64,000 nucleotides of DNA from Natronomonas moolapensis 8.8.11 (GTDB lineage Archaea > Halobacteriota > Halobacteria > Halobacteriales > Haloarculaceae): positions 2,604,001-2,668,000 of the forward strand of contig NC_020388.1 in the NCBI RefSeq assembly GCF_000591055.1. The letters are read 5' to 3'. The first letter of the stretch is position 1; each line of letters begins with the position of its first letter. Position numbers and translations under genes: made by a program. The notes under the pieces were generated by a model. That model worked only from the letters and a program-made list of their open reading frames with translations. It was not told the origin of the DNA and did no database searches. Shown one piece after another: positions 1-64,000 of this stretch.

Positions 1-974
1 CCGACCGCCGTTTCGCTCCCGGTCGTTGCGGTCGCGCCGGCGCGTCGTTCGACCTCGAGGACGAACTCGCTCGCGGCGGCGAGGGCGTCCGTTCGCTCGG
101 CCATCCCGGTCGTGCCGGAGTGGTCGGCCTCCCCGTCGACGGTCACGTGCGCCCGGGTCGTGCCGGCGATGTCCGAGACGACCCCGACCGGAACGCCGGC
201 GTCGCCGAGGCGGGTCGTCTGCTCGATGTGGAGTTCGAGCCACGCGTCCCACTCGCTCGCGTCGAGTCGGCCGGTTCCGCGATAGCCGATCCGTTCGAGC
301 GCCGCTTCGAGCGTGGTGTCGCCGTCGGACAGCGCCAGCGTCGCCTCGACGCCGCGCTTGCCGGTCGCGACAGACGACCCCAACACGCCGTCGGCGAACC
401 GGGTCCCCTCCTCGCCGGTGAAACAGACTACCTCCAGCGGGCGCGTCGGCGTCGCCTCGCTGTCTTTGATCGCCCGGACGGACTCCAGCGCCGCGTAGAC
501 GCCGAGCACGCCGTCGAAGATGCCGCCCCTGGGGACCGAGTCCAGGTGGCTGCCGGCGGCGACGGGGGCGGCGTCCGGGTCCGCGTCCGGCGGCGTCCAC
601 CGCCCCGCGACGTTTCCGACCGCGTCGACGCGGACCTCCAGCCCCGTCTCCCGGAGCCGGTCGACGAGGTACTCCCGCGCCTCGCCGTTGGCCTCGCTCC
701 CGGGGAGGGCGGTGCGCCCGCGACCCTCCGGGGCGTCGACGGCTCCGAACGCGGCCGTCCGTTCGACGTCCGCCCGAAGCGACGCGCCGTCGACCGCGAG
801 GTCGGTCACCACGGAGCGCCCCTCGGCGAAGGCGGGGTCGGCGGGCGCCCCGTGAGTCGCGTTCGTCCCCCGCCGGTGGGGGTTCGACCCGGTCGGCTCC
901 GAACGGTGCTCGGATGTTCGACCCGTTCCGGGGGCTTCCGGCCGCGAGGCGGCCCCGGGGGTCGAATGTGGCAT
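1..974 (-). CDS. M20-family Zn-dependent hydrolase (N-carbamoyl-amino-acid / allantoate amidohydrolase type), 3' end outside window
   Basis: The gene runs off the left edge of the window, so only about 324 N-terminal residues are seen. The visible part carries the signature of the hydantoinase/carbamoylase branch of peptidase family M20: a GSHLDSVPRGG-F-DG metal-binding segment near residue 141, a CFTGEEGTRF segment near 186 and ELHIEQ near 250. Family members cleave N-carbamoyl or ureido bonds with two metal ions in the cytoplasm. The first in-frame ATG is at 974, but the first roughly 55 residues look unconserved and GTG codons at 812 and 809 sit just before the family-like start, so the true start may be downstream. 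It is divergent from the IclR regulator, a common arrangement for a substrate-specific regulator and its target. The exact substrate cannot be told. Confidence 0.82.
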   Translation of the reverse strand, partial: MPHSTPGAASRPEAPGTGRTSEHRSEPTGSNPHRRGTNATHGAPADPAFAEGRSVVTDLAVDGASLRADVERTAAFGAVDAPEGRGRTALPGSEANGEAREYLVDRLRETGLEVRVDAVGNVAGRWTPPDADPDAAPVAAGSHLDSVPRGGIFDGVLGVYAALESVRAIKDSEATPTRPLEVVCFTGEEGTRFADGVLGSSVATGKRGVEATLALSDGDTTLEAALERIGYRGTGRLDASEWDAWLELHIEQTTRLGDAGVPVGVVSDIAGTTRAHVTVDGEADHSGTTGMAERTDALAAASEFVLEVERRAGATATTGSETAV

Positions 975-1202
975 ACCATCGTGAGTCGTGGACGTATTTT
1001 CCACACGGATGTAAAAGCATTTCGAGTATTTCCAGATGTTCATTTTATTATAGTCGATATACCTCCGTCTTCGCTCGCAGAGGCGTTCGTCTATTTCGAA
1101 CGCAGAGTGGGGGCCACTCGATAGTTGCGGCGCGGTTCGACCGATCCGTCGTCGATACTCGAGTGACGTCCCACCGTTTCGCACACACCGGCCCGTCAAC
1201 GT

Positions 1203-1212
1203 GGGGTACCCC
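1203..1212. promoter_or_regulatory. Perfect palindrome GGGGTACCCC upstream of IclR gene
   Basis: A perfect 10-bp inverted repeat lies 74 bases before the IclR start codon. The same decamer occurs at 10568-10577 before glpK. A regulator-binding role is inference only. Confidence 0.35.
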
Positions 1213-1255
1213 TCGTATACCGTTCGAAATACACGAACGCCGAGGGCGCCGAACG

Positions 1256-1261
1256 TTAATA
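1256..1261 (+). promoter_or_regulatory. TATA-box candidate for the IclR gene
   Basis: TTAATA sits 25-30 bases before the ATG at 1286. This spacing is expected for a leaderless archaeal transcript and supports that start over any upstream in-frame codon. Confidence 0.5.
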
Positions 1262-1285
1262 GCCGTCGAGTTCCTCGGTGCGGTC

Positions 1286-2092
1286 ATGACCTCGGAACAC
1301 GGGGACGGCGGGCCGCGGACGCTGAAGACCGTCAGCACGGCTTCGCGCGTTCTCGACGCGGTTCGGGAGCACGACGAGGTCGGCGCATCCGACCTCGCCG
1401 CGGCCCTCGACGTTTCGAAGAGTACGGCGTACATCCACCTCCGAACGCTCGAGGAGAACGGCTTTCTCGTCCAGCGGGGGGACACCTACCGGCTCGCGTT
1501 CAAGTTCACCGTGTTGGGGGAGTACGTCCGCAACCGGAGCCCGCTGTATCGCTACGGGAAATCGGAGGTCGACGACCTCGCCGAGGAGACCAACCAGTAC
1601 ACGCACCTCGTGACCGAGGAGGACGGCTTCGGCATCAACCTGTATCAGGTCAGAGGGGACACCGGCATCGACGGGGAGTACCAGACGGACAAGATCCAGC
1701 GCCGCGATCACCTCCACTACACGGCCTCGGGGAAGGCGATCCTCGCGTATCTCCCCCGCGAGCGCGTCGAAGAGATCCTCGACGAACGGGGGTTGCCCGC
1801 ACGGACGGCGAACACGGTCACCGACGCGGAGTCGCTGTTCGCGGAGCTCGAACGGGTCCGCGAGCGGGGGTACGCGTACAACGACGGCGAGGAGATCGAC
1901 GGCTTCCGGGCCGTCGGCGCACCCGTCCGGGACGCCGACGGCGACGTCCTCGGATCATTGAGTGTCTCCGGCCCGGCCAGCGTCATGCAGGGCGATCGGT
2001 TCGAGGAGGAGATGCCACAGCGCGTCACCCAGTCGGCGAACGTCATCGAGGTGAACATCACCATGGACGCCCGGGCGAACCAGTCTGTTTGA
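1286..2092 (+). CDS. IclR family transcriptional regulator
   Basis: The 268-residue product has the full IclR layout: an N-terminal winged helix-turn-helix at about residues 10-75 (a TASRVLDAV segment, then the recognition helix around SKSTAYIHLRTL) and a C-terminal effector-binding domain to the end (TASGKAILAYLP, ERGYAYNDGEE and AVGAPVRD segments are typical). Such proteins bind DNA as dimers and respond to a small metabolite. The start is set by the TATA-like box 25-30 bases upstream; an open frame runs further upstream but has no family similarity. The divergent M20 hydrolase is the likely target, by position. Length and motifs give no sign of damage. Confidence 0.93.
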   Translation: MTSEHGDGGPRTLKTVSTASRVLDAVREHDEVGASDLAAALDVSKSTAYIHLRTLEENGFLVQRGDTYRLAFKFTVLGEYVRNRSPLYRYGKSEVDDLAEETNQYTHLVTEEDGFGINLYQVRGDTGIDGEYQTDKIQRRDHLHYTASGKAILAYLPRERVEEILDERGLPARTANTVTDAESLFAELERVRERGYAYNDGEEIDGFRAVGAPVRDADGDVLGSLSVSGPASVMQGDRFEEEMPQRVTQSANVIEVNITMDARANQSV

Positions 2093-2330
2093 AATGCTCG
2101 AACGCGAGCCGCCCTTCTCGCCGCCCGGCAGTCCCGTGCGCCGACCCAATTACATAACAACATTAACGTCGTTAGCTAATTGTGCCCCCGACCCGAACCG
2201 GCGACGACGCGTTCCGCGCTCGGGTCGGATTTGGTATTCGACGCCGCATCCACCGTGAGAAACGGATGCTCGAAACCGCCTGTCGAGGGTATCTGTTCTG
2301 TGAGCTCGAGATACAATATATTTTATTTCT

Positions 2331-2338
2331 ATTTACTT
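2331..2338. repeat. Left 8-bp target-site duplication of IS6 copy 1
   Basis: ATTTACTT here is repeated exactly at 3036-3043, on the other side of the element. An 8-bp duplication is normal for IS6-family transposition. Confidence 0.9.
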
Positions 2339-3035
2339 GGTAGTGTTCACATAAGCTGATTCCATGCGAAGGCGAAGGATCGAAGCCAATCGTCGGCGGT
2401 GTCTGCTTCGGCATTGCTAAAACAGTTTGAAAAACTGATAGTTCGTCGTTTTACCTCTCGAAAGACACGTTCGACGCTATTCCGATTTCCATGGCGTTCA
2501 TATCTGAAATCGAGGCTATGGCGGCGACAGGCGTCTTTCAGTGAGTGCGAGCCATCTATGAGAAACACCGCGTCGTCAACGTCGTGTTTCTCGCGGAGTT
2601 CGGCAAAGAATGCGTGAGCGATTGCCTTGTTTGTCGTCGGTTCAAGCGTTGTATACAGTAATTTGTTTGTCTCAGGATCGACAGCAGCATACAGCCAGTA
2701 CTGCTCATCATTGAGTCGGATCACGGTCTCATCCACCGCAACGTGATCCGGATCCCGACCAGATTCGGGCTGTAGATCTGCCCTGTGAACCCAGTTGTGA
2801 ACAGTAGATCGAGCTCGACTGACACCGAATATCTCAAGGATAGAAATGGTATTCGAAAGTGATAGGCCAGCTAAATGGAGTTGAATACCAAGCTTCATCA
2901 GTAATTTCGGTGTCGCTTCTCGCTCCACAAAACCTAACTCGATCTCGTCCAAATGGCCGTTGAGGCGGGCGTTTTTGGGCATAGAGCACTCAAAAAATGT
3001 ACCGCCTCACTTTTCATTCTTATCTGAACACCGCC
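2339..3035 (-). mobile_element. IS6-family insertion sequence, copy 1 (697 bp)
   Basis: The boundaries are fixed by an exact 8-bp duplication, ATTTACTT, at 2331-2338 and 3036-3043, and by imperfect terminal inverted repeats: GGTAGTGTTCACATAAG at the left against GGCGGTGTTCAGATAAG read inward from the right. One transposase gene fills nearly the whole element. A second copy lies at 16893-17588 in the opposite orientation. The perfect duplication points to a direct insertion that has not since recombined with another copy. It landed in AT-rich DNA about 240 bases downstream of the IclR gene, so it does not visibly break a gene. Confidence 0.93.
2347..2982 (-). CDS. IS6-family transposase
   Basis: This 211-residue protein is a DDE transposase of the IS6 group found in haloarchaea. 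The catalytic triad is visible: Asp in HVAVDET (near residue 80), Asp in FLIDGSHS and Glu in NSVERVFREVKRR. The region before the triad has the helix-turn-helix-like segment ILEIFGVSRARSTVHNW. The protein matches the second copy over its full length with only scattered substitutions, and no stop or frameshift interrupts it, so it may be active. Confidence 0.93.
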   Translation of the reverse strand: MPKNARLNGHLDEIELGFVEREATPKLLMKLGIQLHLAGLSLSNTISILEIFGVSRARSTVHNWVHRADLQPESGRDPDHVAVDETVIRLNDEQYWLYAAVDPETNKLLYTTLEPTTNKAIAHAFFAELREKHDVDDAVFLIDGSHSLKDACRRHSLDFRYERHGNRNSVERVFREVKRRTISFSNCFSNAEADTADDWLRSFAFAWNQLM

Positions 3036-3043
3036 ATTTACTT
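3036..3043. repeat. Right 8-bp target-site duplication of IS6 copy 1
   Basis: ATTTACTT matches 2331-2338 exactly and marks the right edge of the insertion. Confidence 0.9.
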
Positions 3044-3828
3044 TGACAATCGAGTTTACATATTTATTTGCTTTTATTTCGCCGACGAGGAACGCGCGTG
3101 TCCCCGTCGACGAACGATTCCTCGAACACTGCACGCTACTGTCGGTGTATCCAGTTTTTTCGATTCGTTCGAGAAAGTATGACGCGATTCCGGAGCTTCT
3201 ACGACAATATACGCACCCGTAGTAGCCCCGTCGGTCGCTACTGCTGGGCGATCGCGACGGGTGGGCGGACTATCTGGTGCCGAAATACAGTCTTCCATAT
3301 ATAAATAAATTGCTGATAAGTTTGCATCGTGGAACGGATTGGAACACTCTATGGCCCTCCAGACGACCCACAGCGAGACCAGCCGTGCGCCGATCGGAGC
3401 GCCCTCACTCCACGGGACTTCCTCGACGGCACGATGGCGTCCGGTGGACGTCGACCACTCTGCGATGCGTTCGCTCACCGCGCTCTCGAGCGCTGCCGGG
3501 TGGGACGTAGTCGTCCCGTCCGCGTGGTGCGCACCGCGCCGTCGGGCCGTCGTACACACGAGCAGCCACACCGTGCCACACACCCGTCCCCCGTCGACAG
3601 AGACACCCGAACCCCCGGACGCGGCCGCCCCTGACGGCTTCGAGCGCGCCGCCGACCCACATCGCCTGCGCCGACGGCATCGACCGCCGGCGTGGACGGA
3701 CCGAACCCGTCGATAGAGGCATCCGAACGCCTCGTCTTTGAACGCGGCGGTCTCGTGGTCCCGCCCTTCGGCTCGCATCGGGACCAGCCCGGGCCGTCGC
3801 GGGCGGCGACCGTCCGCGCTCGGCGGCT
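3044..3828. other. About 785 bases without a recognisable gene
   Basis: Open frames exist on both strands, but their translations are Arg/Pro/Ser-rich, overlap each other and show no family motif; none has a convincing promoter and start. Two AT-rich patches, near 3044-3080 and 3290-3320, contrast with GC-rich sequence in between. The stretch may be a decayed gene or a long spacer between IS6 and the epimerase gene. Confidence 0.5.
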
Positions 3829-4743
3829 TCAGTACCCCGAACACACTCGTTCGATCCCGTCCTCGAAGGCGACCTCGGGCTCCCACCCGGTCGCCGCGCA
3901 CAGCTTCGAGAAATCCGCACGGGTGTCGTGGACGTACACCGACTCCGGGATGGGATTCTCGACGTACTCCGGGGCGACGTCCGTGCCGAGTTCGTCGTTG
4001 AGCAACTCGACGACCGTGTTGAACGAGTACGACTGGCCGGTCCCGACGTTGTAGACGCCCTCTAAGCCGTGTTCGGCCGCCCGGACCACCGCCGAGACCA
4101 CATCGGAGACGTGCGTGAAGTCCCGCGTCTGGGTGCCGTCGCCGTATAACACAGGCGAGTCGCCGTTGGCGATGGCATCGGCGAACTGCGCGACCACGTT
4201 CGCGTACTCGCCCTTGTGGGCCTCCGCACCGCCGTAGCCCTGATACACCGAGAACAGGCGCAGCCCGGCCAGCGACAGCCCGTAGTGATTCGAAAAGTAT
4301 TCCGCGTAGCGTTCCCGTGCCAGCTTCGAGGCCTCATAGCCCGTGTCGACCGACACCGGGACGTCCTCGGGCGTGCGCTCGGTCCGGGTGCCGTAGATCG
4401 ACGACGTCGAGGCGTAGACGATCGTCTCACAGCCGTCCCTGCGGGCCTGCTCGACGACGTTGACGAACCCCTCGACGTTCACGCGGGCGCCGCGCTGTGG
4501 CTCGCCCTCGTGCATCGCGTACGACGACAGCGCCGCGAGGTGGAAGACGACGTCGACGTCCGTCGGCAGCCCCTCGGCGAGCACCGAGCGGTCGCGACAC
4601 TCCACTGCGCTGTCGAGGTTCGCCGGCGTCCCGAGCGAGCAGTCGTCGACGACGAGGACCTCGTTGTCGGCGGCGAGGTGGTTGGCGACGTTCGAACCGA
4701 CGAACCCCGCCCCGCCGGTGACGAGGACGCGCTTGCCATCCAT
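3829..4743 (-). CDS. NAD-dependent epimerase/dehydratase (extended SDR, UDP-sugar epimerase-like)
   Basis: The 304-residue protein is an extended short-chain dehydrogenase of the nucleotide-sugar epimerase group. A Rossmann TGGAGFVG motif lies at residues 9-16, and the catalytic Tyr136-x3-Lys140 (YEASK) follows a Ser/Thr-rich ASTSSIYG strand at 111-118. The segment YGDGTQTRDFTHVSDV, which closes the sugar-binding part, is typical of GalE/RfbB-like enzymes. It probably interconverts or dehydrates UDP- or dTDP-sugars for surface glycans in the cytoplasm; the substrate cannot be assigned. The ATG at 4743 lies about 27 bases behind a CTTTTGTG TATA-like element, while an ATG at 4761 is less likely. 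It stands alone between non-coding stretches. Confidence 0.88.
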   Translation of the reverse strand: MDGKRVLVTGGAGFVGSNVANHLAADNEVLVVDDCSLGTPANLDSAVECRDRSVLAEGLPTDVDVVFHLAALSSYAMHEGEPQRGARVNVEGFVNVVEQARRDGCETIVYASTSSIYGTRTERTPEDVPVSVDTGYEASKLARERYAEYFSNHYGLSLAGLRLFSVYQGYGGAEAHKGEYANVVAQFADAIANGDSPVLYGDGTQTRDFTHVSDVVSAVVRAAEHGLEGVYNVGTGQSYSFNTVVELLNDELGTDVAPEYVENPIPESVYVHDTRADFSKLCAATGWEPEVAFEDGIERVCSGY

Positions 4744-5102
4744 GCTCGGACTATCGAGCATCGGACACAAAAGGGCCTCGTCGGGACGACCCAGAACCCG
4801 GCCACGCCGCGGGGTCGACGCCGCGCTCTCGTACGCCCGACCCGGCGTCCGTTGTGGACGCCCGCCGCCCAAGCAACCGCCTCCGGGTTGATCCGAACCC
4901 TTCGGCCGTCCGCCCGACCGCCGACACGAGTATAGCTTATTGTTTCAGAACAATAAGATCAAAATAAAACGTTCGGCCGCATCGATCGTACGCTCGCTGA
5001 CGACTTATACGATCTCCACGATCACGAACATACTATCGTGCGCACGAACATCGTTCCGGTCTCGGATATATATCTCCCGGCGCTCGTCGGTCCTGCCGAC
5101 GC
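4744..5102. other. Intergenic region of about 360 bases
   Basis: I see the promoter of the epimerase gene near 4766-4773 and an AT-rich patch at 4930-5070 that could terminate or start transcripts. No gene is supported on either strand. Confidence 0.5.
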
Positions 5103-5741
5103 CTACTCGTCGTCGCCGTTCCCGACCCGGATGGCCTGGATCAGCGAGTACACCGGGACGCCGTCGATCGACTCGATGCCCTGTTTGTCCACCAGGACGA
5201 CGCAGGCGACCGGCTCCCCACCGCGGTTCTTGATACCGCCGATCGTCTCCCGCATCGTCGTCCCGCTGGTGATGGTGTCGTCGACGACGTAACACTCCCG
5301 CCCCCGGATCTCGGCGAAGTTCTGCGAGAAGGTCCCTTCAAGCTCCTCGATGTCGCCCTCTTCCCACTGGTGTTTCCGCGGCGCGTAGGCGGCGATGTCC
5401 GTATCGAGTTCGCGGGCGACGACGGTCGCCAGCGGCGCGCCCGCCTTTTCGATGCCGACCGTCAAGTCGACCGACTCGCCCTGTTTTGAGAGCAGATCCG
5501 CCATCGCCATCCCCGTGTAGCTGAGCCGCGCCGAGTCACGCCCCAACGCGCTCCAGTCGACGTGGATGTCGTGGGGGCCGCCCGAGGGTTCTGTGGTCGT
5601 CGACGCCGCCTCCCCGCTGCGTTCGACGAGCCACGTCGCCGTCTCGCGGGAGACGTTCAACTCGTCCGCGATCTCCCCCCTGGAAAATCCACGTTCGGAC
5701 AGTTCCCTCGCGCTCTCGATGAGTCCGTCGATGTTCTTCAT
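5103..5741 (-). CDS. gfcR: GfcR-type transcription factor (orotate-phosphoribosyltransferase-like)
   Basis: The 212-residue protein joins an N-terminal helix-turn-helix (about residues 5-45, with the segment GEIADELNVSRETATWL) to a phosphoribosyltransferase fold carrying the PRPP-loop VVDDTITSGTT at 152-162. This fusion was long annotated as a second PyrE in haloarchaea. In Haloferax volcanii the homologue, GfcR, is a transcription factor needed for glucose and fructose degradation (family knowledge). The start at 5741 lies 25-33 bases behind ATTATAAAC at 5766-5774, so the transcript is probably leaderless. It lies next to the glycerol catabolism genes, consistent with carbon-source control, though direct regulation of glp is not shown. 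Confidence 0.9.
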   Translation of the reverse strand: MKNIDGLIESARELSERGFSRGEIADELNVSRETATWLVERSGEAASTTTEPSGGPHDIHVDWSALGRDSARLSYTGMAMADLLSKQGESVDLTVGIEKAGAPLATVVARELDTDIAAYAPRKHQWEEGDIEELEGTFSQNFAEIRGRECYVVDDTITSGTTMRETIGGIKNRGGEPVACVVLVDKQGIESIDGVPVYSLIQAIRVGNGDDE

Positions 5742-5765
5742 GGGCTCAGATGTTCGCCGTCGTTT

Positions 5766-5774
5766 ATAATTGGT
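5766..5774 (-). promoter_or_regulatory. TATA box of gfcR
   Basis: Read on the minus strand, ATTATAAAC centres about 29 bases before the gfcR ATG, as expected for a leaderless haloarchaeal transcript. Confidence 0.55.
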
Positions 5775-5825
5775 GGTGTATCCCCCGCCGCCTCATCCCG
5801 TCTTGATGTCCGACTCCCCGCCGTG

Positions 5826-7208
5826 TCACTCGACGAGTGCCGCCGACAGCAACTCGAGAGGATGTCGGATCTCATACCCCGTGCCGTGTTCCATCTGCAT
5901 CGCACAGGTGGGACACTCGGTCATCCCGGTCTCGCCGTCGGCCTCGTCCATGTGTTCGAACATCTCCTCGCCGATCTCCATCGACTTGTCGTACTTTTCG
6001 GCCTTCCAGCCGTAGGTACCCGAAATGCCAGAACAGGAGTCGCCGACGTCCTCGACGTCGACGCCGTCGAGTTCGCCGAACAGTTCGACGGCCTGGCGGT
6101 CCAGCCCCTGGTTGCGGGCGTGACACGGGGCGTGGTAGGCGAACTCCGCCTCGAGACCGTCGTCGAGTTCCGCCGCCCCGATGGCCCCCCGGAGGTCCTC
6201 GTGAATGCGGAGGTACTCGACGGACTCGAAGGTGTGGGCGGCCACCTCGTCGATCCCCTCGATGTCGAACAGTTCCGGGTACTCCTGGCGCAGCGCCATC
6301 GAACAGGAGGTACACGACGCGATGGCGTCGTACCCTTCCTCGACGAGGTCGGCCATCGAGGAGACGTTGACCTCGGCGTGCCGACGGGCGTCCCCGAGCA
6401 TCCCGTTTGCGAACATCGGCGTCCCGGAGCAGCGCTGTTCGGGGACGACGACCTCGTAGCCGAAGTGCTCGTACACCCGGACCATCGCCTTCCCGACTTC
6501 CGGGGTGTTGTAGTTCGAGTAACAGCCGTGGAAGTACGCCACCTTCTTGTCGGCGTCGACGGGGTCGCCGCGGCGCTTTCGGTTCTCGCGTGCGCGCTCG
6601 CGGGATCCGGTGGCCGCGCCCTGTCGCTCCCACCACTCCCGGAACGTCTCGGTCGCGAAGGCGGGGAATTCCCGCTCGCTCGTGACGCCCATCGTCTTCT
6701 CCATGAGCCACCGCGCCGGCCCGAAGTTCATCGCGGCGTTGGCGAGACGGGGGACCTTGCTGGCGAGCCACGCCGACGTCCGGTAGTTCGCGAGGATCCG
6801 GTTGCGCCAGTACTCCACGGAGAGTTTCGACATCTGTTCGTCGACGTACTCCCCGCGGGCAGTGTTGTGCATCTGCGAGAGCGGCACCCCAGATGGACAC
6901 GCGTTGTCACACCGCATGCAGTTCGAGCAGTCCATCACGGAGTCGTCGACCTCGTAGTCGTCCTCGTGTTGTTTGAGCCGCCACTGCTCTGGGCCCTGGA
7001 ACTTCGGGCCGGGGAAGTCGTCGTCGACCTCCGCGACGGGGCAGTTCGTATCGCACGTCGAGCACTTATAACACGAATCCGCCCCCGGGCGGAGGTCGAA
7101 ATCGGTGCTGTCCGGGAAGACGTCGACCGGTTCGAACGCCTCACCGGTGTTCGGCTCCGCGGGGTCGAACGCCGACTCCGGCTCCGAGGGAGGTTCGGCG
7201 TCGCTCAT
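5826..7208 (-). CDS. glpC: Anaerobic glycerol-3-phosphate dehydrogenase subunit C
   Basis: The 460-residue protein is the Fe-S subunit that passes electrons from GlpAB to the membrane quinone pool. Two 4Fe-4S motifs stand near the N-terminus: Cys46/49/52/56 and Cys94/97/100/104. The C-terminal two thirds contain the duplicated cysteine-rich CCG-type segments (CSGTPMFANG, CTSCSMAL, CSGISGTYGWK, CPTCAMQM) seen in GlpC and heterodisulfide-reductase-like proteins. The first 40 residues are an acidic, Pro-rich haloarchaeal extension. Its ATG overlaps the end of glpB by four bases, so it is the last gene of glpABC. Despite the family name, haloarchaea use this enzyme in aerobic glycerol growth. Confidence 0.95.
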   Translation of the reverse strand: MSDAEPPSEPESAFDPAEPNTGEAFEPVDVFPDSTDFDLRPGADSCYKCSTCDTNCPVAEVDDDFPGPKFQGPEQWRLKQHEDDYEVDDSVMDCSNCMRCDNACPSGVPLSQMHNTARGEYVDEQMSKLSVEYWRNRILANYRTSAWLASKVPRLANAAMNFGPARWLMEKTMGVTSEREFPAFATETFREWWERQGAATGSRERARENRKRRGDPVDADKKVAYFHGCYSNYNTPEVGKAMVRVYEHFGYEVVVPEQRCSGTPMFANGMLGDARRHAEVNVSSMADLVEEGYDAIASCTSCSMALRQEYPELFDIEGIDEVAAHTFESVEYLRIHEDLRGAIGAAELDDGLEAEFAYHAPCHARNQGLDRQAVELFGELDGVDVEDVGDSCSGISGTYGWKAEKYDKSMEIGEEMFEHMDEADGETGMTECPTCAMQMEHGTGYEIRHPLELLSAALVE

Positions 7209-8479
7209 CGTGCCGCCTCCGCCGCCGCGCGACCGGCGGCATAGCCCGTCGCAATCGAGACGCCGCTGCCGGACTTCTCGGCGGCGAAGTCGTACCCGCC
7301 GAGCACCGATCCCGCCGCCCGGAGGTTGTCGAACTCGATGCCCCCATCGCGCCCGATCGGCCGGAGGTCATCGTCGGTCCGGACGCCGAAGCGGGCGAAC
7401 TCGTGGTCGCCGAAGGCCTCGGCGTCGAACCACTCGTAGCGGTCGTCATCGTGGGGAACGTGACAGCCGAAGATCGGCTCGTACACCGTCTCGCGGTCGG
7501 AGTCGACGCCCTTGCCGACCAGCCCGCCCGTCGCGAGGACGTACTGCTCGGCGCTGTTTGGGATCTTCGCCCCGTTCTTTTCGACGTAGACCCGCTCGAT
7601 CCGCCCGTCTCCGTCCGAATCGACGACCGGATTTCCGGTCTCGAAGCGCCCGCCGGCCCGGTCGAGCGCATCGAAGAGAGCGTCCTCGAGGCGCAACCCG
7701 GGCAACGAGGGCGGCCCCATCGGCACCTCGAACACGTCGGCTCCGAGGGCCGCCCGCAGGTCGGCCCGGACCCCCGCCGCGTCGTCATCGCCGAGGACGG
7801 CCGGGAAGCCGACGCGGGCCTCGCCTTCGAGTTCGGTGTTGACGCGCTCGGCGAGCGCCGTCCGGACCGGGCGGTTCCGCCCGCGGACGGCCACCTCGCC
7901 GTCGGTGTCGAGCAGCTTCGCGTACCGCGTCACCTTCGCGTCGGCGCGGAGCTCGCCCGGGAACCGGATCGTGACGCCGCGGACGTCGAAGGGAACGCCC
8001 GCAGCCTCGAGGTGTGCAGCCGCGTGCTCGGCGTCGAAATCGACCATCGCCTCGAAGCCGACCAACAGGACGTCGCGCTCGTCGCTCGCGAGGCCGGCGT
8101 CGGCCCCCGCCGGATACCGGGCGGTCGGCTTGATCGTCCCGCCGTGGGTCGGCAGGAGGGCGTTCGTGTCGGTGTGGCCGCCGCGGTAGTCCGGGCCGAC
8201 CTCGTCGAAGAAGGTCATCGCCTCCCGGACCCCCTCGACGCCGACGGTCCGGTAGGGGTGTTCCGTCGGCAGCGACGGGATGGCCGCGTAGGGATCGGTC
8301 AGTGGCCCCTCGCCTTCGGGCGTGTAGCCGAGCACGTCGACGAGCCCCGAGGCGTTCCGGAGCGTGCTCTGTTTATACGAGACGAGACGGGTGTCGGCAC
8401 CCGCCCGCGTCGCCGCCAGCGCGCTCGTGAGACCGGCCAGGCCGCCGCCGACGACCAGGACCTCCGACTCAATCGCCAC
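7205..8479 (-). CDS. glpB: Anaerobic glycerol-3-phosphate dehydrogenase subunit B
   Basis: The 424-residue flavoprotein subunit begins with an FAD-binding Rossmann motif ([15 protein letters not shown], residues 10-24) and ends with a second dinucleotide-binding signature around [23 protein letters not shown]. It works with GlpA and GlpC to oxidise glycerol-3-phosphate to dihydroxyacetone phosphate. The start codon is GTG at 8479, overlapping the end of glpA by 11 bases; the four-base overlap with glpC at the other end shows a tightly packed operon with coupled translation. Confidence 0.94.
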
Positions 8480-10199
8480 GGCGATCCCCCCCGTCGGTCG
8501 CGACCCCGCTTTCGGGTGCGCCCCGGGCCGACGTGCGCCCGTCGTCGAAGGCCCCGAAGTCGATCGGCTCCCCGCCGGCAGGGTCGTGATCGCGGTTCTG
8601 GGTCGTCGCGTGCAGCGCGTAGTTCAACATCGCCTGCGAGAGCTGTTCGCCCCACAGCGCGTGGCGTTGGCCCTTCCAGCGCTCCTCGAGGAGTTCGTCC
8701 CAGGCGGCCCGCGTCGTCGCCTCGTCGTACTCGCCGTGGAGTTCGTTGGCCATCCGGTGACAGCAGAATCCGCCCTGGCAGTTCCCCATCGACGAACGCG
8801 TCCGGATGCGGACCGCGTTGAGGTCAGACCCCGACTGCCCGATCGCGTCCTGGATCTCCGCGCGCGTGACACCTTCGCATCCACAGACCGTCGGGTTCGG
8901 GCCGTCCGTGTCCAGCACCTCGTCGGCCCGCGAGCCGAGCCGTTCGACGCTCCGGCGGCCGATCGGCGACCGGAGGCCGAACTCGTCCATGTACTCGCGA
9001 AGCACGGAGAACTCCTCGCTGCCGGGGAGCGACACGTCGGCGGTGCGACAGTCGGCGTCGATGCCGAACTGCTCGCAGACGTGATCGGAGATCTCCTCGC
9101 CCATCATCCGGTAGGTGGTGAACTTCCCGCCGACGATGCTCGTCATCCCGCCGAGGCCGTCGCGTTCGTCGTGATCGAGCAGGAAGTAATCGCGGGTGAT
9201 GTCGGTCGGGTCGTCGCTGCCGACGTCCGGCGGCTCGTACAGCGGGCGAACGCCCCAGAACGACCGGATCGTCCGCGCCTCCTCGAGCATCGGCACCAGC
9301 TCCGAGAGCGTGTCGATCATCAGATCGACCTCCCACCCCTCCTCGGGGTAGTCCTCCGGGTCGTCGACCTCCTCGTCAGTCGTGCCGAGGATACACGTCG
9401 TCTCGTGGGGTACGACGATGTCGGCGTCGCCTTTCGGCCGGCAGCGGTTGATGACGGTGTCGACCTGTCGGGTGTTCATGATTGTCATGACGCCCTTCGA
9501 GGGGCGGACCTCGATGTCGACGCCGGCCATCTCGCCGATCCGCCCGGCCCACGCGCCCGTCGCGTTGACGACGTAGTCCGCCCGGATCTCCTCGCGGCCG
9601 CCCTCGGTACCGTGGACGCGCTTGCCGGACCCCGAGGCGTGGTCGACCACCACCCCGACGACCTCGCCGTCCTCGACGAGGAGGTCCTCGACCGTCGAGT
9701 GCGTCTCGATGCGCGCGCCGTGTTCGCTCGCGCTCGCGGCGTTGGCGACCACGAGGCGGAAGGGATCGACCGCCCCGTCGGGGACGGAAATCGCCTTCTC
9801 GATGTCTTTCGCGAGGTGAGGCTCCATTGCGCGCGCTTCACTCGCCGAGACCACCTCAGCGGGGATGCCACACGCCTCACACCCCTCGAGTTTCTCCTGG
9901 AAGTACTCCTCTGAGTCCTCCGGTCGCTTGACGAACAATCCGCCGGTCATCTCGACACAGTGGTTCGCGATGTCCCGCAGGACGCGGTTCTCCTCGATGC
10001 ACTCGGTCGCGCTCGCCCGATCGGAGACCGCGTACCGTCCGCCGCTGTGGAGCAGCCCGTGCATCCGCCCCGTCGTGCCGTGCGTCAGGTTCCCCTGCTC
10101 GATGAGGGTCACGTCCAGCCCCCGCATCGAGAGGTCCCGGGCGATCCCGGTTCCCGTCGACCCGCCCCCGATGACGGCGATGTGTGGTACCGATGCCAT
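8469..10199 (-). CDS. glpA: Anaerobic glycerol-3-phosphate dehydrogenase subunit A
   Basis: The 576-residue catalytic flavoprotein starts with the FAD-binding motif [13 protein letters not shown] at residues 11-23 and continues with [19 protein letters not shown], typical of glycerol-3-phosphate oxidases. Near residue 440 a CGCEGVT segment followed by CQGGFCCHR forms a BFD-like Cys-rich domain that probably holds an Fe-S cluster, as in other GlpA proteins. It converts glycerol-3-phosphate to dihydroxyacetone phosphate. It is the first gene of glpABC, reading away from glpK across a 500-base control region. A TTTATTTC-like box (minus strand AAATAAA, near 10228-10236) stands about 30-35 bases before the ATG. 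Confidence 0.96.
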
Positions 10200-10701
10200 G
10201 TATGCTCACACTATTCAGGCTCTATCCACTTTATTTCATCGATAGTTCGGACCTCCTAGTAAACATGCGTATCGAACGTTGGGGATGCGTGACGAACGCG
10301 AACCGGTTCGAAAACGCCCTCTATCGGCCGATAAAAACGTATTATGGGTTTGGGGTCGCCCGCCGCAAGCAGTAGCTGTTAACACGCATTACAAGCTCCC
10401 GGTCGCCACCACCGCCGCCCGGAGCCGCGGCACTCGCCCCCCGGCGATGGCCCGTTCCGTCGCCGACCCGCCGTTCGCGCGTTTACGCTCTCCTCCGTGG
10501 TGTACGTGAGATATCGGCTCTCGCGCCGCGGTACGGTCGAGAAGCCACCGGGCCCGTGTCGGCCGGGGGGGTACCCCTGCCGCCGGGGCATATCTTTATT
10601 GACGTACCCTATTTGTGGGTAACATTTAATACATAGTGTCGTATTGTTTATCGCCAAGGTGGCTACGGACGTAAATTGCCGCCGAACGGAGCATACCAAC
10701 C
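10200..10701. promoter_or_regulatory. Divergent control region of glpABC and glpK
   Basis: No gene is supported in these 502 bases. The glpA side has an AAATAAA-type box near 10228-10236. The glpK side has AT-rich boxes around 10618-10655, including ATTTAATAC, which would give glpK a leader of several tens of bases. A GGGGTACCCC palindrome at 10568-10577 lies between them. The length and the divergent genes point to shared, substrate-dependent regulation of glycerol catabolism. Confidence 0.6.
10568..10577. promoter_or_regulatory. Perfect palindrome GGGGTACCCC upstream of glpK
   Basis: This exact decamer is also found before the IclR gene at 1203-1212. Here it is about 40-50 bases upstream of the AT-rich promoter candidates of glpK. 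Function is unknown. Confidence 0.35.
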
Positions 10702-12234
10702 ATGGCAACCTCATATGTCGGCGCGATCGATCAGGGAACGACAGGAACCCGTTTTATGGTCTTCGACCACAGCGGGCACGTGATCGCCAACGCCTACGAG
10801 CAACACGAACAGATCTACCCCGAACCCGGCTGGGTCGAACACGACCCCGTCGAAATCTGGGAAAACACCAAAAGCGTCGTACTGAGCGGCCTCGACGAGG
10901 CCGGCCTCGACGCCGAGCAACTGGCGGCGCTGGGGATCACGAACCAACGCGAGACGACTATCGTCTGGGACAGAGAAAGCGGCAAGCCGGTGCACAACGC
11001 CTTGGTCTGGCAGGACCGACGGACCACGGACCGCGTCGAGGAACTCCAGGAGGCGGGCAAGGTCGAGGAGATCCGCGAGAAGACCGGCCTCGAGTGTGAC
11101 GCGTACTTTTCGGCGACCAAGACCGAGTGGATCCTCGACAACGCCGAACCTTTGAAGCTCCAGAGCAGCCGGTCGCGGGACCTGCGCTCTCGCGCCCGCG
11201 ACGGCGAGTTGTTGATGGGAACGATCGACTCGTGGCTCATCTACAACCTCACCGGCAACCACATCACCGACGTCTCCAACGCCTCCCGGACGATGCTCTA
11301 CAACATCGAGGGCATGCACTGGGACGAGGAGTTGCTAGCGGAGTTCGACGTACCGGAGGCGATGCTGCCGGAGGTGCGGCCATCCTCCGACGAGAGTCTC
11401 TACGGCCACACCGATGCCGACGGCTTCCTCGGCGCCGAAGTGCCGGTAGCGGGTGCGCTCGGCGACCAGCAGGCGGCGCTGTTCGGCCAGACCTGTTTCG
11501 ATGCGGGTGACGCCAAAAACACCTACGGGACCGGGTCGTTCTACCTGATGAACACGGGCAACGAGGCCGTCTCCTCCGACCACGGACTGTTGACGACGGT
11601 CGGCTTCCAGCTCTCCGGGGAGCCCGTCCAGTACGCCCTCGAAGGGTCGATCTTCGTTACCGGCGCGGCCATCGAATGGCTCGAAGACGTCGACATCATC
11701 AACAACGCCGCCCAGACGGCCGAGCTCGCGAGTTCGGTCGACTCGACGGACGGGGTGTACATGGTGCCGGCGTTCACGGGACTCGGAGCCCCCCACTGGG
11801 ACGGCCGCGCCCGCGGGACGATTGTGGGGATGACCCGCGGGACCGGAAAAGAACACATCGTGCGGGCGACGCTGGAGTCGATCGCCTACCAGACGCGGGA
11901 TATCGCCGAGGCGATGGAGGCCGACTCGGGCGTCGAAACCACGACGCTACGGGTCGACGGCGGGGCCGTGAAAAACAACTTCCTGTGTCAACTCCAGGCC
12001 GACATCATCCAGACGGAGATCGCCCGCCCCGAAGTCGATGAGACCACCGCCCTTGGATCGGCTTACGCCGCCGGCCTGGCCGTCGGCTACTGGGACGACC
12101 TCGACGAACTCCGCTCGAACTGGCAGGTCGACCGCGAGTTCGATGCCGAGATGGAGTCCGAGCAGGCCGACGGGATGTACGGTCGATGGGACGACGCCGT
12201 CGAGCGGTCCCTCGATTGGGCTCAGGAGGAGTAA
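10702..12234 (+). CDS. glpK: Glycerol kinase
   Basis: The 510-residue protein is a full-length FGGY-family kinase that phosphorylates glycerol with ATP in the cytoplasm. The N-terminal phosphate-binding loop AIDQGTTGTR lies at residues 8-17; the GSFYLMNTG loop, the family signature AGLEHP-equivalent region around GLGAPHWDGRARG (near residue 355) and the adenosine motif DGGAVKNNFLCQ are all present. A short insertion near residues 153-170 (Ser/Arg-rich, before LLMGTIDSWL) is a haloarchaeal feature. It is followed after three bases by a membrane-protein gene and reads away from glpABC, so uptake, phosphorylation and oxidation of glycerol are encoded together. Confidence 0.97.
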   Translation: MATSYVGAIDQGTTGTRFMVFDHSGHVIANAYEQHEQIYPEPGWVEHDPVEIWENTKSVVLSGLDEAGLDAEQLAALGITNQRETTIVWDRESGKPVHNALVWQDRRTTDRVEELQEAGKVEEIREKTGLECDAYFSATKTEWILDNAEPLKLQSSRSRDLRSRARDGELLMGTIDSWLIYNLTGNHITDVSNASRTMLYNIEGMHWDEELLAEFDVPEAMLPEVRPSSDESLYGHTDADGFLGAEVPVAGALGDQQAALFGQTCFDAGDAKNTYGTGSFYLMNTGNEAVSSDHGLLTTVGFQLSGEPVQYALEGSIFVTGAAIEWLEDVDIINNAAQTAELASSVDSTDGVYMVPAFTGLGAPHWDGRARGTIVGMTRGTGKEHIVRATLESIAYQTRDIAEAMEADSGVETTTLRVDGGAVKNNFLCQLQADIIQTEIARPEVDETTALGSAYAAGLAVGYWDDLDELRSNWQVDREFDAEMESEQADGMYGRWDDAVERSLDWAQEE

Positions 12235-12237
12235 TCC

Positions 12238-13332
12238 ATGTACGATATCATCCTTCAGGTCCCGGTCATCGGCATGCCGTGGGAGGACTTCGCGCTGTTG
12301 TTTATTACCGCGCTGGCGGGCGGCGCCTTCGGTGCAGCCATCGGCGCCCTCCCGGCGTTCATCTTCACCGGGTTCGTCGTCTTCCTCGGCGAAGGGCTCG
12401 CTATCCTCCAGCGGGAGGTCGGCGGGGCGGTCGCGGAGATCGGTCAAGGCGAACTGGCCGCGGGCGTGACCGGCGTTATCGGTTTTGGTGCGATCACCGG
12501 ACCGCACATCGCCTTCGCCGGCGGTGTCGCCGCGTCCGCGTACGCCGGGAAAAAGTACCCCGAAATGGAGCCTGACGGTTGGGATTACCACTTCGGGAAG
12601 AACATCCTCTACGCGTTCGGCACGAAACCGGATATCCTCGCGGTGGGTGCTATCTTCGGAGTTCTCGGGATGTTTATCAACCAGTTCGCGGCCGCGGTCC
12701 TCGCTGTCGGTGGGACTGGAATCACCGACTCGATCGCGCTGTCGGTGTTCACCACTGCGTTCATCGCGCGGGTCGTGTTCGGCTACCCGCTCGTCGGAAA
12801 GGCGGCCGGATCGAGCATACTGGATATGTCGCCCTTCGAGCGTGAGGAGCCTCGCATGGCCACCGACGGCGGCGAGGTACCGCTCGAACACAAGGGACGT
12901 CTGGCCACCGAACCGTGGCTACCCCACCAGTACAAGTGGGGCGGCGTCGCGACGATCGGTCTCATCGGCGGGATCCTCGGCGGTTACATCTGGATCCAGA
13001 CCGGGAGTATCTTCCTCGGCTACGCCATCTCCGCGATCAGCCTGCTGTTCTTGAACCTCGGCGTCGAAAAGATCCCCGTCACCCATCATATCACCCTCAT
13101 CGGCGCGGTCGGTGCCGTGGTCGTCGCCCCTGTCGCGGGAAGCGTCGTTGCGCTCCTCGCGGCCGGCGTCTTCGGCGCGGTCAGCGGCCTCCTCGGCGAG
13201 GTGACCCAACGGCTGTTCTACTCGCACTCGGGAACCCACGTCGATCCCCCAGCGATGGCGATCGCGATCGCGATGTTCTTCATCGCGGTCCTCTCGATCG
13301 CCGGTGTCCTGCCGAACGCGGGGTACCTCTGA
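12238..13332 (+). CDS. Polytopic membrane protein next to glycerol kinase, possible glycerol uptake protein
   Basis: The 364-residue protein contains about nine or ten hydrophobic segments, rich in Gly and Ala, with one long hydrophilic loop around residues 200-235. It begins three bases after the glpK stop, so the two are almost certainly co-transcribed and translationally linked. Homologues are found beside glpK in other haloarchaea, and a role in glycerol entry or in organising glycerol metabolism has been supposed. It has no similarity that I can see to MIP-type glycerol facilitators (no NPA motifs). The transport role is inference from position. Confidence 0.7.
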   Translation: MYDIILQVPVIGMPWEDFALLFITALAGGAFGAAIGALPAFIFTGFVVFLGEGLAILQREVGGAVAEIGQGELAAGVTGVIGFGAITGPHIAFAGGVAASAYAGKKYPEMEPDGWDYHFGKNILYAFGTKPDILAVGAIFGVLGMFINQFAAAVLAVGGTGITDSIALSVFTTAFIARVVFGYPLVGKAAGSSILDMSPFEREEPRMATDGGEVPLEHKGRLATEPWLPHQYKWGGVATIGLIGGILGGYIWIQTGSIFLGYAISAISLLFLNLGVEKIPVTHHITLIGAVGAVVVAPVAGSVVALLAAGVFGAVSGLLGEVTQRLFYSHSGTHVDPPAMAIAIAMFFIAVLSIAGVLPNAGYL

Positions 13333-13504
13333 TCGCGTAGGGGATCCGACCGCTCGTCCGAGTATCGCTCAGAACCGCGGTCCACCGGGTCGACGTGGCC
13401 CGGAGCGCCGCAGTGTCGCCCCGGGGGCGGGGTCCAACACTCCGTGACCGGGGTTCTTTTTATGACGTGGCTGAAATCCCCCACTACAAACACGTAGACC
13501 GGAC

Positions 13505-14674
13505 ATGGACATCGACGCGAGAATAAAACGACGACAGCGACGCGACGAGGGCCCACGCCTGATACAGGACTACGAGTCGTTGTCCCCAGTGGCACACATC
13601 GACGAACCCTCCGACCGCGGTCCAGTGTTCGAGCGCCTGCTCGATCACCTCGACCCGGTGTTCGACGGCGTTTTGCCGCCGAACGCCTACGTCCACGGCG
13701 AGTTCGGCTCCGGGAAGTCGGCGATCGTCACCGCCCTGTTCGCACACCTCCAGCGGCTCTCGACGGAGCCGCGGTCGGTCATCCACACGAGTACGCGGGC
13801 GGCCTCGCCGACGACCCCCGGCTTCGTTTACCTCGACACGCGAACGACGACGAGCGAGTTCGCCTTCTATCACGCCGTCCTTGACGCGCTCGTCGAGGAC
13901 CCGGTTCCGGAACACGGCATCAGCACCGAGGAGCTCCGCGAACGCCTCCACGCCATCCTCGGGGAGTCCCGAAACGGCATCGTCGTCGCCGTCGACCATG
14001 TCGGCGAACCGAACAGCGTCGACACCGCCGGCCTCATCGACCTGTTCGCCGGGTTGCCGAGCAACGTGAGCTGGCTCGCCGTCGGCCGGACCCCCCCGGA
14101 ACACACCGGGTTGACCACCTACACGGCGACCTCGATAACCATCCCTCCCTACCAGCGACAGATGCTCGTCGACGTGTTGATGACGCGGGCCTCCGAGGGG
14201 CTCACCCAGCGCGCGCTGGATCACGACCTCGCCCGCCGGATCGCCGAGTGGGCCGACGGCAACGCCCACAGCGCGCTCGCCGCGCTGTTCATCGCCGCCG
14301 ACCGGGCCGACCGGGCCGACCGAACCCGGCTGTGCGGGGCGGACGTCGACGCCGCGATCGCGGAGATCCCGGACGTCTCGGTCTCGCTGGCGGAAGTGCT
14401 CTCGTTGCCGGTCAACAAACAGCTCGTCTTGCGGCGGCTCGTCGATCTCGACGACGACGAGCGCGCCTCGGTCTCGGCGACGACCGAGACGATAAGCGCC
14501 GACGTCGACCTCTCCATCGGGACCGTCAAGCGGTTCCTCTACGAGATGGCCGAAACCGGAATCGTCGAGCGCGTCCAGGCCGAGAGCCACGACGGCAAGG
14601 GCCGGCCGCCGAGCCGCGTCGAATTGCGGTTCCCGCCGACCGCGTTCCGCCGGCTACACGGCCTCCGGCAGTAG
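13505..14674 (+). CDS. Orc1/Cdc6-family AAA+ ATPase (divergent paralogue)
   Basis: The 389-residue protein has the AAA+ plan of archaeal replication initiators: Walker A GEFGSGKS at 65-72, a Walker B-like strand GIVVAVDHVGE near 158-167, and a C-terminal winged helix (residues about 310-385, with SADVDLSIGTVKRFLYEMAETGIVE in two parts). Canonical Orc1 proteins have Asp-Glu in Walker B; here Asp164 is followed by His165, so ATP hydrolysis may be weak. No origin-recognition-box repeats are evident in the adjacent intergenic DNA, and this paralogue probably does not mark an origin. It could act as a regulator or in repair. Function beyond the family is uncertain. Confidence 0.8.
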   Translation: MDIDARIKRRQRRDEGPRLIQDYESLSPVAHIDEPSDRGPVFERLLDHLDPVFDGVLPPNAYVHGEFGSGKSAIVTALFAHLQRLSTEPRSVIHTSTRAASPTTPGFVYLDTRTTTSEFAFYHAVLDALVEDPVPEHGISTEELRERLHAILGESRNGIVVAVDHVGEPNSVDTAGLIDLFAGLPSNVSWLAVGRTPPEHTGLTTYTATSITIPPYQRQMLVDVLMTRASEGLTQRALDHDLARRIAEWADGNAHSALAALFIAADRADRADRTRLCGADVDAAIAEIPDVSVSLAEVLSLPVNKQLVLRRLVDLDDDERASVSATTETISADVDLSIGTVKRFLYEMAETGIVERVQAESHDGKGRPPSRVELRFPPTAFRRLHGLRQ

Positions 14675-14781
14675 CCCACACCGCGTTCCCGGGCGTTCGA
14701 GCGCCGACGCCCCGGTCGTTCCGTCTCGAAGCCCGGCGCCGGCGCCGAAGCCACTATGTATTGGTCGACCCAACCGCATCT

Positions 14782-15270
14782 GTGCCAATCGAACAGGGCG
14801 ATCGGGTCCGACTCGACTACGTCGGACGCTTCGAGGACGGTACCGTCTTCGCGACGTCGCGGCCCGCCGTCGCGACGGAACACGACCTGCTGCCGCCCGA
14901 AGAGGGCGATCCCACCCCGCTGTCGTTCACCGTCGGCGCGGCCGAGGTGATCGACGGTCTCGAGTCGGCCGTCATCGGTATGAAAGTCGGGGCGGAAGCG
15001 ACGGTGCGGGTGCCGCCCGAGGAGGCCTACGGCGAACACGACCCCGACCGGGTGCGGGAGTACGACCCCGAGGCTTTCGAGGCGATGGTCGGGGAGCCAC
15101 CCGAGATCGGCACCCACGTCGAGGCGAAAAACGACCTCCACGGCGACGTTACTGCCGTTACCGACGAGTCGGTCCAAGTCGACTTCAACCACGAGCTGGC
15201 CGGCCGGACGCTTCGATTCGACATCGAGGTCCTCGACGTCGAATCGGCACGGGGCAAAAAGGGACTGTAG
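14782..15270 (+). CDS. FKBP-type peptidyl-prolyl cis-trans isomerase, SlyD-like
   Basis: The 162-residue protein has the FKBP core (DYVGRFEDGTVF at about residues 10-21, then VIDGLESAVIGMKVGAE) followed by an insert-in-flap region and the motif VDFNHELAGRTLRFDIEV typical of SlyD-like archaeal FKBPs. It catalyses Xaa-Pro isomerisation and can act as a chaperone in the cytoplasm. The start is a GTG at 14782, with CTATGTAT about 25 bases upstream as a TATA candidate; the frame is open further upstream but lies in GC-rich DNA without similarity. It lies alone between the Orc1-like and Lrp genes on the same strand. Confidence 0.9.
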   Translation: MPIEQGDRVRLDYVGRFEDGTVFATSRPAVATEHDLLPPEEGDPTPLSFTVGAAEVIDGLESAVIGMKVGAEATVRVPPEEAYGEHDPDRVREYDPEAFEAMVGEPPEIGTHVEAKNDLHGDVTAVTDESVQVDFNHELAGRTLRFDIEVLDVESARGKKGL

Positions 15271-15361
15271 CCGGACGGTGGGGCCGACGTTTCTGTGTAT
15301 CACCGTCACCGCTGGAGGATCCTCCCCACGAATAAAGTGTCTTTGCGGCCGACACACCGGT

Positions 15362-15838
15362 ATGACCGATGAGGAGATCGACGACGTCGACAGAGCGATC
15401 CTGTACGCACTCCAGGAGGACGCCCGGAACATGTCGTCCGGAGACATCGCAGAGCGGACCGGTACCTCCGACAGCACCGTTCGAAAGCGCATCCGGCGTC
15501 TCGAGGCCGACGGCGTGATCAAGGGGTACAGCGCCAGCGTCGACTACCAGCGATCGGGCTATCCGCTCCGAATGCTGCTTTATTGTACCGCTTCGATCCC
15601 CGAACGTGGCGAGATCATCCCCGAAATCCTGGACATCGATTGTGTGATATCCGTCCAGGAGTTGGTCACCGGCGACCAGAACCTCCTCGTCACCGCAGTC
15701 GGCGAGACGGACGACGATATCACCCCCGTCGCACAGGAGCTTCTCGACATGGGACTCACGGTCGCCGACGAGGTCCTCGTCCGCAGCCACGAGACGACGC
15801 CCTTCGGCAAGTTCGATTCCGGCCCCCACGAGGCTTAA
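15362..15838 (+). CDS. Lrp/AsnC family transcriptional regulator
   Basis: The 158-residue protein has an N-terminal AsnC-type helix-turn-helix (about residues 8-55; DRAILYALQEDARN, then a recognition helix around SDSTVRKRIRRL) and a C-terminal RAM-like ligand domain. Such proteins sense amino acids or related metabolites and act locally or globally. ATAAAGT about 30 bases before the ATG at 15362 is a likely TATA box. The stop codon overlaps the stop of the convergent amidohydrolase gene by three bases. The C-terminus ends in a short tail TTPFGKFDSGPHEA that is unlike the standard domain. Confidence 0.9.
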   Translation: MTDEEIDDVDRAILYALQEDARNMSSGDIAERTGTSDSTVRKRIRRLEADGVIKGYSASVDYQRSGYPLRMLLYCTASIPERGEIIPEILDIDCVISVQELVTGDQNLLVTAVGETDDDITPVAQELLDMGLTVADEVLVRSHETTPFGKFDSGPHEA

Positions 15839-15846
15839 AAAAAGAC
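15835..15846 (-). terminator. T-tract at the end of the amidohydrolase gene
   Basis: On the minus strand a run of seven T residues covers the last codons and stop of the amidohydrolase gene. Archaeal transcription commonly ends at such tracts without a hairpin, so this may end the minus-strand transcript. Confidence 0.4.
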
Positions 15847-16851
15847 CCCTTTGACGTCCAGTCCGGTCGCACGGCGGACGACCGCCCGCACCGGATCGGC
15901 CGTGCCAGCCAGGTTCTCGGAGTCGCCATCGAGGACGAGCAGCGCTGCGCGGCGGCCCGGGGCGATGACGCCACAGTCGAGTCCGGCGCACTCGGCACCG
16001 GCCGTCGTCGCCATCCGCAACACCTCCCGGGCGGTCACGTCGAACTGTTTCGCCGTGTACGCCATCTCCCGGAACATCGACGGGGGATTCAACATGACGT
16101 TGTCGGTGCCGAGCGCGACGGTCGTGTGGTCGAGCAACTCCCGCACTGGGGGCGCTCCGACGTCGAGAACGGTGTTCGCCCGTGGACAGACCGCGACCGG
16201 CACCGACTGCTCCGCAACCCGCTGTAGGTGTTCCCTTTCGGCGTGTACCATGTGGACGAGAAGGTCCGGCTCTAAATCGAGCGCCGGATGGATGTCGGTC
16301 GGGTCCGGCTCGCCGGCGTGGATGGCAAACGGGACGTCGCGTTTCCGGCAGGCGACACGCTGTTCGGTGAAGTCGCCGTCGTTCGCCCCGGATGCTCCAT
16401 ACCCGTCGGCGACGTCGAGGACGGACTGATCGCCGCTCCCGAAGACGAAGGGGTCGACGGAAACGGGCGCCGCCGCCTCACGGAGCGCGCGCGCTCCGGC
16501 TGCTCCGGACTCCCGGAAATCCAGACACGAGACCGTCCCGGTTCGCCGCATGAACCGAAGCGTCCGGCGCATCGCTGACACGAGGTCAGGACGGTCGGCG
16601 GCCGCCAGCCGTCGGTGTTTCAGACTGTCCGGCGGTGCCACCGCCTCGTCGAGCGATCGCCCGACAGCAGCCTCCTTCGCGACGGAGTCGCCCAGATGCG
16701 TGTGCGCGTTGACGAACGCCGGCAGTACGATATCGGTCGACGCCGTTTCGTCTTTTTCGATGCGTTTGATCCGCCCGTCGTCGACGACGACGCGACCACG
16801 AGTCGGCTCGAACGACCGACCAACGAGGACCGTCCCGGAGAGCGTTTCCAT
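15835..16851 (-). CDS. Metal-dependent amidohydrolase (cytosine/nucleoside deaminase-like)
   Basis: The 338-residue protein belongs to the amidohydrolase superfamily subgroup of cytosine deaminases and SAH/MTA deaminases. Metal ligands are recognisable: HTH in VNAHTHLGD (near residue 51), His in AIHAGEP (near 198), His in LVHMVH and Asp in ALGTDNVML (near 272). It probably removes an amino or halide group from a purine, pyrimidine or triazine ring; the substrate is unknown. At 338 residues it is shorter than typical SAH deaminases of about 430. The IS6 copy 2 edge lies only 41 bases before the ATG, so its promoter may have been altered. The gene ends tail-to-tail with lrp, overlapping four bases. 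Confidence 0.85.
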   Translation of the reverse strand: METLSGTVLVGRSFEPTRGRVVVDDGRIKRIEKDETASTDIVLPAFVNAHTHLGDSVAKEAAVGRSLDEAVAPPDSLKHRRLAAADRPDLVSAMRRTLRFMRRTGTVSCLDFRESGAAGARALREAAAPVSVDPFVFGSGDQSVLDVADGYGASGANDGDFTEQRVACRKRDVPFAIHAGEPDPTDIHPALDLEPDLLVHMVHAEREHLQRVAEQSVPVAVCPRANTVLDVGAPPVRELLDHTTVALGTDNVMLNPPSMFREMAYTAKQFDVTAREVLRMATTAGAECAGLDCGVIAPGRRAALLVLDGDSENLAGTADPVRAVVRRATGLDVKGVFF

Positions 16852-16892
16852 ACTGGTATCCCGGATCGAATACCGATATGGTTTCTGTACGA

Positions 16893-17588
16893 GGCGGTGT
16901 TCAGATAAGGATGAAGAGTGAGGCGGTGCGTTTTTTGAGTGTCTATGTTCAAAAACGCCCGCCTCAACGGCTGTTTGGACGAGATTGAATTAGGTTTTAT
17001 GGAACGAGAGGCGACACCGAAATTGCTGATGAAGCTCGGTATTCAGCTCCATTTGGCTGGCCTATCACTTTCGAATACCGTTTCAATTCTTGAAATATTC
17101 GGTGTCGAACGAGCCCGATCTACCGTTCACAACTGGGTTCACAAAGCTGATCTACAGCCCGAATCTAATTGGAGTCCGGATCACGTTGCGGTCGATGAGA
17201 CCGTGATCCAACTCAATGATGAGCAGTATTGGCTGTACGCCGCTGTCGATCCCGAAACAAACGAATTACTGCATACAACGCTTGAGCCAGCGACAAACAA
17301 GGTAATTGCTCACGAATTCTTTGCCGAACTTCGTGAGAAACATGACGTTGACGGCGCGGTGTTTCTCATCGATGGCTCGCACTCCTTGAAAGACGCCTGT
17401 CGCCGTCACAGCCTCGATTGCAGATATGAAAAACATGGAAATCGGAATAGTGTCGAACGTATCTTTCGAGAAATAAAACGACGAACTACCAGTTTCTCAA
17501 ACTGTTTCAGCAACGCCGAAGCAGATACCGCCGACGACTGGCTTCGATCCTTCGCCTTCGCATGGAATCAGCGTATCTGAACACTACC
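16893..17588 (+). mobile_element. IS6-family insertion sequence, copy 2 (696 bp)
   Basis: This is the sister of the element at 2339-3035, in opposite orientation. The ends are GGCGGTGTTCAGATAAG at the left and, read inward from the right, GGTAGTGTTCAGATA. Unlike copy 1 there is no direct repeat at its borders: CTGTACGA precedes it and GTACACAC follows. Missing duplication is expected when an IS6 element has taken part in a later inversion, deletion or recombination. It sits between the amidohydrolase promoter and a frameshifted methyltransferase gene. Confidence 0.9.
16945..17580 (+). CDS. IS6-family transposase
   Basis: The protein is 211 residues from the ATG at 16945, the same length as the transposase of copy 1; a GTG two codons earlier is a weaker start. 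The DDE residues are intact (HVAVDET, FLIDGSHS, NSVERIFREIKRR). Differences from copy 1 are scattered, conservative and without stops, so both genes appear functional but have diverged. Confidence 0.92.
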   Translation: MFKNARLNGCLDEIELGFMEREATPKLLMKLGIQLHLAGLSLSNTVSILEIFGVERARSTVHNWVHKADLQPESNWSPDHVAVDETVIQLNDEQYWLYAAVDPETNELLHTTLEPATNKVIAHEFFAELREKHDVDGAVFLIDGSHSLKDACRRHSLDCRYEKHGNRNSVERIFREIKRRTTSFSNCFSNAEADTADDWLRSFAFAWNQRI

Positions 17589-17661
17589 GTACACACATAG
17601 TTATAATTTTTCTGCGACGGGCGCGAAAATTCGTAAGGTGTCATCCCCGCCCGGACTCCGG

Positions 17662-18412
17662 TCACGAGCCGTTCCCGACCGCTCCCACGACGATCGTGTA
17701 GCCGTCGTCGCGCTCTCTGACGGTTTCGACGTCGAAGCCCGCCGTCGAAACTGCTGTCCGCCAGTACGTCGCCGGATCGGCGTCCTCGTCGTGGGGGTAC
17801 GGTAACGCGAGCACACCGACGTGTCCGTCGGGCGCACAGACCCGATAGGCTTCCTCAAGCGCCCGATCGGCAGCGTCGGCCGGCAGATCGTGGAGCAGCC
17901 GACACATCGTCACGATGTCGACGGTCCCGCCGTCGACCGGGAGCCGGGTGGCGTCGCCGCGGAGCGCCGCGGCATCGAGGTCGGCGATCCGGGCGTTCCG
18001 CTCGGCTAGCTGGCCGCCGTTGCCGAGGATGATCCGGTCGTCGAAGGTGTCCAAGCCGATGACAGAACACGATTCCGAGACGACGGGGGCGAGACCGCCC
18101 TGTCCCACAACCGATATCAAGCAGCCGGTCGGCATTGGATATCTGCAGTTCGGCTGCGAGCGCCTCGTACTTCTCGCGGTCAAGCACCCATGGCGGCGGC
18201 GAGGCGAGTGCCCTGACCGCACTACCAGCCGTTGAGACGCCACACAGCGCCGCTATCGCGCCAAGCGCGCCCGCAAGCCGTCCCCGGCGGCGAGCAGCGA
18301 GAACGCCAGCGGCGATCGTGACTACACCGAGAACGATCCGTCGACCTCGCTCCCGCCAGTGGTACAGCCCAAAATAGTACGGCAAGTGGCCACGCCGGTC
18401 GCCGCGGGTCAT
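17662..18412 (-). pseudogene. SAM-dependent methyltransferase with N-terminal membrane anchor, broken by a frameshift
   Basis: Reading from the ATG at 18412, the first part gives a basic N-terminus, one or two hydrophobic segments (about residues 20-65) and then DREKYEALAAELQISNADRLLDIGCGTG, split here by the Rossmann motif I DIGCGTG of class I methyltransferases. Directly after this motif, near 18097-18100, the frame shifts; the continuation (GLAPVVSESC, ADLDAAALRGDATRLP, VTMCRLLHDLP, GFDVETVRERDDGY) is found in another frame and runs to the stop at 17662. Joined, the protein would be about 250 residues. The four-base overlap with the upstream DUF4242 gene shows a former operon. It is either a true pseudogene or a one-base sequencing error in the short G/C run. 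Confidence 0.82.
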
Positions 18413-18702
18413 TCGCCCGACAGGGGCTCGCCCCGTCGGGTCACCTTGGTCGCCGGGAGTCCGGCGCGGTCGGCGTGCTCGTGGACCGCCGCCTCGCTCT
18501 CGGCGCGATACCGGCAGAAGGTGCCCACGATCCCGCCGTCGTCGTCGGCCAGCACCTCGGAGTCGACCCAACTGATTTCGGTGCCCTCCTCGCGGAGTTC
18601 TTCGAGCGCTTCGCCGGACGCGTCGGCGGCGGCAGCGAGTTCATCGTCGGTGATCGGCTCTGGAAGTTCCCGGAGGATCAGGTATTCATCAGTTTCCGTC
18701 AT
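18409..18702 (-). CDS. DUF4242 (SCO4226-like nickel-binding fold) protein
   Basis: The 97-residue protein matches the DUF4242 pattern: a start like YLILRELPEPITDDELAAA, a middle WVDSEVLADD strand, and the closing FCRYRAESEAAVHEHADRAGLPATKV. This ferredoxin-like fold is found in small bacterial and archaeal proteins, one of which (SCO4226) binds nickel; the cellular role is not established. Its stop overlaps the ATG of the broken methyltransferase gene (ATGA), so the two were co-transcribed. Confidence 0.8.
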   Translation of the reverse strand: MTETDEYLILRELPEPITDDELAAAADASGEALEELREEGTEISWVDSEVLADDDGGIVGTFCRYRAESEAAVHEHADRAGLPATKVTRRGEPLSGE

Positions 18703-18775
18703 AGTCCACCGTAGCGCACAATCTCAACACGTGTAAACGTTACCCACGGCTGTGGCCAGAACGGCCCGGCGAACC

Positions 18776-19756
18776 TCACCGCTTCGATTCCATCCGACCG
18801 ATCCGCCCGGCATACTCCCGTATCGGCGGCGCGTCGCGATCGACGTAGTCGTTGGTCCAGACCGAACCGGGATCGACTGGCCCGGACAGCAGGTTCGTCT
18901 CCGCGAACATCCCGGCGAGTCGCTCCCACCGGTCGGCCTGGTGGACACCCCACCCGGCTTCGGCGATGTGGTCCGTATACTGGAGATCCTCTGCCGCCGC
19001 GAGGAACTTCTCCGTCTCGATGTCGCGGCGGCGCTCGAGCGTGGCGTTGCGGGCCACCAGCGCGTCGATGGCGGCCGCCGGATCGTTCGTCGCGTCGGCC
19101 CATCCGCGGGCGATCGCCCGCAGGAGCGACCGGACCGTCTCCGGGGACTCGGATGCGAACTCGCGGTTGACGACGAGCATCATCCCGTAGACGCCGAGCG
19201 CCTCCCCGATCGGCAACTCGTCGGCGGTTCGGTCGTACTCGGCCTCGAGTTCGGCGCCGTTGGTGACGACACCGACGGCCGCGTCGACGCTTCCGTCGAG
19301 CACCTGGTGTTCGACGCGGTGGTGGGTGTTCGGGTCGACGTCGAGCAGCTCGACCGAGTCGCGCACGCCGGCGGATTCGAGCGCCTGTGCGGCCAGGATG
19401 CGCGTCTTCGTCGCCGAGGGGGCGACCGTCCGCCCGGCGAGTTGAGACAGATCGGTCAGCGGTTCGCCGAACGTGTCGCGAAGGGTGTAGATCGCCGCCG
19501 GCGTCCGTTTCGTCAGCGCGGCCGCCGCGAGCGGGTCGAACCCCTCGCTGGCCTTCGCAAGGACCGCGCTTGCGCCCGCGAGGCCGACGTCGCTGCGGCC
19601 GCGGGCGGTCTGTTCGGCGGCGAACGGCGAGCCGTGGCCCTCGACGAAGGCGACGTCTATGCCCTCGTCATCGTAGTAGCCCCGCTCTCTGGCGAGGAAG
19701 TACGGCGCCTGAAAGCCGTTGGGCTCCCAGTTGAGCTGGAAGGTGACGGGGGTCAT
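18776..19756 (-). CDS. NMT1/THI5-like periplasmic-binding-protein-fold protein, no signal peptide (third gene of three)
   Basis: The 326-residue product has the NMT1/THI5-type substrate-binding fold: it opens with VTFQLNWEPNGFQAPYFLA, then RERGYYDDEGIDV, as in ThiY and Thi5 proteins. It starts directly with the fold; there is no Tat or Sec signal, lipobox or membrane anchor, although haloarchaeal binding proteins nearly always carry a Tat lipoprotein signal. It lacks the CCCFC motif of yeast Thi5. Its ATG overlaps the stop of the preceding gene by four bases, and no permease or ATPase gene is nearby. It may therefore be a cytoplasmic enzyme or ligand sensor rather than a transporter part. Assignment to the fold is firm; the function is open. 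Confidence 0.8.
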   Translation of the reverse strand: MTPVTFQLNWEPNGFQAPYFLARERGYYDDEGIDVAFVEGHGSPFAAEQTARGRSDVGLAGASAVLAKASEGFDPLAAAALTKRTPAAIYTLRDTFGEPLTDLSQLAGRTVAPSATKTRILAAQALESAGVRDSVELLDVDPNTHHRVEHQVLDGSVDAAVGVVTNGAELEAEYDRTADELPIGEALGVYGMMLVVNREFASESPETVRSLLRAIARGWADATNDPAAAIDALVARNATLERRRDIETEKFLAAAEDLQYTDHIAEAGWGVHQADRWERLAGMFAETNLLSGPVDPGSVWTNDYVDRDAPPIREYAGRIGRMESKR

Positions 19757-20742
19757 ATCGGATCAACGGGACGAAAGGTACCCTCGGGGATCCGGTCGAC
19801 GCCGAGCGCGTCGGCCCCGGCGACCGACCGGAGGTGTTCGAACAGCTGTTCCATCCCGTCGATCGTCTCGTTGTTCCACCCGCGGACGACCATCGCGCGC
19901 CAGCCCTCCCGGACCGCGGCCACTATCTCGGGATCATCGTAGCTCATCAGCTTCTCGCCGATCTCGTCCCAGAGAGCGTCCTCCGCGATGAGCCGATCAA
20001 CGACATCCCCGTAAGCGGCCGCGAACCGGCGGGCGGTGTCGGTGTGCGCATCGAGGAACGAATCACTCGTGAGAAACGTCGATACCGGGACCCGGTTGTC
20101 GGTCTCGGCGAGCCGCTGAACGATGTCCGAGACGGGAAACACCTCCTCGTAGGGACCCCGTTCGGTGATTTCGGGGACGATCGGCCAAAACTGCAACACG
20201 GCGTCGACCTCGCCGTCGTGAAGCATCTCGGTCAGCCCGACCTTCGAGCCGGCTTCGACCGGCGTTGCCGTCTCGTCGGGGTCGAACCCGTGGTACTGCC
20301 GGCAGGCGGCTCTAACGAGGATCCAGTTCTTATCGAGGCGTCGGACGACGCCGATCCGGTGGCCCGAGAGGTCGGCGAGATCCTCAATAGCTGTATCCTC
20401 CGGCGCGACGAGGCCGCCGACGGTCCGGCCGTAGGGGTGAAACGCGACGATGTTCGCCCCTTCGGCGCGCTCGCGGGCGGTCGAGATGTAGTCGATGTCG
20501 ATCAGGTCGGCCTCGCCGTCTTGGAGTCGGGCCTCGACGGTTTCCATCCCGCCCTCGAGTTCGTCAGAGACCAACTGGACGTCGAGGTGAAAACCGTGTT
20601 CGTGATCGAGCCCGAGACGCTTCATCGTGTACAGCATATAGCGCGGGCTCCCGTTGTGTTCGAAACGCGCGCGCATCACCGGCCGATCGCCGGGGTCGTC
20701 GTGGTGGGCGTCCAGCGCCCGCTGTTGGCGCCCGACGTTCAT
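19753..20742 (-). CDS. NMT1-like binding-protein-fold protein, no signal peptide (second gene of three)
   Basis: The 329-residue product is a second paralogue with the two-lobe binding-protein fold; recognisable pieces are SDELEGGMETVEARLQDGEADL, given here in part, then GHRIGVVRRLDKNWILV and GEVDAVLQFWPIV. It has no N-terminal signal or lipobox. The start at 20742 overlaps the stop of the previous gene as ATGA; a longer frame upstream is inside that gene. The strict four-base overlaps at both ends indicate coupled translation and a stoichiometric relation among the three products. Similarity to its two neighbours is low, so they are old paralogues or recruited partners, not a recent tandem duplication. 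Confidence 0.75.
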   Translation of the reverse strand: MNVGRQQRALDAHHDDPGDRPVMRARFEHNGSPRYMLYTMKRLGLDHEHGFHLDVQLVSDELEGGMETVEARLQDGEADLIDIDYISTARERAEGANIVAFHPYGRTVGGLVAPEDTAIEDLADLSGHRIGVVRRLDKNWILVRAACRQYHGFDPDETATPVEAGSKVGLTEMLHDGEVDAVLQFWPIVPEITERGPYEEVFPVSDIVQRLAETDNRVPVSTFLTSDSFLDAHTDTARRFAAAYGDVVDRLIAEDALWDEIGEKLMSYDDPEIVAAVREGWRAMVVRGWNNETIDGMEQLFEHLRSVAGADALGVDRIPEGTFRPVDPI

Positions 20743-21632
20743 CGTCCCACCGGAGCGACGATGGCGTCGATGTCGGCGTCGGCGTCGATAAGCTGGCGGC
20801 GCTTCATCCACGACAACTGCTCGTCGAGCTCGTCGTGTTCGGCCAGTTCCGGAGGTTCGTACCGCGGCACCTCGATCCGCGACAGCAACTCGTCGTAGTC
20901 GACGTCCTCGAAGAGTTCCGGGGCGATTTCGGCGTCGGCCTCAAGCATCCCGAGGTACGCCTCGCGGTAGGCGTCGGGGTCGGCGTTAATCGCCTCGGCG
21001 GCGCGGGCGTATCCCTCGATAAACCGATCAAGGACGTCTCGGTCGATGGCATCGGCTCCAACGATGCCCATGTGATTCTCGAACTCGAGTACCGGTCGGT
21101 AGCCAAGTTCCTCGGCAAGCGTGCTCTGTGGCTCCAGAAGCGAGACTGCCTCTACCTCGCCGCTTTCGAGCGCCCGGAGCCGGTCGGTCGGCATCCCGTG
21201 GTGCTCGATCTCGACGTCCTCCGGCGAGAGGTGCTCCTCTAGAGCCCTGATCGCGGTGTACTCTTGTCCGGTTCGCTTGTTGATGCCGACCGGCACATCC
21301 GCGAGGTCGGACGGCTCCGTGATATCGCTGTCGGGCTGGACGTAGACGGTGTAAGGCTGATCGGCGAAGGTTCCCTTCGCGACGATGCGACCGTCGTCCA
21401 TTCGCCACGTCCGTTTGATACTCTCCCACTTGCAGATCGGGTAGACATCGACATCGTGGTCGCCCGTCAGCGACTCCTCGGCAGGAATGTACTTCCAGTC
21501 AACGTTCTCGCGGTCGCGTTCAGTCAGTTCGACGTCCAAGCCGGCCTGTTCGAAGTAGCCCTCCTCGACGGCCACCTTCTGTGGCAACATGAAGGAGTAG
21601 GGCAGGTGAAACAGTTGTACAGTGTCACACAT
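20739..21632 (-). CDS. NMT1-like binding-protein-fold protein, no signal peptide (first gene of three)
   Basis: The 297-residue product begins with VQLFHLPYSFMLPQKVAVEEGYF, quoted here as two parts around Phe14, the usual start of NMT1-type domains, followed by SDLADVPVGINKRTGQEYTA and a second lobe with ALESGEVEAVSLLEPQS. There is no signal peptide. It is the promoter-proximal gene of a three-gene overlapping set and is divergent from a cupin gene. A TTTAATTT box about 33 bases before the ATG is a likely promoter. Precedents of binding-protein-fold enzymes in the cytosol are MqnA, MqnD and Thi5 (established), so an enzymatic role is plausible; it could also be a sensor. Confidence 0.78.
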   Translation of the reverse strand: MCDTVQLFHLPYSFMLPQKVAVEEGYFEQAGLDVELTERDRENVDWKYIPAEESLTGDHDVDVYPICKWESIKRTWRMDDGRIVAKGTFADQPYTVYVQPDSDITEPSDLADVPVGINKRTGQEYTAIRALEEHLSPEDVEIEHHGMPTDRLRALESGEVEAVSLLEPQSTLAEELGYRPVLEFENHMGIVGADAIDRDVLDRFIEGYARAAEAINADPDAYREAYLGMLEADAEIAPELFEDVDYDELLSRIEVPRYEPPELAEHDELDEQLSWMKRRQLIDADADIDAIVAPVGR

Positions 21633-21654
21633 ACTCGCTCTATTTCGGTATCTT

Positions 21655-21700
21655 CACATAGTAAATTAAAACTATTGAGGTAACTTTTAAATAATAAAGG
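21655..21700. promoter_or_regulatory. Back-to-back TATA boxes of the binding-protein-fold operon and the cupin gene
   Basis: Within an 84-base spacer, the minus-strand box TTTAATTT (about 21661-21670) serves the operon start at 21632, and the plus-strand box TTTTAAATAATAAA (about 21686-21699) serves the cupin ATG at 21717. The two boxes are so close that the promoters may compete or share control. Confidence 0.55.
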
Positions 21701-21716
21701 TGCGCAAGGGAATATC

Positions 21717-22109
21717 ATGCAGCAAGTGAGCGAAGCGGGCCGCGAGTACGAGGAGGCATCCCCTGACGTTTATTTCGCCGACCTCGCCGCCGGGGAGAAA
21801 TCAAGTATGAAGCACTGGCGGATCGAACCCGGGGCGACACTTCCGATCCACCGCCACGACAACGAACAGATCGGCTTTCTCATCTCCGGCGAACTCACTG
21901 CAATTCTCGAAGACGAGGAAATAGAGCTGTCACCCGGAGACTCATACGCTTTCGAGAGCGGCGAACTCCACGGCGCAAAGAACCGCGGCGACGAACCGGC
22001 GGTCGGGATCAGCGTGCTATCGCCGCCGCGTTCCTCGCCCAACTGGGCGCAGTCGACGGCGACGACCGACGACGCCGGCACGGTTCGGTCGGTCGGGTCG
22101 GACGACTGA
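21717..22109 (+). CDS. Cupin-domain protein
   Basis: The 130-residue protein has a single small beta-barrel of the cupin_2 type. Metal ligands of motif 1 are His45, His47 and Glu50 (HRHDNEQIGFLISGE), and motif 2 supplies a second His in GDSYAFESGELHGAKN. Such proteins bind a metal and may act as dioxygenases, isomerases or sensors. The gene diverges from the three binding-protein-fold genes and ends 17 bases before the convergent end of the aldehyde oxidoreductase gene, so it belongs to the same island. The last 30 residues are an acidic/Ser-rich tail. Confidence 0.88.
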   Translation: MQQVSEAGREYEEASPDVYFADLAAGEKSSMKHWRIEPGATLPIHRHDNEQIGFLISGELTAILEDEEIELSPGDSYAFESGELHGAKNRGDEPAVGISVLSPPRSSPNWAQSTATTDDAGTVRSVGSDD

Positions 22110-22126
22110 CTGGCGCAGCCAGCTGA

Positions 22127-23821
22127 CTATCCGGACCGCTCCGGAGAATCGGCCGTCAGAACAGTGCCGTCGTCGCTCCACCCACGGCGTTCGTAGTACG
22201 CTGACAGTTCCGACGCAAGCCCCGGGAGTTCGTACGGGAGCGTGTCGTCGGCGCGGTCGAACCCTCGCTCGTTGTTGAACCGCCGTTCGAGATCCACGAT
22301 CCGTGCCCCTACCGCCTGGAGTTCCTCGACGGTAGTGTCGAGCAGCGTCGCCAACCGCCCTTCGGTAAGAAATCCCCGCGAGAACTTGCAGGCGATCGCC
22401 GAGTCGAGGACGGCGTTTTTGTTTTCCCGCTCGACCAGGAGATCAGCCTTGCCGGTGACGCCATCGCGGTCGATCGCGCGCTCGCGGTCGACAAGTGGGT
22501 ACTCGTGGACGTACATTGATCCATAGAGGTGGTCTGCGCCACGGTTCGAGGTCGCGAAGGCGAGCGCCTGCCCGTTGAGCGTCCGGCCGTCGTGTGCGGC
22601 GAACTCCATGCCCTTCGCGGTCCAGTCCTTGATCCCCAACCGGTCGTGGATCCGGTGGATACCCTCCGCGAGCGTGTCGCCGATCCCCTCGCGGTAGGCG
22701 ATTCGCTCTACGAGGTCGGCGAGTAACTCGGCGTCGCCGAGTGCGTCCTCGCTTGCGAGGTACGCCGAGACGACATCGCCACAGGAGATCGTGTCCAATC
22801 CGAGTTCGTCACAGCGCTCGTTGGCTCTCATTACCGCTGTGAGGTCGTCAACACCGGCGTTGGAGCCGAACGCCATCACTGTCTCGAATTCCGGGCCCTC
22901 TGTTTCGAGGCCGGCGTCGGCGCGGGTCGGCAGTTTACACGCGAACGCACACGACGAGCAGGTTCCCTTCTTGTACTTTTGTTCCTCGATCGCGTCGCCG
23001 CCGATCGCCGATGCGCCCTCGAAGGACGATTCCGAAAAGTACCGCGTCGGCAACGCCTCGATCTCGTTGGCGAACTCCGTCAGTCCGGCGGTCCCCTGTC
23101 GTTTCATGATGTGGTCGCTCTCGGCGGCCTCGCGGTGAACCTCGTCGGCGACCGAGGGAAACTCGATCCGGTGGGGCGAGTCACCGGCGAAGGTGAGACA
23201 CTTCACGTTCTTCGACCCGAGGACGGCACCGAGACCACCGCGACCGAACGCCCGCGTCCCGGAAGTCATCATCGAGGCGAACCGAACCTCGTGGTCGCCC
23301 GCAGGGCCGATACAGACGACTGCGTCCGCTCCGACTCCTCGTGCCTCGTCGACGTGCGCAACGACGGTCGACACCGTTGCCTCCGCCAGTTCGGGAACGG
23401 GGTCGAACGCGACGCCGTCGTCTGTGACGTGCACCCAAAGCGGCGTGTCGCTCCGACCGACTAACTCGAAAGCCGCATATCCCGTGTCGGCGATGTTCCG
23501 AGAGACGAACCCGCCGGCGTTCGACGACAGCAACCCTTCGGTCAACGGCGACAGCGCCGTTGCCGATGTTCGCCCCGTGAAGCTCGTCGTCGAGGCCTGC
23601 ATCGGCCCGATGGCGACGTACAGCCGGTTTTGAGGTCCCAGCGGATCGGCGTCGAACGGGATCCGATCGAACGCGAGTTTGGTCCCGACGCCGCGGCCCC
23701 CGAGGAACTCCGCGAGGATGTCATCGATGTCGGACTCCTCGCTTTGGCGCGTCCCAACGTCAAGCGTGAGCAGCGGCCCGAGAGCGTGTCGCATATACAC
23801 ATGATCCGGCCGGCCGGACAT
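22127..23821 (-). CDS. Aldehyde ferredoxin oxidoreductase family protein (tungsten enzyme)
   Basis: The 564-residue protein is a member of the AOR family, which oxidises aldehydes to acids using a tungstopterin and one 4Fe-4S cluster. The N-domain has GGRGVGTKLAFD and the phosphate-loop-like GRGGLGAVLGSKNVK; cluster ligands are the CSSCAFAC motif near residue 287 and a late Cys in AIACKFSRG. A minus-strand TATA-like box near 23842-23849 supports the ATG at 23821. It is shorter than the second AOR of this window (648 residues), and sequence identity between them is limited to family motifs. It converges on the cupin gene and diverges from the VOC gene, with 52 bases to the latter. Substrate unknown. 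Confidence 0.9.
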   Translation of the reverse strand: MSGRPDHVYMRHALGPLLTLDVGTRQSEESDIDDILAEFLGGRGVGTKLAFDRIPFDADPLGPQNRLYVAIGPMQASTTSFTGRTSATALSPLTEGLLSSNAGGFVSRNIADTGYAAFELVGRSDTPLWVHVTDDGVAFDPVPELAEATVSTVVAHVDEARGVGADAVVCIGPAGDHEVRFASMMTSGTRAFGRGGLGAVLGSKNVKCLTFAGDSPHRIEFPSVADEVHREAAESDHIMKRQGTAGLTEFANEIEALPTRYFSESSFEGASAIGGDAIEEQKYKKGTCSSCAFACKLPTRADAGLETEGPEFETVMAFGSNAGVDDLTAVMRANERCDELGLDTISCGDVVSAYLASEDALGDAELLADLVERIAYREGIGDTLAEGIHRIHDRLGIKDWTAKGMEFAAHDGRTLNGQALAFATSNRGADHLYGSMYVHEYPLVDRERAIDRDGVTGKADLLVERENKNAVLDSAIACKFSRGFLTEGRLATLLDTTVEELQAVGARIVDLERRFNNERGFDRADDTLPYELPGLASELSAYYERRGWSDDGTVLTADSPERSG

Positions 23822-23873
23822 AACGTTTGTTCGCCCCCGAAGAGATATGAGCCGATGCGCCCAGAGGAGGGGT

Positions 23874-24296
23874 ATGGATGCCGTCGATCACATCAACGTA
23901 GACGTGGATGACTTGGAGGTATGTTACCCGTTCTACCGGGATCGGTTGGACCTGGACCTGCTGCGGCCACCCTCTGAGTTTCAGGGCGAGCACGCAATGT
24001 TCGACGTCGGCGGGACCGTGTTGACGCTTGCGGAAACCGGACGCGCCGACGGCTGGCACGGGCGTATCGACCATCCCCTCGACAAGGCGCATATCGCCTT
24101 CGAAACCGGCCGGGACGATTACGAGCAGTTCCTCAAGCAACTCGACGGACAGTTTCCGAAACAAGGCCCCTACGATTGGGACGAGTTCGAGGGGTTCTAC
24201 TTTCTCGATCCGGACGGGAACCTCCTCGAGGTGATCACGTACGACCCGGTTCCGGCGGGCGTCAGTCGGACGCTCTTGACCCACGACGACATCTGA
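23874..24296 (+). CDS. VOC (glyoxalase/dioxygenase) superfamily protein
   Basis: The 140-residue protein consists of two beta-alpha-beta-beta-beta modules of the vicinal oxygen chelate fold. Metal ligands can be proposed at His6 (DHINVDV), at His in KAHIAFE and at Glu in NLLEVITYD. Members include glyoxalase I, fosfomycin-resistance proteins and extradiol dioxygenases. The ATG at 23874 follows a GGAGGGG sequence, a rare clear Shine-Dalgarno-like site in this window. It is flanked by two AOR genes, suggesting a shared role in handling a reactive carbonyl or aromatic compound (inference). Confidence 0.85.
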   Translation: MDAVDHINVDVDDLEVCYPFYRDRLDLDLLRPPSEFQGEHAMFDVGGTVLTLAETGRADGWHGRIDHPLDKAHIAFETGRDDYEQFLKQLDGQFPKQGPYDWDEFEGFYFLDPDGNLLEVITYDPVPAGVSRTLLTHDDI

Positions 24297-24816
24297 AGCC
24301 GGTCACCGTCGGGGCGATACACACGGCTACGGCGAGGAGTCGCCGCTGCCGTCAGCAGTGAGGACACCCTTGTCGTGGGGTCCTCTTGGGCGTTCTGGAG
24401 GTAGTTCCTGCCCTCCTCGGACTGCCAGAGGAGTTCGTCAAAGACGGAGGCCTAGCTGTGAAACTTGTGGACGGTCGGGAGTTTCGTGTTGTCGAACTGG
24501 GCGATGAGACCGCCGTGCTTTTTGAAGAAGTGATGGATCCACCGCTCTGCCTCCCGGTCGGTGTTGAACTGCATGAGTAGCTGCCAGTGATGTTTGTGTA
24601 TATCAATATCTTTTCACAGGCACCAAACCGGTCATGTCGGCAGTCCCCGGACGACCGACCGACGTGGTGCCGGATCGGTGTCGAACCTCGCACGCATCCC
24701 CTGAAAGTAATTACGAAATACGGTTTAATCGTATTAGGTATTACAATCTGCGTTCGTGGCCCAGAGCGTAACCGCAAACAGTTTCCCATCAGGGGTAACG
24801 CCTAACATCTAGCAGA
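24297..24816. other. Spacer of about 520 bases with a possible decayed gene
   Basis: On the minus strand around 24352-24605, a frame reads QFNTDREAERWIHHFFKKHG, then LIAQFDNTKLPTVHKF, is stopped by TAG at 24452-24454, and continues EELLWQ-like residues beyond. The composition looks protein-like, but I do not recognise the family and it has no intact start-to-stop frame. A plus-strand frame of 64 codons overlaps it and is less convincing. The rest is AT-rich DNA upstream of the second AOR gene. Confidence 0.35.
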
Positions 24817-24826
24817 CCATATATAA
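24817..24826 (+). promoter_or_regulatory. TATA box of the second AOR gene
   Basis: CATATATAAT lies only about 10 bases before an ATG at 24829 but about 20 bases before the in-frame ATG at 24841. This spacing favours 24841 as the start of a leaderless message. Confidence 0.55.
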
Positions 24827-24840
24827 TTATGTACGATAAC

Positions 24841-26784
24841 ATGACAGACTTAGGCGGATTCCACGACCACATCGCTCGCGTTGACCTCTCCGACGGGAGC
24901 GTCGGCTACGAGAGCATCGATCAAGAGGACGCGGAGAAGTATATCGGGGCCCGCGGCCTCGGCGTCAAGTACGTCTTCGATCAGGGGCCGGAGGTCGAGC
25001 CCCTCGAGCCGGAGAACCTCCTGGCGTTCATGAACGGGCCTCTCACCGGGACGCAAGTAACCATGAGTGGCCGGATCGCCGTCTGTACGAAATCGCCGCT
25101 GACCGGCACCGTCACCGACTCCCACCACGGCGGCTGGTCCGGTGCGCGGCTCAAGTGGGCCGGCTTCGACGGCCTGCTGTTCGAGGGGCAGGCCGACGAA
25201 CCGGTGTACGCCGTCGTCGAGGACGGCGAGGTCGAGCTCCGGGACGCCTCCCACCTGTGGGGGGAGGGCTTCCACGACACCCGCGACGCCATCGAGGAGG
25301 AAGTCGAGGGCTCCTACGGCAAGAACCTCTCCGTGATGGGCATCGGCGAGGCCGGTGAAAACGAGGTGCGGTACGCCTGTATCATGAACGAGGACGACCG
25401 CGCCTCGGGCCGTGGCGGAACCGGCTGCGTGATGGGATCGAAGAACCTCAAGGCGGTCGTCGTCAAGGCCAGGACCGACATGCCGAAGCCGGCCGACTCG
25501 GATACGTTCCGGAAGGGCCACAAGCAGGCGATGGAGCTCATTCAGGAGTCCGACGTGACCGCTCCCAACGAGGGCGGCCTCTCGATGTACGGGACGAACG
25601 TCCTGATGAACGCCACCGAGGAGATGTCGGGACTGCCGACTAATAACGGTCGCTACACGTCGACCGGTGACGCCCGCGACGGCGGATTCCGGACCGACGA
25701 TACGAACTTCGACGCCGAGGCGGTCTCCGGGGAGAACGTTCGCGAGAACATCCTCGTCGACGAGCCGACGTGTCACTCCTGTCCGGTCGCCTGCAAGAAG
25801 GAAGTCGAGGTCGACGTGATGCACAAAGGCGAGGAGATGAACGTCCGCACCGAGTCCTTCGAGTACGAGTCGGCGTGGGCGCTCGGTCCGAACTCCGGAC
25901 ACACCGACCGCGACGAGATCGCGCTCATGCTCCAGCGGTGTAACGACCACGGTCTGGACACCATCGAGGCCGGCAACATGCTTGCGATGGGCATGGAGAT
26001 GACCGAGGAGGGCAAATTCGACGACCTCGACGAAGGCATCGACTGGGGTGACTCCGAGGAGATGGTCGAGATGCTCTCGAAGATTGCCACCCGCGAGACG
26101 GACCTCGCGGACCTGCTGGCTGAGGGGCCGCGCCGGGTCGCCGACCGCATGGACGCCCACGACAACAAACTCTCGGTGAAAGGCCAGACCATTGCGGCCT
26201 ACGATCCCCGCTGCATGAAGGGGATGGGCATCGCCTTCGCGACCTCGAACCGCGGGGCGTGTCACCTGCGCGGTTACACGCCCGCGGCGGAGATTCTCGG
26301 CATCCCCGAGAAAGTCGACCCCGTCGAGTGGGAGGGCAAAGGCGAACTGACGGCGACGTTCCAGGACCTCCACGCCATCTCCGATAGCTTCGACATCTGC
26401 AAGTTCAACGCCTTCGCGGAGGGCATCGAGGAGTACGTCCTCCAGTACAACGGCATGACGGGCCGCGATGTCACGGAGGAGGAGCTGATGGAAGCTGGTG
26501 AGCGCATCTACGCGCTCGAGCGCTACTACAACAACCTCTGTGGATTCGACGGCGCTGACGACGACCTGCCGAACCGGTTCGTCGAGGGCGACAACGCGAT
26601 GCCCGGCCAGGGCGGCGTCGAGGGCAGCCTCGTCGAACTCGAGAAGATGAAAGACGAGTACTACGAGGTCCGCGGCTGGGTCGACGGCGTCATCCCGGAC
26701 GAGAAACTCGACGAACTCGACATCGACGTCGGGCCGGGAACGGGCGTCTCCACGGGCGGATCGGCCGCCCCCGCGGACGACTGA
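24841..26784 (+). CDS. Aldehyde ferredoxin oxidoreductase (tungsten enzyme)
   Basis: The protein is 647 residues from the chosen ATG at 24841 (four more if 24829 is used). It is a canonical AOR: GARGLGVKYVFD, SGRGGTGCVMGSKNLKAVV (19 residues) and the cluster motif CHSCPVACK near residue 311, with the fourth ligand in FDICKFNAF near 518. It oxidises aldehydes to carboxylates with ferredoxin as acceptor and contains tungstopterin in known homologues. The C-terminal tail is Gly/Ser/Ala-rich. A poly-T run follows the stop. With the shorter AOR, VOC and cupin genes it makes a metal-enzyme island. Confidence 0.95.
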   Translation: MTDLGGFHDHIARVDLSDGSVGYESIDQEDAEKYIGARGLGVKYVFDQGPEVEPLEPENLLAFMNGPLTGTQVTMSGRIAVCTKSPLTGTVTDSHHGGWSGARLKWAGFDGLLFEGQADEPVYAVVEDGEVELRDASHLWGEGFHDTRDAIEEEVEGSYGKNLSVMGIGEAGENEVRYACIMNEDDRASGRGGTGCVMGSKNLKAVVVKARTDMPKPADSDTFRKGHKQAMELIQESDVTAPNEGGLSMYGTNVLMNATEEMSGLPTNNGRYTSTGDARDGGFRTDDTNFDAEAVSGENVRENILVDEPTCHSCPVACKKEVEVDVMHKGEEMNVRTESFEYESAWALGPNSGHTDRDEIALMLQRCNDHGLDTIEAGNMLAMGMEMTEEGKFDDLDEGIDWGDSEEMVEMLSKIATRETDLADLLAEGPRRVADRMDAHDNKLSVKGQTIAAYDPRCMKGMGIAFATSNRGACHLRGYTPAAEILGIPEKVDPVEWEGKGELTATFQDLHAISDSFDICKFNAFAEGIEEYVLQYNGMTGRDVTEEELMEAGERIYALERYYNNLCGFDGADDDLPNRFVEGDNAMPGQGGVEGSLVELEKMKDEYYEVRGWVDGVIPDEKLDELDIDVGPGTGVSTGGSAAPADD

Positions 26785-26820
26785 CCGGCAGATCCCCCGG
26801 CGGCAGCGTCGAAGAACGCT

Positions 26821-26826
26821 CTTTTT
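26821..26826 (+). terminator. Poly-T terminator after the second AOR gene
   Basis: A T5 run in CTCTTTTTATAAA lies about 40 bases after the AOR stop, in the short gap before the convergent ASST-like gene. It resembles archaeal T-tract terminators. Confidence 0.45.
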
Positions 26827-26838
26827 ATAAACGGCCGA

Positions 26839-28140
26839 TCACCGCGACCGATACCACTCGGTGACGCCCGCGACGGCGAAAAGCAGGGCCACAAGGACGC
26901 CTGCCACGTGGCGCTCGACGAACCAGTAGGGCGTGGCCGGATACAGCGAGTGCACGACGATCCGGCCGGCCGAGAGCAGCGGGACGTCCCGACTCGGGGT
27001 CTCCGCGCCGCCCCCGTAGCGCTCGCCGCCGACGCGTTCGCCGTCGGGCAGGCGTTCGGCTTCGTAGGGGATGCCGGGCGTTCGGTGGCTCCAGACGACG
27101 GTCCCGTTCGGCGCGACCTCGAGGAGCCGGGCGTTGCGCGTGTCCGTGACGAGCGTGTTGCCGTTGGCCAACCGATCGGCGTCCCGCGGCCACTGGAGGG
27201 CGAGCCGTTCGGCGCGTTCGAGGGTCCAAGCCGGCTCCCACTCGCCGGTCGTGTCGTTGCGGTGGAGTTCGACGATCCGGTCGTTTCCGCTGTCGGCGAC
27301 GAGGACGGCTCCCTCGTCGAGCCACTGCGGGTTGTGTTGGTGATCCAGGATGGCGGGGTCACCACACCGGATGTCGCCGTCGCCGTCGGAGTCGAGGAGT
27401 TCGTCGTCGAGCACCTGACAGCTCCCGTCGCTATCGCCGTCGTCCTCGTTTATTACCTCGACGACGCCCTGCCCGCGCTCGACGACGAGCAGTTGGTTCG
27501 CGTTGCGGACGGAAATCAGATATCGCCCGTCGCCGACGGCGTCGACGTCGTTGATGTGGAGCCAGTCCCGCCGGGTCGGGTCCTCCGGTGGGTCGTAGAA
27601 CGAACTGGCGTTCCACGTCCAGGCTTCCTCGCCGTCCTCGACGACGACGAGCCGTTCGCGGTCCATGTCGGCGAGGAGGAACTCGCCGGAGGAGAGCTCC
27701 TCGACATCGTGGACCTCGCTGTCCGTCTTCGAGCGGACGGGGACGGCGTACTCCTCCGTCACCGCCGGGCCGCCGTCGGCGTCGGGATCGACGATCCGAA
27801 ACCCGGTCTTCGTACACGGCTCCGGATAGGGATCGCACCCCGATTCGTACCCGTCCCGCATGAACGCCGCGAGGACGGTCCCGTCGTCGCGATAGCTCAC
27901 GTCGAAGTAGCTGTCGGCGCTGTCCTCGTTCCAGACGCGTTCTTTGCCCTCGAGGAGGAATACGTTCCCGTCCGCGTGGTAGCCGCCGTCGCCGCCCTGC
28001 GAGCCGACGAGCGTCTCCGTCGGTCCGGCCGAGTCCGCGCCACCGATCTGTGGTGCGGTCGCCGCACCGACGGCGAGCGTCCCGACGAGGACGACGACGG
28101 CTGCGAGGAGGAGTCCGATTCCGCGTGTCCTGCGGTCCAT
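26839..28140 (-). CDS. Arylsulfotransferase (ASST)-like beta-propeller membrane protein
   Basis: The 433-residue protein starts with an N-terminal hydrophobic helix (residues about 8-28), followed by a large extracellular region and a C-terminal membrane helix (VAGVLVALLFAVAGV), then a short basic end. The middle contains repeated propeller strands, among them a HINDVDAVGDGRYLISVRN-type blade, DHQHNPQWLDEGAVLVADS and GNTLVTDTRNARLLEV, as in ASST/PQQ-like families. Members transfer sulfuryl groups or only act as binding propellers; the catalytic His cannot be named safely. The ATG at 28140 is placed behind a TTTAAAAAA box about 20-25 bases upstream. It is convergent with the AOR gene. Confidence 0.8.
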   Translation of the reverse strand: MDRRTRGIGLLLAAVVVLVGTLAVGAATAPQIGGADSAGPTETLVGSQGGDGGYHADGNVFLLEGKERVWNEDSADSYFDVSYRDDGTVLAAFMRDGYESGCDPYPEPCTKTGFRIVDPDADGGPAVTEEYAVPVRSKTDSEVHDVEELSSGEFLLADMDRERLVVVEDGEEAWTWNASSFYDPPEDPTRRDWLHINDVDAVGDGRYLISVRNANQLLVVERGQGVVEVINEDDGDSDGSCQVLDDELLDSDGDGDIRCGDPAILDHQHNPQWLDEGAVLVADSGNDRIVELHRNDTTGEWEPAWTLERAERLALQWPRDADRLANGNTLVTDTRNARLLEVAPNGTVVWSHRTPGIPYEAERLPDGERVGGERYGGGAETPSRDVPLLSAGRIVVHSLYPATPYWFVERHVAGVLVALLFAVAGVTEWYRSR

Positions 28141-28250
28141 GGACGCGGTAGGCAGTCCATTTAAAAAAGCGTTCGCGATTCGGTCGGGCACTCGCTTGGC
28201 GACGGAGGGCGGGAACGAGACGGGAAGTCGATCCGGCGGCGAGTCCCGGC

Positions 28251-28931
28251 CTAGCTCCCGAGCGCGTCGAGCAGCGTTTCGGCTGCGGCTGCCGACGACC
28301 CCGGGCCGCGGGCAGTGATCAGGTCCCCGTCGACGGCGACGCTCGTGTCGGCGTCGAGTTCGGGATCGAAGTTCCCGCCGGCGGCTTTCACCTCGTCTTC
28401 GACCCAGTAGGGGAGCTTCCGGCCGCCGAAGCAGTCGTCGCCGTCGACGATGCCCTCCTCCCAGGCGTTCGGAAACCCGGTCACGTCGCGGTCCGAAACG
28501 AGAAAGGAACCGTCCGCTTCCCGTGTGAACGCGAGGATGCCGACCGCATGACAGACGACGAGCGCGGTGCCGTCCTCGCCCGCGACGGCCTCGAGGAGGA
28601 GTTGGCGGGCGTGTCGGTCCTGATTCACGTCCCAGACGGTGCCGTGGCCGCCGGGGAAGACGACGGCGTCGTAACCGTCGGCCTCGGCCCGCGCCAGCCG
28701 GATCGGGTCGTTGAGTTCGGGGTGAGTGTCGTCAACGTCGCGGACCCACTCGGCGGTCCCCTCGCCGACTTCCTCGGGGTCGGCCGATCGTTCGTCGACG
28801 ACGGGCGGCGCTCCGGTCGGCGTCGCGACCGTGACGTCGATTCCGGCGTCCTCGAGGGTCGTCAGCGGCTCGACGCACTCCTCGCCCCAATAACCCTCCT
28901 CGCTCACGACGAACAGCGCTGTCGTTGTCAT
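28251..28931 (-). CDS. DJ-1/PfpI (class I glutamine amidotransferase-like) protein, Hsp31 type
   Basis: The 226-residue protein has the DJ-1/PfpI fold, with nucleophilic Cys127 in the elbow ALVVCHAVG and a conserved Glu/Asp near the N-terminus (EEGYWGEE). The length and the GGHGTVWD segment put it with Hsp31-like proteins, which act as glyoxalase III, deglycase or chaperone in other organisms. The C-terminus includes ITARGPGSSAAAAE, the family closing motif. It stands alone, with a TATA-like TCTTTTGAA about 30 bases before the ATG. A second, different DJ-1 protein is encoded at 61581-62159. Confidence 0.88.
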   Translation of the reverse strand: MTTTALFVVSEEGYWGEECVEPLTTLEDAGIDVTVATPTGAPPVVDERSADPEEVGEGTAEWVRDVDDTHPELNDPIRLARAEADGYDAVVFPGGHGTVWDVNQDRHARQLLLEAVAGEDGTALVVCHAVGILAFTREADGSFLVSDRDVTGFPNAWEEGIVDGDDCFGGRKLPYWVEDEVKAAGGNFDPELDADTSVAVDGDLITARGPGSSAAAAETLLDALGS

Positions 28932-29032
28932 GTCACGGGCGTTCGGGTGTCAGCTTCAAAAGATGCCGGGCGACGGCAGCGGGCGGGGCCACGGTGTGCG
29001 ATAGCTTCGCTCGCCGGATCGCTGGCGCCTTC

Positions 29033-29212
29033 TTAGCTGTTCTCGGCGTCGTCGCCACCGGCAAAGAGCGTCTTCACGAGAAAGACGACGCCCAGGAGGA
29101 ACATGGGGATCCCGACGAACGCGCCGACGATCGTGATCGTGAACATCGCGCCGACGACGCAGAGCGCGACACCACGGCCGGCGAGCCGCTGGCGCTCGGT
29201 GAGTTCGACCAT
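29033..29212 (-). CDS. Small two-helix membrane protein, unknown function
   Basis: The 59-residue product begins MVELTERQRLAGRG and contains two hydrophobic segments (about residues 15-35 and 36-52), then an acidic end. An upstream ATG at 29230 would add six residues. Similar small membrane proteins are widespread in haloarchaea without known role. The reading frame has the high third-position GC expected of a real gene. Confidence 0.6.
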   Translation of the reverse strand: MVELTERQRLAGRGVALCVVGAMFTITIVGAFVGIPMFLLGVVFLVKTLFAGGDDAENS

Positions 29213-29266
29213 ACGGGCGATGGGGGCCACGCCGGGGAAAACACTTCGTGTTCCACCGCGGGGCGC

Positions 29267-30031
29267 TCACTCGACGAACGCCGGGTCGCGATCCTCGAGG
29301 AAGGCGTTGGCCCCCTCGCGGGCGTCCCCGCCGGCGTAGAGGTGTCCGAGCCCCGTCCGCATCCCGACGCGCTCGGCCGCGGAGCGAAGCGGGGCGTTGA
29401 GCCACGCTTTCGTCGTCGCCAGCGCCTCCGGCGAGGCTCGTTTCAGCGCTGCGACGGTTTCGGCAACGGCGTCCGCGAGGTCGGCTTCGGGGACCGCCCG
29501 CGCGAACAACCCCCACTCGACGGCACGCGCCGCGGATATCTCTCGGCCGGCCAGCGCCAGTTGGGACGCTCGTTGGCGCCCCACGAGCGAGGAGAGCCGC
29601 TTGGCCGCGTACAGCGGGATCGCCCCGATCTGCGCCTCCGGGAGCGCGAACGTCGCCCCGGCCGGCGCGACCGTGACGTCCGCCGCCATCAGGATCTCGA
29701 AGCCGCCGCCGTACGCCGACCCGTTGGCCCACCCGACGACGGGGACCGGCGAGCGCTCGATGGCGTCGAAACAGTCCGCGAGCGTATCCGCCAGCCGCCG
29801 GGCGTCGCGGTCGTCCTCGACGTCCGCCAGCGACTCGATGTCGTCGCCCGAGCAGAAGAGCTCCCCCTCGGCGGTGAGGACGACGGCCCGGGCGTCGTCC
29901 TCGTCCGCCCGGCGGATGCCGTCGGCGACGGCGCGCCACATCTCGGGGGTCATCGCGTTGTGCCACTCGGGGCGTCGGAGGCTGATCGTGCTCACCGCGT
30001 CAGCGAACTCGTAGGCGACGTCGTCGGTCAT
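29267..30031 (-). CDS. Enoyl-CoA hydratase/isomerase family protein
   Basis: The 254-residue protein has the crotonase fold. The oxyanion-hole segments are recognisable as LFCSGDDIESLADV (about residues 60-73) and WANGSAYGGGFEILMAADVTVA (given in part; near 100-120). The catalytic Glu pair of true hydratases is not obvious: the place of the first Glu reads GGGFEIL, with Glu retained, and the second region reads PEAQIGAIPLYAA. It may be a hydratase or isomerase of fatty-acid or aromatic degradation. The ATG at 30031 is the start of family similarity. A second crotonase gene is at 39977-40786. Confidence 0.88.
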   Translation of the reverse strand: MTDDVAYEFADAVSTISLRRPEWHNAMTPEMWRAVADGIRRADEDDARAVVLTAEGELFCSGDDIESLADVEDDRDARRLADTLADCFDAIERSPVPVVGWANGSAYGGGFEILMAADVTVAPAGATFALPEAQIGAIPLYAAKRLSSLVGRQRASQLALAGREISAARAVEWGLFARAVPEADLADAVAETVAALKRASPEALATTKAWLNAPLRSAAERVGMRTGLGHLYAGGDAREGANAFLEDRDPAFVE

Positions 30032-30367
30032 ACACTCGGACGTGCGGCGGCGGCCGGCATACCGGTTGTGTCCGGACGCGTCGCTGACGGCCGCGCCCCG
30101 ACCGATCGAGCCGCTCCGGGTACGCGACCGTCTCGCGTCGGTGGGACCGACCACGACTCGGCGGTCGATACAGACCTTCGTTATTTTTCCGCCCGGAGTG
30201 AACCCATACTGTATCGAGCGGAACCGTCATTCAGGCAGCGTGCGTAGCTCTCTTTCCCGAAGCGGTGCGGTCTGTCTGGCGGCGATCCCGCGCGCTGACG
30301 TTCGATAAATACGTGCTATCGGTTCGGGGCGGGTCCTGTTTCGGCTGATTGCCGACGCAGAGGCCGA
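30032..30367. other. Intergenic region of about 335 bases
   Basis: No gene is supported. It contains a GTTATTTTT tract near 30179-30187 and CGATAAATACG near 30304-30313, which may be promoter or terminator elements; the second lies beyond the end of the SAMP1-like gene. Confidence 0.45.
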
Positions 30368-30655
30368 TCACCGGCGACAGCCGCCGCTCACCGGCGGGAA
30401 CAGCGCGAGGTCGTCGCCGGCCTCGAGGACGGTGTCGAACCCCTCGCCGTCGGTGAGGGGATCGCGCTCGTTGTACAGGAGGCGGATGTGGTCCTCGAGT
30501 TCGCCGTCGTCGTCGAGAACGATCGCTTCGAGGCTGGGATGGTCCCGGAGCAACTGCTCGAAGGCGTCCCCGAGCGTATCGCCCGCGCCCGCATCGACAT
30601 CGACGCGCTTCGAGCCGGCGGCCTCGGCGAGGTTCGCGAAGAGTCGCCATTCCAT
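30368..30655 (-). CDS. MoaD/ThiS ubiquitin-like small modifier (SAMP1-like) with C-terminal CRR extension
   Basis: The 95-residue beta-grasp protein closely resembles Haloferax SAMP1: start MEWRLFANLAEAAGSK, central DDDGELEDHIRLLYN and the end ALFPPVSGG. In SAMP1 and MoaD the chain stops after the two Gly, whose carboxylate is adenylated by the E1-like UbaA. Here the Gly91-Gly92 pair is followed by Cys93-Arg94-Arg95 and then the stop at 30368-30370. The modifier would need trimming, for example by a JAMM-type protease, before it could conjugate or carry sulfur. Sulfur transfer for molybdopterin and protein sampylation are the family roles. It is divergent from tgtA, with a 178-base gap. Confidence 0.88.
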   Translation of the reverse strand: MEWRLFANLAEAAGSKRVDVDAGAGDTLGDAFEQLLRDHPSLEAIVLDDDGELEDHIRLLYNERDPLTDGEGFDTVLEAGDDLALFPPVSGGCRR

Positions 30656-30833
30656 GCCCGATCTGGGCGAGCGGGCGTCTTAGGCGTTTGGTCCGCCCCC
30701 GGACGCTTTCAGGCCCGATCCGAATCGGGGTCTCACCGTCCGGCCGCGCCTGGATGCACACAGCCCCGTCCGTGGCCGGTGGCGGGCGATGGGTTCCAAT
30801 CGGCTTATCCCTCCCGGTGCCGTCGCTCCGGCA

Positions 30834-32327
30834 ATGCGCGAGTGCTTCGAGATCCGGGACACCGACGGGGCCGGACGGATCGGCGAGTTGTCCGTCCCCC
30901 GTGCGGGCGTGACCGTCGAGACGCCGGCGCTGATGCCGGTGATCAATCCGCACCTCCGGACCGTCGACCCCGCGGCGCTGGAGTCCGACTTCGGCGCGGA
31001 GATCCTCATCACCAACGGCTACATCCTTTATCAAAGCGAGGAGTTCCGCGAACGGGCGCTAAACGAGGGGCTGGCCGATCTCTACGACTTCTCGGGGGCA
31101 ATCGTGACCGATTCGGGCTCGTTTCAGCTCTCGGAGTACGGCGAGATATCGGTGACGAACGCCGAGATCCTCGAGTTCCAACGCGACGTCGGTGCGGACG
31201 TCGGGACGCCGATCGATATCCCGACGCCGCCGGACGCGGGCCGCGAGCGGGCCGAGGACGAACTCGAGACGACCAAAGCCCGACTCGAGGCCGCCGAGTC
31301 CGTCGATGTCGGCGAGATGCTCCTCAACGCGCCGATCCAGGGGTCGACGTACCCCGATCTCCGGGCGTCCGCCGCCGCCCACGCCTACGGCACCGACCTC
31401 GACGTGTTCCCAGTCGGTGCCGTCGTCCCCCTGATGAACGGCTATCGCTACGCCGAGATGATCGAGGTCGTCCGGGCGGCCAAGGGCGGCCTCGGGGCCG
31501 ACGCGCCCGTCCACCTCTTCGGGGCCGGCCACCCGATGATGTTCGCGCTGGCGGCCGCGGCCGGTTGCGACCTGTTCGATTCGGCGGCCTACGCGCTGTA
31601 CGCCCGCGATGGCCGGTACCTGACCGTCTCGGGGACGGACCACCTCGACGACCTCGAGTACTTCCCGTGTTCGTGCCCGGTCTGTGCCGATCACACGCCC
31701 GCGGAACTCCGCTCCGTGTCCGAAACGCAGCGCGAGACGCTGCTCGCCCGCCACAACCTCCACGTCAGCTACCGCGAACTCCGGACGGTCAAGCAGGCGA
31801 TCCGGGAGGGGAGTCTCTTCGAGTTGCTCGAGCGCCGGGCTCGGAGCCACCCCGCAATGGTCGACGGCTACCGCGAACTGCTCGACGACGCCGCGGCGCT
31901 CGAACGGTCCGACCCGGTCTCGAAGTCGGCGTTCTTTCATCTCTCGGCCGATTCGGCCCGCCGCCCCGAGGTCGAAAGACACCACGACCGCCTCGGGCGG
32001 CTGTCCGTCGACGGCGACCGGGTGTTGCTCTCGGCGGGCGGAGACAACAGCCGCTTCGACGAAACCTGGCGGCTCCGGGCACCGTTCGGGCCGGTCCCAC
32101 CCGCGCTCTCGGATACGTACCCGCTGACGGCCGAGCGCCCCGAGCGCCTCGGGCGGGCGGGCTACGAGGCGGCCGCCGAAGGCGTCGGACGGCTGGCCGC
32201 GGCGAACCCGGACACCGAATTCGCCATCGCCCACTGGGGGTGGCCGGACTCGGCACTCGGCCGGCTTCCGGAAAGCGTCGAGACGCTGTTGCTCGGCCCG
32301 GAGAGCGAGTACTCCGAGGGCGCCTGA
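30834..32327 (+). CDS. tgtA: tRNA-guanine(15) transglycosylase (archaeosine synthesis)
   Basis: The 497-residue enzyme exchanges G15 in the tRNA D-loop for preQ0, the first step in archaeosine formation. Catalytic features are visible: [14 protein letters not shown] with the nucleophile-region Asp near residue 87, [15 protein letters not shown] in the binding region, and the zinc site CSCPVC at about 279-284. After about residue 330 the short C-terminal part matches the haloarchaeal split form, in which the PUA-containing half is a separate protein (ArcS). The ATG at 30834 lies about 28 bases behind GCTTATCC. Homologues of similar length exist in all haloarchaea. Confidence 0.95.
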
Positions 32328-32395
32328 AGCCGCCGGACGCTCCCGAACGGAACGTTCCCCCGCGGTCGCCGTCCCGTCTCCCGACGATACGGAAT

Positions 32396-32403
32396 GTTTA
32401 ATA
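32396..32403 (+). promoter_or_regulatory. TATA box of nikR
   Basis: TTTAATAG is centred about 27 bases before the ATG at 32427, consistent with leaderless initiation. Confidence 0.5.
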
Positions 32404-32426
32404 GAATTTCGTGCTTCAGTTAACAT

Positions 32427-32852
32427 ATGACCGTCGTCAGCGTTTCGATGCCGGACTCGCTTCTCGACCGCCTTGACGAGTTCGCCGACGAGCACGGCTA
32501 CACCGGCCGCAGCGAGGTCGTCCGGGAGGCCTCCCGGAACCTGCTCGGGGAGTTCGAGGACAAACAGCTCGAGGGCCGCGAGCTGATGGGCGTCGTCACC
32601 GTCGTCTTCGATCACGAGACCTCGAGCGCCGAAGAGCGGATGATGGGGATCCGACACGACCACGAGGAGCTGGTCGTCTCGAACGTCCACAACCACGTCG
32701 GCGATCACTACTGTATGGAACTGTTCACGCTCGAAGGGACCCTCGAAGACATCTCGACGTTCGTCGGCAAAGTGCGAGCGACGAGCGACATACTCTCCGT
32801 CGATTACTCGGTCGTTCCCATCGACAACTTCGGTGCGGCGCTGGCGGAATGA
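32427..32852 (+). CDS. nikR: NikR-type nickel-responsive ribbon-helix-helix regulator
   Basis: The 141-residue protein joins a ribbon-helix-helix DNA-binding domain (residues 1-45, [18 protein letters not shown]) to a NikR ACT-like domain. The nickel ligands are in place: His77 or His79, His88, His90 and Cys96 ([10 protein letters not shown]). NikR represses nickel uptake genes when nickel is ample. TTTAATAG at 32396-32403, 24-31 bases before the ATG, is a good TATA box for a leaderless message. No nickel transporter is in the window; the following cobalamin gene might be part of a related metal regulon, but this is inference. Confidence 0.9.
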
Positions 32853-32958
32853 ACCGATACGGACGAGAGCACACGGAGACGGTGCCCTCGGACGTCGGGG
32901 GCGGTCGCGCGGTCGCCCCGCCGACAGCGCCTTACTGACGGCGCCCGAATCGCCGGCC

Positions 32959-33624
32959 ATGACAGACCGCGAGACGCCGGGACGGGGACGGACGCCGAAA
33001 GCCCGCGAGATCGAACCGGCCGCACCGGAGTCGTTCGGCCTCACGCAGGTGTGGTGGGGCGACGGGAAGGGCAAGACGACGGCGACGCTGGGGATGGCGT
33101 TCAGGGCGGCGGGTCACGGCTACCGCGTCCACGTCCTGCAGTTCATGAAAGGCGGCGCGGACAGCGTCGAGGACGTCCGCGGCGAGTACAACGCCATCGC
33201 GGCGATGCCGGGGGTCAGCTACGAGAACCTGGGCCACTACGGCTGGCACGCGATGAACGACGGGACCGAAGAGCGCGACCACGAGGCCGAGGCGTCGGCG
33301 GGCTTCGAGCGGGCGCAGCGTCTCGTCGAAGCCGCCGACGAAGCGGAGCTCTCGACGCCGTTCGAACACGACGCCGACCCCGAGGCGGGCGTCCACATGC
33401 TCGTCCTCGACGAGATCCTCTACGCCGCCGACAGGGGGCTTGTCGACCCCGAGTCGGTCCTCGAGTTGATCGACGACAAGCCCGACGACCTCGAGTTGGT
33501 CCTCTCGGGGAGCCACACCCGACCGGCGTACCTCATAGACGCTGCAGACCTCGTCACGAACGTCCGCAAGGAGAAACACCCGATCGAGGCCGGCCAGCGC
33601 GCTCGAAAGGGAACCGAGTACTGA
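32959..33624 (+). CDS. cobA: Cob(I)yrinic acid a,c-diamide adenosyltransferase (CobA/CobO type)
   Basis: The 221-residue ATPase-like enzyme adds the 5'-deoxyadenosyl group to cobalt in corrinoid synthesis and salvage. The P-loop GDGKGKTT is at residues 34-41, followed by VHVLQFMKGG, and the MLVLDEILYA strand is near 150, all as in CobA/BtuR. The closing HPIEAGQRARKGTEY is the usual C-terminal motif (KGIE[YF] in bacteria). The first 22 residues are a basic/acidic haloarchaeal extension. CCTTACTG about 29 bases upstream may be its promoter. Cobyric acid synthase lies about 20 kb away in the same window. Confidence 0.93.
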   Translation: MTDRETPGRGRTPKAREIEPAAPESFGLTQVWWGDGKGKTTATLGMAFRAAGHGYRVHVLQFMKGGADSVEDVRGEYNAIAAMPGVSYENLGHYGWHAMNDGTEERDHEAEASAGFERAQRLVEAADEAELSTPFEHDADPEAGVHMLVLDEILYAADRGLVDPESVLELIDDKPDDLELVLSGSHTRPAYLIDAADLVTNVRKEKHPIEAGQRARKGTEY

Positions 33625-33680
33625 CCCGGTCGGGCGACCGTCACAGCAACCCCTATAGGGCCGAGACACCACGCCCACGT

Positions 33681-33911
33681 ATGGGAAACGACGAGGTAGA
33701 CCTCGGCGGCGCCTTCCCGGAGGGGTTCGCCGTGCCGATCACCGGCCTCCTGGCGTTTCTGTTCGCCGTCCTGGCCGGCGCGAGCGCGTACCCCGCTCTC
33801 TCGGGATCGTGGGGGACCGAGGCGGTCGCGACGCCGGTGGTGTTCGGCGCGGCGAGTCTCGTGTGTCTGCGCTTGCGTTCGAGGTATCGGGCCGGGCGGG
33901 ACGGGGACTGA
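33681..33911 (+). CDS. Small two-helix membrane protein, unknown function
   Basis: The 76-residue product has a short acidic N-terminus, a hydrophobic segment at about residues 15-36, a second at about 48-65, and a basic C-terminus RLRSRYRAGRDGD. It follows the adenosyltransferase gene by 56 bases on the same strand. I do not recognise a family. Confidence 0.55.
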   Translation: MGNDEVDLGGAFPEGFAVPITGLLAFLFAVLAGASAYPALSGSWGTEAVATPVVFGAASLVCLRLRSRYRAGRDGD

Positions 33912-33940
33912 CCGGACGGCCGTCGGTTCCGACCGCGGGC

Positions 33941-34162
33941 CTACCGATCCCGTCTCGCTAGCTCGAGCGACCAGAAGAACCCGAAGTACGCCGGGACCCC
34001 AGCCAGCATGAACATGTAGAACGCCCACTGGGGTGCGCCCGCGAAGACGGCGTCGAAGAGGAAGGACACGAACCCCACCCAGACGACGGCGAATGCAAAG
34101 TCGTACAGCATTCCGGTTTGGTTCTCCGCGATCTGCTCTTTGAGGCGGTCGGCGAGGCTCAT
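33941..34162 (-). CDS. Small membrane protein, unknown function
   Basis: The 73-residue product carries two hydrophobic helices (about residues 20-42 and 46-66, aromatic-rich with WAFYMFMLAG) and ends in basic residues LELARRDR. The amphipathic start MSLADRLKEQIAEN and the high coding quality make it a real gene. It lies downstream of the stress-protein gene on the same strand, separated by 82 bases. Confidence 0.65.
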   Translation of the reverse strand: MSLADRLKEQIAENQTGMLYDFAFAVVWVGFVSFLFDAVFAGAPQWAFYMFMLAGVPAYFGFFWSLELARRDR

Positions 34163-34244
34163 AGACGGGTCACGCCGGATCGGGGTCGCGTGTGGATCAT
34201 GTCGAACGAAAGCGCCGTCTCGGGGGTAACTGCTGCGGTCCGTG

Positions 34245-34706
34245 CTACTCGACGTCCTGGTAGTCGACGACCAACACCGGCGTGTGCGTCGAGCGGAGCG
34301 TCCGCTCGGTGACGCTGCCGAGGAGTGCCCGGCGGACGCCGGCGCGGCCGTGGCTCCCCATGACGATGAGGTCGATGTCGTTGTCCTCGGCGTGGCTGGC
34401 GATCACCTGATGCGGTTGGCCCCCGGCGTGGTGTTCGACCACGTCGACGCCGTGTTCCTCGGCCAGCTCGTGGACGAACCGGGTCGCCGACTCGGCCTCC
34501 TCTCTGAGTTCGGTCATCTCGCCGAACTTGCCCTGTTTGAGCCGGTCGACCTGTTCGGTGCCGAGGCCGTATGCGACCGCGTCGGTGTCAACCACGTACA
34601 GCGCGTGGAGTTCGGCGTCGTACTTCGCGGCGAGGTCGACCGCCTGTTCGATCGCCGCTTCCGCGACATCGCTTCCGTCCGTGGGGATCAGTATGCGTTT
34701 GTACAT
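34245..34706 (-). CDS. Universal stress protein (UspA family)
   Basis: The 153-residue protein has the UspA fold with start MYKRILIPTDGSD and the ATP-binding pattern G-x2-G-x9-G-S/T, visible as MGSHGRAGVRRALLGSVTE near residues 118-136. It is probably an ATP-binding, homodimeric stress or regulatory protein. The stop of the symporter gene is one base upstream of its ATG, so it is the third gene of the DUF4212-symporter operon. Usp proteins linked to transporters often regulate them, so the partner here is likely the SSS symporter. Confidence 0.92.
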   Translation of the reverse strand: MYKRILIPTDGSDVAEAAIEQAVDLAAKYDAELHALYVVDTDAVAYGLGTEQVDRLKQGKFGEMTELREEAESATRFVHELAEEHGVDVVEHHAGGQPHQVIASHAEDNDIDLIVMGSHGRAGVRRALLGSVTERTLRSTHTPVLVVDYQDVE

Positions 34707-34707
34707 A

Positions 34708-36420
34708 TCAGTCGTCGTCCGAGGTGACTCGGTCCTTCTTTTTCTGTTCGACGATTTCGGCGGCGGTCACGTCCCGATCCATCGGGTCGGGGCTGTGACA
34801 CTGTCGGACCAGCATCTTCGTCTCCTCCGGCGGCTCGTCGGTGAGCAGCGAGACGACGATGGTGACCGCGAAGACGATCGGCACGCCGATCAGCCCGGAG
34901 CCGATCGCGGGCATCCACGTCGCGATGGCGTCGATCCCCCAGCCCGCACCGCCGTTGATCAGCCCGAAGTTGCCCTCGTTGAACATCGGGACGAACCAGA
35001 CGATCAGGCCGACGATCATGCCCGAGAGCGCGCCCTGGCGGTTCGTGTTCTCCCACCACAGCCCGAGGAAGAACATCGGGAACAACACGATCGCCGCCAG
35101 CGAGAACGCAAAGGAAACAAGCGCCGCGACCGGCTGTTGGGGGTCGAGCGCGAAGACGATCGACAGCGCGCCGATCGCGATGATACTCAGCCGACCGACG
35201 AGGACCTGTTGGCGCTGGGTCGCGTCCTCGTTGATGATCGTCGCGTAGATGTCGTGGGAGATGGCCGACGAGGCGGCGATGAACAGTCCGGCGGTCGTCG
35301 CGACGGCAGCGGCGATGCCACCGGCGGCGACGATGCCGACGAACCACGACGGCAGCCCCGCCAGCTGCGAGGCGAGGACGACGATGACGTCGCCGGCCGC
35401 GCTACTCATTCCGGGGTCACCGTAGACGGCACCGATCTCGCTGCCGTACAGCGACGTCCCGAAGGCGGCGAAGGCCGGCGCCGAGAGGTACAGAAGACAG
35501 ATGAAGAACAGCCCCCAGACGGTCGACCAGCGGGCGACCCGCTCGTTCTCGACGGTGTAGAACCGAACGAGGACGTGCGGCAGCCCGCAGGTCCCGAAGA
35601 TGAGGCTGAAACACGTCGCGACCCACAGGTAGTAGCTCCCGCCGGCGAAGGGGGCGGAGAACTCCGTACTGAGTTCGCTGATCAACGCGCCGTACTCGAG
35701 CTGTGGCAACACCGTCGAGAAGCCGGCCGTCCAGCCGGTCACGAGCAGCCCGACGAGGAACGCGCCGATGAGGATCACGTACTGCAACACCATGTTCTTC
35801 GTCGCGCCGAGCATCCCCGACAGCGAGAGATACGCGATCGTGATCACCATGAAGACGATCATCATGGCCTGATAGCCGGTGAGACCGGGGATGCCGGGAT
35901 CACCGAGGATGTACAGCCCGACCAGCCCCATCCCGCGGGCCTGCCCGAGCGCGTAGACGAACCCGATGAGGAACGTCGTGACCGCCGCGATCGCGCGGGC
36001 GGTGTCTGAGTTGAACCGGTCGCCGACGAAGTCGGGCGCCGTGTACTTTCCGAAGCGCCGCATCTGCGCGGCGAGGAAGATGAGCAGGATGAAATAGCCC
36101 GTCGTCCAGCCGACGACGAAGGCCAGCCCGTAGACGCCCGACAGCGCGATGAGGGCGGCCATGCCGAGATACGACGCCGCCGACATCCAGTTCGCGCCGA
36201 TCGCCATCCCGTTTTCGACGTTCCCGATCGAGCGGCCGGCGACCCACATGTCGTCGGAGTCGGCCACTTTATATAGGAACCCGGCCGCGAGGAACGTCAC
36301 CATCATGCCGATGACGAGTATCGCGGGCAGGAGTTTGAACGAGACGTCGAGCCCCTCCGGCAGGAGCTCCGACTGTAGCGGCAGCGCCACCGCCTCGGCC
36401 GCGAGTGTGCCCTCGTTCAT
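34708..36420 (-). CDS. Sodium:solute symporter family protein (VC_2705/ActP-like)
   Basis: The 570-residue protein is a 13-helix member of the SSS family. The N-terminal region LYKVADSDDMWVAGRSIGN and the segment GANWMSAASYLGMAALIALSG, the latter given in part, mark the VC_2705-type subgroup that is always coupled with a small DUF4212 subunit. It probably imports a monocarboxylate such as acetate with sodium through the cytoplasmic membrane, in line with acetyl-CoA synthetase genes in the window. It overlaps the DUF4212 gene by four bases and precedes a universal-stress-protein gene. The substrate is family-based inference. Confidence 0.92.
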   Translation of the reverse strand: MNEGTLAAEAVALPLQSELLPEGLDVSFKLLPAILVIGMMVTFLAAGFLYKVADSDDMWVAGRSIGNVENGMAIGANWMSAASYLGMAALIALSGVYGLAFVVGWTTGYFILLIFLAAQMRRFGKYTAPDFVGDRFNSDTARAIAAVTTFLIGFVYALGQARGMGLVGLYILGDPGIPGLTGYQAMMIVFMVITIAYLSLSGMLGATKNMVLQYVILIGAFLVGLLVTGWTAGFSTVLPQLEYGALISELSTEFSAPFAGGSYYLWVATCFSLIFGTCGLPHVLVRFYTVENERVARWSTVWGLFFICLLYLSAPAFAAFGTSLYGSEIGAVYGDPGMSSAAGDVIVVLASQLAGLPSWFVGIVAAGGIAAAVATTAGLFIAASSAISHDIYATIINEDATQRQQVLVGRLSIIAIGALSIVFALDPQQPVAALVSFAFSLAAIVLFPMFFLGLWWENTNRQGALSGMIVGLIVWFVPMFNEGNFGLINGGAGWGIDAIATWMPAIGSGLIGVPIVFAVTIVVSLLTDEPPEETKMLVRQCHSPDPMDRDVTAAEIVEQKKKDRVTSDDD

Positions 36421-36914
36421 TCGGAGACACCACCGTCAGCGGCGGTCACGTCCTCGGGGACGGTCTCCGCCGTCTCGGTCTCGGGGATGCCCTGTTCGAT
36501 GCCGTACTTTTCATCGATCTGGTCGCGCTTCTTGCAGTACCAAAACGAGAGCAAAAGCGCTGCGGACGGTGCGACGACGGCCAACAGGAAGTAGTGCAGC
36601 GGGAACTGGAGTATCGGCATCGGCTGGGTCATCAGGCCGGGCGCGAGCCGCGTCGCGGTGATTGGCCCGAACGTCGTGAGGACCCAGATGGCGAAGCCGG
36701 TCAGGATCACCCGCTGGTGGTCGCGCATGAACGGCGTCGCCGGCCGAAGGAGGTTGATCTCGACGTCGAGATAGTCGATCTGCTGTTCGCGCTCGGCGTC
36801 GGACATCCCGCCGTCCGTCCGGAGGGCCGTCCCCTCGCCGGGGTCCGGACTCGCCGAGGATCGGTTCGTGTCGTCGGGGCTTAACTCCGACTGTGGTCTT
36901 TCTGCACCAGTCAT
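36417..36914 (-). CDS. DUF4212 small membrane subunit of the symporter
   Basis: The 165-residue protein has an acidic N-terminal tail of about 35 residues, an IDYLDVEINLL motif and two membrane helices (LTGFAIWVLTTFGPI and FLLAVVAPSAALLLSFWYC), then an acidic tail. DUF4212 proteins are the partner subunits of VC_2705-type symporters. It is the first gene of a three-gene operon. The ISH1-like element begins 20 bases before its ATG, so the native TATA box (38060-38068) is now more than 1.1 kb away. Confidence 0.9.
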   Translation of the reverse strand: MTGAERPQSELSPDDTNRSSASPDPGEGTALRTDGGMSDAEREQQIDYLDVEINLLRPATPFMRDHQRVILTGFAIWVLTTFGPITATRLAPGLMTQPMPILQFPLHYFLLAVVAPSAALLLSFWYCKKRDQIDEKYGIEQGIPETETAETVPEDVTAADGGVSE

Positions 36915-36925
36915 CGTACCCTACT

Positions 36926-36933
36926 CGATAAGA
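36926..36933. repeat. Left 8-bp target-site duplication of the ISH1-like element
   Basis: CGATAAGA here is repeated exactly at 38045-38052, so the insertion is intact and probably recent. Confidence 0.93.
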
Positions 36934-38044
36934 TGCTCCGTTGAATACCGACGCCGTCTGCGGATTATATCGCTGATTTCAGGGGAATTGGACGCCGTCT
37001 TGCGATATGGGGCGTCTCAGGACCCTCGCACAAACGTTTCGAGACTTTGCCACAAACCACGTAGAGGAACCAGACGTACCCGCCGCGCCGGACGGCGCGG
37101 ACGGGTACGCTAACTCCACGAAAATCGCGCTGCTTCTACTTAAAGAGGAAATCAATAAACCACTCCGGAAGCTCGAAGATTACCTGAACGAGATGCCGGG
37201 AATCCTCGATGTGTTCGGCCTTGAGAAATCTCCAGATTACTCGTCGTTCAGCGTTTGGGACGGTGAATTTCCGATGAAAGAGTTGCGCCGCCTGCTCCGC
37301 CAGTCAGCGGAGCAGGCGGGGCTTTCGGGCACTGCGTCGATTGATGCCAGTGGCTTCCAACGAGATCAAGCTAGCTCACACTACCGAAATCGAGTCGGTT
37401 ACTCGTTCAATGCTATGAAGACGACGCTGCTCGTTGATACGGACTCACTTGCCATCATGGATGCTCATTTCACGACGAAGAAAGCCTATGACGGCCATAT
37501 CGGACTGCAGGTCTTTCGGCGCAACGCCGAAGACCTGCAGGAGTTGCTGGCTGACAAGATGTACTCGTGGAGCGATCTCCGTGAAGCCTGCCGTGACGCG
37601 TCAACGCGACCAGTAATCAAACACTGTGAGCAAAACGGACTCAAGAAGGCCCACAACGCTCGAATTGACGACGATGTCTACAATCAGCGGTCAATGAGCG
37701 AGACAGTGTTTGCGATGGTGAAGGACGGTGGCGATGAGATTCGCTCCCGGAGTTGGCACGGCCAATTCCGGGAGCTCACGCGCAAGTGCATCGTACATAA
37801 CCTGACGCAGGCGGCGAGTTAGGCTCGCCGCCTGCTCTCCTTCTCTGGACGTATCCGTGAGAGGCATCGCCATCGTCCACCTCATTCTTCGTGCGGTATC
37901 TTGTGAAACTGATGTTTTGACCACTGCGTAAAGCCGCTAAAATTGAATCGTCCGATCTTAGAATCCGCAGAGAGAGCGTAGCTACCCGTGAAAAATCTAA
38001 TATCATAATACTGATTCTGTCGCTGTCTTGCGTTCAACAGAGCA
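36934..38044 (+). mobile_element. ISH1-like IS5-family insertion sequence (1111 bp)
   Basis: The boundaries follow from a perfect 8-bp duplication CGATAAGA on both sides and from terminal inverted repeats: TGCTCCGTTGAATACCGAC at the left against TGCTCTGTTGAACGCAAGAC read inward from the right. ISH1 of Halobacterium is of similar size (about 1.1 kb), has one transposase gene of about 270 codons and makes 8-bp duplications, so this is an ISH1-type element. It carries about 220 bases of non-coding DNA after the transposase. It is inserted between the start codon and TATA box of the DUF4212/symporter operon. Confidence 0.95.
37007..37822 (+). CDS. IS5-family (ISH1-like) transposase
   Basis: The 271-residue DDE transposase has its first Asp in ASIDASGFQRD (near residue 105), a second-Asp region of LLVDTDSLAIMDAHF and the YxxxRx6E-like end HNARIDDDVYNQRSMSETVFAMVK, with Glu near 230. 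A DDE enzyme of this type cuts the element from DNA as a dimer. GGATTATATC about 36-45 bases upstream could be its promoter. The gene is intact. Confidence 0.93.
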   Translation: MGRLRTLAQTFRDFATNHVEEPDVPAAPDGADGYANSTKIALLLLKEEINKPLRKLEDYLNEMPGILDVFGLEKSPDYSSFSVWDGEFPMKELRRLLRQSAEQAGLSGTASIDASGFQRDQASSHYRNRVGYSFNAMKTTLLVDTDSLAIMDAHFTTKKAYDGHIGLQVFRRNAEDLQELLADKMYSWSDLREACRDASTRPVIKHCEQNGLKKAHNARIDDDVYNQRSMSETVFAMVKDGGDEIRSRSWHGQFRELTRKCIVHNLTQAAS

Positions 38045-38052
38045 CGATAAGA
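38045..38052. repeat. Right 8-bp target-site duplication of the ISH1-like element
   Basis: CGATAAGA matches 36926-36933 exactly and marks the right edge of the element. Confidence 0.93.
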
Positions 38053-38059
38053 CGATGGG

Positions 38060-38068
38060 TTATAAATA
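38060..38068 (-). promoter_or_regulatory. TATA box of the DUF4212/symporter operon, displaced by ISH1-like insertion
   Basis: If the element and one copy of the duplication are removed, the minus-strand sequence TATTTATAA falls about 31 bases before the DUF4212 start codon at 36914, a standard archaeal spacing. At present the 1.1-kb element separates them. Confidence 0.55.
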
Positions 38069-38221
38069 GACATTTTAAATGTTTAGGGATACGGCGAATC
38101 GGACGCAACGATGGAGCGTCGACGGCCCGATCGGGGCGAACGCAGTCGGTCGTTCCCGCGGGCGATCGGGGTCATACGATCGTCGGTAACGTGTCCGCCG
38201 GACGTTCCGACGGATCGGCGG

Positions 38222-39817
38222 CTACTCCTGGCCGACCATCCGGGTCTCGTCGTCCCAGTACTCCGAGCGGAGTTCGTACTTTTGGACCTTGCCGGTCGCC
38301 GTCTCCGGGAAGTCGTCGACGAACTCGACGCTCGTCGGGGCTTTATATCCCGCCAGCCGCCCCTTGACGAAGCCGATGACCCCCTCCTCGGTGAGGTCCG
38401 CGTCGGGCTGTTCGACGACGAACGCCTTCGGCGTCTCGCCCCACTTCTCGCTCGGGACCGGGATGACAGCAGCCTTCAAGATCCCCTCGTGGTCGTAGAG
38501 GGCGTCCTCGACCTCGATCGAGGAGATGTTCTCGCCGCCGGAGATGATGATGTCTTTCTTGCGGTCCTGGATCGACACCATACCGTCTTCGTCGATGGTG
38601 GCGAGATCGCCCGTGTGGAAGTAGCCCTCGATCCGCTCGTTGAACGCCTCCTCGGTGATCTCGGGCTTGTTGAGATAGCGATCCATCACCTGATTGCCCC
38701 GGACGACGATTTCGCCGACGGTCGCGCCGTTCGCCGGAACGTCGTTGCCGTCCCGGTCGACGACGCGAACGTCAGTACAGAGCGTTTCGCTGCCCTGATT
38801 GATCTTCAGATCGCGGCCGCGCTCGGCCAGCCGTCGCGGGGAGTTGCTCGTCGTGATGATCGGGGCGGTCTCGGTGAGTCCGTAGATGTGGATAATGCGC
38901 CAGTCGAACTCGTCCTCGACGGTCTCGATCGTCGCGGTCGCCGGGGCGCTGCCGGCGGTCGCGATGCGGACGTCCCGATCGCCGGTCGTCTCCACGTCGT
39001 TGGTTTCGTAGTGCTGGATCAGGGCGTTCAACACCGTCGGCGCGCCACACATGAAGCTGACGTCGTACTCGCGGACGCGCTCGAAGGTGTCCTCGGCGTC
39101 GAAGGTTCGCTGGCAGACGTGGGTGCCGCCGGTGCCGGTGATCGCGTAGGTGTGGCCCCAGCCGTTACAGTGGAACATCGGCAGCGTCCAGAGGTAGTTG
39201 TCGTCGTCGCGGATCTCCATGTGCTGGTTCAGCACCAGCGCGTGCCAGTGTTCGGTTCGGTGGGTGCGAACGACGCCTTTCGGGTCGCCGGTCGTTCCCG
39301 AAGTGTAGTTGATGCTCGCGTCGTCGTCCTCCGAAATCTCCGGGCGGACGGGGGCTTCGGGCGACGCGTCGGCCAGGACCGCCTCGTAGTCGTCCCAGTC
39401 GCCCTCGATCCGGTCGCTCTCGTAGCCGATGAACTGCTCGGCGGGGACCGCCTCGCGGATCGGTTCGACGTGTTCGGCGTAATCGTAGTCGGCGATGACC
39501 ACGTCGGCGTCACAGTCCCCGAGGATGTATTCTAGTTCGCCGGACGTGAGGCGATAGTTCATCGGCACGAACACCGCACCGAGGGTGTTCGTCGCATAGA
39601 GCGTCTCGATGAAGTAATGCGTGTTCGGCGCCAACAGCGCGACCGCATCGCCCTTCTCGATCCCGCGTTCGGCCAGAGCGTTCGCCAGCCGGTTCACGCG
39701 ATCGTCGAGTTCGGCGTAGGTGTAGGCCGTCCCGTCGTGGGCGACAATTCCGGTCACGTCGTCGTAGAGGTCGACGGCTCGATCGAGGAAATCGAGCGTG
39801 AGCATTTCGCGCTTCAT
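38222..39817 (-). CDS. AMP-dependent acyl-CoA synthetase (fatty-acid CoA ligase type)
   Basis: The 531-residue enzyme of the ANL superfamily activates a carboxylic acid with ATP and CoA. The P-loop motif YTSGTTGDPKGVV is near residue 177, followed by MFHCNGWGHTYAI typical of medium/long-chain ligases; HIYGLTETAP, YFHTGDLATIDEDG and the hinge DRKKDIIISGGENISS follow, and the catalytic Lys is in ETATGKVQKYELR near 507. The start at 39817 is chosen because the family similarity begins there and a GTATACTT box lies about 28 bases upstream. The divergent enoyl-CoA hydratase gene 160 bases away fits a beta-oxidation-like pathway. Confidence 0.93.
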   Translation of the reverse strand: MKREMLTLDFLDRAVDLYDDVTGIVAHDGTAYTYAELDDRVNRLANALAERGIEKGDAVALLAPNTHYFIETLYATNTLGAVFVPMNYRLTSGELEYILGDCDADVVIADYDYAEHVEPIREAVPAEQFIGYESDRIEGDWDDYEAVLADASPEAPVRPEISEDDDASINYTSGTTGDPKGVVRTHRTEHWHALVLNQHMEIRDDDNYLWTLPMFHCNGWGHTYAITGTGGTHVCQRTFDAEDTFERVREYDVSFMCGAPTVLNALIQHYETNDVETTGDRDVRIATAGSAPATATIETVEDEFDWRIIHIYGLTETAPIITTSNSPRRLAERGRDLKINQGSETLCTDVRVVDRDGNDVPANGATVGEIVVRGNQVMDRYLNKPEITEEAFNERIEGYFHTGDLATIDEDGMVSIQDRKKDIIISGGENISSIEVEDALYDHEGILKAAVIPVPSEKWGETPKAFVVEQPDADLTEEGVIGFVKGRLAGYKAPTSVEFVDDFPETATGKVQKYELRSEYWDDETRMVGQE

Positions 39818-39976
39818 ATGCGTTCCGAACCTGCACGTCCGGTATACTTGAACATACACCATAATTTCACTAAAACCGAACCGCGAGGGCACGGCGTCCG
39901 GCCCCCTGACAACACCGGCCGCGGCGGCATCGGCGACGCCGGGAGCCTTTTGTCCCGACCGCCCGTCGAGTCAGCC

Positions 39977-40786
39977 ATGACACGATTTGACACAGTAGGC
40001 GAGGACGCCGTCGTCACAGCCGAGACGGGCGGGTACGTCGGACGGATCACGCTGGACCGCCCCGAGGCGATGAACACGTTCAGCACCGAGCTCGCAACCG
40101 ACCTCGACGCCGCGCTCCGTGCCCACGAATCCGACGACGAGGTGCGCGCGATCGTGATCGACGGGTCGGGCGACGCCTTCTCGGCCGGAATCGACCTCAC
40201 CGAACACGCCGAACGCGACGGGGGCGACGCCTACGAGGAGTGGGTCGCGAGCATGGAGGAGCCGTTCGCGACGATCGCGGGCATGGGAACGCCTGTGATC
40301 GCCGCCGCCCACGGACACGCCGCCGCGAACGGGCTGGGCCTGGTCGCCGCCTGTGATCTGGCCGTCGCCGCCGACGGGACGATGTTCGGCGCGACCGCCC
40401 CGAAAGTGGGGCTGTTCTGTATGGGACCGGCCGTCCCGCTGATGGACGCCGTCGTCCGGAAGCGGTGTCTCGAGTTGCTGTTGACCGGGGAGTTGATCGA
40501 CGCCGACACCGCCCTCGAGTGGGGTCTTATAAACGCGACCGCGCCGGCCGGCGAACACGTCGACGCCGCGATGGAGTACGCCGAGACGATCGCCTCGAAG
40601 AGTCCGACCGCGATCCAACGCGGCAAGCGGGCCTACTACGAGATGGAGGGGATGGACTACGCCGAGGCCCTCGAGTACTCGAACGAGCAGTTCGCGGGGC
40701 TGTGTACGACCGCCGACGCCGAGGCCGGCATCGAGGCGTTCCTCGGAGGAGAGCCGCTGGACGCCGACGAGTGGTCAGATATTTAA
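39977..40786 (+). CDS. Enoyl-CoA hydratase/isomerase family protein
   Basis: The 269-residue crotonase-fold protein has the first oxyanion segment GDAFSAGIDLTEHAE near residues 60-74 and the second GHAAANGLGLVAACDLAVAA near 113-132. The catalytic Glu of classical hydratases (in GGGCELA) is absent because the site reads NGLGLVA; isomerases and other subtypes also differ here, so the reaction is not fixed. It reads away from the acyl-CoA ligase gene and probably acts on its product. The ATG at 39977 is the first with family similarity. Confidence 0.9.
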   Translation: MTRFDTVGEDAVVTAETGGYVGRITLDRPEAMNTFSTELATDLDAALRAHESDDEVRAIVIDGSGDAFSAGIDLTEHAERDGGDAYEEWVASMEEPFATIAGMGTPVIAAAHGHAAANGLGLVAACDLAVAADGTMFGATAPKVGLFCMGPAVPLMDAVVRKRCLELLLTGELIDADTALEWGLINATAPAGEHVDAAMEYAETIASKSPTAIQRGKRAYYEMEGMDYAEALEYSNEQFAGLCTTADAEAGIEAFLGGEPLDADEWSDI

Positions 40787-40796
40787 CAGTGCGTAT

Positions 40797-41115
40797 GTGA
40801 CATCCTCCCGCGCCTAAAAGCGCGGGCCTCCCACCCGGTGTTGGCCGGGCAGGTCAATCCTGAACGTTGGGAGTCTCAGGTTTGCTGGACAGTCAGCCAG
40901 TGGCTCTGCCACGAAGCCGTTACTCGTACCCGCTGAAGGGCTTCGAGATAGCTGATTGTTTTACGACTGTCGGCGTGGTCGGTTTACTTTTTGATTCCGG
41001 TTAGAAACCGTGGCAAACACCGAGTCAACTGCCAGTTCCCCACGCACAATTATATGTACTGTGTCTATACATAAACTTTTGTCGGATTCATCTGGTGGCT
41101 AAAGCCACCAGTATT
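40797..41115 (-). mobile_element. Miniature IS200/IS605-type element lacking tnpA and tnpB
   Basis: Read on the minus strand, the region starts with a hairpin CTGGTGGCTTTAGCCACCAG (41092-41111) followed by GATGAATCCGACAAAAGTTTATG, split here as a typical haloarchaeal IS200/IS605 left end, and ends with a second hairpin CCCGCGCTTTTAGGCGCGGG (40807-40826) followed by AGGATGTCAC, the usual 3' end of tnpB elements. The approximately 270 bases between have no transposase or TnpB frame. The right half (40827-40960) corresponds to the 3' non-coding region in which sense-overlapping or reRNA/omega RNA is made in intact elements. Exact ends are uncertain by a few bases since this family makes no target duplications. 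Confidence 0.72.
40800..40960 (-). ncRNA. Possible omega-RNA/sotRNA remnant at the right end of the miniature element
   Basis: In haloarchaeal IS1341-type elements, a stable RNA overlaps the end of tnpB and the right end. Here the same right-end hairpin and upstream GC-rich paired region (CCCGGCCAACACCGGG-like stem at 40836-40856) remain while the tnpB frame is gone. Whether it is transcribed is unknown. Confidence 0.35.
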
Positions 41116-41128
41116 CTCCTTGTATCTC

Positions 41129-41240
41129 TATAAACAACGGTCGCTCGCGGACGGAGAGTATATAAATGACGGTCGCTCGCGGACGGAGAGTATATAAACA
41201 ACGGTCGCTCGCGGACGGACAGTATATAAATGACGGCTGG
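41129..41240. repeat. Tandem 32-bp repeats, each with a TATAAA box (3 full, 1 partial)
   Basis: TATAAA recurs at 41129, 41161, 41193 and 41225, a strict 32-base period. The unit is TATAAA, then CA or TG alternating, then ACGGTCGCTCGCGGACGG with a short GAGAGTA tail; the fourth copy fades into the end of the thioredoxin-like gene. The repeats lie directly between the miniature IS element and the end of the ABC-transporter operon. Confidence 0.9.
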
Positions 41241-41249
41241 CGGCGGACG

Positions 41250-41945
41250 CTACTCGTCGTAGACGTCCGCGCAGGCGTCAGCGATGTCCTCCGGCGAGTG
41301 GTAGCCGCGAAGCGACTCGCGACACTCGCCGCCCTCGAACAGCAACACCGAGGGGGCGGCCTCGACCTCGAAGCGCCGACGGAACTCGGTCGTCGCCTCG
41401 CCGTCGATTCCCGCGACCGCGACGCCCTCGGGGAACGCCGAGGCCGTCTCGCCGAGGTCCGCTTTCATCCGATCGCAGGGGTCACAGAAGCGCTTCCAGA
41501 CTGTCACCGCAGCCCGGTCGTGCTCCTCGAGGAACGCCTCGAAGCTGTCGTCGTCGATCTCGGTGACGTCCTCCGGAACCGGCGACGGCGGAGCGATGTC
41601 GGTGATCATCATCGCCATGTTGGCCCGCTCGACGAGCGGGTACTCGCCGTCGACGTGGGAGTTCAACGCGAGCAACGCGACGAACTGCTCGCGGGTGACG
41701 CCGAGTTCCTCGATCCGGTCGGCCGCCTCGTCGGGATCGATCCCGAAGACGTCCGAGACCGCCTGGTGGTACTCCGCCTCGGGGACGTCTATGTAGGAGT
41801 CGTGGTAGATGCCGCGCGTGGACTCGAACTCGAGAGTGAGCGTCACCGCCTCGTCGTCGACGGAGACGACGCCCTCGGACTCGAGCGCGTCGAGCCGTTC
41901 CGCAGGCGAGAGCGTTCCGGCTGCGGGGTTGGCGTTGTCACTCAT
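41250..41945 (-). CDS. Thioredoxin-fold protein with N-terminal domain of unknown function
   Basis: The 231-residue protein has an N-terminal acidic alpha-helical domain (about residues 10-125) of no family that I recognise, followed by a thioredoxin-like domain with active-site FCDPCDRM (Cys154, Cys157) and the cis-Pro segment EAAPSVLLFEGGE. It probably exchanges thiol-disulfide in the cytoplasm since no signal is present. The ATG at 41945 overlaps the end of the livF gene by four bases, so it is the last gene of the ABC operon. Its role in that operon is unclear. Confidence 0.82.
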   Translation of the reverse strand: MSDNANPAAGTLSPAERLDALESEGVVSVDDEAVTLTLEFESTRGIYHDSYIDVPEAEYHQAVSDVFGIDPDEAADRIEELGVTREQFVALLALNSHVDGEYPLVERANMAMMITDIAPPSPVPEDVTEIDDDSFEAFLEEHDRAAVTVWKRFCDPCDRMKADLGETASAFPEGVAVAGIDGEATTEFRRRFEVEAAPSVLLFEGGECRESLRGYHSPEDIADACADVYDE

Positions 41946-42685
41946 ACGCCGAGGTACTCCTGTCTGACCTCGTCGTTGGCCTCGAGCTCCTCGGCGGTCC
42001 CCTGGTAGACGACGGTCCCCTGATCGAGCACGTAACAGTAGTCGGCGAGTTTGATCGCCGCCGCCGCGTTCTGCTCGACGAGCAGGATCGTCTTGCCCTG
42101 GTCGGCGATCTCTTCGATGATATCGAGGACGTCCTGTACGATCTGTGGGGCGAGCCCCTCGGACGGTTCGTCCAACATGAGTAGTTCGGTGTCTTGCTTC
42201 AGCGTCCGCGCGATGGCGAGCATCTGCTGTTCGCCGCCGCTGAGCGTGCCGGCCTTCTGCTCGCGGCGCTCGTCGAGACGGGGGAACTGCTCGTAGACCT
42301 CCTCGTCGGAGATGCCGGTCTTGCCGGTCTCGGCCGACCGGCCGATCCGGTTCAGCAGGTTCTGGGAGATGTCCGGAACGTGGAGGTTTTCGGCGACGGT
42401 CAGATTCGAGAACATCCGCCGCTCCTCGGGGACCAACGACAGGCCGTGCGCCGAGATGTCCTCCGGCGGTCGGCCGGTGATATCGGTCCCGTCGAAACGG
42501 ACGGTCCCGCTCCGCACTTCGGGCGGTTCCGTCCCCGTGATGCTCCGCAGCGTCGTCGTCTTGCCGGCGCCGTTCCGGCCGAGCAACGCGATGATCTGGC
42601 CCTCCTCGACCTCCATCGTTACGTCCCGGAGGATGTGGCTCTCGCCGTAGTAGGAGTTGACCTCCTCGAGTTCGAGCAGGCTCAT
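41942..42685 (-). CDS. livF: Branched-chain amino acid/amide ABC transporter ATP-binding protein LivF type
   Basis: The 247-residue ATPase has Walker A GRNGAGKTT at about residues 36-44, the signature LSGGEQQML, Walker B ELLMLDEPSEGLAPQ and the switch His in LLVEQNAAA-adjacent positions typical for LivF (Asn/Glu in place of the usual HD). It energises uptake together with LivG. Four-base overlaps with livG and with the downstream thioredoxin-like gene show a single operon. Confidence 0.93.
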   Translation of the reverse strand: MSLLELEEVNSYYGESHILRDVTMEVEEGQIIALLGRNGAGKTTTLRSITGTEPPEVRSGTVRFDGTDITGRPPEDISAHGLSLVPEERRMFSNLTVAENLHVPDISQNLLNRIGRSAETGKTGISDEEVYEQFPRLDERREQKAGTLSGGEQQMLAIARTLKQDTELLMLDEPSEGLAPQIVQDVLDIIEEIADQGKTILLVEQNAAAAIKLADYCYVLDQGTVVYQGTAEELEANDEVRQEYLGV

Positions 42686-43437
42686 ATCTCGACACCTCCG
42701 AGATACGCCTCCTGGACGTCGGGATCGCCCCGGATGTCGTCGGGCGTGCCGTCCGCGATCTTCGCGCCGCGGTTGAGCACCGCGATGCGGTCTGAGACCC
42801 GGAAGATGATCTCCATGTCGTGTTCGATGAGGACGATCGTGACCCCGCGCTCCTCTTTGATCCGCTCGATGAGGTCGACGGTGTCGTCGGTCTCGTCCGG
42901 CGACATTCCGGCCGTCGGCTCGTCGAGAAAGAGCAAATCGGGGTCGCTCGCCAGCGCCAGCGCCATCTCGAGGCGACGCTTGTCGCCGTAAGGCAACGAC
43001 TGGGCCTCGATGTGGCGTTGCTCGTAGAGCCCCATGTCCTCGAGGGTCCGTCTGGCGCGCTCGGCGACCTCGTCGTAGCCGGTGAGGCGCTTGAAGAAGT
43101 TCAGGCTGAACGAGCCGTGCTCGGCGCCCAAAGCGGCGACGATCGCGTTCCGCTCGACGGTCAGCTCCGGGAAGATCGAGGCCGTCTGGAACGACTTGCT
43201 CAGGCCCTGCTGGACGATCTCGTGGGGTTCCTGGCCGGTGATCCTCTCGCCACGGTAGAGGACGTCCCCCTCGGTAGGGTTCAACAGTCCCGTGATGAGG
43301 TTGACTGTCGTCGATTTTCCCGCGCCGTTCGGGCCGATGATGCTCAACGAGTCGCCCTCCTCGATTTGGAGGTCGACCTCGTCGACGGCCGTGAGTTCAC
43401 CGAAGCGTTTCGTGAGTCCGTTGGTTTCCAGAAGCAT
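42682..43437 (-). CDS. livG: Branched-chain amino acid/amide ABC transporter ATP-binding protein LivG type
   Basis: The 251-residue ATPase has Walker A GPNGAGKST near residues 36-44, the LivG-specific stretch QGLSKSFQTASIFPELTV, signature-like LPYGDKRRLEMALAL and Walker B LLFLDEPTAGMSPDE, followed by VLIEHDMEIIF. It forms the second ATPase of the uptake system. The gene overlaps livM by one base and livF by four. Confidence 0.94.
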   Translation of the reverse strand: MLLETNGLTKRFGELTAVDEVDLQIEEGDSLSIIGPNGAGKSTTVNLITGLLNPTEGDVLYRGERITGQEPHEIVQQGLSKSFQTASIFPELTVERNAIVAALGAEHGSFSLNFFKRLTGYDEVAERARRTLEDMGLYEQRHIEAQSLPYGDKRRLEMALALASDPDLLFLDEPTAGMSPDETDDTVDLIERIKEERGVTIVLIEHDMEIIFRVSDRIAVLNRGAKIADGTPDDIRGDPDVQEAYLGGVEI

Positions 43438-44519
43438 CAGGAATCATCCCCCGAGAGTCGTTCGCGGGCGGTCGAGCGAACGCCGTCGACGATCCCCCAC
43501 AGGCCGGCGGGGAACAGCCAGACGACAGTCACGAACAGCGCGCCGAGGACGAGCAGCCAGAAGGCGATCTCGCCGGAGACGATGTTCTCGACGTACAGGA
43601 ACGCCATCGCGCCGGCCACCGGGCCGAAGATCGACCCGATCCCGCCCAGCACCGTGATGATCACGATGTCGCCGCTCGTGATCCAATACAGCGATCCGAC
43701 GGCGACGTACTGGGCGTGGATCGTGTGCAGCCCGCCAGCGACGCCGGCGAACGCGCCCGAGAGCACGAACGCGACGAGTTTGTACCGCCAGACGTTCAAC
43801 CCGAGGAACCGGACGCGCTGTTCGTTCTCGGCGATCGCCTGGAAGATCGCCCCGTAGGGCGAGCGGACGATCCGGACGGCGGCCGCGACGGCGAGCACGA
43901 AGAAGCCGGCGAACAACACGTACCCGATGTCGTGCAACAGCGTCCCGAGCACGCCCGCGAAGCCGGTCCCGAGATCGAGCGCGCCGAGCAGCGGGTCGAC
44001 GGTGACGCCGGTAAAGCCGTCCTCGCCGCCGGTGATCCCCCCGAGCGGACCGAGCGCGATGTAATACATCATCTGCCCGAACGCGAGCGTCAGGATCGCG
44101 AAGTAGATCCCGCCACGGCGGAGCGAGAGGACGCCGAGGAGCAACGCGAGGACGATCGCGGTGACCGTCGCGACGAGCACCATGAGAAGCGGCTCGCCGG
44201 AGACGTTCGCGCTAAACAGCCCGGCGGCGTAGGCGCTGCCGCCCCAGAAGACGGCGTGGCCGAACGACAACAGGCCGGTGTAGCCCAAGAGCAGATCGAA
44301 GCCGATGGCGAAGATCGCCCAGATGTAGATCAACTCCACCAGCGACATGTAGCCGTTGTACGCCGGCAGGTTGGTGAAAATCATCGGGAAGACGATCACG
44401 AACGCGATCGCGCCGAGGACGGAGAACGACTCGCGCTCCCGGACGGCGTCCCACCGGTGGAAAAAGCCGCCCGTGTCGGCGGTCTCGGCCGGTGTTGCGG
44501 TCTCGGTCTGTTCGCTCAT
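43437..44519 (-). CDS. livM: Branched-chain amino acid/amide ABC transporter permease LivM type
   Basis: The 360-residue permease has about ten membrane helices after a hydrophilic N-terminus of about 40 residues; the segments GYTGLLSFGHAVFWGGSAYA and RVRFLGLNVWRYKLVAFVLS are family markers. Together with LivH it forms the channel. The ATG at 44519 overlaps the end of livH by four bases, and the stop overlaps the livG start. Confidence 0.93.
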   Translation of the reverse strand: MSEQTETATPAETADTGGFFHRWDAVRERESFSVLGAIAFVIVFPMIFTNLPAYNGYMSLVELIYIWAIFAIGFDLLLGYTGLLSFGHAVFWGGSAYAAGLFSANVSGEPLLMVLVATVTAIVLALLLGVLSLRRGGIYFAILTLAFGQMMYYIALGPLGGITGGEDGFTGVTVDPLLGALDLGTGFAGVLGTLLHDIGYVLFAGFFVLAVAAAVRIVRSPYGAIFQAIAENEQRVRFLGLNVWRYKLVAFVLSGAFAGVAGGLHTIHAQYVAVGSLYWITSGDIVIITVLGGIGSIFGPVAGAMAFLYVENIVSGEIAFWLLVLGALFVTVVWLFPAGLWGIVDGVRSTARERLSGDDS

Positions 44520-45451
44520 TCGTCCACCTCCACGACGCCCATAAGCCCCGCGGGCCGAACCAGCAGAACGACCGCGGCGAGGGCGTAGATGCCGACCGAC
44601 GACCACGTCGGGGCGTTCATTTGCAGTCCGACCTCGACGGCCCCGATCAGGAGGCCCCCGAGGATCGATCCGACGATGCTACCCACGCCGCCGACGACCA
44701 CGACGAGAAACGCGGGGACGAGCACCCCGACCCCGACCTCCGGGACGACGCTGAACACGGGCCCGCCGACGACGCCCGCCGCGCCCGCCAGTCCCGAGCC
44801 GACCCCGAAGATGACGAGAAACGGCCGCGTCGCGCGGACGCCAAGGAGGTTCACCATCTCGGCGTCCTCCGTGCCCGCCCGAACCGCGAGTCCGACGTCG
44901 GTGTACTCGATGTACAGGTACACCGCGAGAACGAGTACGGAGGTGATTCCGATGATCGCGAGCCGCCAGCTGGCGTACGTGCCGAGCGGTCCGAGGCTGA
45001 TGGCTCCCTGGGCCCACGCGGGCCGGGAGAAGGTGATCGATCGACCGCCGACGAACGCCCTGATCAGCTCCTGGACGATCAACAGGATCCCGAAGGTCAC
45101 CAGGATCTGGTCGGTGTCAGGCCGGTCGTAGAAGGGCCGAGCGACGAACCGCTCCATCAACAGCCCGAGCCCGAAGGTGACGATCGGGATGACGGCGAGT
45201 GCGGCCAGAAAGCCGAGATCGAGGCCGAAGTTCCCGAGTCCGATGCTGCGTGCGAGGTCCCCGGTGAACTGAAGCTCGAGCGCGATCGCGAGCCCGATGT
45301 AGACGCCCGCGAGATACATCGCGGCGTGGGCGAAGTTCACGAATTTCAGTGTGCCGAGCGTTATCGACAGCCCGATCGCAACGAGGATGTAGATCGAGGA
45401 GACCGCGAGCGTCTGGATGGCGAAGCCGACGACAGATCCGACGACGCTCAC
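44516..45451 (-). CDS. livH: Branched-chain amino acid/amide ABC transporter permease LivH type
   Basis: The 311-residue permease contains about eight or nine helices and begins from a GTG at 45451. The segment LGTLKFVNFAHAAMYLAGVY is the LivH marker; AVRAGTEDAEMVNLLGVRAT follows in the cytoplasmic coupling loop. Eighty-four bases separate it from the substrate-binding protein gene, which is upstream on the same strand. Confidence 0.92.
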   Translation of the reverse strand: MSVVGSVVGFAIQTLAVSSIYILVAIGLSITLGTLKFVNFAHAAMYLAGVYIGLAIALELQFTGDLARSIGLGNFGLDLGFLAALAVIPIVTFGLGLLMERFVARPFYDRPDTDQILVTFGILLIVQELIRAFVGGRSITFSRPAWAQGAISLGPLGTYASWRLAIIGITSVLVLAVYLYIEYTDVGLAVRAGTEDAEMVNLLGVRATRPFLVIFGVGSGLAGAAGVVGGPVFSVVPEVGVGVLVPAFLVVVVGGVGSIVGSILGGLLIGAVEVGLQMNAPTWSSVGIYALAAVVLLVRPAGLMGVVEVDE

Positions 45452-45535
45452 GATAGCACCTCCATCGTGTGTGTGTTTGTGTGCATGGGTTGAATTAATA
45501 AGGAAAGTCGATGGGCCGACTATACCGCGCGCGGC

Positions 45536-46924
45536 TTACTCGTCGCCGTAGTCGCCGAGTTCACATTCGGCGGCTGGACCGCTGTCGCACTCGTAGCCGA
45601 CCGACTCGGGGTAGGCCGACTGCTCGACGACCTCCCAGTATCGGCCGCTCTCGGAGTCTTGCTCCTCCTCGGAGAGGCCGCGGACCACGAGGATGTCACG
45701 CATCGTCTGGTGGTCGCACTCCCGCATCGTCTCCTCGCCGATGCCGCCGTTGCTCCACTCGTAGCCTTCGAGTTCGCGGATGACTTCCGGCGGGTAGAAC
45801 GTGCCGGCGCGTTCGACCGCGGCCGCATACAGCATCGTCGCCGAGTACGCCAGTCGCGCCGGCGAACTCGGGGTCCGGTCGTACTCCGCCTCGAACGCGT
45901 CGGCGAACACCTGCGTGGGCTCGTTGTCGAGGTTCGCGTCCCAGCCGTCCGTGCCGAAGACGCCCTCGATGGACCCGCCGGCACCGGCCGCCATCGGAAC
46001 GTTGTACAGCGGGACGACGATCTCCATCTCCTCGTTGACCCCCTGGTCGATGGCCTGCGAGACCGAATTCGAGCCGTCCAGCCCGTAGTGGTTCAAAAAG
46101 AGCACGTCGGCGCCGGAGTCGACGGCCTCCGAGAGGAACGTCGAGTAGTCGTCGGTGCCGAGCGGCGTCGGCACGGAGTCGACCTCGGACCAGCCCGCCT
46201 CCTCGAAGAACTGCCGCATCGACGCCTGCTGGGTCTGTCCCCAGGTGTAGTCGGCGTACAGCTGGTAAAACTCGAGGTCCTCGCCGTACTCTTCGGTGAC
46301 GATCGGCGCGAGCGCCTGCCCGGTCATGTAGGCGTTGAACATCTCCCGGAAGCCGTACCGGACGCAGTCCCCGCCGGTCGTGTCGTTCGAGTGGGTCAGA
46401 CAGCACATGAACAGGACGTTCTCCTGTTGGGCGAGCCCCTGTTGAGCGATCGCCGTCGCGCTCGAGGAGCCGCCGCTGAACATGATGACGTTGTCCCGCT
46501 CGATCATCCGCGAGGCCGACTCGCGGGCGGTGTCGGCGTCGGTCGCCGTGTCGCCGGTCACGTAGTCGATCTCGTAGCCGTTGACCCCGTCGCCGGAGAG
46601 GTCGTCCCACAGGTCGACCCAGCCGCCGCCGTTGTTGAGGTGGTCCGCCGCGAGTTCGTACGCACGGCGCTCGTCCGCGCCCTCCTCCTGGTAGGGGCCG
46701 GTCTGAGGGACGTTGAACCCGAGCGTGGCAGTGTCGCCCTCGATCGGGTAGTTGCCCAGCGAGGGGTACTCCGATTCGCCCCCGCCGTTGCCGCCGTTGC
46801 CGCCGCCGTTGCCGCCGCCGTTGCCGCCCTCGAGACAGCCGGCGAGCCCGGCGATGCCGGCCGCGCCCGCGGCGCCGGCCGTCTTGAGTACGTCCCGTCG
46901 CGATTGTGTGTCATTCTCCGCCAT
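45536..46924 (-). CDS. ABC transporter substrate-binding lipoprotein (LivK/amide type)
   Basis: From the ATG at 46924 the product has 462 residues. It begins with a Tat lipoprotein signal: twin Arg in SRRDVLKTAG, a hydrophobic Ala/Gly stretch and lipobox LAGC, then a (GGN)n-type flexible linker and the type I periplasmic-binding fold. The AT-rich box TTTAATATAAT at about 46951-46961 lies about 30 bases before 46924 but too near the upstream ATG at 46945, so the shorter form is preferred. The linked permease and ATPase genes make a full LivKHMGF-like set. Amino acid, urea or short amide are candidate substrates; no choice is possible by sequence alone. Confidence 0.9.
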   Translation of the reverse strand: MAENDTQSRRDVLKTAGAAGAAGIAGLAGCLEGGNGGGNGGGNGGNGGGESEYPSLGNYPIEGDTATLGFNVPQTGPYQEEGADERRAYELAADHLNNGGGWVDLWDDLSGDGVNGYEIDYVTGDTATDADTARESASRMIERDNVIMFSGGSSSATAIAQQGLAQQENVLFMCCLTHSNDTTGGDCVRYGFREMFNAYMTGQALAPIVTEEYGEDLEFYQLYADYTWGQTQQASMRQFFEEAGWSEVDSVPTPLGTDDYSTFLSEAVDSGADVLFLNHYGLDGSNSVSQAIDQGVNEEMEIVVPLYNVPMAAGAGGSIEGVFGTDGWDANLDNEPTQVFADAFEAEYDRTPSSPARLAYSATMLYAAAVERAGTFYPPEVIRELEGYEWSNGGIGEETMRECDHQTMRDILVVRGLSEEEQDSESGRYWEVVEQSAYPESVGYECDSGPAAECELGDYGDE

Positions 46925-46948
46925 GTTGTCGTTTGAAGCAGCCATGAT

Positions 46949-46964
46949 TATATTAAATTATCGT
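46949..46964 (-). promoter_or_regulatory. Promoter of the substrate-binding protein/liv operon
   Basis: On the minus strand, ATAATTTAATATAATC holds a TATA box about 25-35 bases before the ATG at 46924. It occupies the short gap after the acetyl-CoA synthetase stop, so the operon can be transcribed independently. Confidence 0.5.
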
Positions 46965-46984
46965 TAGGTTCCGTGTGGTTCCGC

Positions 46985-48949
46985 TTACAGCTTCTCCTGG
47001 ATATCGTCGACGACTTCGGGGTTCCGCAGCGTGCTCGTGTTACCGAGGTCCTCGCCGTTCGCGATGTCCTCCAGGAGCCGTCGCATGATCTTCCCGGACC
47101 GAGTCTTCGGGAGCTCGGGGGTGAAGAGTACTTCCTCGGGCCGGGCGATCGGGCCGATGGCGTCCTCGACGCCCTCGACGATCGACTGTTTCATTTCTTC
47201 GCCCTCCTCGTAGCCGTCCTCGAGGATGACGTAGGTGTAGACCGCCTCGCCTTTCATTTCGTGGTCGCCGCCGACCGCGGCAGCCTCGGCGACGCCCTCG
47301 ACGCCGACGACCGCCGACTCGATCTCCATCGTTCCGAGCCGGTGTCCGGAGACGTTGATGACGTCGTCGACGCGGCCGAGGATCGTGATGTAGTCGTCCT
47401 CGTCGATCTTCGCGCCGTCCTCGGGGAAGTACACCCACTCGTCCGAGTCGGGATCGGAGTACGCCTCCCAGTACTCCGAGACGAACCGCTCGTCGTTTTT
47501 ATACAGCGTCCGCAGCATGCCGGGCCAGGGCTTGTTGACCGTCACGTAGCCGGCCTCGCCGGGGGCGACTTCCTCGCCCGCCTCGTCGACGACCTGGGCG
47601 TCGATCCCGGGCAGCGGCGGCCCGGCCGCGCCGGGCTTCATCGTCCCGACGCCGGGGAGGGTGGTGATCATCATCCCGCCGGTCTCGGTCTGCCACCACG
47701 TATCGACGATCGGGCAGGACTCCCCGCCGATGTGTTTGTAGTACCACTTCCAGGCCTTCGGGTTGATGGGTTCCCCGACCGTTCCGAGGAGCCGAAGCGA
47801 CGAGAGGTCGTGTCGATCCGGGTAGTCCGAACCCCACTTCATGAACGCCCGGATCGCCGTCGGCGCCGTGTACAACTGGTTGACGTCGTAGCTGTCGACG
47901 ATGTCCCACATCCGGTCCTTGTCGGGGTAGTCGGGCGTCCCCTCGTACATGACCGTGGTCGTTCCGAGCGCCAGCGGCCCGTAAACGATGTAGGAGTGGC
48001 CCGTGATCCACCCGATGTCGGCCGAACACCAGTAGGTGTCCTCGGGTTTGACGTCCAACACCGCGTGGGACGTCCAGGCGGCATACGAGAGGTACCCGCC
48101 GGTCGTGTGTTTGACGCCTTTCGGTTTTCCCGTCGTCCCCGAGGTGTACATGAGAAACAACATGTCCTCGGCGTCGCGGGTGACCGCCTCGACCGACGCG
48201 CCCTCGTGGTCGGCCACGAGGTCGTCGTAGTCGAGTTGGTCCTCGGCGAGTTCGTGGTCGAGGGCGTCGCCGAGGCGGTCGACGACGACCGTCGTCGTGT
48301 CGTGTGCGACGTCCGCGAGGCCCTCGTTGGTCTTTTCGAGGTGGTTGAGGGGATCGCCGCGGCGGTAGTAGCCGTCGCAGGTGACCAGATACTCCGAGTC
48401 GGCCGACTCCATCCGGGTCGCGAGCGCGTCGGCGGAGAAGCCGGCGAAGACCACGGAGTGGGGCGCGCCGATCCGGGCACACGCCAACATCGCGATCGGC
48501 AACTCCGGGATCATCGGCATGTACATCGTGACGACGTCGTCCTCCTCGACGCCGAGATCACGGAGCGCCGCGGCGGTTTCGTTGACCTCACGGTGGAGGT
48601 CCTCGTAGGTGTACTCGCGGGACTCGCCGAGTTCGCCCTCCCAGTGGATCGCGGTCTCGTCGCCGCGGTCGTCGAGGTGTCGATCGAGACAGTTCGCGGA
48701 CGCGTTCAATTCCCCGCCGGTGAACCACTCGTAGAACGGTTCGTCGTCGTCGACGAGCACCTCGTCGTAGTCGCTTTCCCACTGTAGGAGGTCGGCTGCT
48801 CGCTCCCAACAGTCCGGCCAGTTCTCCTCGAACTCCTCGTAGATTTCGGGATCCGAGACGTTCGCCTGCTCGACGAACGACGCGGGCGGCTCGAAGGATT
48901 CCTGTTCTGCGAGCCGTGCTTCCAGTTGTGTGTCGTCCGAATCAGACAT
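46985..48949 (-). CDS. acs: Acetyl-CoA synthetase (AMP-forming), copy 1
   Basis: The 654-residue enzyme makes acetyl-CoA from acetate, ATP and CoA. Signature segments are present: YTSGTTGKPKGVKHTTGGYL near residue 270, WWQTETGGMMITTLPG, GDGAKIDEDDYITILGRVDD-like hinge region (here EDGAKIDEDDY), the conserved NVSGHRLGTMEIES near 530-543 with the CoA-interacting Arg, and the acetylatable Lys in TRSGKIMRR near 619. CTTATTAG about 31 bases before the ATG at 48949 is a TATA box. A second copy at 51888-53879 shares long near-identical blocks. It lies upstream of the liv operon and works with the acetate-type symporter in acetate use. Confidence 0.95.
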   Translation of the reverse strand: MSDSDDTQLEARLAEQESFEPPASFVEQANVSDPEIYEEFEENWPDCWERAADLLQWESDYDEVLVDDDEPFYEWFTGGELNASANCLDRHLDDRGDETAIHWEGELGESREYTYEDLHREVNETAAALRDLGVEEDDVVTMYMPMIPELPIAMLACARIGAPHSVVFAGFSADALATRMESADSEYLVTCDGYYRRGDPLNHLEKTNEGLADVAHDTTTVVVDRLGDALDHELAEDQLDYDDLVADHEGASVEAVTRDAEDMLFLMYTSGTTGKPKGVKHTTGGYLSYAAWTSHAVLDVKPEDTYWCSADIGWITGHSYIVYGPLALGTTTVMYEGTPDYPDKDRMWDIVDSYDVNQLYTAPTAIRAFMKWGSDYPDRHDLSSLRLLGTVGEPINPKAWKWYYKHIGGESCPIVDTWWQTETGGMMITTLPGVGTMKPGAAGPPLPGIDAQVVDEAGEEVAPGEAGYVTVNKPWPGMLRTLYKNDERFVSEYWEAYSDPDSDEWVYFPEDGAKIDEDDYITILGRVDDVINVSGHRLGTMEIESAVVGVEGVAEAAAVGGDHEMKGEAVYTYVILEDGYEEGEEMKQSIVEGVEDAIGPIARPEEVLFTPELPKTRSGKIMRRLLEDIANGEDLGNTSTLRNPEVVDDIQEKL

Positions 48950-49200
48950 TACATCGTACCGGACATATGCGACCCTAATAAGCGGGGGATCTAAGCATGC
49001 AAACCCTACGCGTTCGAGTGCCCACTTCCCGGGGTGATTCGGAACGGACGTTACGCTACGACCGCCCCCTAGGCGGGCGAAGCGGACGATCGGTCGGAAC
49101 CCGGAGGACGAGAGGCGGTCCGTCGCCGGACGATGCAGGGGTCTCGAGGGGTGCGTCCCGCGGTGGGAGTCGAACGTACCGGCCGGTGCGACCCCGGCCG

Positions 49201-51714
49201 CTACACCGACGGCTCCGGAACGCCGCCGCCGATGTGCTCTCGGGTGTGGTCGAAAAACGACGAGAGAAGCTTTCGTTCGGCCTTTCGGAGGTGGTTGTGC
49301 AACGTTGGCGAGGAGACGCCCATCGACTCGGCGACCTCCTCGGCGGTCGACCCGCGGGGCCAATCGAAGTAGCCCGAAAAGTACGCCGCCCGGAGCGCGG
49401 AGCGCTGTTTGTCCGTCAGCGACTCCGAAAGGGAGTTCCGGAACTCAGCGATCGTCTCGACGGGGCGGTCAGCGGCGTGTTTCGCCCGGAGGGTCGTCTC
49501 CGGAAACGACGCCTGTAGCCCTTTGACGACGGATCGAACGCCGGTCTCCTGTGCGATCTCGGCGCGGATCGTCTGCTCGCCGGAGTCGGCGACCCCCTCG
49601 CGGATCGTCGCGCCGATTTCGGTCAGCGTGAGGGCAGGCGAACTCCCCTCCACGGTGAGCTCGAGCAGCGAGCTGTCGTCGTACTCGCGGATATAACGGC
49701 CGTCGGTCACGCCGGACGCGGCCGTTGCGGTGTCGAGAAACGCGTCCGGTTGGGCGTCCGAGAGGGCCGCATAGAACAACAGCGATCCTTCGGCGACGGG
49801 GACGACCGCCTGGATCGAACAGACGCAGTCGTGTTCGGCCGTCGCGGCAACGAGAAACGCCCCCGGATCCGTGCAGCCGAACTCCAGCTCGACGACCGTG
49901 TCGGCCAACAGCAGGTTCCGGCGTTCGATGGCGGTGATCGCGTGGCCGACGTGGGCACCGAGATCCGAAAGCAGCGTCCGCTCGCGGTCGCCGAAGGCCG
50001 TTCCGCGGCCGGTGAAGACGGCCAACAGCCCGTACGTCGTTTCGCCGTACGCGAGCGGGATGATACCGACCGCGCGGGCTTCCGAGACGCCGTCGGCCCC
50101 GAAAGGACCGAGCGTGTCGGTCGGGAACTCGTTGCCGGCCACCCGTGGGCGGCCGGTTTCGAGCGCCGAGGACAACACCGAGGAGTCGATGTCGATCGCG
50201 GATTCGTCGGCTGCCGGCGCACCCGCCGCCGCTCGCGGTTGGAGCCGCGATCCACCGGGATCGGTGCCGCCGATCCAGGCGGCGAGGTAGGCGTCGCTGT
50301 CGGCCAGCGATTCGCAGACGGCGGCCTCGATCTCCGATCGGGTCGAGGCGTCGATCAGTTCCCGACCGGCGGCGTTGATGTCGGCGACCAGCCCCTCGAG
50401 TCCTTCGAGCGTCTCACAGCGCCGCACCAGCGACCGCTCGCGGCGGATCCGTTCGGTCACGTCCGTCGCGACGATTACCGCGAACTCCACCTCGTTGTCG
50501 CCGGCCGGGGCGACGTTCTGTCGGACGTGGACCCGCTCGCCGCTCTTGCGTCGCAGCGTCACTTGTCCGGTCCAAGGGTCACCGTCGAGGACTGTCTCGC
50601 GAAGCTCCTCGTAGTAGGCGTCGGTGTCCTCGCCGGAGCTGAGAATGTCGGCCGCGGGCCGGCCGACGACCTCGCTTTGGGTGTAGCCGATCAGCTCCTC
50701 GAAGGCGGCGTTGACGTACTCGATCTCACCCGTCGGGGAGACGAAGCAGATCGGCTGTCCGGCGGCCGAAACCGCCCGACGGAACGTACTCGCCGTGCGT
50801 CCGTCTTCGGTGTCGTCGTCGGCCCAGAGGACGGCGACGAACCCCGAGTGCTGGTCGGCTCCCCGGCGCGAGACTAACGCGACGATACGGACTCGATCGC
50901 CCTCGGCCGTCCGGAACCAACACGTCTCGACGGTGAAGTCCTCGCGGCCGGCCGAGGCGAGGACCTCCTTCGGCCGGGCCCGCTCGCGGGCGTCGTCGGT
51001 GAACAGCCGCCCGAACGGCGTCCCGACGACGGCGTTTCGGTCGTATCCGAGCAGTCCCTCGACGTCGCCGCCGCCGCCGACGATCCGGCCGTCGGCGTCC
51101 AGTTCGAGCCCGACCGTGCCCGCGGTCCCCTCGAACGGGAGTCCGCCGCCGGTCGTCGGCGCAGAATCCGAGAAGGCGGCGGCTATCTCCGCGTCGTCCG
51201 CCGGTTCGAGGTACCGATCGAGCGCCTCGAGTCGGTTCCACCCTCCGATGGTCCGGACGATCCGGGGATCGATGCCGTCCTCGACGAGCAGCCGCCTGGC
51301 GAAGTACCGCCGGAGCACGTCGCTCGAGACGTCCCCGAGGCGGCTCTGCCCGGTTATTTCGGCGGCACGGGAGGCGACCTCGGAGACGAGCATCTGGACC
51401 CGACGCGGCGTGACGTCGAGCAGCCGATTGTCGGGGGCGACACCGGCGGTCGCGGCGTATTCGTCCACGAGGCGGGCCAGCTCGGCCCGGAGATACGTCC
51501 GCCGGCAGGTGTTTCCGTCGCTGCCGCGGACGGACAGAAAGTGATGTACCACTCCCTCGAACCGGCGGCGGTCGACGTCGCCGGGGCGGATCCGGGTCTG
51601 TTCGGCGGGTCGAACGCCCGACTCCGCGAGAAGTCTGACGACGAGACGCCCGCGCGTGGTCGCCGCGGCCTCCCGAAGCTGCTCGTACTCCCGACGGCCG
51701 AGCGGATCGCTCAT
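49201..51714 (-). CDS. Bat-type (bacterio-opsin activator-like) multi-domain transcriptional regulator with tyrosine-recombinase-like N-terminus
   Basis: The 837-residue protein has, in order: a tyrosine-recombinase-like domain (about 1-175; ESGVRPAEQTRIRPGD, LRRYFARRLLVEDGID and GGWNRLEALDRYLEP), two PAS domains (about 195-310 and 315-430), a GAF domain (about 445-595), the Bat region, and a C-terminal HTH_10 motif (about 775-830; AEEVAESMGVSSPTLHNHLR). It probably senses light, oxygen or redox through PAS/GAF and regulates genes, as Bat does for bacterio-opsin in Halobacterium. In the recombinase-like part both Arg and the Tyr are kept, but the His of HxxR is replaced. It lies between the two acetyl-CoA synthetases, which may be its targets (inference). 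Confidence 0.87.
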   Translation of the reverse strand: MSDPLGRREYEQLREAAATTRGRLVVRLLAESGVRPAEQTRIRPGDVDRRRFEGVVHHFLSVRGSDGNTCRRTYLRAELARLVDEYAATAGVAPDNRLLDVTPRRVQMLVSEVASRAAEITGQSRLGDVSSDVLRRYFARRLLVEDGIDPRIVRTIGGWNRLEALDRYLEPADDAEIAAAFSDSAPTTGGGLPFEGTAGTVGLELDADGRIVGGGGDVEGLLGYDRNAVVGTPFGRLFTDDARERARPKEVLASAGREDFTVETCWFRTAEGDRVRIVALVSRRGADQHSGFVAVLWADDDTEDGRTASTFRRAVSAAGQPICFVSPTGEIEYVNAAFEELIGYTQSEVVGRPAADILSSGEDTDAYYEELRETVLDGDPWTGQVTLRRKSGERVHVRQNVAPAGDNEVEFAVIVATDVTERIRRERSLVRRCETLEGLEGLVADINAAGRELIDASTRSEIEAAVCESLADSDAYLAAWIGGTDPGGSRLQPRAAAGAPAADESAIDIDSSVLSSALETGRPRVAGNEFPTDTLGPFGADGVSEARAVGIIPLAYGETTYGLLAVFTGRGTAFGDRERTLLSDLGAHVGHAITAIERRNLLLADTVVELEFGCTDPGAFLVAATAEHDCVCSIQAVVPVAEGSLLFYAALSDAQPDAFLDTATAASGVTDGRYIREYDDSSLLELTVEGSSPALTLTEIGATIREGVADSGEQTIRAEIAQETGVRSVVKGLQASFPETTLRAKHAADRPVETIAEFRNSLSESLTDKQRSALRAAYFSGYFDWPRGSTAEEVAESMGVSSPTLHNHLRKAERKLLSSFFDHTREHIGGGVPEPSV

Positions 51715-51887
51715 TTCGTAATGGTCGAACCACCCGAAACATTAGTTCTTCGGATGCAATCGGCGGGCGAACGCCCGAAAACAACCCCGGACGGACGCTA
51801 TTTCGTCCCCGGATACGTCCACTCGGTTCGGTGACCGACGCGCCGGTGGATCGCGTCTGCGTTTCGTTTATCTGTCTAGACGCGAAG

Positions 51888-53879
51888 TCAGTGCTCCGAC
51901 TCGAGGTACGACTGGGAGTCCCCCGACAGCCGCGCCCGGAGTTCCCCGACGATCTCGGGGTTCCGGAGGGCGCTGATATCGCCGAGCTCCTCGCCGGTCG
52001 CGATATCCTCCAGCAGGCGTCGCATGATCTTCCCCGAGCGGGTCTTCGGGAGTTCGGGAGTGAACACGACGTGATCGGGAAGCGCTACGTCGCCGATCTC
52101 CCGCTCGATCGCCGCCACGACGGTGTTCCGGAGGGCTGCGTCGCCCGTGTGCCCCTGTTCGGTGCTGACGTAGACGATGAGGTCCCCGCCCGCGCTCGTG
52201 ACGGCCGCCTCGGCGACGCCCCCGACGCCGACGACCGCCGACTCGATCTCCATCGTCCCGATCGTGGCGTCGCCGATCGGAATCACGTCGTCGACGCGGC
52301 CGAGGATCGTGATGTACCCGTCCTCGTCGATCTTCGCGCCGTCGCCCGGCACGTAGGTCCACTCGTCCGAATCGGGGTCGGAGTACGCCTCCCAGTACTC
52401 CGAGACGAACCGCCCGTCCTCGTCGCCGGCGAGCCCGCGAAGCATGCCGGGCCAGGGCCTCTCGACGGTCAGAAAGCCGGCCTCGCCGGGGGCGACTTCC
52501 TCGCCCGCCTCGTCGACGACCTGGGCGTCGATCCCGGGCAGCGGCGGCCCGGCCGATCCGGGCTTCATCGTTCCGACACCGGGGAGGGTGGTGATCATCA
52601 TCCCGCCGGTCTCGGCCTGCCACCACGTATCGACGATCGGGCAGGACTCCCCGCCGACGTGTTTGTAGTACCACTTCCAGGCCTTCGGGTTGATCGCCTC
52701 GCCGACGGTCCCGAGTAACCGAAGCGACGAGAGGTCGTGTCGATCCGGGTAGTCCGAACCCCACTTCATGAACGCCCGGATCGCCGTCGGCGCCGTATAG
52801 AAGACGTTTACATCGTAGCGCTCGATGAGCTCCCAGATGCGGGTCTTCTCCGGGTAGTCGGGTGTTTCCTCATAGATCACCGTGGTCGTTCCGAGCGCCA
52901 GCGGCCCGTAAACGATGTAGGAATGCCCTGTGATCCACCCGATGTCGGCCGAACACCAGTAGGTGTCCTCCGGCTTGACGTCCAACACCGCATGGGAGGT
53001 CCAGGCGACGTGCGAGAGGTACCCACCGGTCGTGTGTCTGACCGCCTTCGGTTTCCCCGTCGTCCCCGAGGTGTACATCACGAAGAGGTCGTCTTCGGCG
53101 TCGCGGGCGACCGGATCGACGGTCCGTCCGCGGTTCCGGTCGACGATGTCGTCGTAGTCGTGTTGGGCCTCGCCCAGCGAGTGCGGTAGGCTGGCGCCGA
53201 GGCGGTCGACGACGACCGTCTCGACGTCCCGATCGATGCGTCTGACCGCCCGGTCGGCTTTCCCCTTGTGGTTGAGGGGATCGCCGCGGCGGTAGTAGCC
53301 GTCGCAGGTGACCAGATACTCCGAGTCGGCCGATTCCATCCGGGTCGCGAGCGCGTCGGCGGAGAAGCCGGCGAAGACCACGGAGTGGGGCGCGCCGATC
53401 CGGGCACACGCCAGCATCGCGATCGGCAACTCCGGGATCATCGGCAGATACAGCGTGACGATGTCGTCCTCCTCGACGCCGAGATCACGGAGCGCCGCCG
53501 CGAACGCCTCGGTCTCGCGTTTGACATCACCGTAAGTGTAGGTCTCCGTCTCGCCGCGCTTGCCGACCCACCGGAGCGCCGCGCGGTTCTTGCGGCCCGC
53601 CTCGACGTGCCTGTCGATGCAGTTGTACGCCGCGTTGAGCCGGCCGCCGGTGAACCACCGATACCGGGGCGCTGACGACGTGTCGAGGACGTCCTCCCAG
53701 GGCCGATCCCACTCGAGCAGGTCGGCGGCTCGCTCCCAGCAGTCCGGCCAGTTCTCCTCGAACGCCTCGTAGATCCCGGGGTCCGACACGTTCGCTTGCT
53801 CGACGAACGACGCGGGCGGCTCGAACGACTCTTGCTCTTCGAGCCACGCCTCGAGTTCGACCGATTCCCCGGGTTCCAT
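51888..53879 (-). CDS. Acetyl-CoA synthetase-like protein, copy 2, with altered hinge motif
   Basis: The 663-residue protein is very similar to the synthetase at 46985-48949: the P-loop YTSGTTGKPKAVRHTTGGYL, WWQAETGGMMITTLPG and TRSGKIMRRLLEDI are kept. However, the conserved NVSGHRLGTMEIES reads PIGDATIGTMEIES near residue 536, removing the Gly-His-Arg that contacts CoA in known Acs structures. The N-terminal 130 and C-terminal 100 residues are more divergent than the middle. It could have a changed acceptor, substrate or activity, or could be decaying. The ATG at 53879 precedes MEPGESVELEAWLEEQ; the gene is divergent from cobyric acid synthase. Confidence 0.87.
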   Translation of the reverse strand: MEPGESVELEAWLEEQESFEPPASFVEQANVSDPGIYEAFEENWPDCWERAADLLEWDRPWEDVLDTSSAPRYRWFTGGRLNAAYNCIDRHVEAGRKNRAALRWVGKRGETETYTYGDVKRETEAFAAALRDLGVEEDDIVTLYLPMIPELPIAMLACARIGAPHSVVFAGFSADALATRMESADSEYLVTCDGYYRRGDPLNHKGKADRAVRRIDRDVETVVVDRLGASLPHSLGEAQHDYDDIVDRNRGRTVDPVARDAEDDLFVMYTSGTTGKPKAVRHTTGGYLSHVAWTSHAVLDVKPEDTYWCSADIGWITGHSYIVYGPLALGTTTVIYEETPDYPEKTRIWELIERYDVNVFYTAPTAIRAFMKWGSDYPDRHDLSSLRLLGTVGEAINPKAWKWYYKHVGGESCPIVDTWWQAETGGMMITTLPGVGTMKPGSAGPPLPGIDAQVVDEAGEEVAPGEAGFLTVERPWPGMLRGLAGDEDGRFVSEYWEAYSDPDSDEWTYVPGDGAKIDEDGYITILGRVDDVIPIGDATIGTMEIESAVVGVGGVAEAAVTSAGGDLIVYVSTEQGHTGDAALRNTVVAAIEREIGDVALPDHVVFTPELPKTRSGKIMRRLLEDIATGEELGDISALRNPEIVGELRARLSGDSQSYLESEH

Positions 53880-54026
53880 CGAAGAACTGTTCGACCAGCG
53901 AGTGAATAAACGTTCCCCAGGCGGTGCGGACGGCGGGCACACTGGGTCGGTGTCGCCGCGGCCGGCCGTTCGGACCGCCCCGGAGCGCCGCAACTGGTAT
54001 ACTCGGCCGCTCCGGAGTGTGTCGTG

Positions 54027-55511
54027 ATGTCGGCCCGAACGATCCTCGTCGCCGGGACCGCGAGCCACGTCGGCAAGTCGACCGTCGCCGCCGGGCTCTG
54101 TCGATCCCTCGCCGACCGGGGCGTCTCCGTCGCGCCGTTCAAGGCACAGAACATGTCCAACAACGCCCGTGCGGTGGCGCGGGCGACCGGCGAAGGGTTC
54201 GGCGAAATCGGCGTCTCCCAGTACGTCCAGGCCAGCGCGGCCCGGATCCCGGCGACGACCGACCACAACCCGGTCCTCTTGAAGCCTCGCGGCGACGGCG
54301 AGTCCCAGCTCGTCCTCGACGGCGAGGCGATCGAGCACTTCGCCGCGGGGGCGTACTACGGGAAACACTGGGAGCGGGCAAGAGCGACCGCCGAGGCCGC
54401 CCACGAGCGGCTGGCGGCGACCCACGACGTCGTGATCGCGGAGGGGGCCGGGTCGATCGCCGAAATCAACCTCCACGAGCGCGACCTCGCGAACCTCGAA
54501 ACGGCGCGCTTTGCCGACGCCGACGTGTTGCTCGTCGCCGACATCGAGCGCGGCGGCGTCTTCGCGTCGATCCTCGGGACGCTCGAGTTGCTCCCCGACG
54601 ACGTCCGCGACCGGGTCGAAGGCGTCGTCGTCACGAAGTTCCGCGGGGACCGCTCGATCCTCGACCCCGGCATCGACCGCATCGAGGAGCTGACGGGCGT
54701 GGACGTGCTCGGCGTGCTCCCCTACGACGACCCGGGACTACCGGAGGAGGACAGCGTCTCCCTGCCAGCACCGGATTCTCCGGGGACGATCGGCGGCGAC
54801 GGCACCGGTCCCGACCAGTCCGTGACGGTCGCGGTCCCCCGGTTCCCGCGGGCGTCGAACGTCACCGACATCGAACCACTCGCGCGGGTACCCGGCGTCC
54901 GGGTCCGGTTCGTGCCGCTCGACTCGCCGCTCGACGCCGACGCGGTCGTCCTCACGGGGACGAAGAACACCGTCGACGATGCGATCGCCGCCGCCGAGGG
55001 CGGCCTTTATAAAGAGCTTCGGGCGTTCGAGGGGCCGATCGTCGGGCTCTGTGGCGGCTATCAGCTCCTCGGCGTGCGGCTCTCGAACGCCTCGATCGAG
55101 GGGACTGGCGACGCGGAGGCGGTCGCGGGCGCGGGGCTGCTCCCGGTGGAAACGCGGTTCAGCCGCGAGAAGACCGTCGAACCCGTCGAGCGACGGCTCC
55201 GGGGGTGTGGTCCTCTGGCCGACGCGTCGGGGACCGTCTCGGGCTACGAGATCCACATGGGCGACAGCGATCCCCTCCCGGACGCCGACGTCGAGCGACC
55301 GTTCGACGGCGGCGGCGCGGCCGACGGCGACGTCTTCGGTACCTACCTCCACGGCCTCTTCGAGAACCGCCTCGCCCGCGAGGCGTTCGTCGACCGCGTC
55401 TACGCGGCGGCGGGGCGCGACCGACCGGAAGCCGAGGGCGACCGGGAGTCGCCGTACGACCGCGCCGCCGGGCTGGTCGAGCGGATCGACCTCGATCCGT
55501 TCGAGCTGTAG
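54027..55511 (+). CDS. cobQ: Cobyric acid synthase
   Basis: The 494-residue enzyme amidates the corrin side chains b, d, e and g with glutamine and ATP in cobalamin synthesis. The N-terminal synthase part has the P-loop-like [25 protein letters not shown] and [13 protein letters not shown]; the C-terminal part is a class I glutamine amidotransferase domain with catalytic Cys in [11 protein letters not shown] (near residue 344) and His in [10 protein letters not shown] (near 448). The start is ATG at 54027; a GTG directly upstream at 54024 is less likely. Cobalamin adenosyltransferase at 32959 is another step of the pathway in this window. Confidence 0.95.
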
Positions 55512-55559
55512 AAGTATTTAAATGGTCCAGCACTGCCGTGGGACGATATATAAATGCTC

Positions 55560-56339
55560 TCACGACTCGCCGACGACGATATAAAAAGGGACGGTCTCCT
55601 CGCGGCGGTACGCGCCCCGGGCGAGTTGAGCGACCGCGGTTCGGCCCATCTCGCGCCACTCGGCGCGGAGCGAGTCGAGCGCTTCCTCGGTACCGGCCAT
55701 CGATCCCCGGCGCTCGCGCAGCCCCGCCCCGCTCGCCTTCCGGCCGATCGCCTCGACCTCCGAGTCGGTGTACGGCGGCTCGACGACGAGCGCCTGCTCG
55801 TAGCGCCGCGTCCGTACGTTTGAGAGACCGGCGGCCCGGAATACGTCGGCAGCGTCGGCCCCGAGCGCGACGTCTGTGTCGACGCCTTCGAGGTATCGCT
55901 CGCGCGCCCGTCGGGCGAGAGCCGGTTCGGCCTCGACGGTCGATTCGACGCCGACCGCCGCGTTGTCGGGTTCGATACAGGCGACGCGGTCGGCCGCCAC
56001 GCGGGCGAACTCCCGGACCGCCCGCCCCGGGTCGGGGAGGTTTATCAACAGGGCCTGACAGGCGACCAGGTCGACGCTCCCGTCGGCGAACGGGAGCCGG
56101 TAGGCGTCCCCCCGGACCGTCGGCCCCTCGAGTTCGGCCAGCAGCCGGGCGTCGCGGTCGCAGCCGACGACCTCGCCGGGGCACTCCTCGCGGAGCACCC
56201 GGGTCAGCGCCCCCTCCCCGCACCCGACGTCTACGACGCGCTCGCAGTCGTCGATAGAGAGGTCCGCGAGGGCCTCGCGGCTGTCGGCCCACATTCCGCG
56301 GCGCGTCTCCCGCAGGTATTCGGCATCGAATCGCCGCAT
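55560..56339 (-). CDS. Class I SAM-dependent methyltransferase
   Basis: The 259-residue protein shows the Rossmann-type methyltransferase core: motif I VVDVGCGEGALTRVL at residues 35-49, CDRDARLLAELE as the acidic loop, GDAYRLPFADGSVDLVACQ as motifs II/III and RVACIEPDN as a later strand. Substrate is unknown; UbiE/BioC-like proteins have the same plan. A minus-strand TTTATATATCC box (about 56357-56367) lies about 25 bases before the ATG at 56339. It is convergent with cobQ, across 48 bases with several TATA-like boxes. Confidence 0.88.
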   Translation of the reverse strand: MRRFDAEYLRETRRGMWADSREALADLSIDDCERVVDVGCGEGALTRVLREECPGEVVGCDRDARLLAELEGPTVRGDAYRLPFADGSVDLVACQALLINLPDPGRAVREFARVAADRVACIEPDNAAVGVESTVEAEPALARRARERYLEGVDTDVALGADAADVFRAAGLSNVRTRRYEQALVVEPPYTDSEVEAIGRKASGAGLRERRGSMAGTEEALDSLRAEWREMGRTAVAQLARGAYRREETVPFYIVVGES

Positions 56340-56466
56340 CGCCTCTCGTTGGGAACGGATATATAAAAGCCCCGCGGGGCGGAGCGGGGCGCGAGAAGCG
56401 CTCGGAACGGGCGTCTGCTTGTATACGCCGCCGGTCGGAGATTATAAATCCCGCGCCGGCGTTCAT

Positions 56467-56616
56467 TTATATATCCGGTCGACGGTCGGCGGCCGGCTGT
56501 GCGATCCGGGTGATCGTGACCGCGTAGACGATTCCGCAGTCCGGACAGGAGACATGACGGTCCGTTTCGGTGGCCTCGATCGACCGGCCGCACTCACAGG
56601 AGATCGTACAGTCCAT
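56467..56616 (-). CDS. Small zinc-ribbon protein (49 aa)
   Basis: This short gene encodes MDCTISCECGRSIEA, then HVSCPDCGIVYAV and a 15-residue tail. Cys7/Cys9 and Cys24/Cys27 can bind one zinc ion in a ribbon. The ATG at 56616 and the TAA at 56467-56469 frame exactly 49 codons. Small CPxCG-type zinc-finger proteins are frequent in haloarchaea and some affect growth or biofilm; none can be matched firmly here. It lies upstream of the methyltransferase gene on the same strand, 127 bases away. Confidence 0.7.
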   Translation of the reverse strand: MDCTISCECGRSIEATETDRHVSCPDCGIVYAVTITRIAQPAADRRPDI

Positions 56617-56666
56617 ACCGCCGCCTGGGACTGCTGGGGACGTAGTTATACGCCGGTTACTCGTCG

Positions 56667-56734
56667 GGTCGGCGATATAGGGCCGCCGTACCGTCCGTCA
56701 GGTCGGTGATATAGGGCCGCCGTACCGTCCGTCG
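56667..56734. repeat. Tandem 34-bp repeat, two copies
   Basis: A unit beginning GGTCGGCGATATAGGGCCGC and ending with CGTACCGTCCGTCA occurs at 56667-56700 and again at 56701-56734 with few differences. It lies just downstream of the endonuclease IV stop and upstream of the zinc-ribbon gene. Confidence 0.85.
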
Positions 56735-56751
56735 GCGCGGCCTCAGCCACG

Positions 56752-57585
56752 CTACGCGCCGCGGAGTTCCCGGACTCGCTCGACGTTCCAGGCGAAGGAC
56801 TTGCCGTCTTCGGTCGGCGTCTCCAGGACGAACGGGACGTCCGCGACGGCGTCGTGGTTCACGAATGCGGCCATCCCGGCCTCGCCGATCAGTCCCTCGC
56901 CGACGTGGGCGTGTTCGTCCTTGTTCGTCCCGCAGCCGTGTTTGGAGTCGTTGAGATGGACGCACTCGAGGTGGTCGAGGCCGACGGCGTCGTCGAACTC
57001 CGCGAACGTCTCCTCGACGCCCTCGGGCGTCGAGAGGTCGTAGCCCGCAGCGAAGAGGTGAGCGGTGTCGAGACAGACGTCGAGGCCCAGCCCGCAGCGA
57101 TCGAGCACGCCCGCGAGTTCCTCGAAGGTGCCCCCGAGTTTCGTCCCGCTGCCGGCGTCGGACTCGATGAGCACAGTCACGCCGTCGGGGACGTCGAGTT
57201 CCTCGAGCGCCGAGGCGGCGTTGTCGAGGCCGCCCTCGACGCCCGCGCCGGTGTGGGCGCCCAGATGGACGTTGACGTACGGGACGTCGAGCTTCGCGGC
57301 CGCGTCGACCTCCGCCTGCATCGAGGCGATGGACTTCTCCCGGAGGTCGGCCTTCGGCGTACAGAGGTTGACGAGATAGGAGCTGTGGATGACCCACGGG
57401 CCGATGCCGTGGTCGGCCGAGCGATCGCGGAACCGCTCGGCCTCCTCGTCGTCGATGTTCGGTTCGCGCCAGACCTGCGGCGAGTGGGTGAATATCTGCC
57501 CGCAGTTGCCGTCGTACTCGAGTTGTTCCTCGACCGCGTTGTGGACGCCCCCGGCGATGGAGGTGTGGGCACCGATCCGAAGCAT
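56752..57585 (-). CDS. nfo: Endonuclease IV (apurinic/apyrimidinic)
   Basis: The 277-residue enzyme incises DNA 5' of abasic sites in base-excision repair. The TIM-barrel zinc ligands are visible in order: His in [11 protein letters not shown], His in NVHLGAHTG, Glu in [15 protein letters not shown], Asp and His in [14 protein letters not shown], His in [12 protein letters not shown], Asp and His in [10 protein letters not shown] and Glu in VLETPTEDG. Length matches bacterial Nfo (about 280). The ATG at 57585 starts [13 protein letters not shown], the family N-terminus. Confidence 0.96.
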
Positions 57586-57936
57586 ACCGACAGTCCGGGC
57601 AGAGTACCAATAGAGGCTTCGAATCCGGGCTGACGGCGGCTGAGAACGGACGGCAGGGACATCGGAAGTTGGGGTGGGGATGCGTCGGTGGAACCCTACC
57701 GTCCGACTCTACCAACGGTATTGGCACACGTGGGTATTGACACGGTACCACACGTCTCGGAAAGTAATACCGTACTTCGCCACCGCGAACGGTCGTACCG
57801 CCCGATTTGACCCCACGTGACGACCGGTTCGATCCCAGCGCGACGGCCGGTTCGATCCCAGCGCGACGACCGGTTCGATCCCAGCGCGACGACCGGTTCG
57901 ACCCCGCGTCGACCCCGAATCGGCGTCGACTCGGCG
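57586..57936. other. Intergenic region with 23-bp tandem repeats
   Basis: This 351-base stretch between the ends/starts of lipoate ligase and nfo has no supported gene; the frames on both strands only spell the repeat. The nfo promoter should lie near 57600-57620 and shows no strong TATA box. Confidence 0.5.
57818..57909. repeat. Four tandem 23-bp repeats containing GGTTCGA
   Basis: Units of 23 bases at 57818, 57841, 57864 and 57887 follow the pattern CGACGACCGGTTCGATCCCA plus GCG, with one or two changes in each; the last is divergent at its end. The central GGTTCGA resembles a tRNA T-loop, but no tRNA fold surrounds it. Confidence 0.9.
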
Positions 57937-58737
57937 TTAATTCGGGGCGTCTCGGTCCTCGATCCACCGGTCGGCGGCGTACTTCCGGTCGCACAACTCG
58001 GCGGCGCGCTCGCGCTCGGCGTCGGTCCACGCGCCCGCCTCGGCACCGGCCCACTCCGCCAGCGCCGATTCCAAGCGGTCGACGAACGCCGAACGGTCCG
58101 GATCGACGCCCGAGGGCTCCGAGACCCCGCCCACGCGCTCGGCGAACGCGCCGGGACCGACGGGCGGGTCGACAAACGGGGCGAGATGCGCCTCCGGGTC
58201 GGACTCGAAGGTCAACGAACCGTGCTGGACGACCGCCTCGCGGGTCCGATACTGGGCGTTGCCGGCGAGCTTTCGGCCGTCGGGACCGACGAGGTCGTGG
58301 GCGGGATCGAGCGCCCGGAGATAACAGAGCGGCTCCCACAGCGCTGGCGCGCCCGCGTCCGCGAACCCGACGTCGGCCCCGGCCGCCTCGACGGCGGCGA
58401 GCACCGGTTCGAGGAGTTCCCGATAGCAGTCGGTCACGTCGCCGGGAAACGCCGATTTCGGGGCGACGATCGAGTAGGCGACGTCCCCGGTCGCGTCGTG
58501 GTAGATCGCGCCACCGCCCGTCTGGCGGCGCGTAACGTCGATACCGGCCGACGAGCAGTACTCCCGGTCGACGACCGCGGCGTCGGTGCCGTAGCCGAGC
58601 GAGACGGTGCTCGGCGTCCAGCGGTAGAGCCGAACCGTCGCCGGGCCGCCCGCGGCGACCGTCTCCGCGGCGACCTCGTCGAACGCCATCGAAAGCGGGC
58701 CGCCGAGTCGCTCCTCTGGAATGAGCCGCCAGTCCAT
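57937..58737 (-). CDS. Lipoate--protein ligase A family protein
   Basis: The 266-residue protein has the biotin/lipoate ligase catalytic fold: RRQTGGGAIYHD at residues 70-81, the Lys of LVGPDGRKLAGNAQYR near 157 and QHGSLTFESDP. It attaches lipoate or an octanoyl precursor to E2 or GcvH subunits. Haloarchaea have several paralogues, so it could be LplA-like, LipM-like or an octanoyl transferase. The C-terminal 60 residues (acidic, ending RKYAADRWIEDRD) resemble the accessory lipoyl-binding part. Divergent from trkH. Confidence 0.9.
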   Translation of the reverse strand: MDWRLIPEERLGGPLSMAFDEVAAETVAAGGPATVRLYRWTPSTVSLGYGTDAAVVDREYCSSAGIDVTRRQTGGGAIYHDATGDVAYSIVAPKSAFPGDVTDCYRELLEPVLAAVEAAGADVGFADAGAPALWEPLCYLRALDPAHDLVGPDGRKLAGNAQYRTREAVVQHGSLTFESDPEAHLAPFVDPPVGPGAFAERVGGVSEPSGVDPDRSAFVDRLESALAEWAGAEAGAWTDAERERAAELCDRKYAADRWIEDRDAPN

Positions 58738-58946
58738 ACCCCGTCTGTGCCGGCGGCGGATAAATCGGTTGTCGTCGTGGGACGCGCGTCGCGGGCAGAG
58801 GCTCGTCGCCGCCCGACTTCGGACGGGACCCGAGCGACCGCCACGGCCCGAACGCGCGGACGTATCCGCTCTGAGTCACGGACGCGTCTGTCCGCTTCGA
58901 CAGGTTAATACGCCGAACGGGCGACCGCAGTAGCGACTACGTAGAT

Positions 58947-60482
58947 ATGTCCCGGGGCGTCAACTGGAAGGCGAGCGTGGGGCTTCTCGGAGTCGGAATC
59001 AAATATCTCGCCGTCACGATGGTGATACCACTGATCGTAGCTGTCGCCTACGGGGAAGACGCCTGGGTGTTTCTCGTCTCGATGGCGCTCGTGGCCGTGA
59101 TCGGGCTCGTCGTGGAACGGGTGGATCCGGATCCGGACCTCGGTCCCCGGGAGGCGTTGTTGTTCGTCTCGCTCGCGTGGCTCGCCGCTGCGGCTATCGG
59201 TACCATCCCCTACCTACTCGCCGGTTACGGCACGGCGTCGACAGTTGCTCACCCAGTGAACGCGCTGTTCGAGTCGATGAGCGGGTTCACCACCACGGGA
59301 GCGACTGTGCTCGGCGAGATCAGCACGGAGCGCCACTCCCACGCCATACTGATGTGGCGCCAGCTCACGCAGTGGCTCGGCGGGATGGGGATTATCGTGC
59401 TCATGATCGCCATCCTGCCCGAAATCGCTGTCAACGGTGCCCAACTGATGGAGTCGGAGGCGCCGGGGCCGGAACTGCAAAAGCTCACGCCGAGAATAGA
59501 GGAGACGGCGCGCGCGCTGTGGCTGATCTACTTCGGGTTCACCGTGGTGTACATCCTCATCCTGTACGGGCTCCACCTCCTCGGGATGGCGCCGAACATG
59601 GACCTCTTCAACGCGATCGCCCACGGGTTCACGACCCTCCCGACCGGTGGGTTCTCGCCGGAGGCCGACAGCATCGCGGCTTTTTCCGCTGCCGTGCAGT
59701 GGGTCGTCATCCCGTTCATGATCGTGGCCGGCGTCAACTTCGCGCTGTTTTGGCACGTACTACGCGGCGAGGCGGAAGTCATGCTCGAGAACGCGGAGTT
59801 CCGCACGTACGCCGGTGCCATCGCAGTCGTGACCGCCGTCCTCGCGGTGATGCTGTTCCGCGGCGCGGCGCCGGCCATCGAGTTGGGCGGGGCGACGCAG
59901 GGGATGGCCGAGAACTCGCTTCGGCAGGCGGCGTTCCAGATCGGGTCGTTGTTGAACTCGACGGGGTTCGCCACGGCCGACTTCGCACAGTGGGACGCCG
60001 ACGCACAGATCCTGCTCATGCTCACGATGTTCATTGGCGGCTCGGCCGGCTCGACCGGCGGGGGCGTCAAGATCGTGCGATGGCTCGTCGTCGGGAAGGC
60101 GATCCGCCGAGAGCTGTTCACCTCGGCACACCCCGATGTCGTCCAGCCGGTCCGTCTGAGTGGGAACGTCGTCGACGAGGACGCCATCCGCGGGATCATG
60201 GCGTTCACCATCCTGTACGTCGTCCTGTTCGGGGTCTCGGCCGTGTTTCTGTCGCTCGACGCCGCACGGATCGGGGTCCAGTTGACGATGCTGGAATCGA
60301 CGAGCGCATCGCTCGCGACCATCGGGAACATCGGACCGGGGTTCGGTCGGTTCGGTCCGTTCGGGAGCTACCTCTTTTTATCGGACGCCTCGAAGCTGCT
60401 GCTGATCTTTTTGATGTGGATCGGGCGACTGGAGATCGTCCCGGTGCTCGCGGTGTTCGTTTCCGCGATCGACGGTCAGTGA
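58947..60482 (+). CDS. trkH: TrkH-family potassium uptake protein
   Basis: The 511-residue membrane protein has four repeated helix-pore-helix units. Selectivity-filter-like segments are SMSGFTTTGATVL (near 111), HGFTTLPTGGFSP (near 232), SLLNSTGFATADF (near 334) and TIGNIGPGFGRFG (near 459), each with the conserved Gly. It imports potassium, important for the salt-in strategy, and needs a TrkA subunit that is not encoded here. There are about ten transmembrane helices. It is a single gene divergent from lipoate ligase with a 209-base gap. Confidence 0.95.
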   Translation: MSRGVNWKASVGLLGVGIKYLAVTMVIPLIVAVAYGEDAWVFLVSMALVAVIGLVVERVDPDPDLGPREALLFVSLAWLAAAAIGTIPYLLAGYGTASTVAHPVNALFESMSGFTTTGATVLGEISTERHSHAILMWRQLTQWLGGMGIIVLMIAILPEIAVNGAQLMESEAPGPELQKLTPRIEETARALWLIYFGFTVVYILILYGLHLLGMAPNMDLFNAIAHGFTTLPTGGFSPEADSIAAFSAAVQWVVIPFMIVAGVNFALFWHVLRGEAEVMLENAEFRTYAGAIAVVTAVLAVMLFRGAAPAIELGGATQGMAENSLRQAAFQIGSLLNSTGFATADFAQWDADAQILLMLTMFIGGSAGSTGGGVKIVRWLVVGKAIRRELFTSAHPDVVQPVRLSGNVVDEDAIRGIMAFTILYVVLFGVSAVFLSLDAARIGVQLTMLESTSASLATIGNIGPGFGRFGPFGSYLFLSDASKLLLIFLMWIGRLEIVPVLAVFVSAIDGQ

Positions 60483-60811
60483 CGGCCAGATCGGTCTCGA
60501 CCGACGTATGCCTGGATCGCTCCGACGAGCGCTGACGCCGGGGGCTCCGCGTTCGGCCCGGACGGGTCTGTACGGTTCCCGGCTGAGCGTCCGCTCCTTG
60601 CTCGAGTCGAGATGTGCTTCGTCAGAGACACCGGCCCGACGGTGTGATTTTCTGTATAGCCATATGTGGTTTGTCAGTGGGACGGACCCGAGATACGCGC
60701 GAGCGAAAGAACAGGTGACGTACAGCGGTCGGGTTCCCGGACATACCCCGAATCCAGTAGAGAGAGCTATCGAAAGAGGCTCCGGCTCCCGCCAAAAGTG
60801 CCTCAGTGGCG
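60483..60811. other. Intergenic region of about 330 bases
   Basis: No gene is supported between trkH and the convergent nuclease gene. A T-rich patch TGATTTTCTGTATAG near 60646-60660 may end the trkH transcript. Confidence 0.45.
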
Positions 60812-61555
60812 TTACTGGCCGGTATCGGGTAACAACTCCCGGTCGAGTCGCTCGACGGTTTGGTCCGCGACTGTCCGCAGGTTCACGGCGTCTTCGCGGT
60901 TGTACGAGACGAGCGTCTCCAGGGAGCCGTCGACGCCGCGTTCGTGTTCGCGCCACAGCCGGACGGCGTCCCGTCCCGACATATCCGGCCGGTCGCGTTC
61001 GACGCCGACCTCGGGTTCGATCGTTTTCAGCCCGCCGGTCAGGCCGACGCGTCTGCAGGGGTACATCAAATCGAGGTGTGGCCGGTCGATGTCGAGATCG
61101 AAGGCGGTCTCGAGGAACGGGACGTCGAAGCGCGCCCCGTTGAACGTGACGAGTAACGGCGCCTCAAGCAAGTCCGCGAGGGATTCACGCGTCAGGTCGT
61201 CGCCACGGACGAGCGTCTCCGTGTCGCCGTCTCGGTGTGCACTGACACAGGTCACAGTATCGCGGTCGTGGTCGAGCCCCGTCGTCTCGATGTCGAAAAA
61301 ACACGCCTCTTCGCGGAAGTTCTCGTAGAGCCGCCAGCGCTCCTTCGAGGGAAGGACTTGCTCGAAGAACGCCGAGTCACCGTCGTCGAGGCGCGGACGG
61401 GCTCGCTCGATGAACGATTCGACCCGCTCTGCGGTCGTCGGGCCGCACAGCGACGGGTCGAACTCCGACCAGGTCCGCGCACCTGCCTGCCACAGCTTTC
61501 GCTCAGTGGTCCGGCCGACCCCCTCGATTCCGATGTAGGTGTTTTCGAGACGCAC
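60812..61555 (-). CDS. RNase H-fold 3'-5' exonuclease-like protein (YprB/RNase_H_2 type)
   Basis: The 247-residue protein has a helix-hairpin-helix-like N-terminus (about 1-60; YIGIEGVGRTTERKLWQAG) and a DEDD exonuclease domain with Exo I FFDIETTG near residue 93, Exo II TFNGARFDVPFLE near 137 and an ExoIII-like YNREDAVNLR near 218. It probably trims DNA or RNA in the cytoplasm. The start is uncertain: the frame extends upstream into the DJ-1 gene, and the GTG at 61555 (VRLENTYIGIEG) is chosen as the first place with family-like residues. It follows the DJ-1 gene on the same strand. Confidence 0.82.
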   Translation of the reverse strand: MRLENTYIGIEGVGRTTERKLWQAGARTWSEFDPSLCGPTTAERVESFIERARPRLDDGDSAFFEQVLPSKERWRLYENFREEACFFDIETTGLDHDRDTVTCVSAHRDGDTETLVRGDDLTRESLADLLEAPLLVTFNGARFDVPFLETAFDLDIDRPHLDLMYPCRRVGLTGGLKTIEPEVGVERDRPDMSGRDAVRLWREHERGVDGSLETLVSYNREDAVNLRTVADQTVERLDRELLPDTGQ

Positions 61556-61580
61556 GAGCGGCCGTTCGGGGTCCACCCGC

Positions 61581-62159
61581 CTAAACGTCCCGTTCGTACT
61601 CCAGCTCTCGGGCGACCGACGCCGCGACGTCCGGGCCACACTCCCGCTCGACCAGGTGCAACGCGAGGTCGATGCCCGACGTGATCCCGCCGGCAGTCAG
61701 CACCCGCCCGTCGTCGACGAAGCGGGCCTCCCGGGCCACACAGCCCGTATCGCGGAGGTCCGCCAAGGCGGTGTGGTGGGTCGTCGCGGGCCGGCCTTCG
61801 AGTAGCCCCGCGGCGGCCAGCAACATCGCGCCGGTGCAGACCGAGGCGACCGTCGCGCCGGCGGCGAAGGCGTCGGCGATGACCTCGGGAAGGTCACCGC
61901 GGTCGTACTCGCGTCTGACGCCCGGCCCATCGGGGTCGTTCCAACCGCCGCCGGGGACCACGAGTGCTTCGGGCGAATCGGAGACCGTGCCGTCGGGTTC
62001 GACGCGGAGGCCGCTTCTGGCCTCGACCCGATCGGCCGGCGTCACCGTTACCAATCGGGCGTCGACCCCGTCGCGCCGGGCGGCGAGTCGGAAAACCTCG
62101 TAGGGAGCGATCGCGTCGAGTTCGTCGAACCCCTCGAAAAGGAGGACATCCACGCGCAT
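61581..62159 (-). CDS. DJ-1/PfpI family protein (isocyanide-hydratase-like or regulator-like)
   Basis: The 192-residue protein has a DJ-1 fold with nucleophile Cys108 in ASVCTGAMLLAAAGLLEG and acidic residue in FDELDAIAPYEVF (near 12-24), followed by the Thr-His pair in RPATTHH and the end TAGGITSGIDLALHLV. This pattern is typical of isocyanide hydratase-like proteins and the N-domain of FtrA-like regulators. It differs from the larger DJ-1 protein at 28251. The ATG at 62159 begins the conserved MRVDVLLFEGFDE. Confidence 0.88.
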   Translation of the reverse strand: MRVDVLLFEGFDELDAIAPYEVFRLAARRDGVDARLVTVTPADRVEARSGLRVEPDGTVSDSPEALVVPGGGWNDPDGPGVRREYDRGDLPEVIADAFAAGATVASVCTGAMLLAAAGLLEGRPATTHHTALADLRDTGCVAREARFVDDGRVLTAGGITSGIDLALHLVERECGPDVAASVARELEYERDV

Positions 62160-62612
62160 ACGGTCGACTCGCCGCCTGGGAACATATACCCGCCGGACGG
62201 TCGGTAAACCGTATTCAACGATATCAAATCGCCGTGTCCCAGAAGTTGAGACTGGCCGTCTCAATGCATATGGTTCCGAATCTACTGGGAGCAAGTTGTT
62301 CTTGTCACTCGCTGAATCTTCTGAAGTGATCGCCCTCGAAAGATGCCAAGGTATCAATCACCAATTGTTTCTATATATCTGAAGAATTTATTGAACAGCG
62401 GCACGAGCCTGTAGCAACGTTTTGGATCCGTCAAAGCGCCCAGATTACAAGAAAGTCAAGACGGCCTTAAGATTAGAAGAAAGTCAAGAAGATCATCAAA
62501 TAGGGTGGATCGCGTTCGCTGTCACATACGGCTTATCGCCAACCACTCACCGACTACCCTGTTGATCCGCCCCTCTGATTGGGGACGGGTGTTGATATGA
62601 TGAAAAGAACCT
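62160..62612. other. AT-rich intergenic stretch of about 450 bases
   Basis: The base composition falls well below that of the surroundings. It contains an imperfect direct repeat GATTACAAGAAAGTCAAGA / GATTAGAAGAAAGTCAAGA at 62443 and 62471 (28-base period), and a TTTCTATATATCTG box near 62367-62380. No reading frame of note is present. It may contain foreign DNA or promoter signals. Confidence 0.5.
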
Positions 62613-62978
62613 TTAGAAGGGTGCGGTCGGGGTTCCATCGTCGTCTCCGCCGCTTTCTCCGCTGTCGGTTGTTTCTCCAGGGAATGAAGGGCTCTTGCCG
62701 CCGTGCCCACTCCCACCACCACCGCCGGTATTAGCGTGAACGGTCTCTATTTCGGCAATCTCATTCACCATCCGTTTCTTGATAGCCTGGATCGTCATCG
62801 GCGATATACCGCACCCGCTGCACGCACCCCCGAGCTGGATCGACACTTCGCCACTCTCGCGGTCAAGGTTCTGGATCGCTGCCGATCCCCCGTGCATTTC
62901 GATTTGTGGGAAGTTTTTCTGTAGGAAAGTCCCGATTTCCTCGCGCAGGTCGTCCTCACTTTTGACTTCGGAATTCAT
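62613..62978 (-). CDS. NifU-like (Nfu) iron-sulfur scaffold protein
   Basis: The 121-residue protein carries a NifU C-terminal domain with its Cys53-x2-Cys56 motif (GGACSGCGISPMT), which binds an intermolecular 4Fe-4S cluster for transfer to target proteins. The segment PQIEMHGGSAAIQNL precedes it as usual. The last 35 residues form a Gly/Ser-rich, acidic flexible tail which is unusual for Nfu. The lower GC content of the gene and flanks sets it apart from neighbours. A TATA-like box cannot be assigned with certainty. Confidence 0.9.
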   Translation of the reverse strand: MNSEVKSEDDLREEIGTFLQKNFPQIEMHGGSAAIQNLDRESGEVSIQLGGACSGCGISPMTIQAIKKRMVNEIAEIETVHANTGGGGGSGHGGKSPSFPGETTDSGESGGDDDGTPTAPF

Positions 62979-63247
62979 ATTCTTCTGTTTCGACTCTGGC
63001 CGTATAACTCTGAATTAACATGATTTTTTGATTTGTTCCAAAGTGATATCATCAGCGGTATAACTGGTGCAGTCTCTTGCTGGATTAATATGGTTCGAAA
63101 AGGGATGAGGCGAGGTGCCACGCCTCCGTGATAGACTCTGGCCAACGCGTGTCCTCCAGGGGCCCCGACTCTCGAGTGGCCGGGGGGTGTAGTCACTGCC
63201 GGGTCCGGCCACTGAATCTTTTATTTTTTCCGACCGTCGATCCAGTG

Positions 63248-63568
63248 ATGACCGAATTCGATCGGGAGAAATTCGAAGAGAAATACGTGCACTATTTCGA
63301 GGAACTGGAGACGGCATACTCGAACGCGTATCAGCAACTCCACGGACAGGCTAACTCAGAGGTTCTCCGCGCTATCGACCGGCAGGTGCTCAACGAGAGT
63401 GAGCCGGTCTACGAGGGCGATGGACAATTTCGCGTCACTTTGCCCGACGATATCGAAGAACGGAGACAGACCTTGCCAGGCGACGAGGAGACCTTTGACG
63501 CCGTTCTCACGGAGTTCGTCGATCGGATTGAAAATGAATTGCGCCAAATTTTCGGATTTGAAGAGTAA
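63248..63568 (+). CDS. DUF5783 family protein
   Basis: The 106-residue protein starts MTEFDREKFEEKYVHYFEEL and has the segments EVLRAIDRQVLNESEPVYEG and ELRQIFGFEE, matching the small haloarchaea-specific family DUF5783. It is hydrophilic, acidic and mostly helical, with no membrane segment. Function unknown. The ATG at 63248 is preceded by CTTTTATTTTTTCC about 25-30 bases upstream, a probable TATA region. Confidence 0.85.
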   Translation: MTEFDREKFEEKYVHYFEELETAYSNAYQQLHGQANSEVLRAIDRQVLNESEPVYEGDGQFRVTLPDDIEERRQTLPGDEETFDAVLTEFVDRIENELRQIFGFEE

Positions 63569-63676
63569 GCGCGGGGTAGGGTCCTTTGATCTGGAGGTGG
63601 GATCAAAACACTAGTCGCCACGAATACAGCGGTAGCGATATCGTTGCGCTCTCAACCCCTGCTCTACTGAATTGAA

Positions 63677-63826
63677 TTATATCTGGTCGCTACGCTCGCG
63701 TGTGGCTTCTCCGATGCCAGCATTCGCTGAACAAGCAGGACACGCGTACACTACGCCTGACTCATCGCCAAACACTCGTATGAACCGATCCGAAACGTGC
63801 TCTCCGCAGGTGCTGCATTCTGGCAT
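63677..63826 (-). CDS. Small CPxC zinc-finger protein (49 aa), DUF7563-like
   Basis: The reading frame from ATG 63826 to TAA 63677 encodes MPECSTCGEHVSDRFIRVFG, then a short loop and VYACPACSANAGI with a basic end. Cys4/Cys7 and Cys29/Cys32 form a treble-clef or ribbon-like zinc site. Small proteins with this pattern are common in haloarchaea. It starts four bases after the end of a further small frame on the same strand, suggesting co-transcription. Confidence 0.75.
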   Translation of the reverse strand: MPECSTCGEHVSDRFIRVFGDESGVVYACPACSANAGIGEATRERSDQI

Positions 63827-63830
63827 GGTG

Positions 63831-63995
63831 TTATCGATACGGAAGGCGTCCAATTCTGGATCTGGGAGTATCGTCGTCTACGTGATTTAGAACACCTGCA
63901 ATATTGATCAGAGCGTCTGTGCACCCGTCATAGCTCGACACGACACCGGTTGGGACAGCGGGTGAACGGTGAACCGACATGTCAGTATCTGTCAT
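63831..63995 (-). CDS. Possible small protein (54 aa), unknown
   Basis: From ATG 63995 a frame of 54 codons reads MTDTDMSVHRSPAVPTGVVS and onward to a TAA at 63831, four bases before the zinc-finger gene. Tight spacing and composition make it plausible, but the frame might be a fragment of a longer gene beyond the window, and I recognise no family. Confidence 0.4.
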   Translation of the reverse strand: MTDTDMSVHRSPAVPTGVVSSYDGCTDALINIAGVLNHVDDDTPRSRIGRLPYR

Positions 63996-64000
63996 CGCTC

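Follow-up and report, generated by a model that had tools for sequence, protein, structure and literature searches.

In eukaryotes, the precursors of ubiquitin, SUMO, and Nedd8 carry short and variable tails past an invariant Gly-Gly, which are removed before E1 activation by processing enzymes that are cysteine proteases. Bacterial sulfur carriers of the QbsE/PdtH type, which are encoded in siderophore operons together with a linked protease, also have residues past the Gly-Gly, including a Cys, and a JAMM-like protein takes these off before the carrier is thiocarboxylated. Archaeal ubiquitin-like precursors with residues past the Gly-Gly that are cut by JAMM enzymes have been described in Caldiarchaeum subterraneum, in which the JAMM protein (CsJAMM) cleaves the organism's own SAMP precursors and Rpn11 (CsRpn11) cleaves its ubiquitin precursor, CsUb (PMC6043591).

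In the haloarchaea, SAMP1 has usually been described as ready for activation as encoded, and the SAMP1 of Haloferax volcanii (HVO_2619) is indeed encoded ending in Gly-Gly. HvJAMM1 cleaves an engineered linear SAMP1-MoaE fusion in vivo and in vitro after the C-terminal Gly of SAMP1, and the masses of the products are those of free SAMP1 and MoaE. Deletion of the GG abolishes the cleavage, and the fusion restores DMSO respiration only in the presence of jamm1 (PMC4443979).

A SAMP1 with a natural extension is encoded in Natronomonas moolapensis 8.8.11, in a 64,000-nucleotide stretch of DNA (the window; contig NC_020388.1, positions 2,604,001 to 2,668,000). The samp1 ORF is located on the minus strand at 30368–30655 and encodes a protein of 95 aa, MEWRLF...ALFPPVSGGCRR*, with an ATG start and a TGA stop; the full translation is MEWRLFANLAEAAGSKRVDVDAGAGDTLGDAFEQLLRDHPSLEAIVLDDDGELEDHIRLLYNERDPLTDGEGFDTVLEAGDDLALFPPVSGGCRR. 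The beta-grasp body of SAMP1, residues 1–90 ending in FPPVS, occupies 30386–30655 (minus strand); it matches the HvSAMP1 structure over its full length as well as the Pfam family ThiS. It is followed on the same strand by the Gly91-Gly92 codons GGC GGC (30380–30385), which form the activation motif and the presumed cleavage point, by the tail codons TGT CGC CGG for Cys-Arg-Arg (30371–30379), and by the TGA stop codon (30368–30370). The protein thus ends in FPPVSGG and a further Cys-Arg-Arg, as the preliminary description of this DNA had stated. Beside samp1 and divergent from it starts a tRNA-guanine transglycosylase-like gene (30789–32327, plus strand), and an aldehyde ferredoxin oxidoreductase-like gene, which would encode a pterin-cofactor enzyme, is located 3.6 kb away (24829–26784, plus strand); both have been named by sequence appearance.

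The 95-aa protein matches the NCBIfam SAMP1 model NF041918 at 110 bits (cut-off 60). Residues 1–92 span the whole model, and CRR falls outside of it. NF041918 matches SAMP3-type proteins too, and the SAMP1 orthology rests on the structure matches and on the separate assignment of SAMP3. By these matches, the window gene is a SAMP1 orthologue and not a SAMP3, because the Haloferax SAMP1 structures (2l83, 3po0, and 4hro) match its product at 82–84 bits, compared with just 42 bits for SAMP3 (2m19). The other full-length SAMP homologue of the genome is SAMP3 (G000:C1:2837966-2838241, minus strand), which ends in FPPVAGG-stop and matches 2m19 at 104 bits.

The N. moolapensis genome also encodes an orthologue of HvJAMM1 (locus L066, G000:C1:357984-358331, minus strand). 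It matches the desampylase model NF041370 at 165.5 bits (cut-off 130) and has an intact HSHP...S..D motif, HSHPRGPLEPSATD. A second, JAMM2-like protein scores 18.6 bits with this model and is not classed by it as a desampylase. UbaA/ThiF-type and MoaE genes are present as well. The system therefore resembles that of H. volcanii in its FPPVSGG modifier, its JAMM1, and its UbaA and MoaE partners, and differs in having a natural rather than an engineered extension. Two features of a JAMM-processed precursor are found, namely residues after an intact Gly-Gly and a JAMM protease with an intact motif in the genome. JAMM1 and samp1 are unlinked on the chromosome, unlike the QbsE/PdtH carriers and their proteases.

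A sequencing error is a very unlikely source of the CRR tail, because the genome was assembled into a single complete contig and an RR tail that can be aligned with CRR is present in the nearest relative among the genomes compared; the recurrence of tails in many independent assemblies also led us to reject an assembly error. In this relative, Natronomonas sp. LN261 (84% identical), the gene ends in GGC GGC CGC CGG TAG, and a further relative ends in GG-RRR, again with an alignable tail (loci L003 and L004). The preliminary description had proposed that the tail would be a local mutation or an artefact if orthologues of sister strains had a stop codon where the Cys codon stands. The nearest relatives are instead tailed, while GG is the encoded end in four congeners that are more distant. 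It had also asked whether CRR is conserved in relatives; the Cys is not, and the tails are RR, RRR, and others.

Across the genus, SAMP1 is tailed in 16 of 20 species and ends in GG in the other four, and the FPPVSGG motif is kept in all 20. The tails are CRR, RR, RRR, AR, GR, SRK, KVQ, CGAG, CEAG, DGGVAQRPV, SSVAQRPV, and SGVSQTLV. In the Natronomonas clade, an encoded Gly-Gly end is therefore no defining feature of the SAMP1 protein as judged from the orthologues, because it is lacking not only in the window SAMP1 (...SGGCRR-stop) but also in 15 other species whose proteins are otherwise clear orthologues.

Outside Natronomonas, the family mostly ends in GG, yet tails recur. Tailed SAMP1 has been found in at least 73 of 391 sampled Halobacteria, in 19 genera, with tails mostly of 1–9 residues; the count of 73 is a minimum, as tails whose first codon starts with T were listed for part of the class alone. 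In a genus of another family (g48), the tails follow the pattern GG-S[GDA][RPQ][RQ]. In genus g26, 34 of 50 species are tailed, 29 of them with four-residue tails (AVGR, SVGR, SAGR, etc.). The tails of genus g57 have 1–5 residues, those of g88 are ER and EQ, and single cases occur in other genera. On this comparison, the tailed SAMP1 is a common feature and no local oddity of one strain.

The length of the tails is not what the loss of a stop codon would give. A hypothetical stop loss in 48 GG-ending orthologues adds nine residues or fewer in only four of them, yet 80 of the 84 distinct tailed sequences have tails that short, and random read-through was rejected on this basis. A few long tails exist, such as that of G194 in genus g48. 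In this genome (locus L248), the SAMP1 stop of the sister species has been lost (TGA to TCA), and more than 100 codons are read on through the convergent neighbour. The composition of the tails also bears on the suggestion in the preliminary description that the Cys has chemistry of its own. A Cys after the GG is sporadic, being the first residue in 5 of the 84 distinct tails, and Ser, Ala, or Arg stands at the first position of most tails; a special role of the Cys was therefore rejected. Pro is not found as the first residue in any of the 84.

Tail-sequence conservation was tested in g26. The variation is greatest at third codon positions, but non-coding positions farther downstream vary in the same way, and no clear coding constraint on the g26 tails was found. 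Downstream of samp1 in this genus (L173–L222), there is a conserved element, GATCGGTCGTTTCAAACG, which lies at a fixed short distance past most tailed samp1 stops and farther from the stop in most GG-ending genes. This element may serve the next gene as a promoter or as an operator.

The distribution of the tails was compared with that of JAMM1, which was scored in each of the 391 Halobacteria from the strongest E-value for PF14464. The values are bimodal: those up to about 3e-15 were taken as JAMM1, and those of 4e-13 or weaker as other JAMM proteins alone. By this measure, JAMM1 is present in 293 genomes and missing in 98. Completely enumerated tails, i.e., those whose first codon starts with A, C, or G, are found in 49 of the 293 genomes with JAMM1 and in none of the 98 without it (Fisher 2e-7, with genomes that are not independent). 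By genus, tails occur in 16 of 68 with JAMM1 and in 0 of 18 without it (p = 0.015). All other known tails of the 391-genome sample are also in JAMM1 genomes. Within genus g59, G419 has JAMM1 and the tail ARPDTDA, and G221, in which JAMM1 is absent, ends in GG.

On a SAMP1 tree, 17 tail gains were inferred, all of them on branches with JAMM1; the p of 2.5e-4 overstates the case because the tree has 92 columns and the GG-ending genomes were chosen non-randomly. An independent-pairs test gave too few informative pairs for significance, and its average direction was never against JAMM1 dependence. One apparent exception, the Natronomonas genome G018 (tail RRR, from outside the 391-genome sample), shows no JAMM1, although its assembly reaches just 82% completeness. 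Whole genera that lack JAMM1 (g2, g3, g8, g10, g43, and others) keep a GG-ending SAMP1 and another JAMM protein. The dependence of the tails on JAMM1 is thus supported by correlation.

Based on these observations, we propose that SAMP1 is synthesised with a short tail and that JAMM1 then exposes Gly92 by cutting the tail off, a reading that we regard as probable. The preliminary description had already offered maturation by a JAMM-type protease as one possibility, and it is the best reading of the data, backed by the cleavage of the fusion by HvJAMM1 (PMC4443979) and by the joint distribution of tails and JAMM1. In N. moolapensis, JAMM1 would hydrolyse the peptide bond after Gly92 post-translationally and remove Cys-Arg-Arg, as we infer. 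UbaA would then adenylate the freed SAMP1, which would carry sulfur to MoaE and modify proteins. Given the cleavages by HvJAMM1 and the Caldiarchaeum JAMM, JAMM1 is an existing enzyme with the potential to remove any short tail. Since JAMM1 as a desampylase already cuts Gly-Gly-X bonds, the position of the stop codon would be only loosely constrained in lineages that keep it, and short tails could appear and be altered again and again; after the loss of JAMM1, a lineage would have to place the stop codon directly behind Gly-Gly. The proposed protease is a JAMM metalloprotease, unlike the processing enzymes of the eukaryotic precursors. Caldiarchaeum is a distant lineage with one 9-residue extension on CsUb, whereas the tails of the Halobacteria are recurrent, variable, and sporadically absent.

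The tail could instead be removed by general carboxypeptidases or other proteases, with the tails being neutral and short since the Gly-Gly is a natural stopping point. Tails that are variable and mostly of 1–9 residues are expected if they are easily nibbled, but general proteolysis leaves unexplained both the absence of tails in all 98 JAMM1-lacking genomes and the need for HvJAMM1 in vivo in the case of SAMP1-MoaE (PMC4443979), and we consider it unlikely. It is less likely still that the tail itself is selected, i.e., that a basic tail, often with a terminal Arg, postpones activation or serves as a recognition feature for the processing enzyme and thereby puts the SAMP1 supply under the control of maturation. 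The absence of Pro at the first position and the terminal Arg of 31 of the 34 g26 tails (codons CGA, CGG, and CGC) and of many tails in g1, g48, and g57 agree with selection. However, in the sequence that follows GG-ending orthologues, Arg likewise stands just ahead of the first stop more often than any other residue (21 of 106, ~20%), and as a tail motif it is suggestive only. In addition, the g26 tails adjoin the conserved DNA element, so that it may be the DNA sequence that is conserved, and tails are freely lost and changed.

The preliminary description had also considered that a mutated stop codon might have made SAMP1 non-functional, and a covered Gly-Gly indeed cannot be adenylated, as is established for the SAMP1 family. 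This explanation is very improbable in view of the tails in 16 of 20 congeners, including an alignable one in the nearest relative, the intact FPPVSGG motif, and the presence of the UbaA, MoaE, and JAMM1 genes. Furthermore, the Nei-Gojobori dN/dS between the window samp1 and eight other SAMP1 genes is 0.17–0.42, a range by which the SAMP1 body is under purifying selection; a pseudogene was rejected on the basis of the motif conservation and the dN/dS. Equally hard to credit is a retained tail on a SAMP1 that works without Gly-Gly chemistry, with SAMP3 or SAMP2 taking over. The SAMP3 of N. moolapensis does end in a free GG, but the Gly-Gly is invariant in tailed SAMP1s, and SAMP3 is itself tailed in g26. 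As for the precursor cleaved by JAMM1, a more far-reaching form of this proposal holds that SAMP maturation in haloarchaea is obligatory and labile, with tails gained about 17 times and solely in JAMM1 lineages, and with some short Arg-ending tails selected to time activation. This extended form is offered as a doubtful, tentative one.

In most of genus g26 (L223–L242), SAMP3 is encoded with 1–3 residues after the GG, mostly because its stop overlaps the start of the next gene (ATGA). In three genomes of this genus, G019 (L092), G280 (L236), and G281 (L239), SAMP3 and that gene form a single in-frame fusion, and the product of the downstream gene has a weak DUF1952 match. The downstream part of the fusion ends in ...KAMRAGG, giving a SAMP3-GG-linker-...AMRAGG polyprotein. 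The architecture is already known, because the G019 fusion aligns lengthwise with the Thermus MoaD-related protein 1v8c. The SAMP3 tails and fusions fit the idea that residues past the SAMP Gly-Gly may be tolerated. No relative was found in viral contigs.

The principle of a JAMM-cut precursor is already known from Caldiarchaeum, and its repeated natural occurrence in the SAMP1 of haloarchaea seems to be unreported in the literature searched, in which few subscription papers were covered and no description of natural tails on haloarchaeal SAMP1 was found. If about one fifth or more of the haloarchaeal species make such a precursor, JAMM1 would be both a desampylase and the enzyme that makes SAMP1 usable, much like the deubiquitinases that act on ubiquitin precursors. 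In that case, the tailed species would need JAMM1 for molybdenum cofactor synthesis and for sampylation, and the other species could do without it for both.
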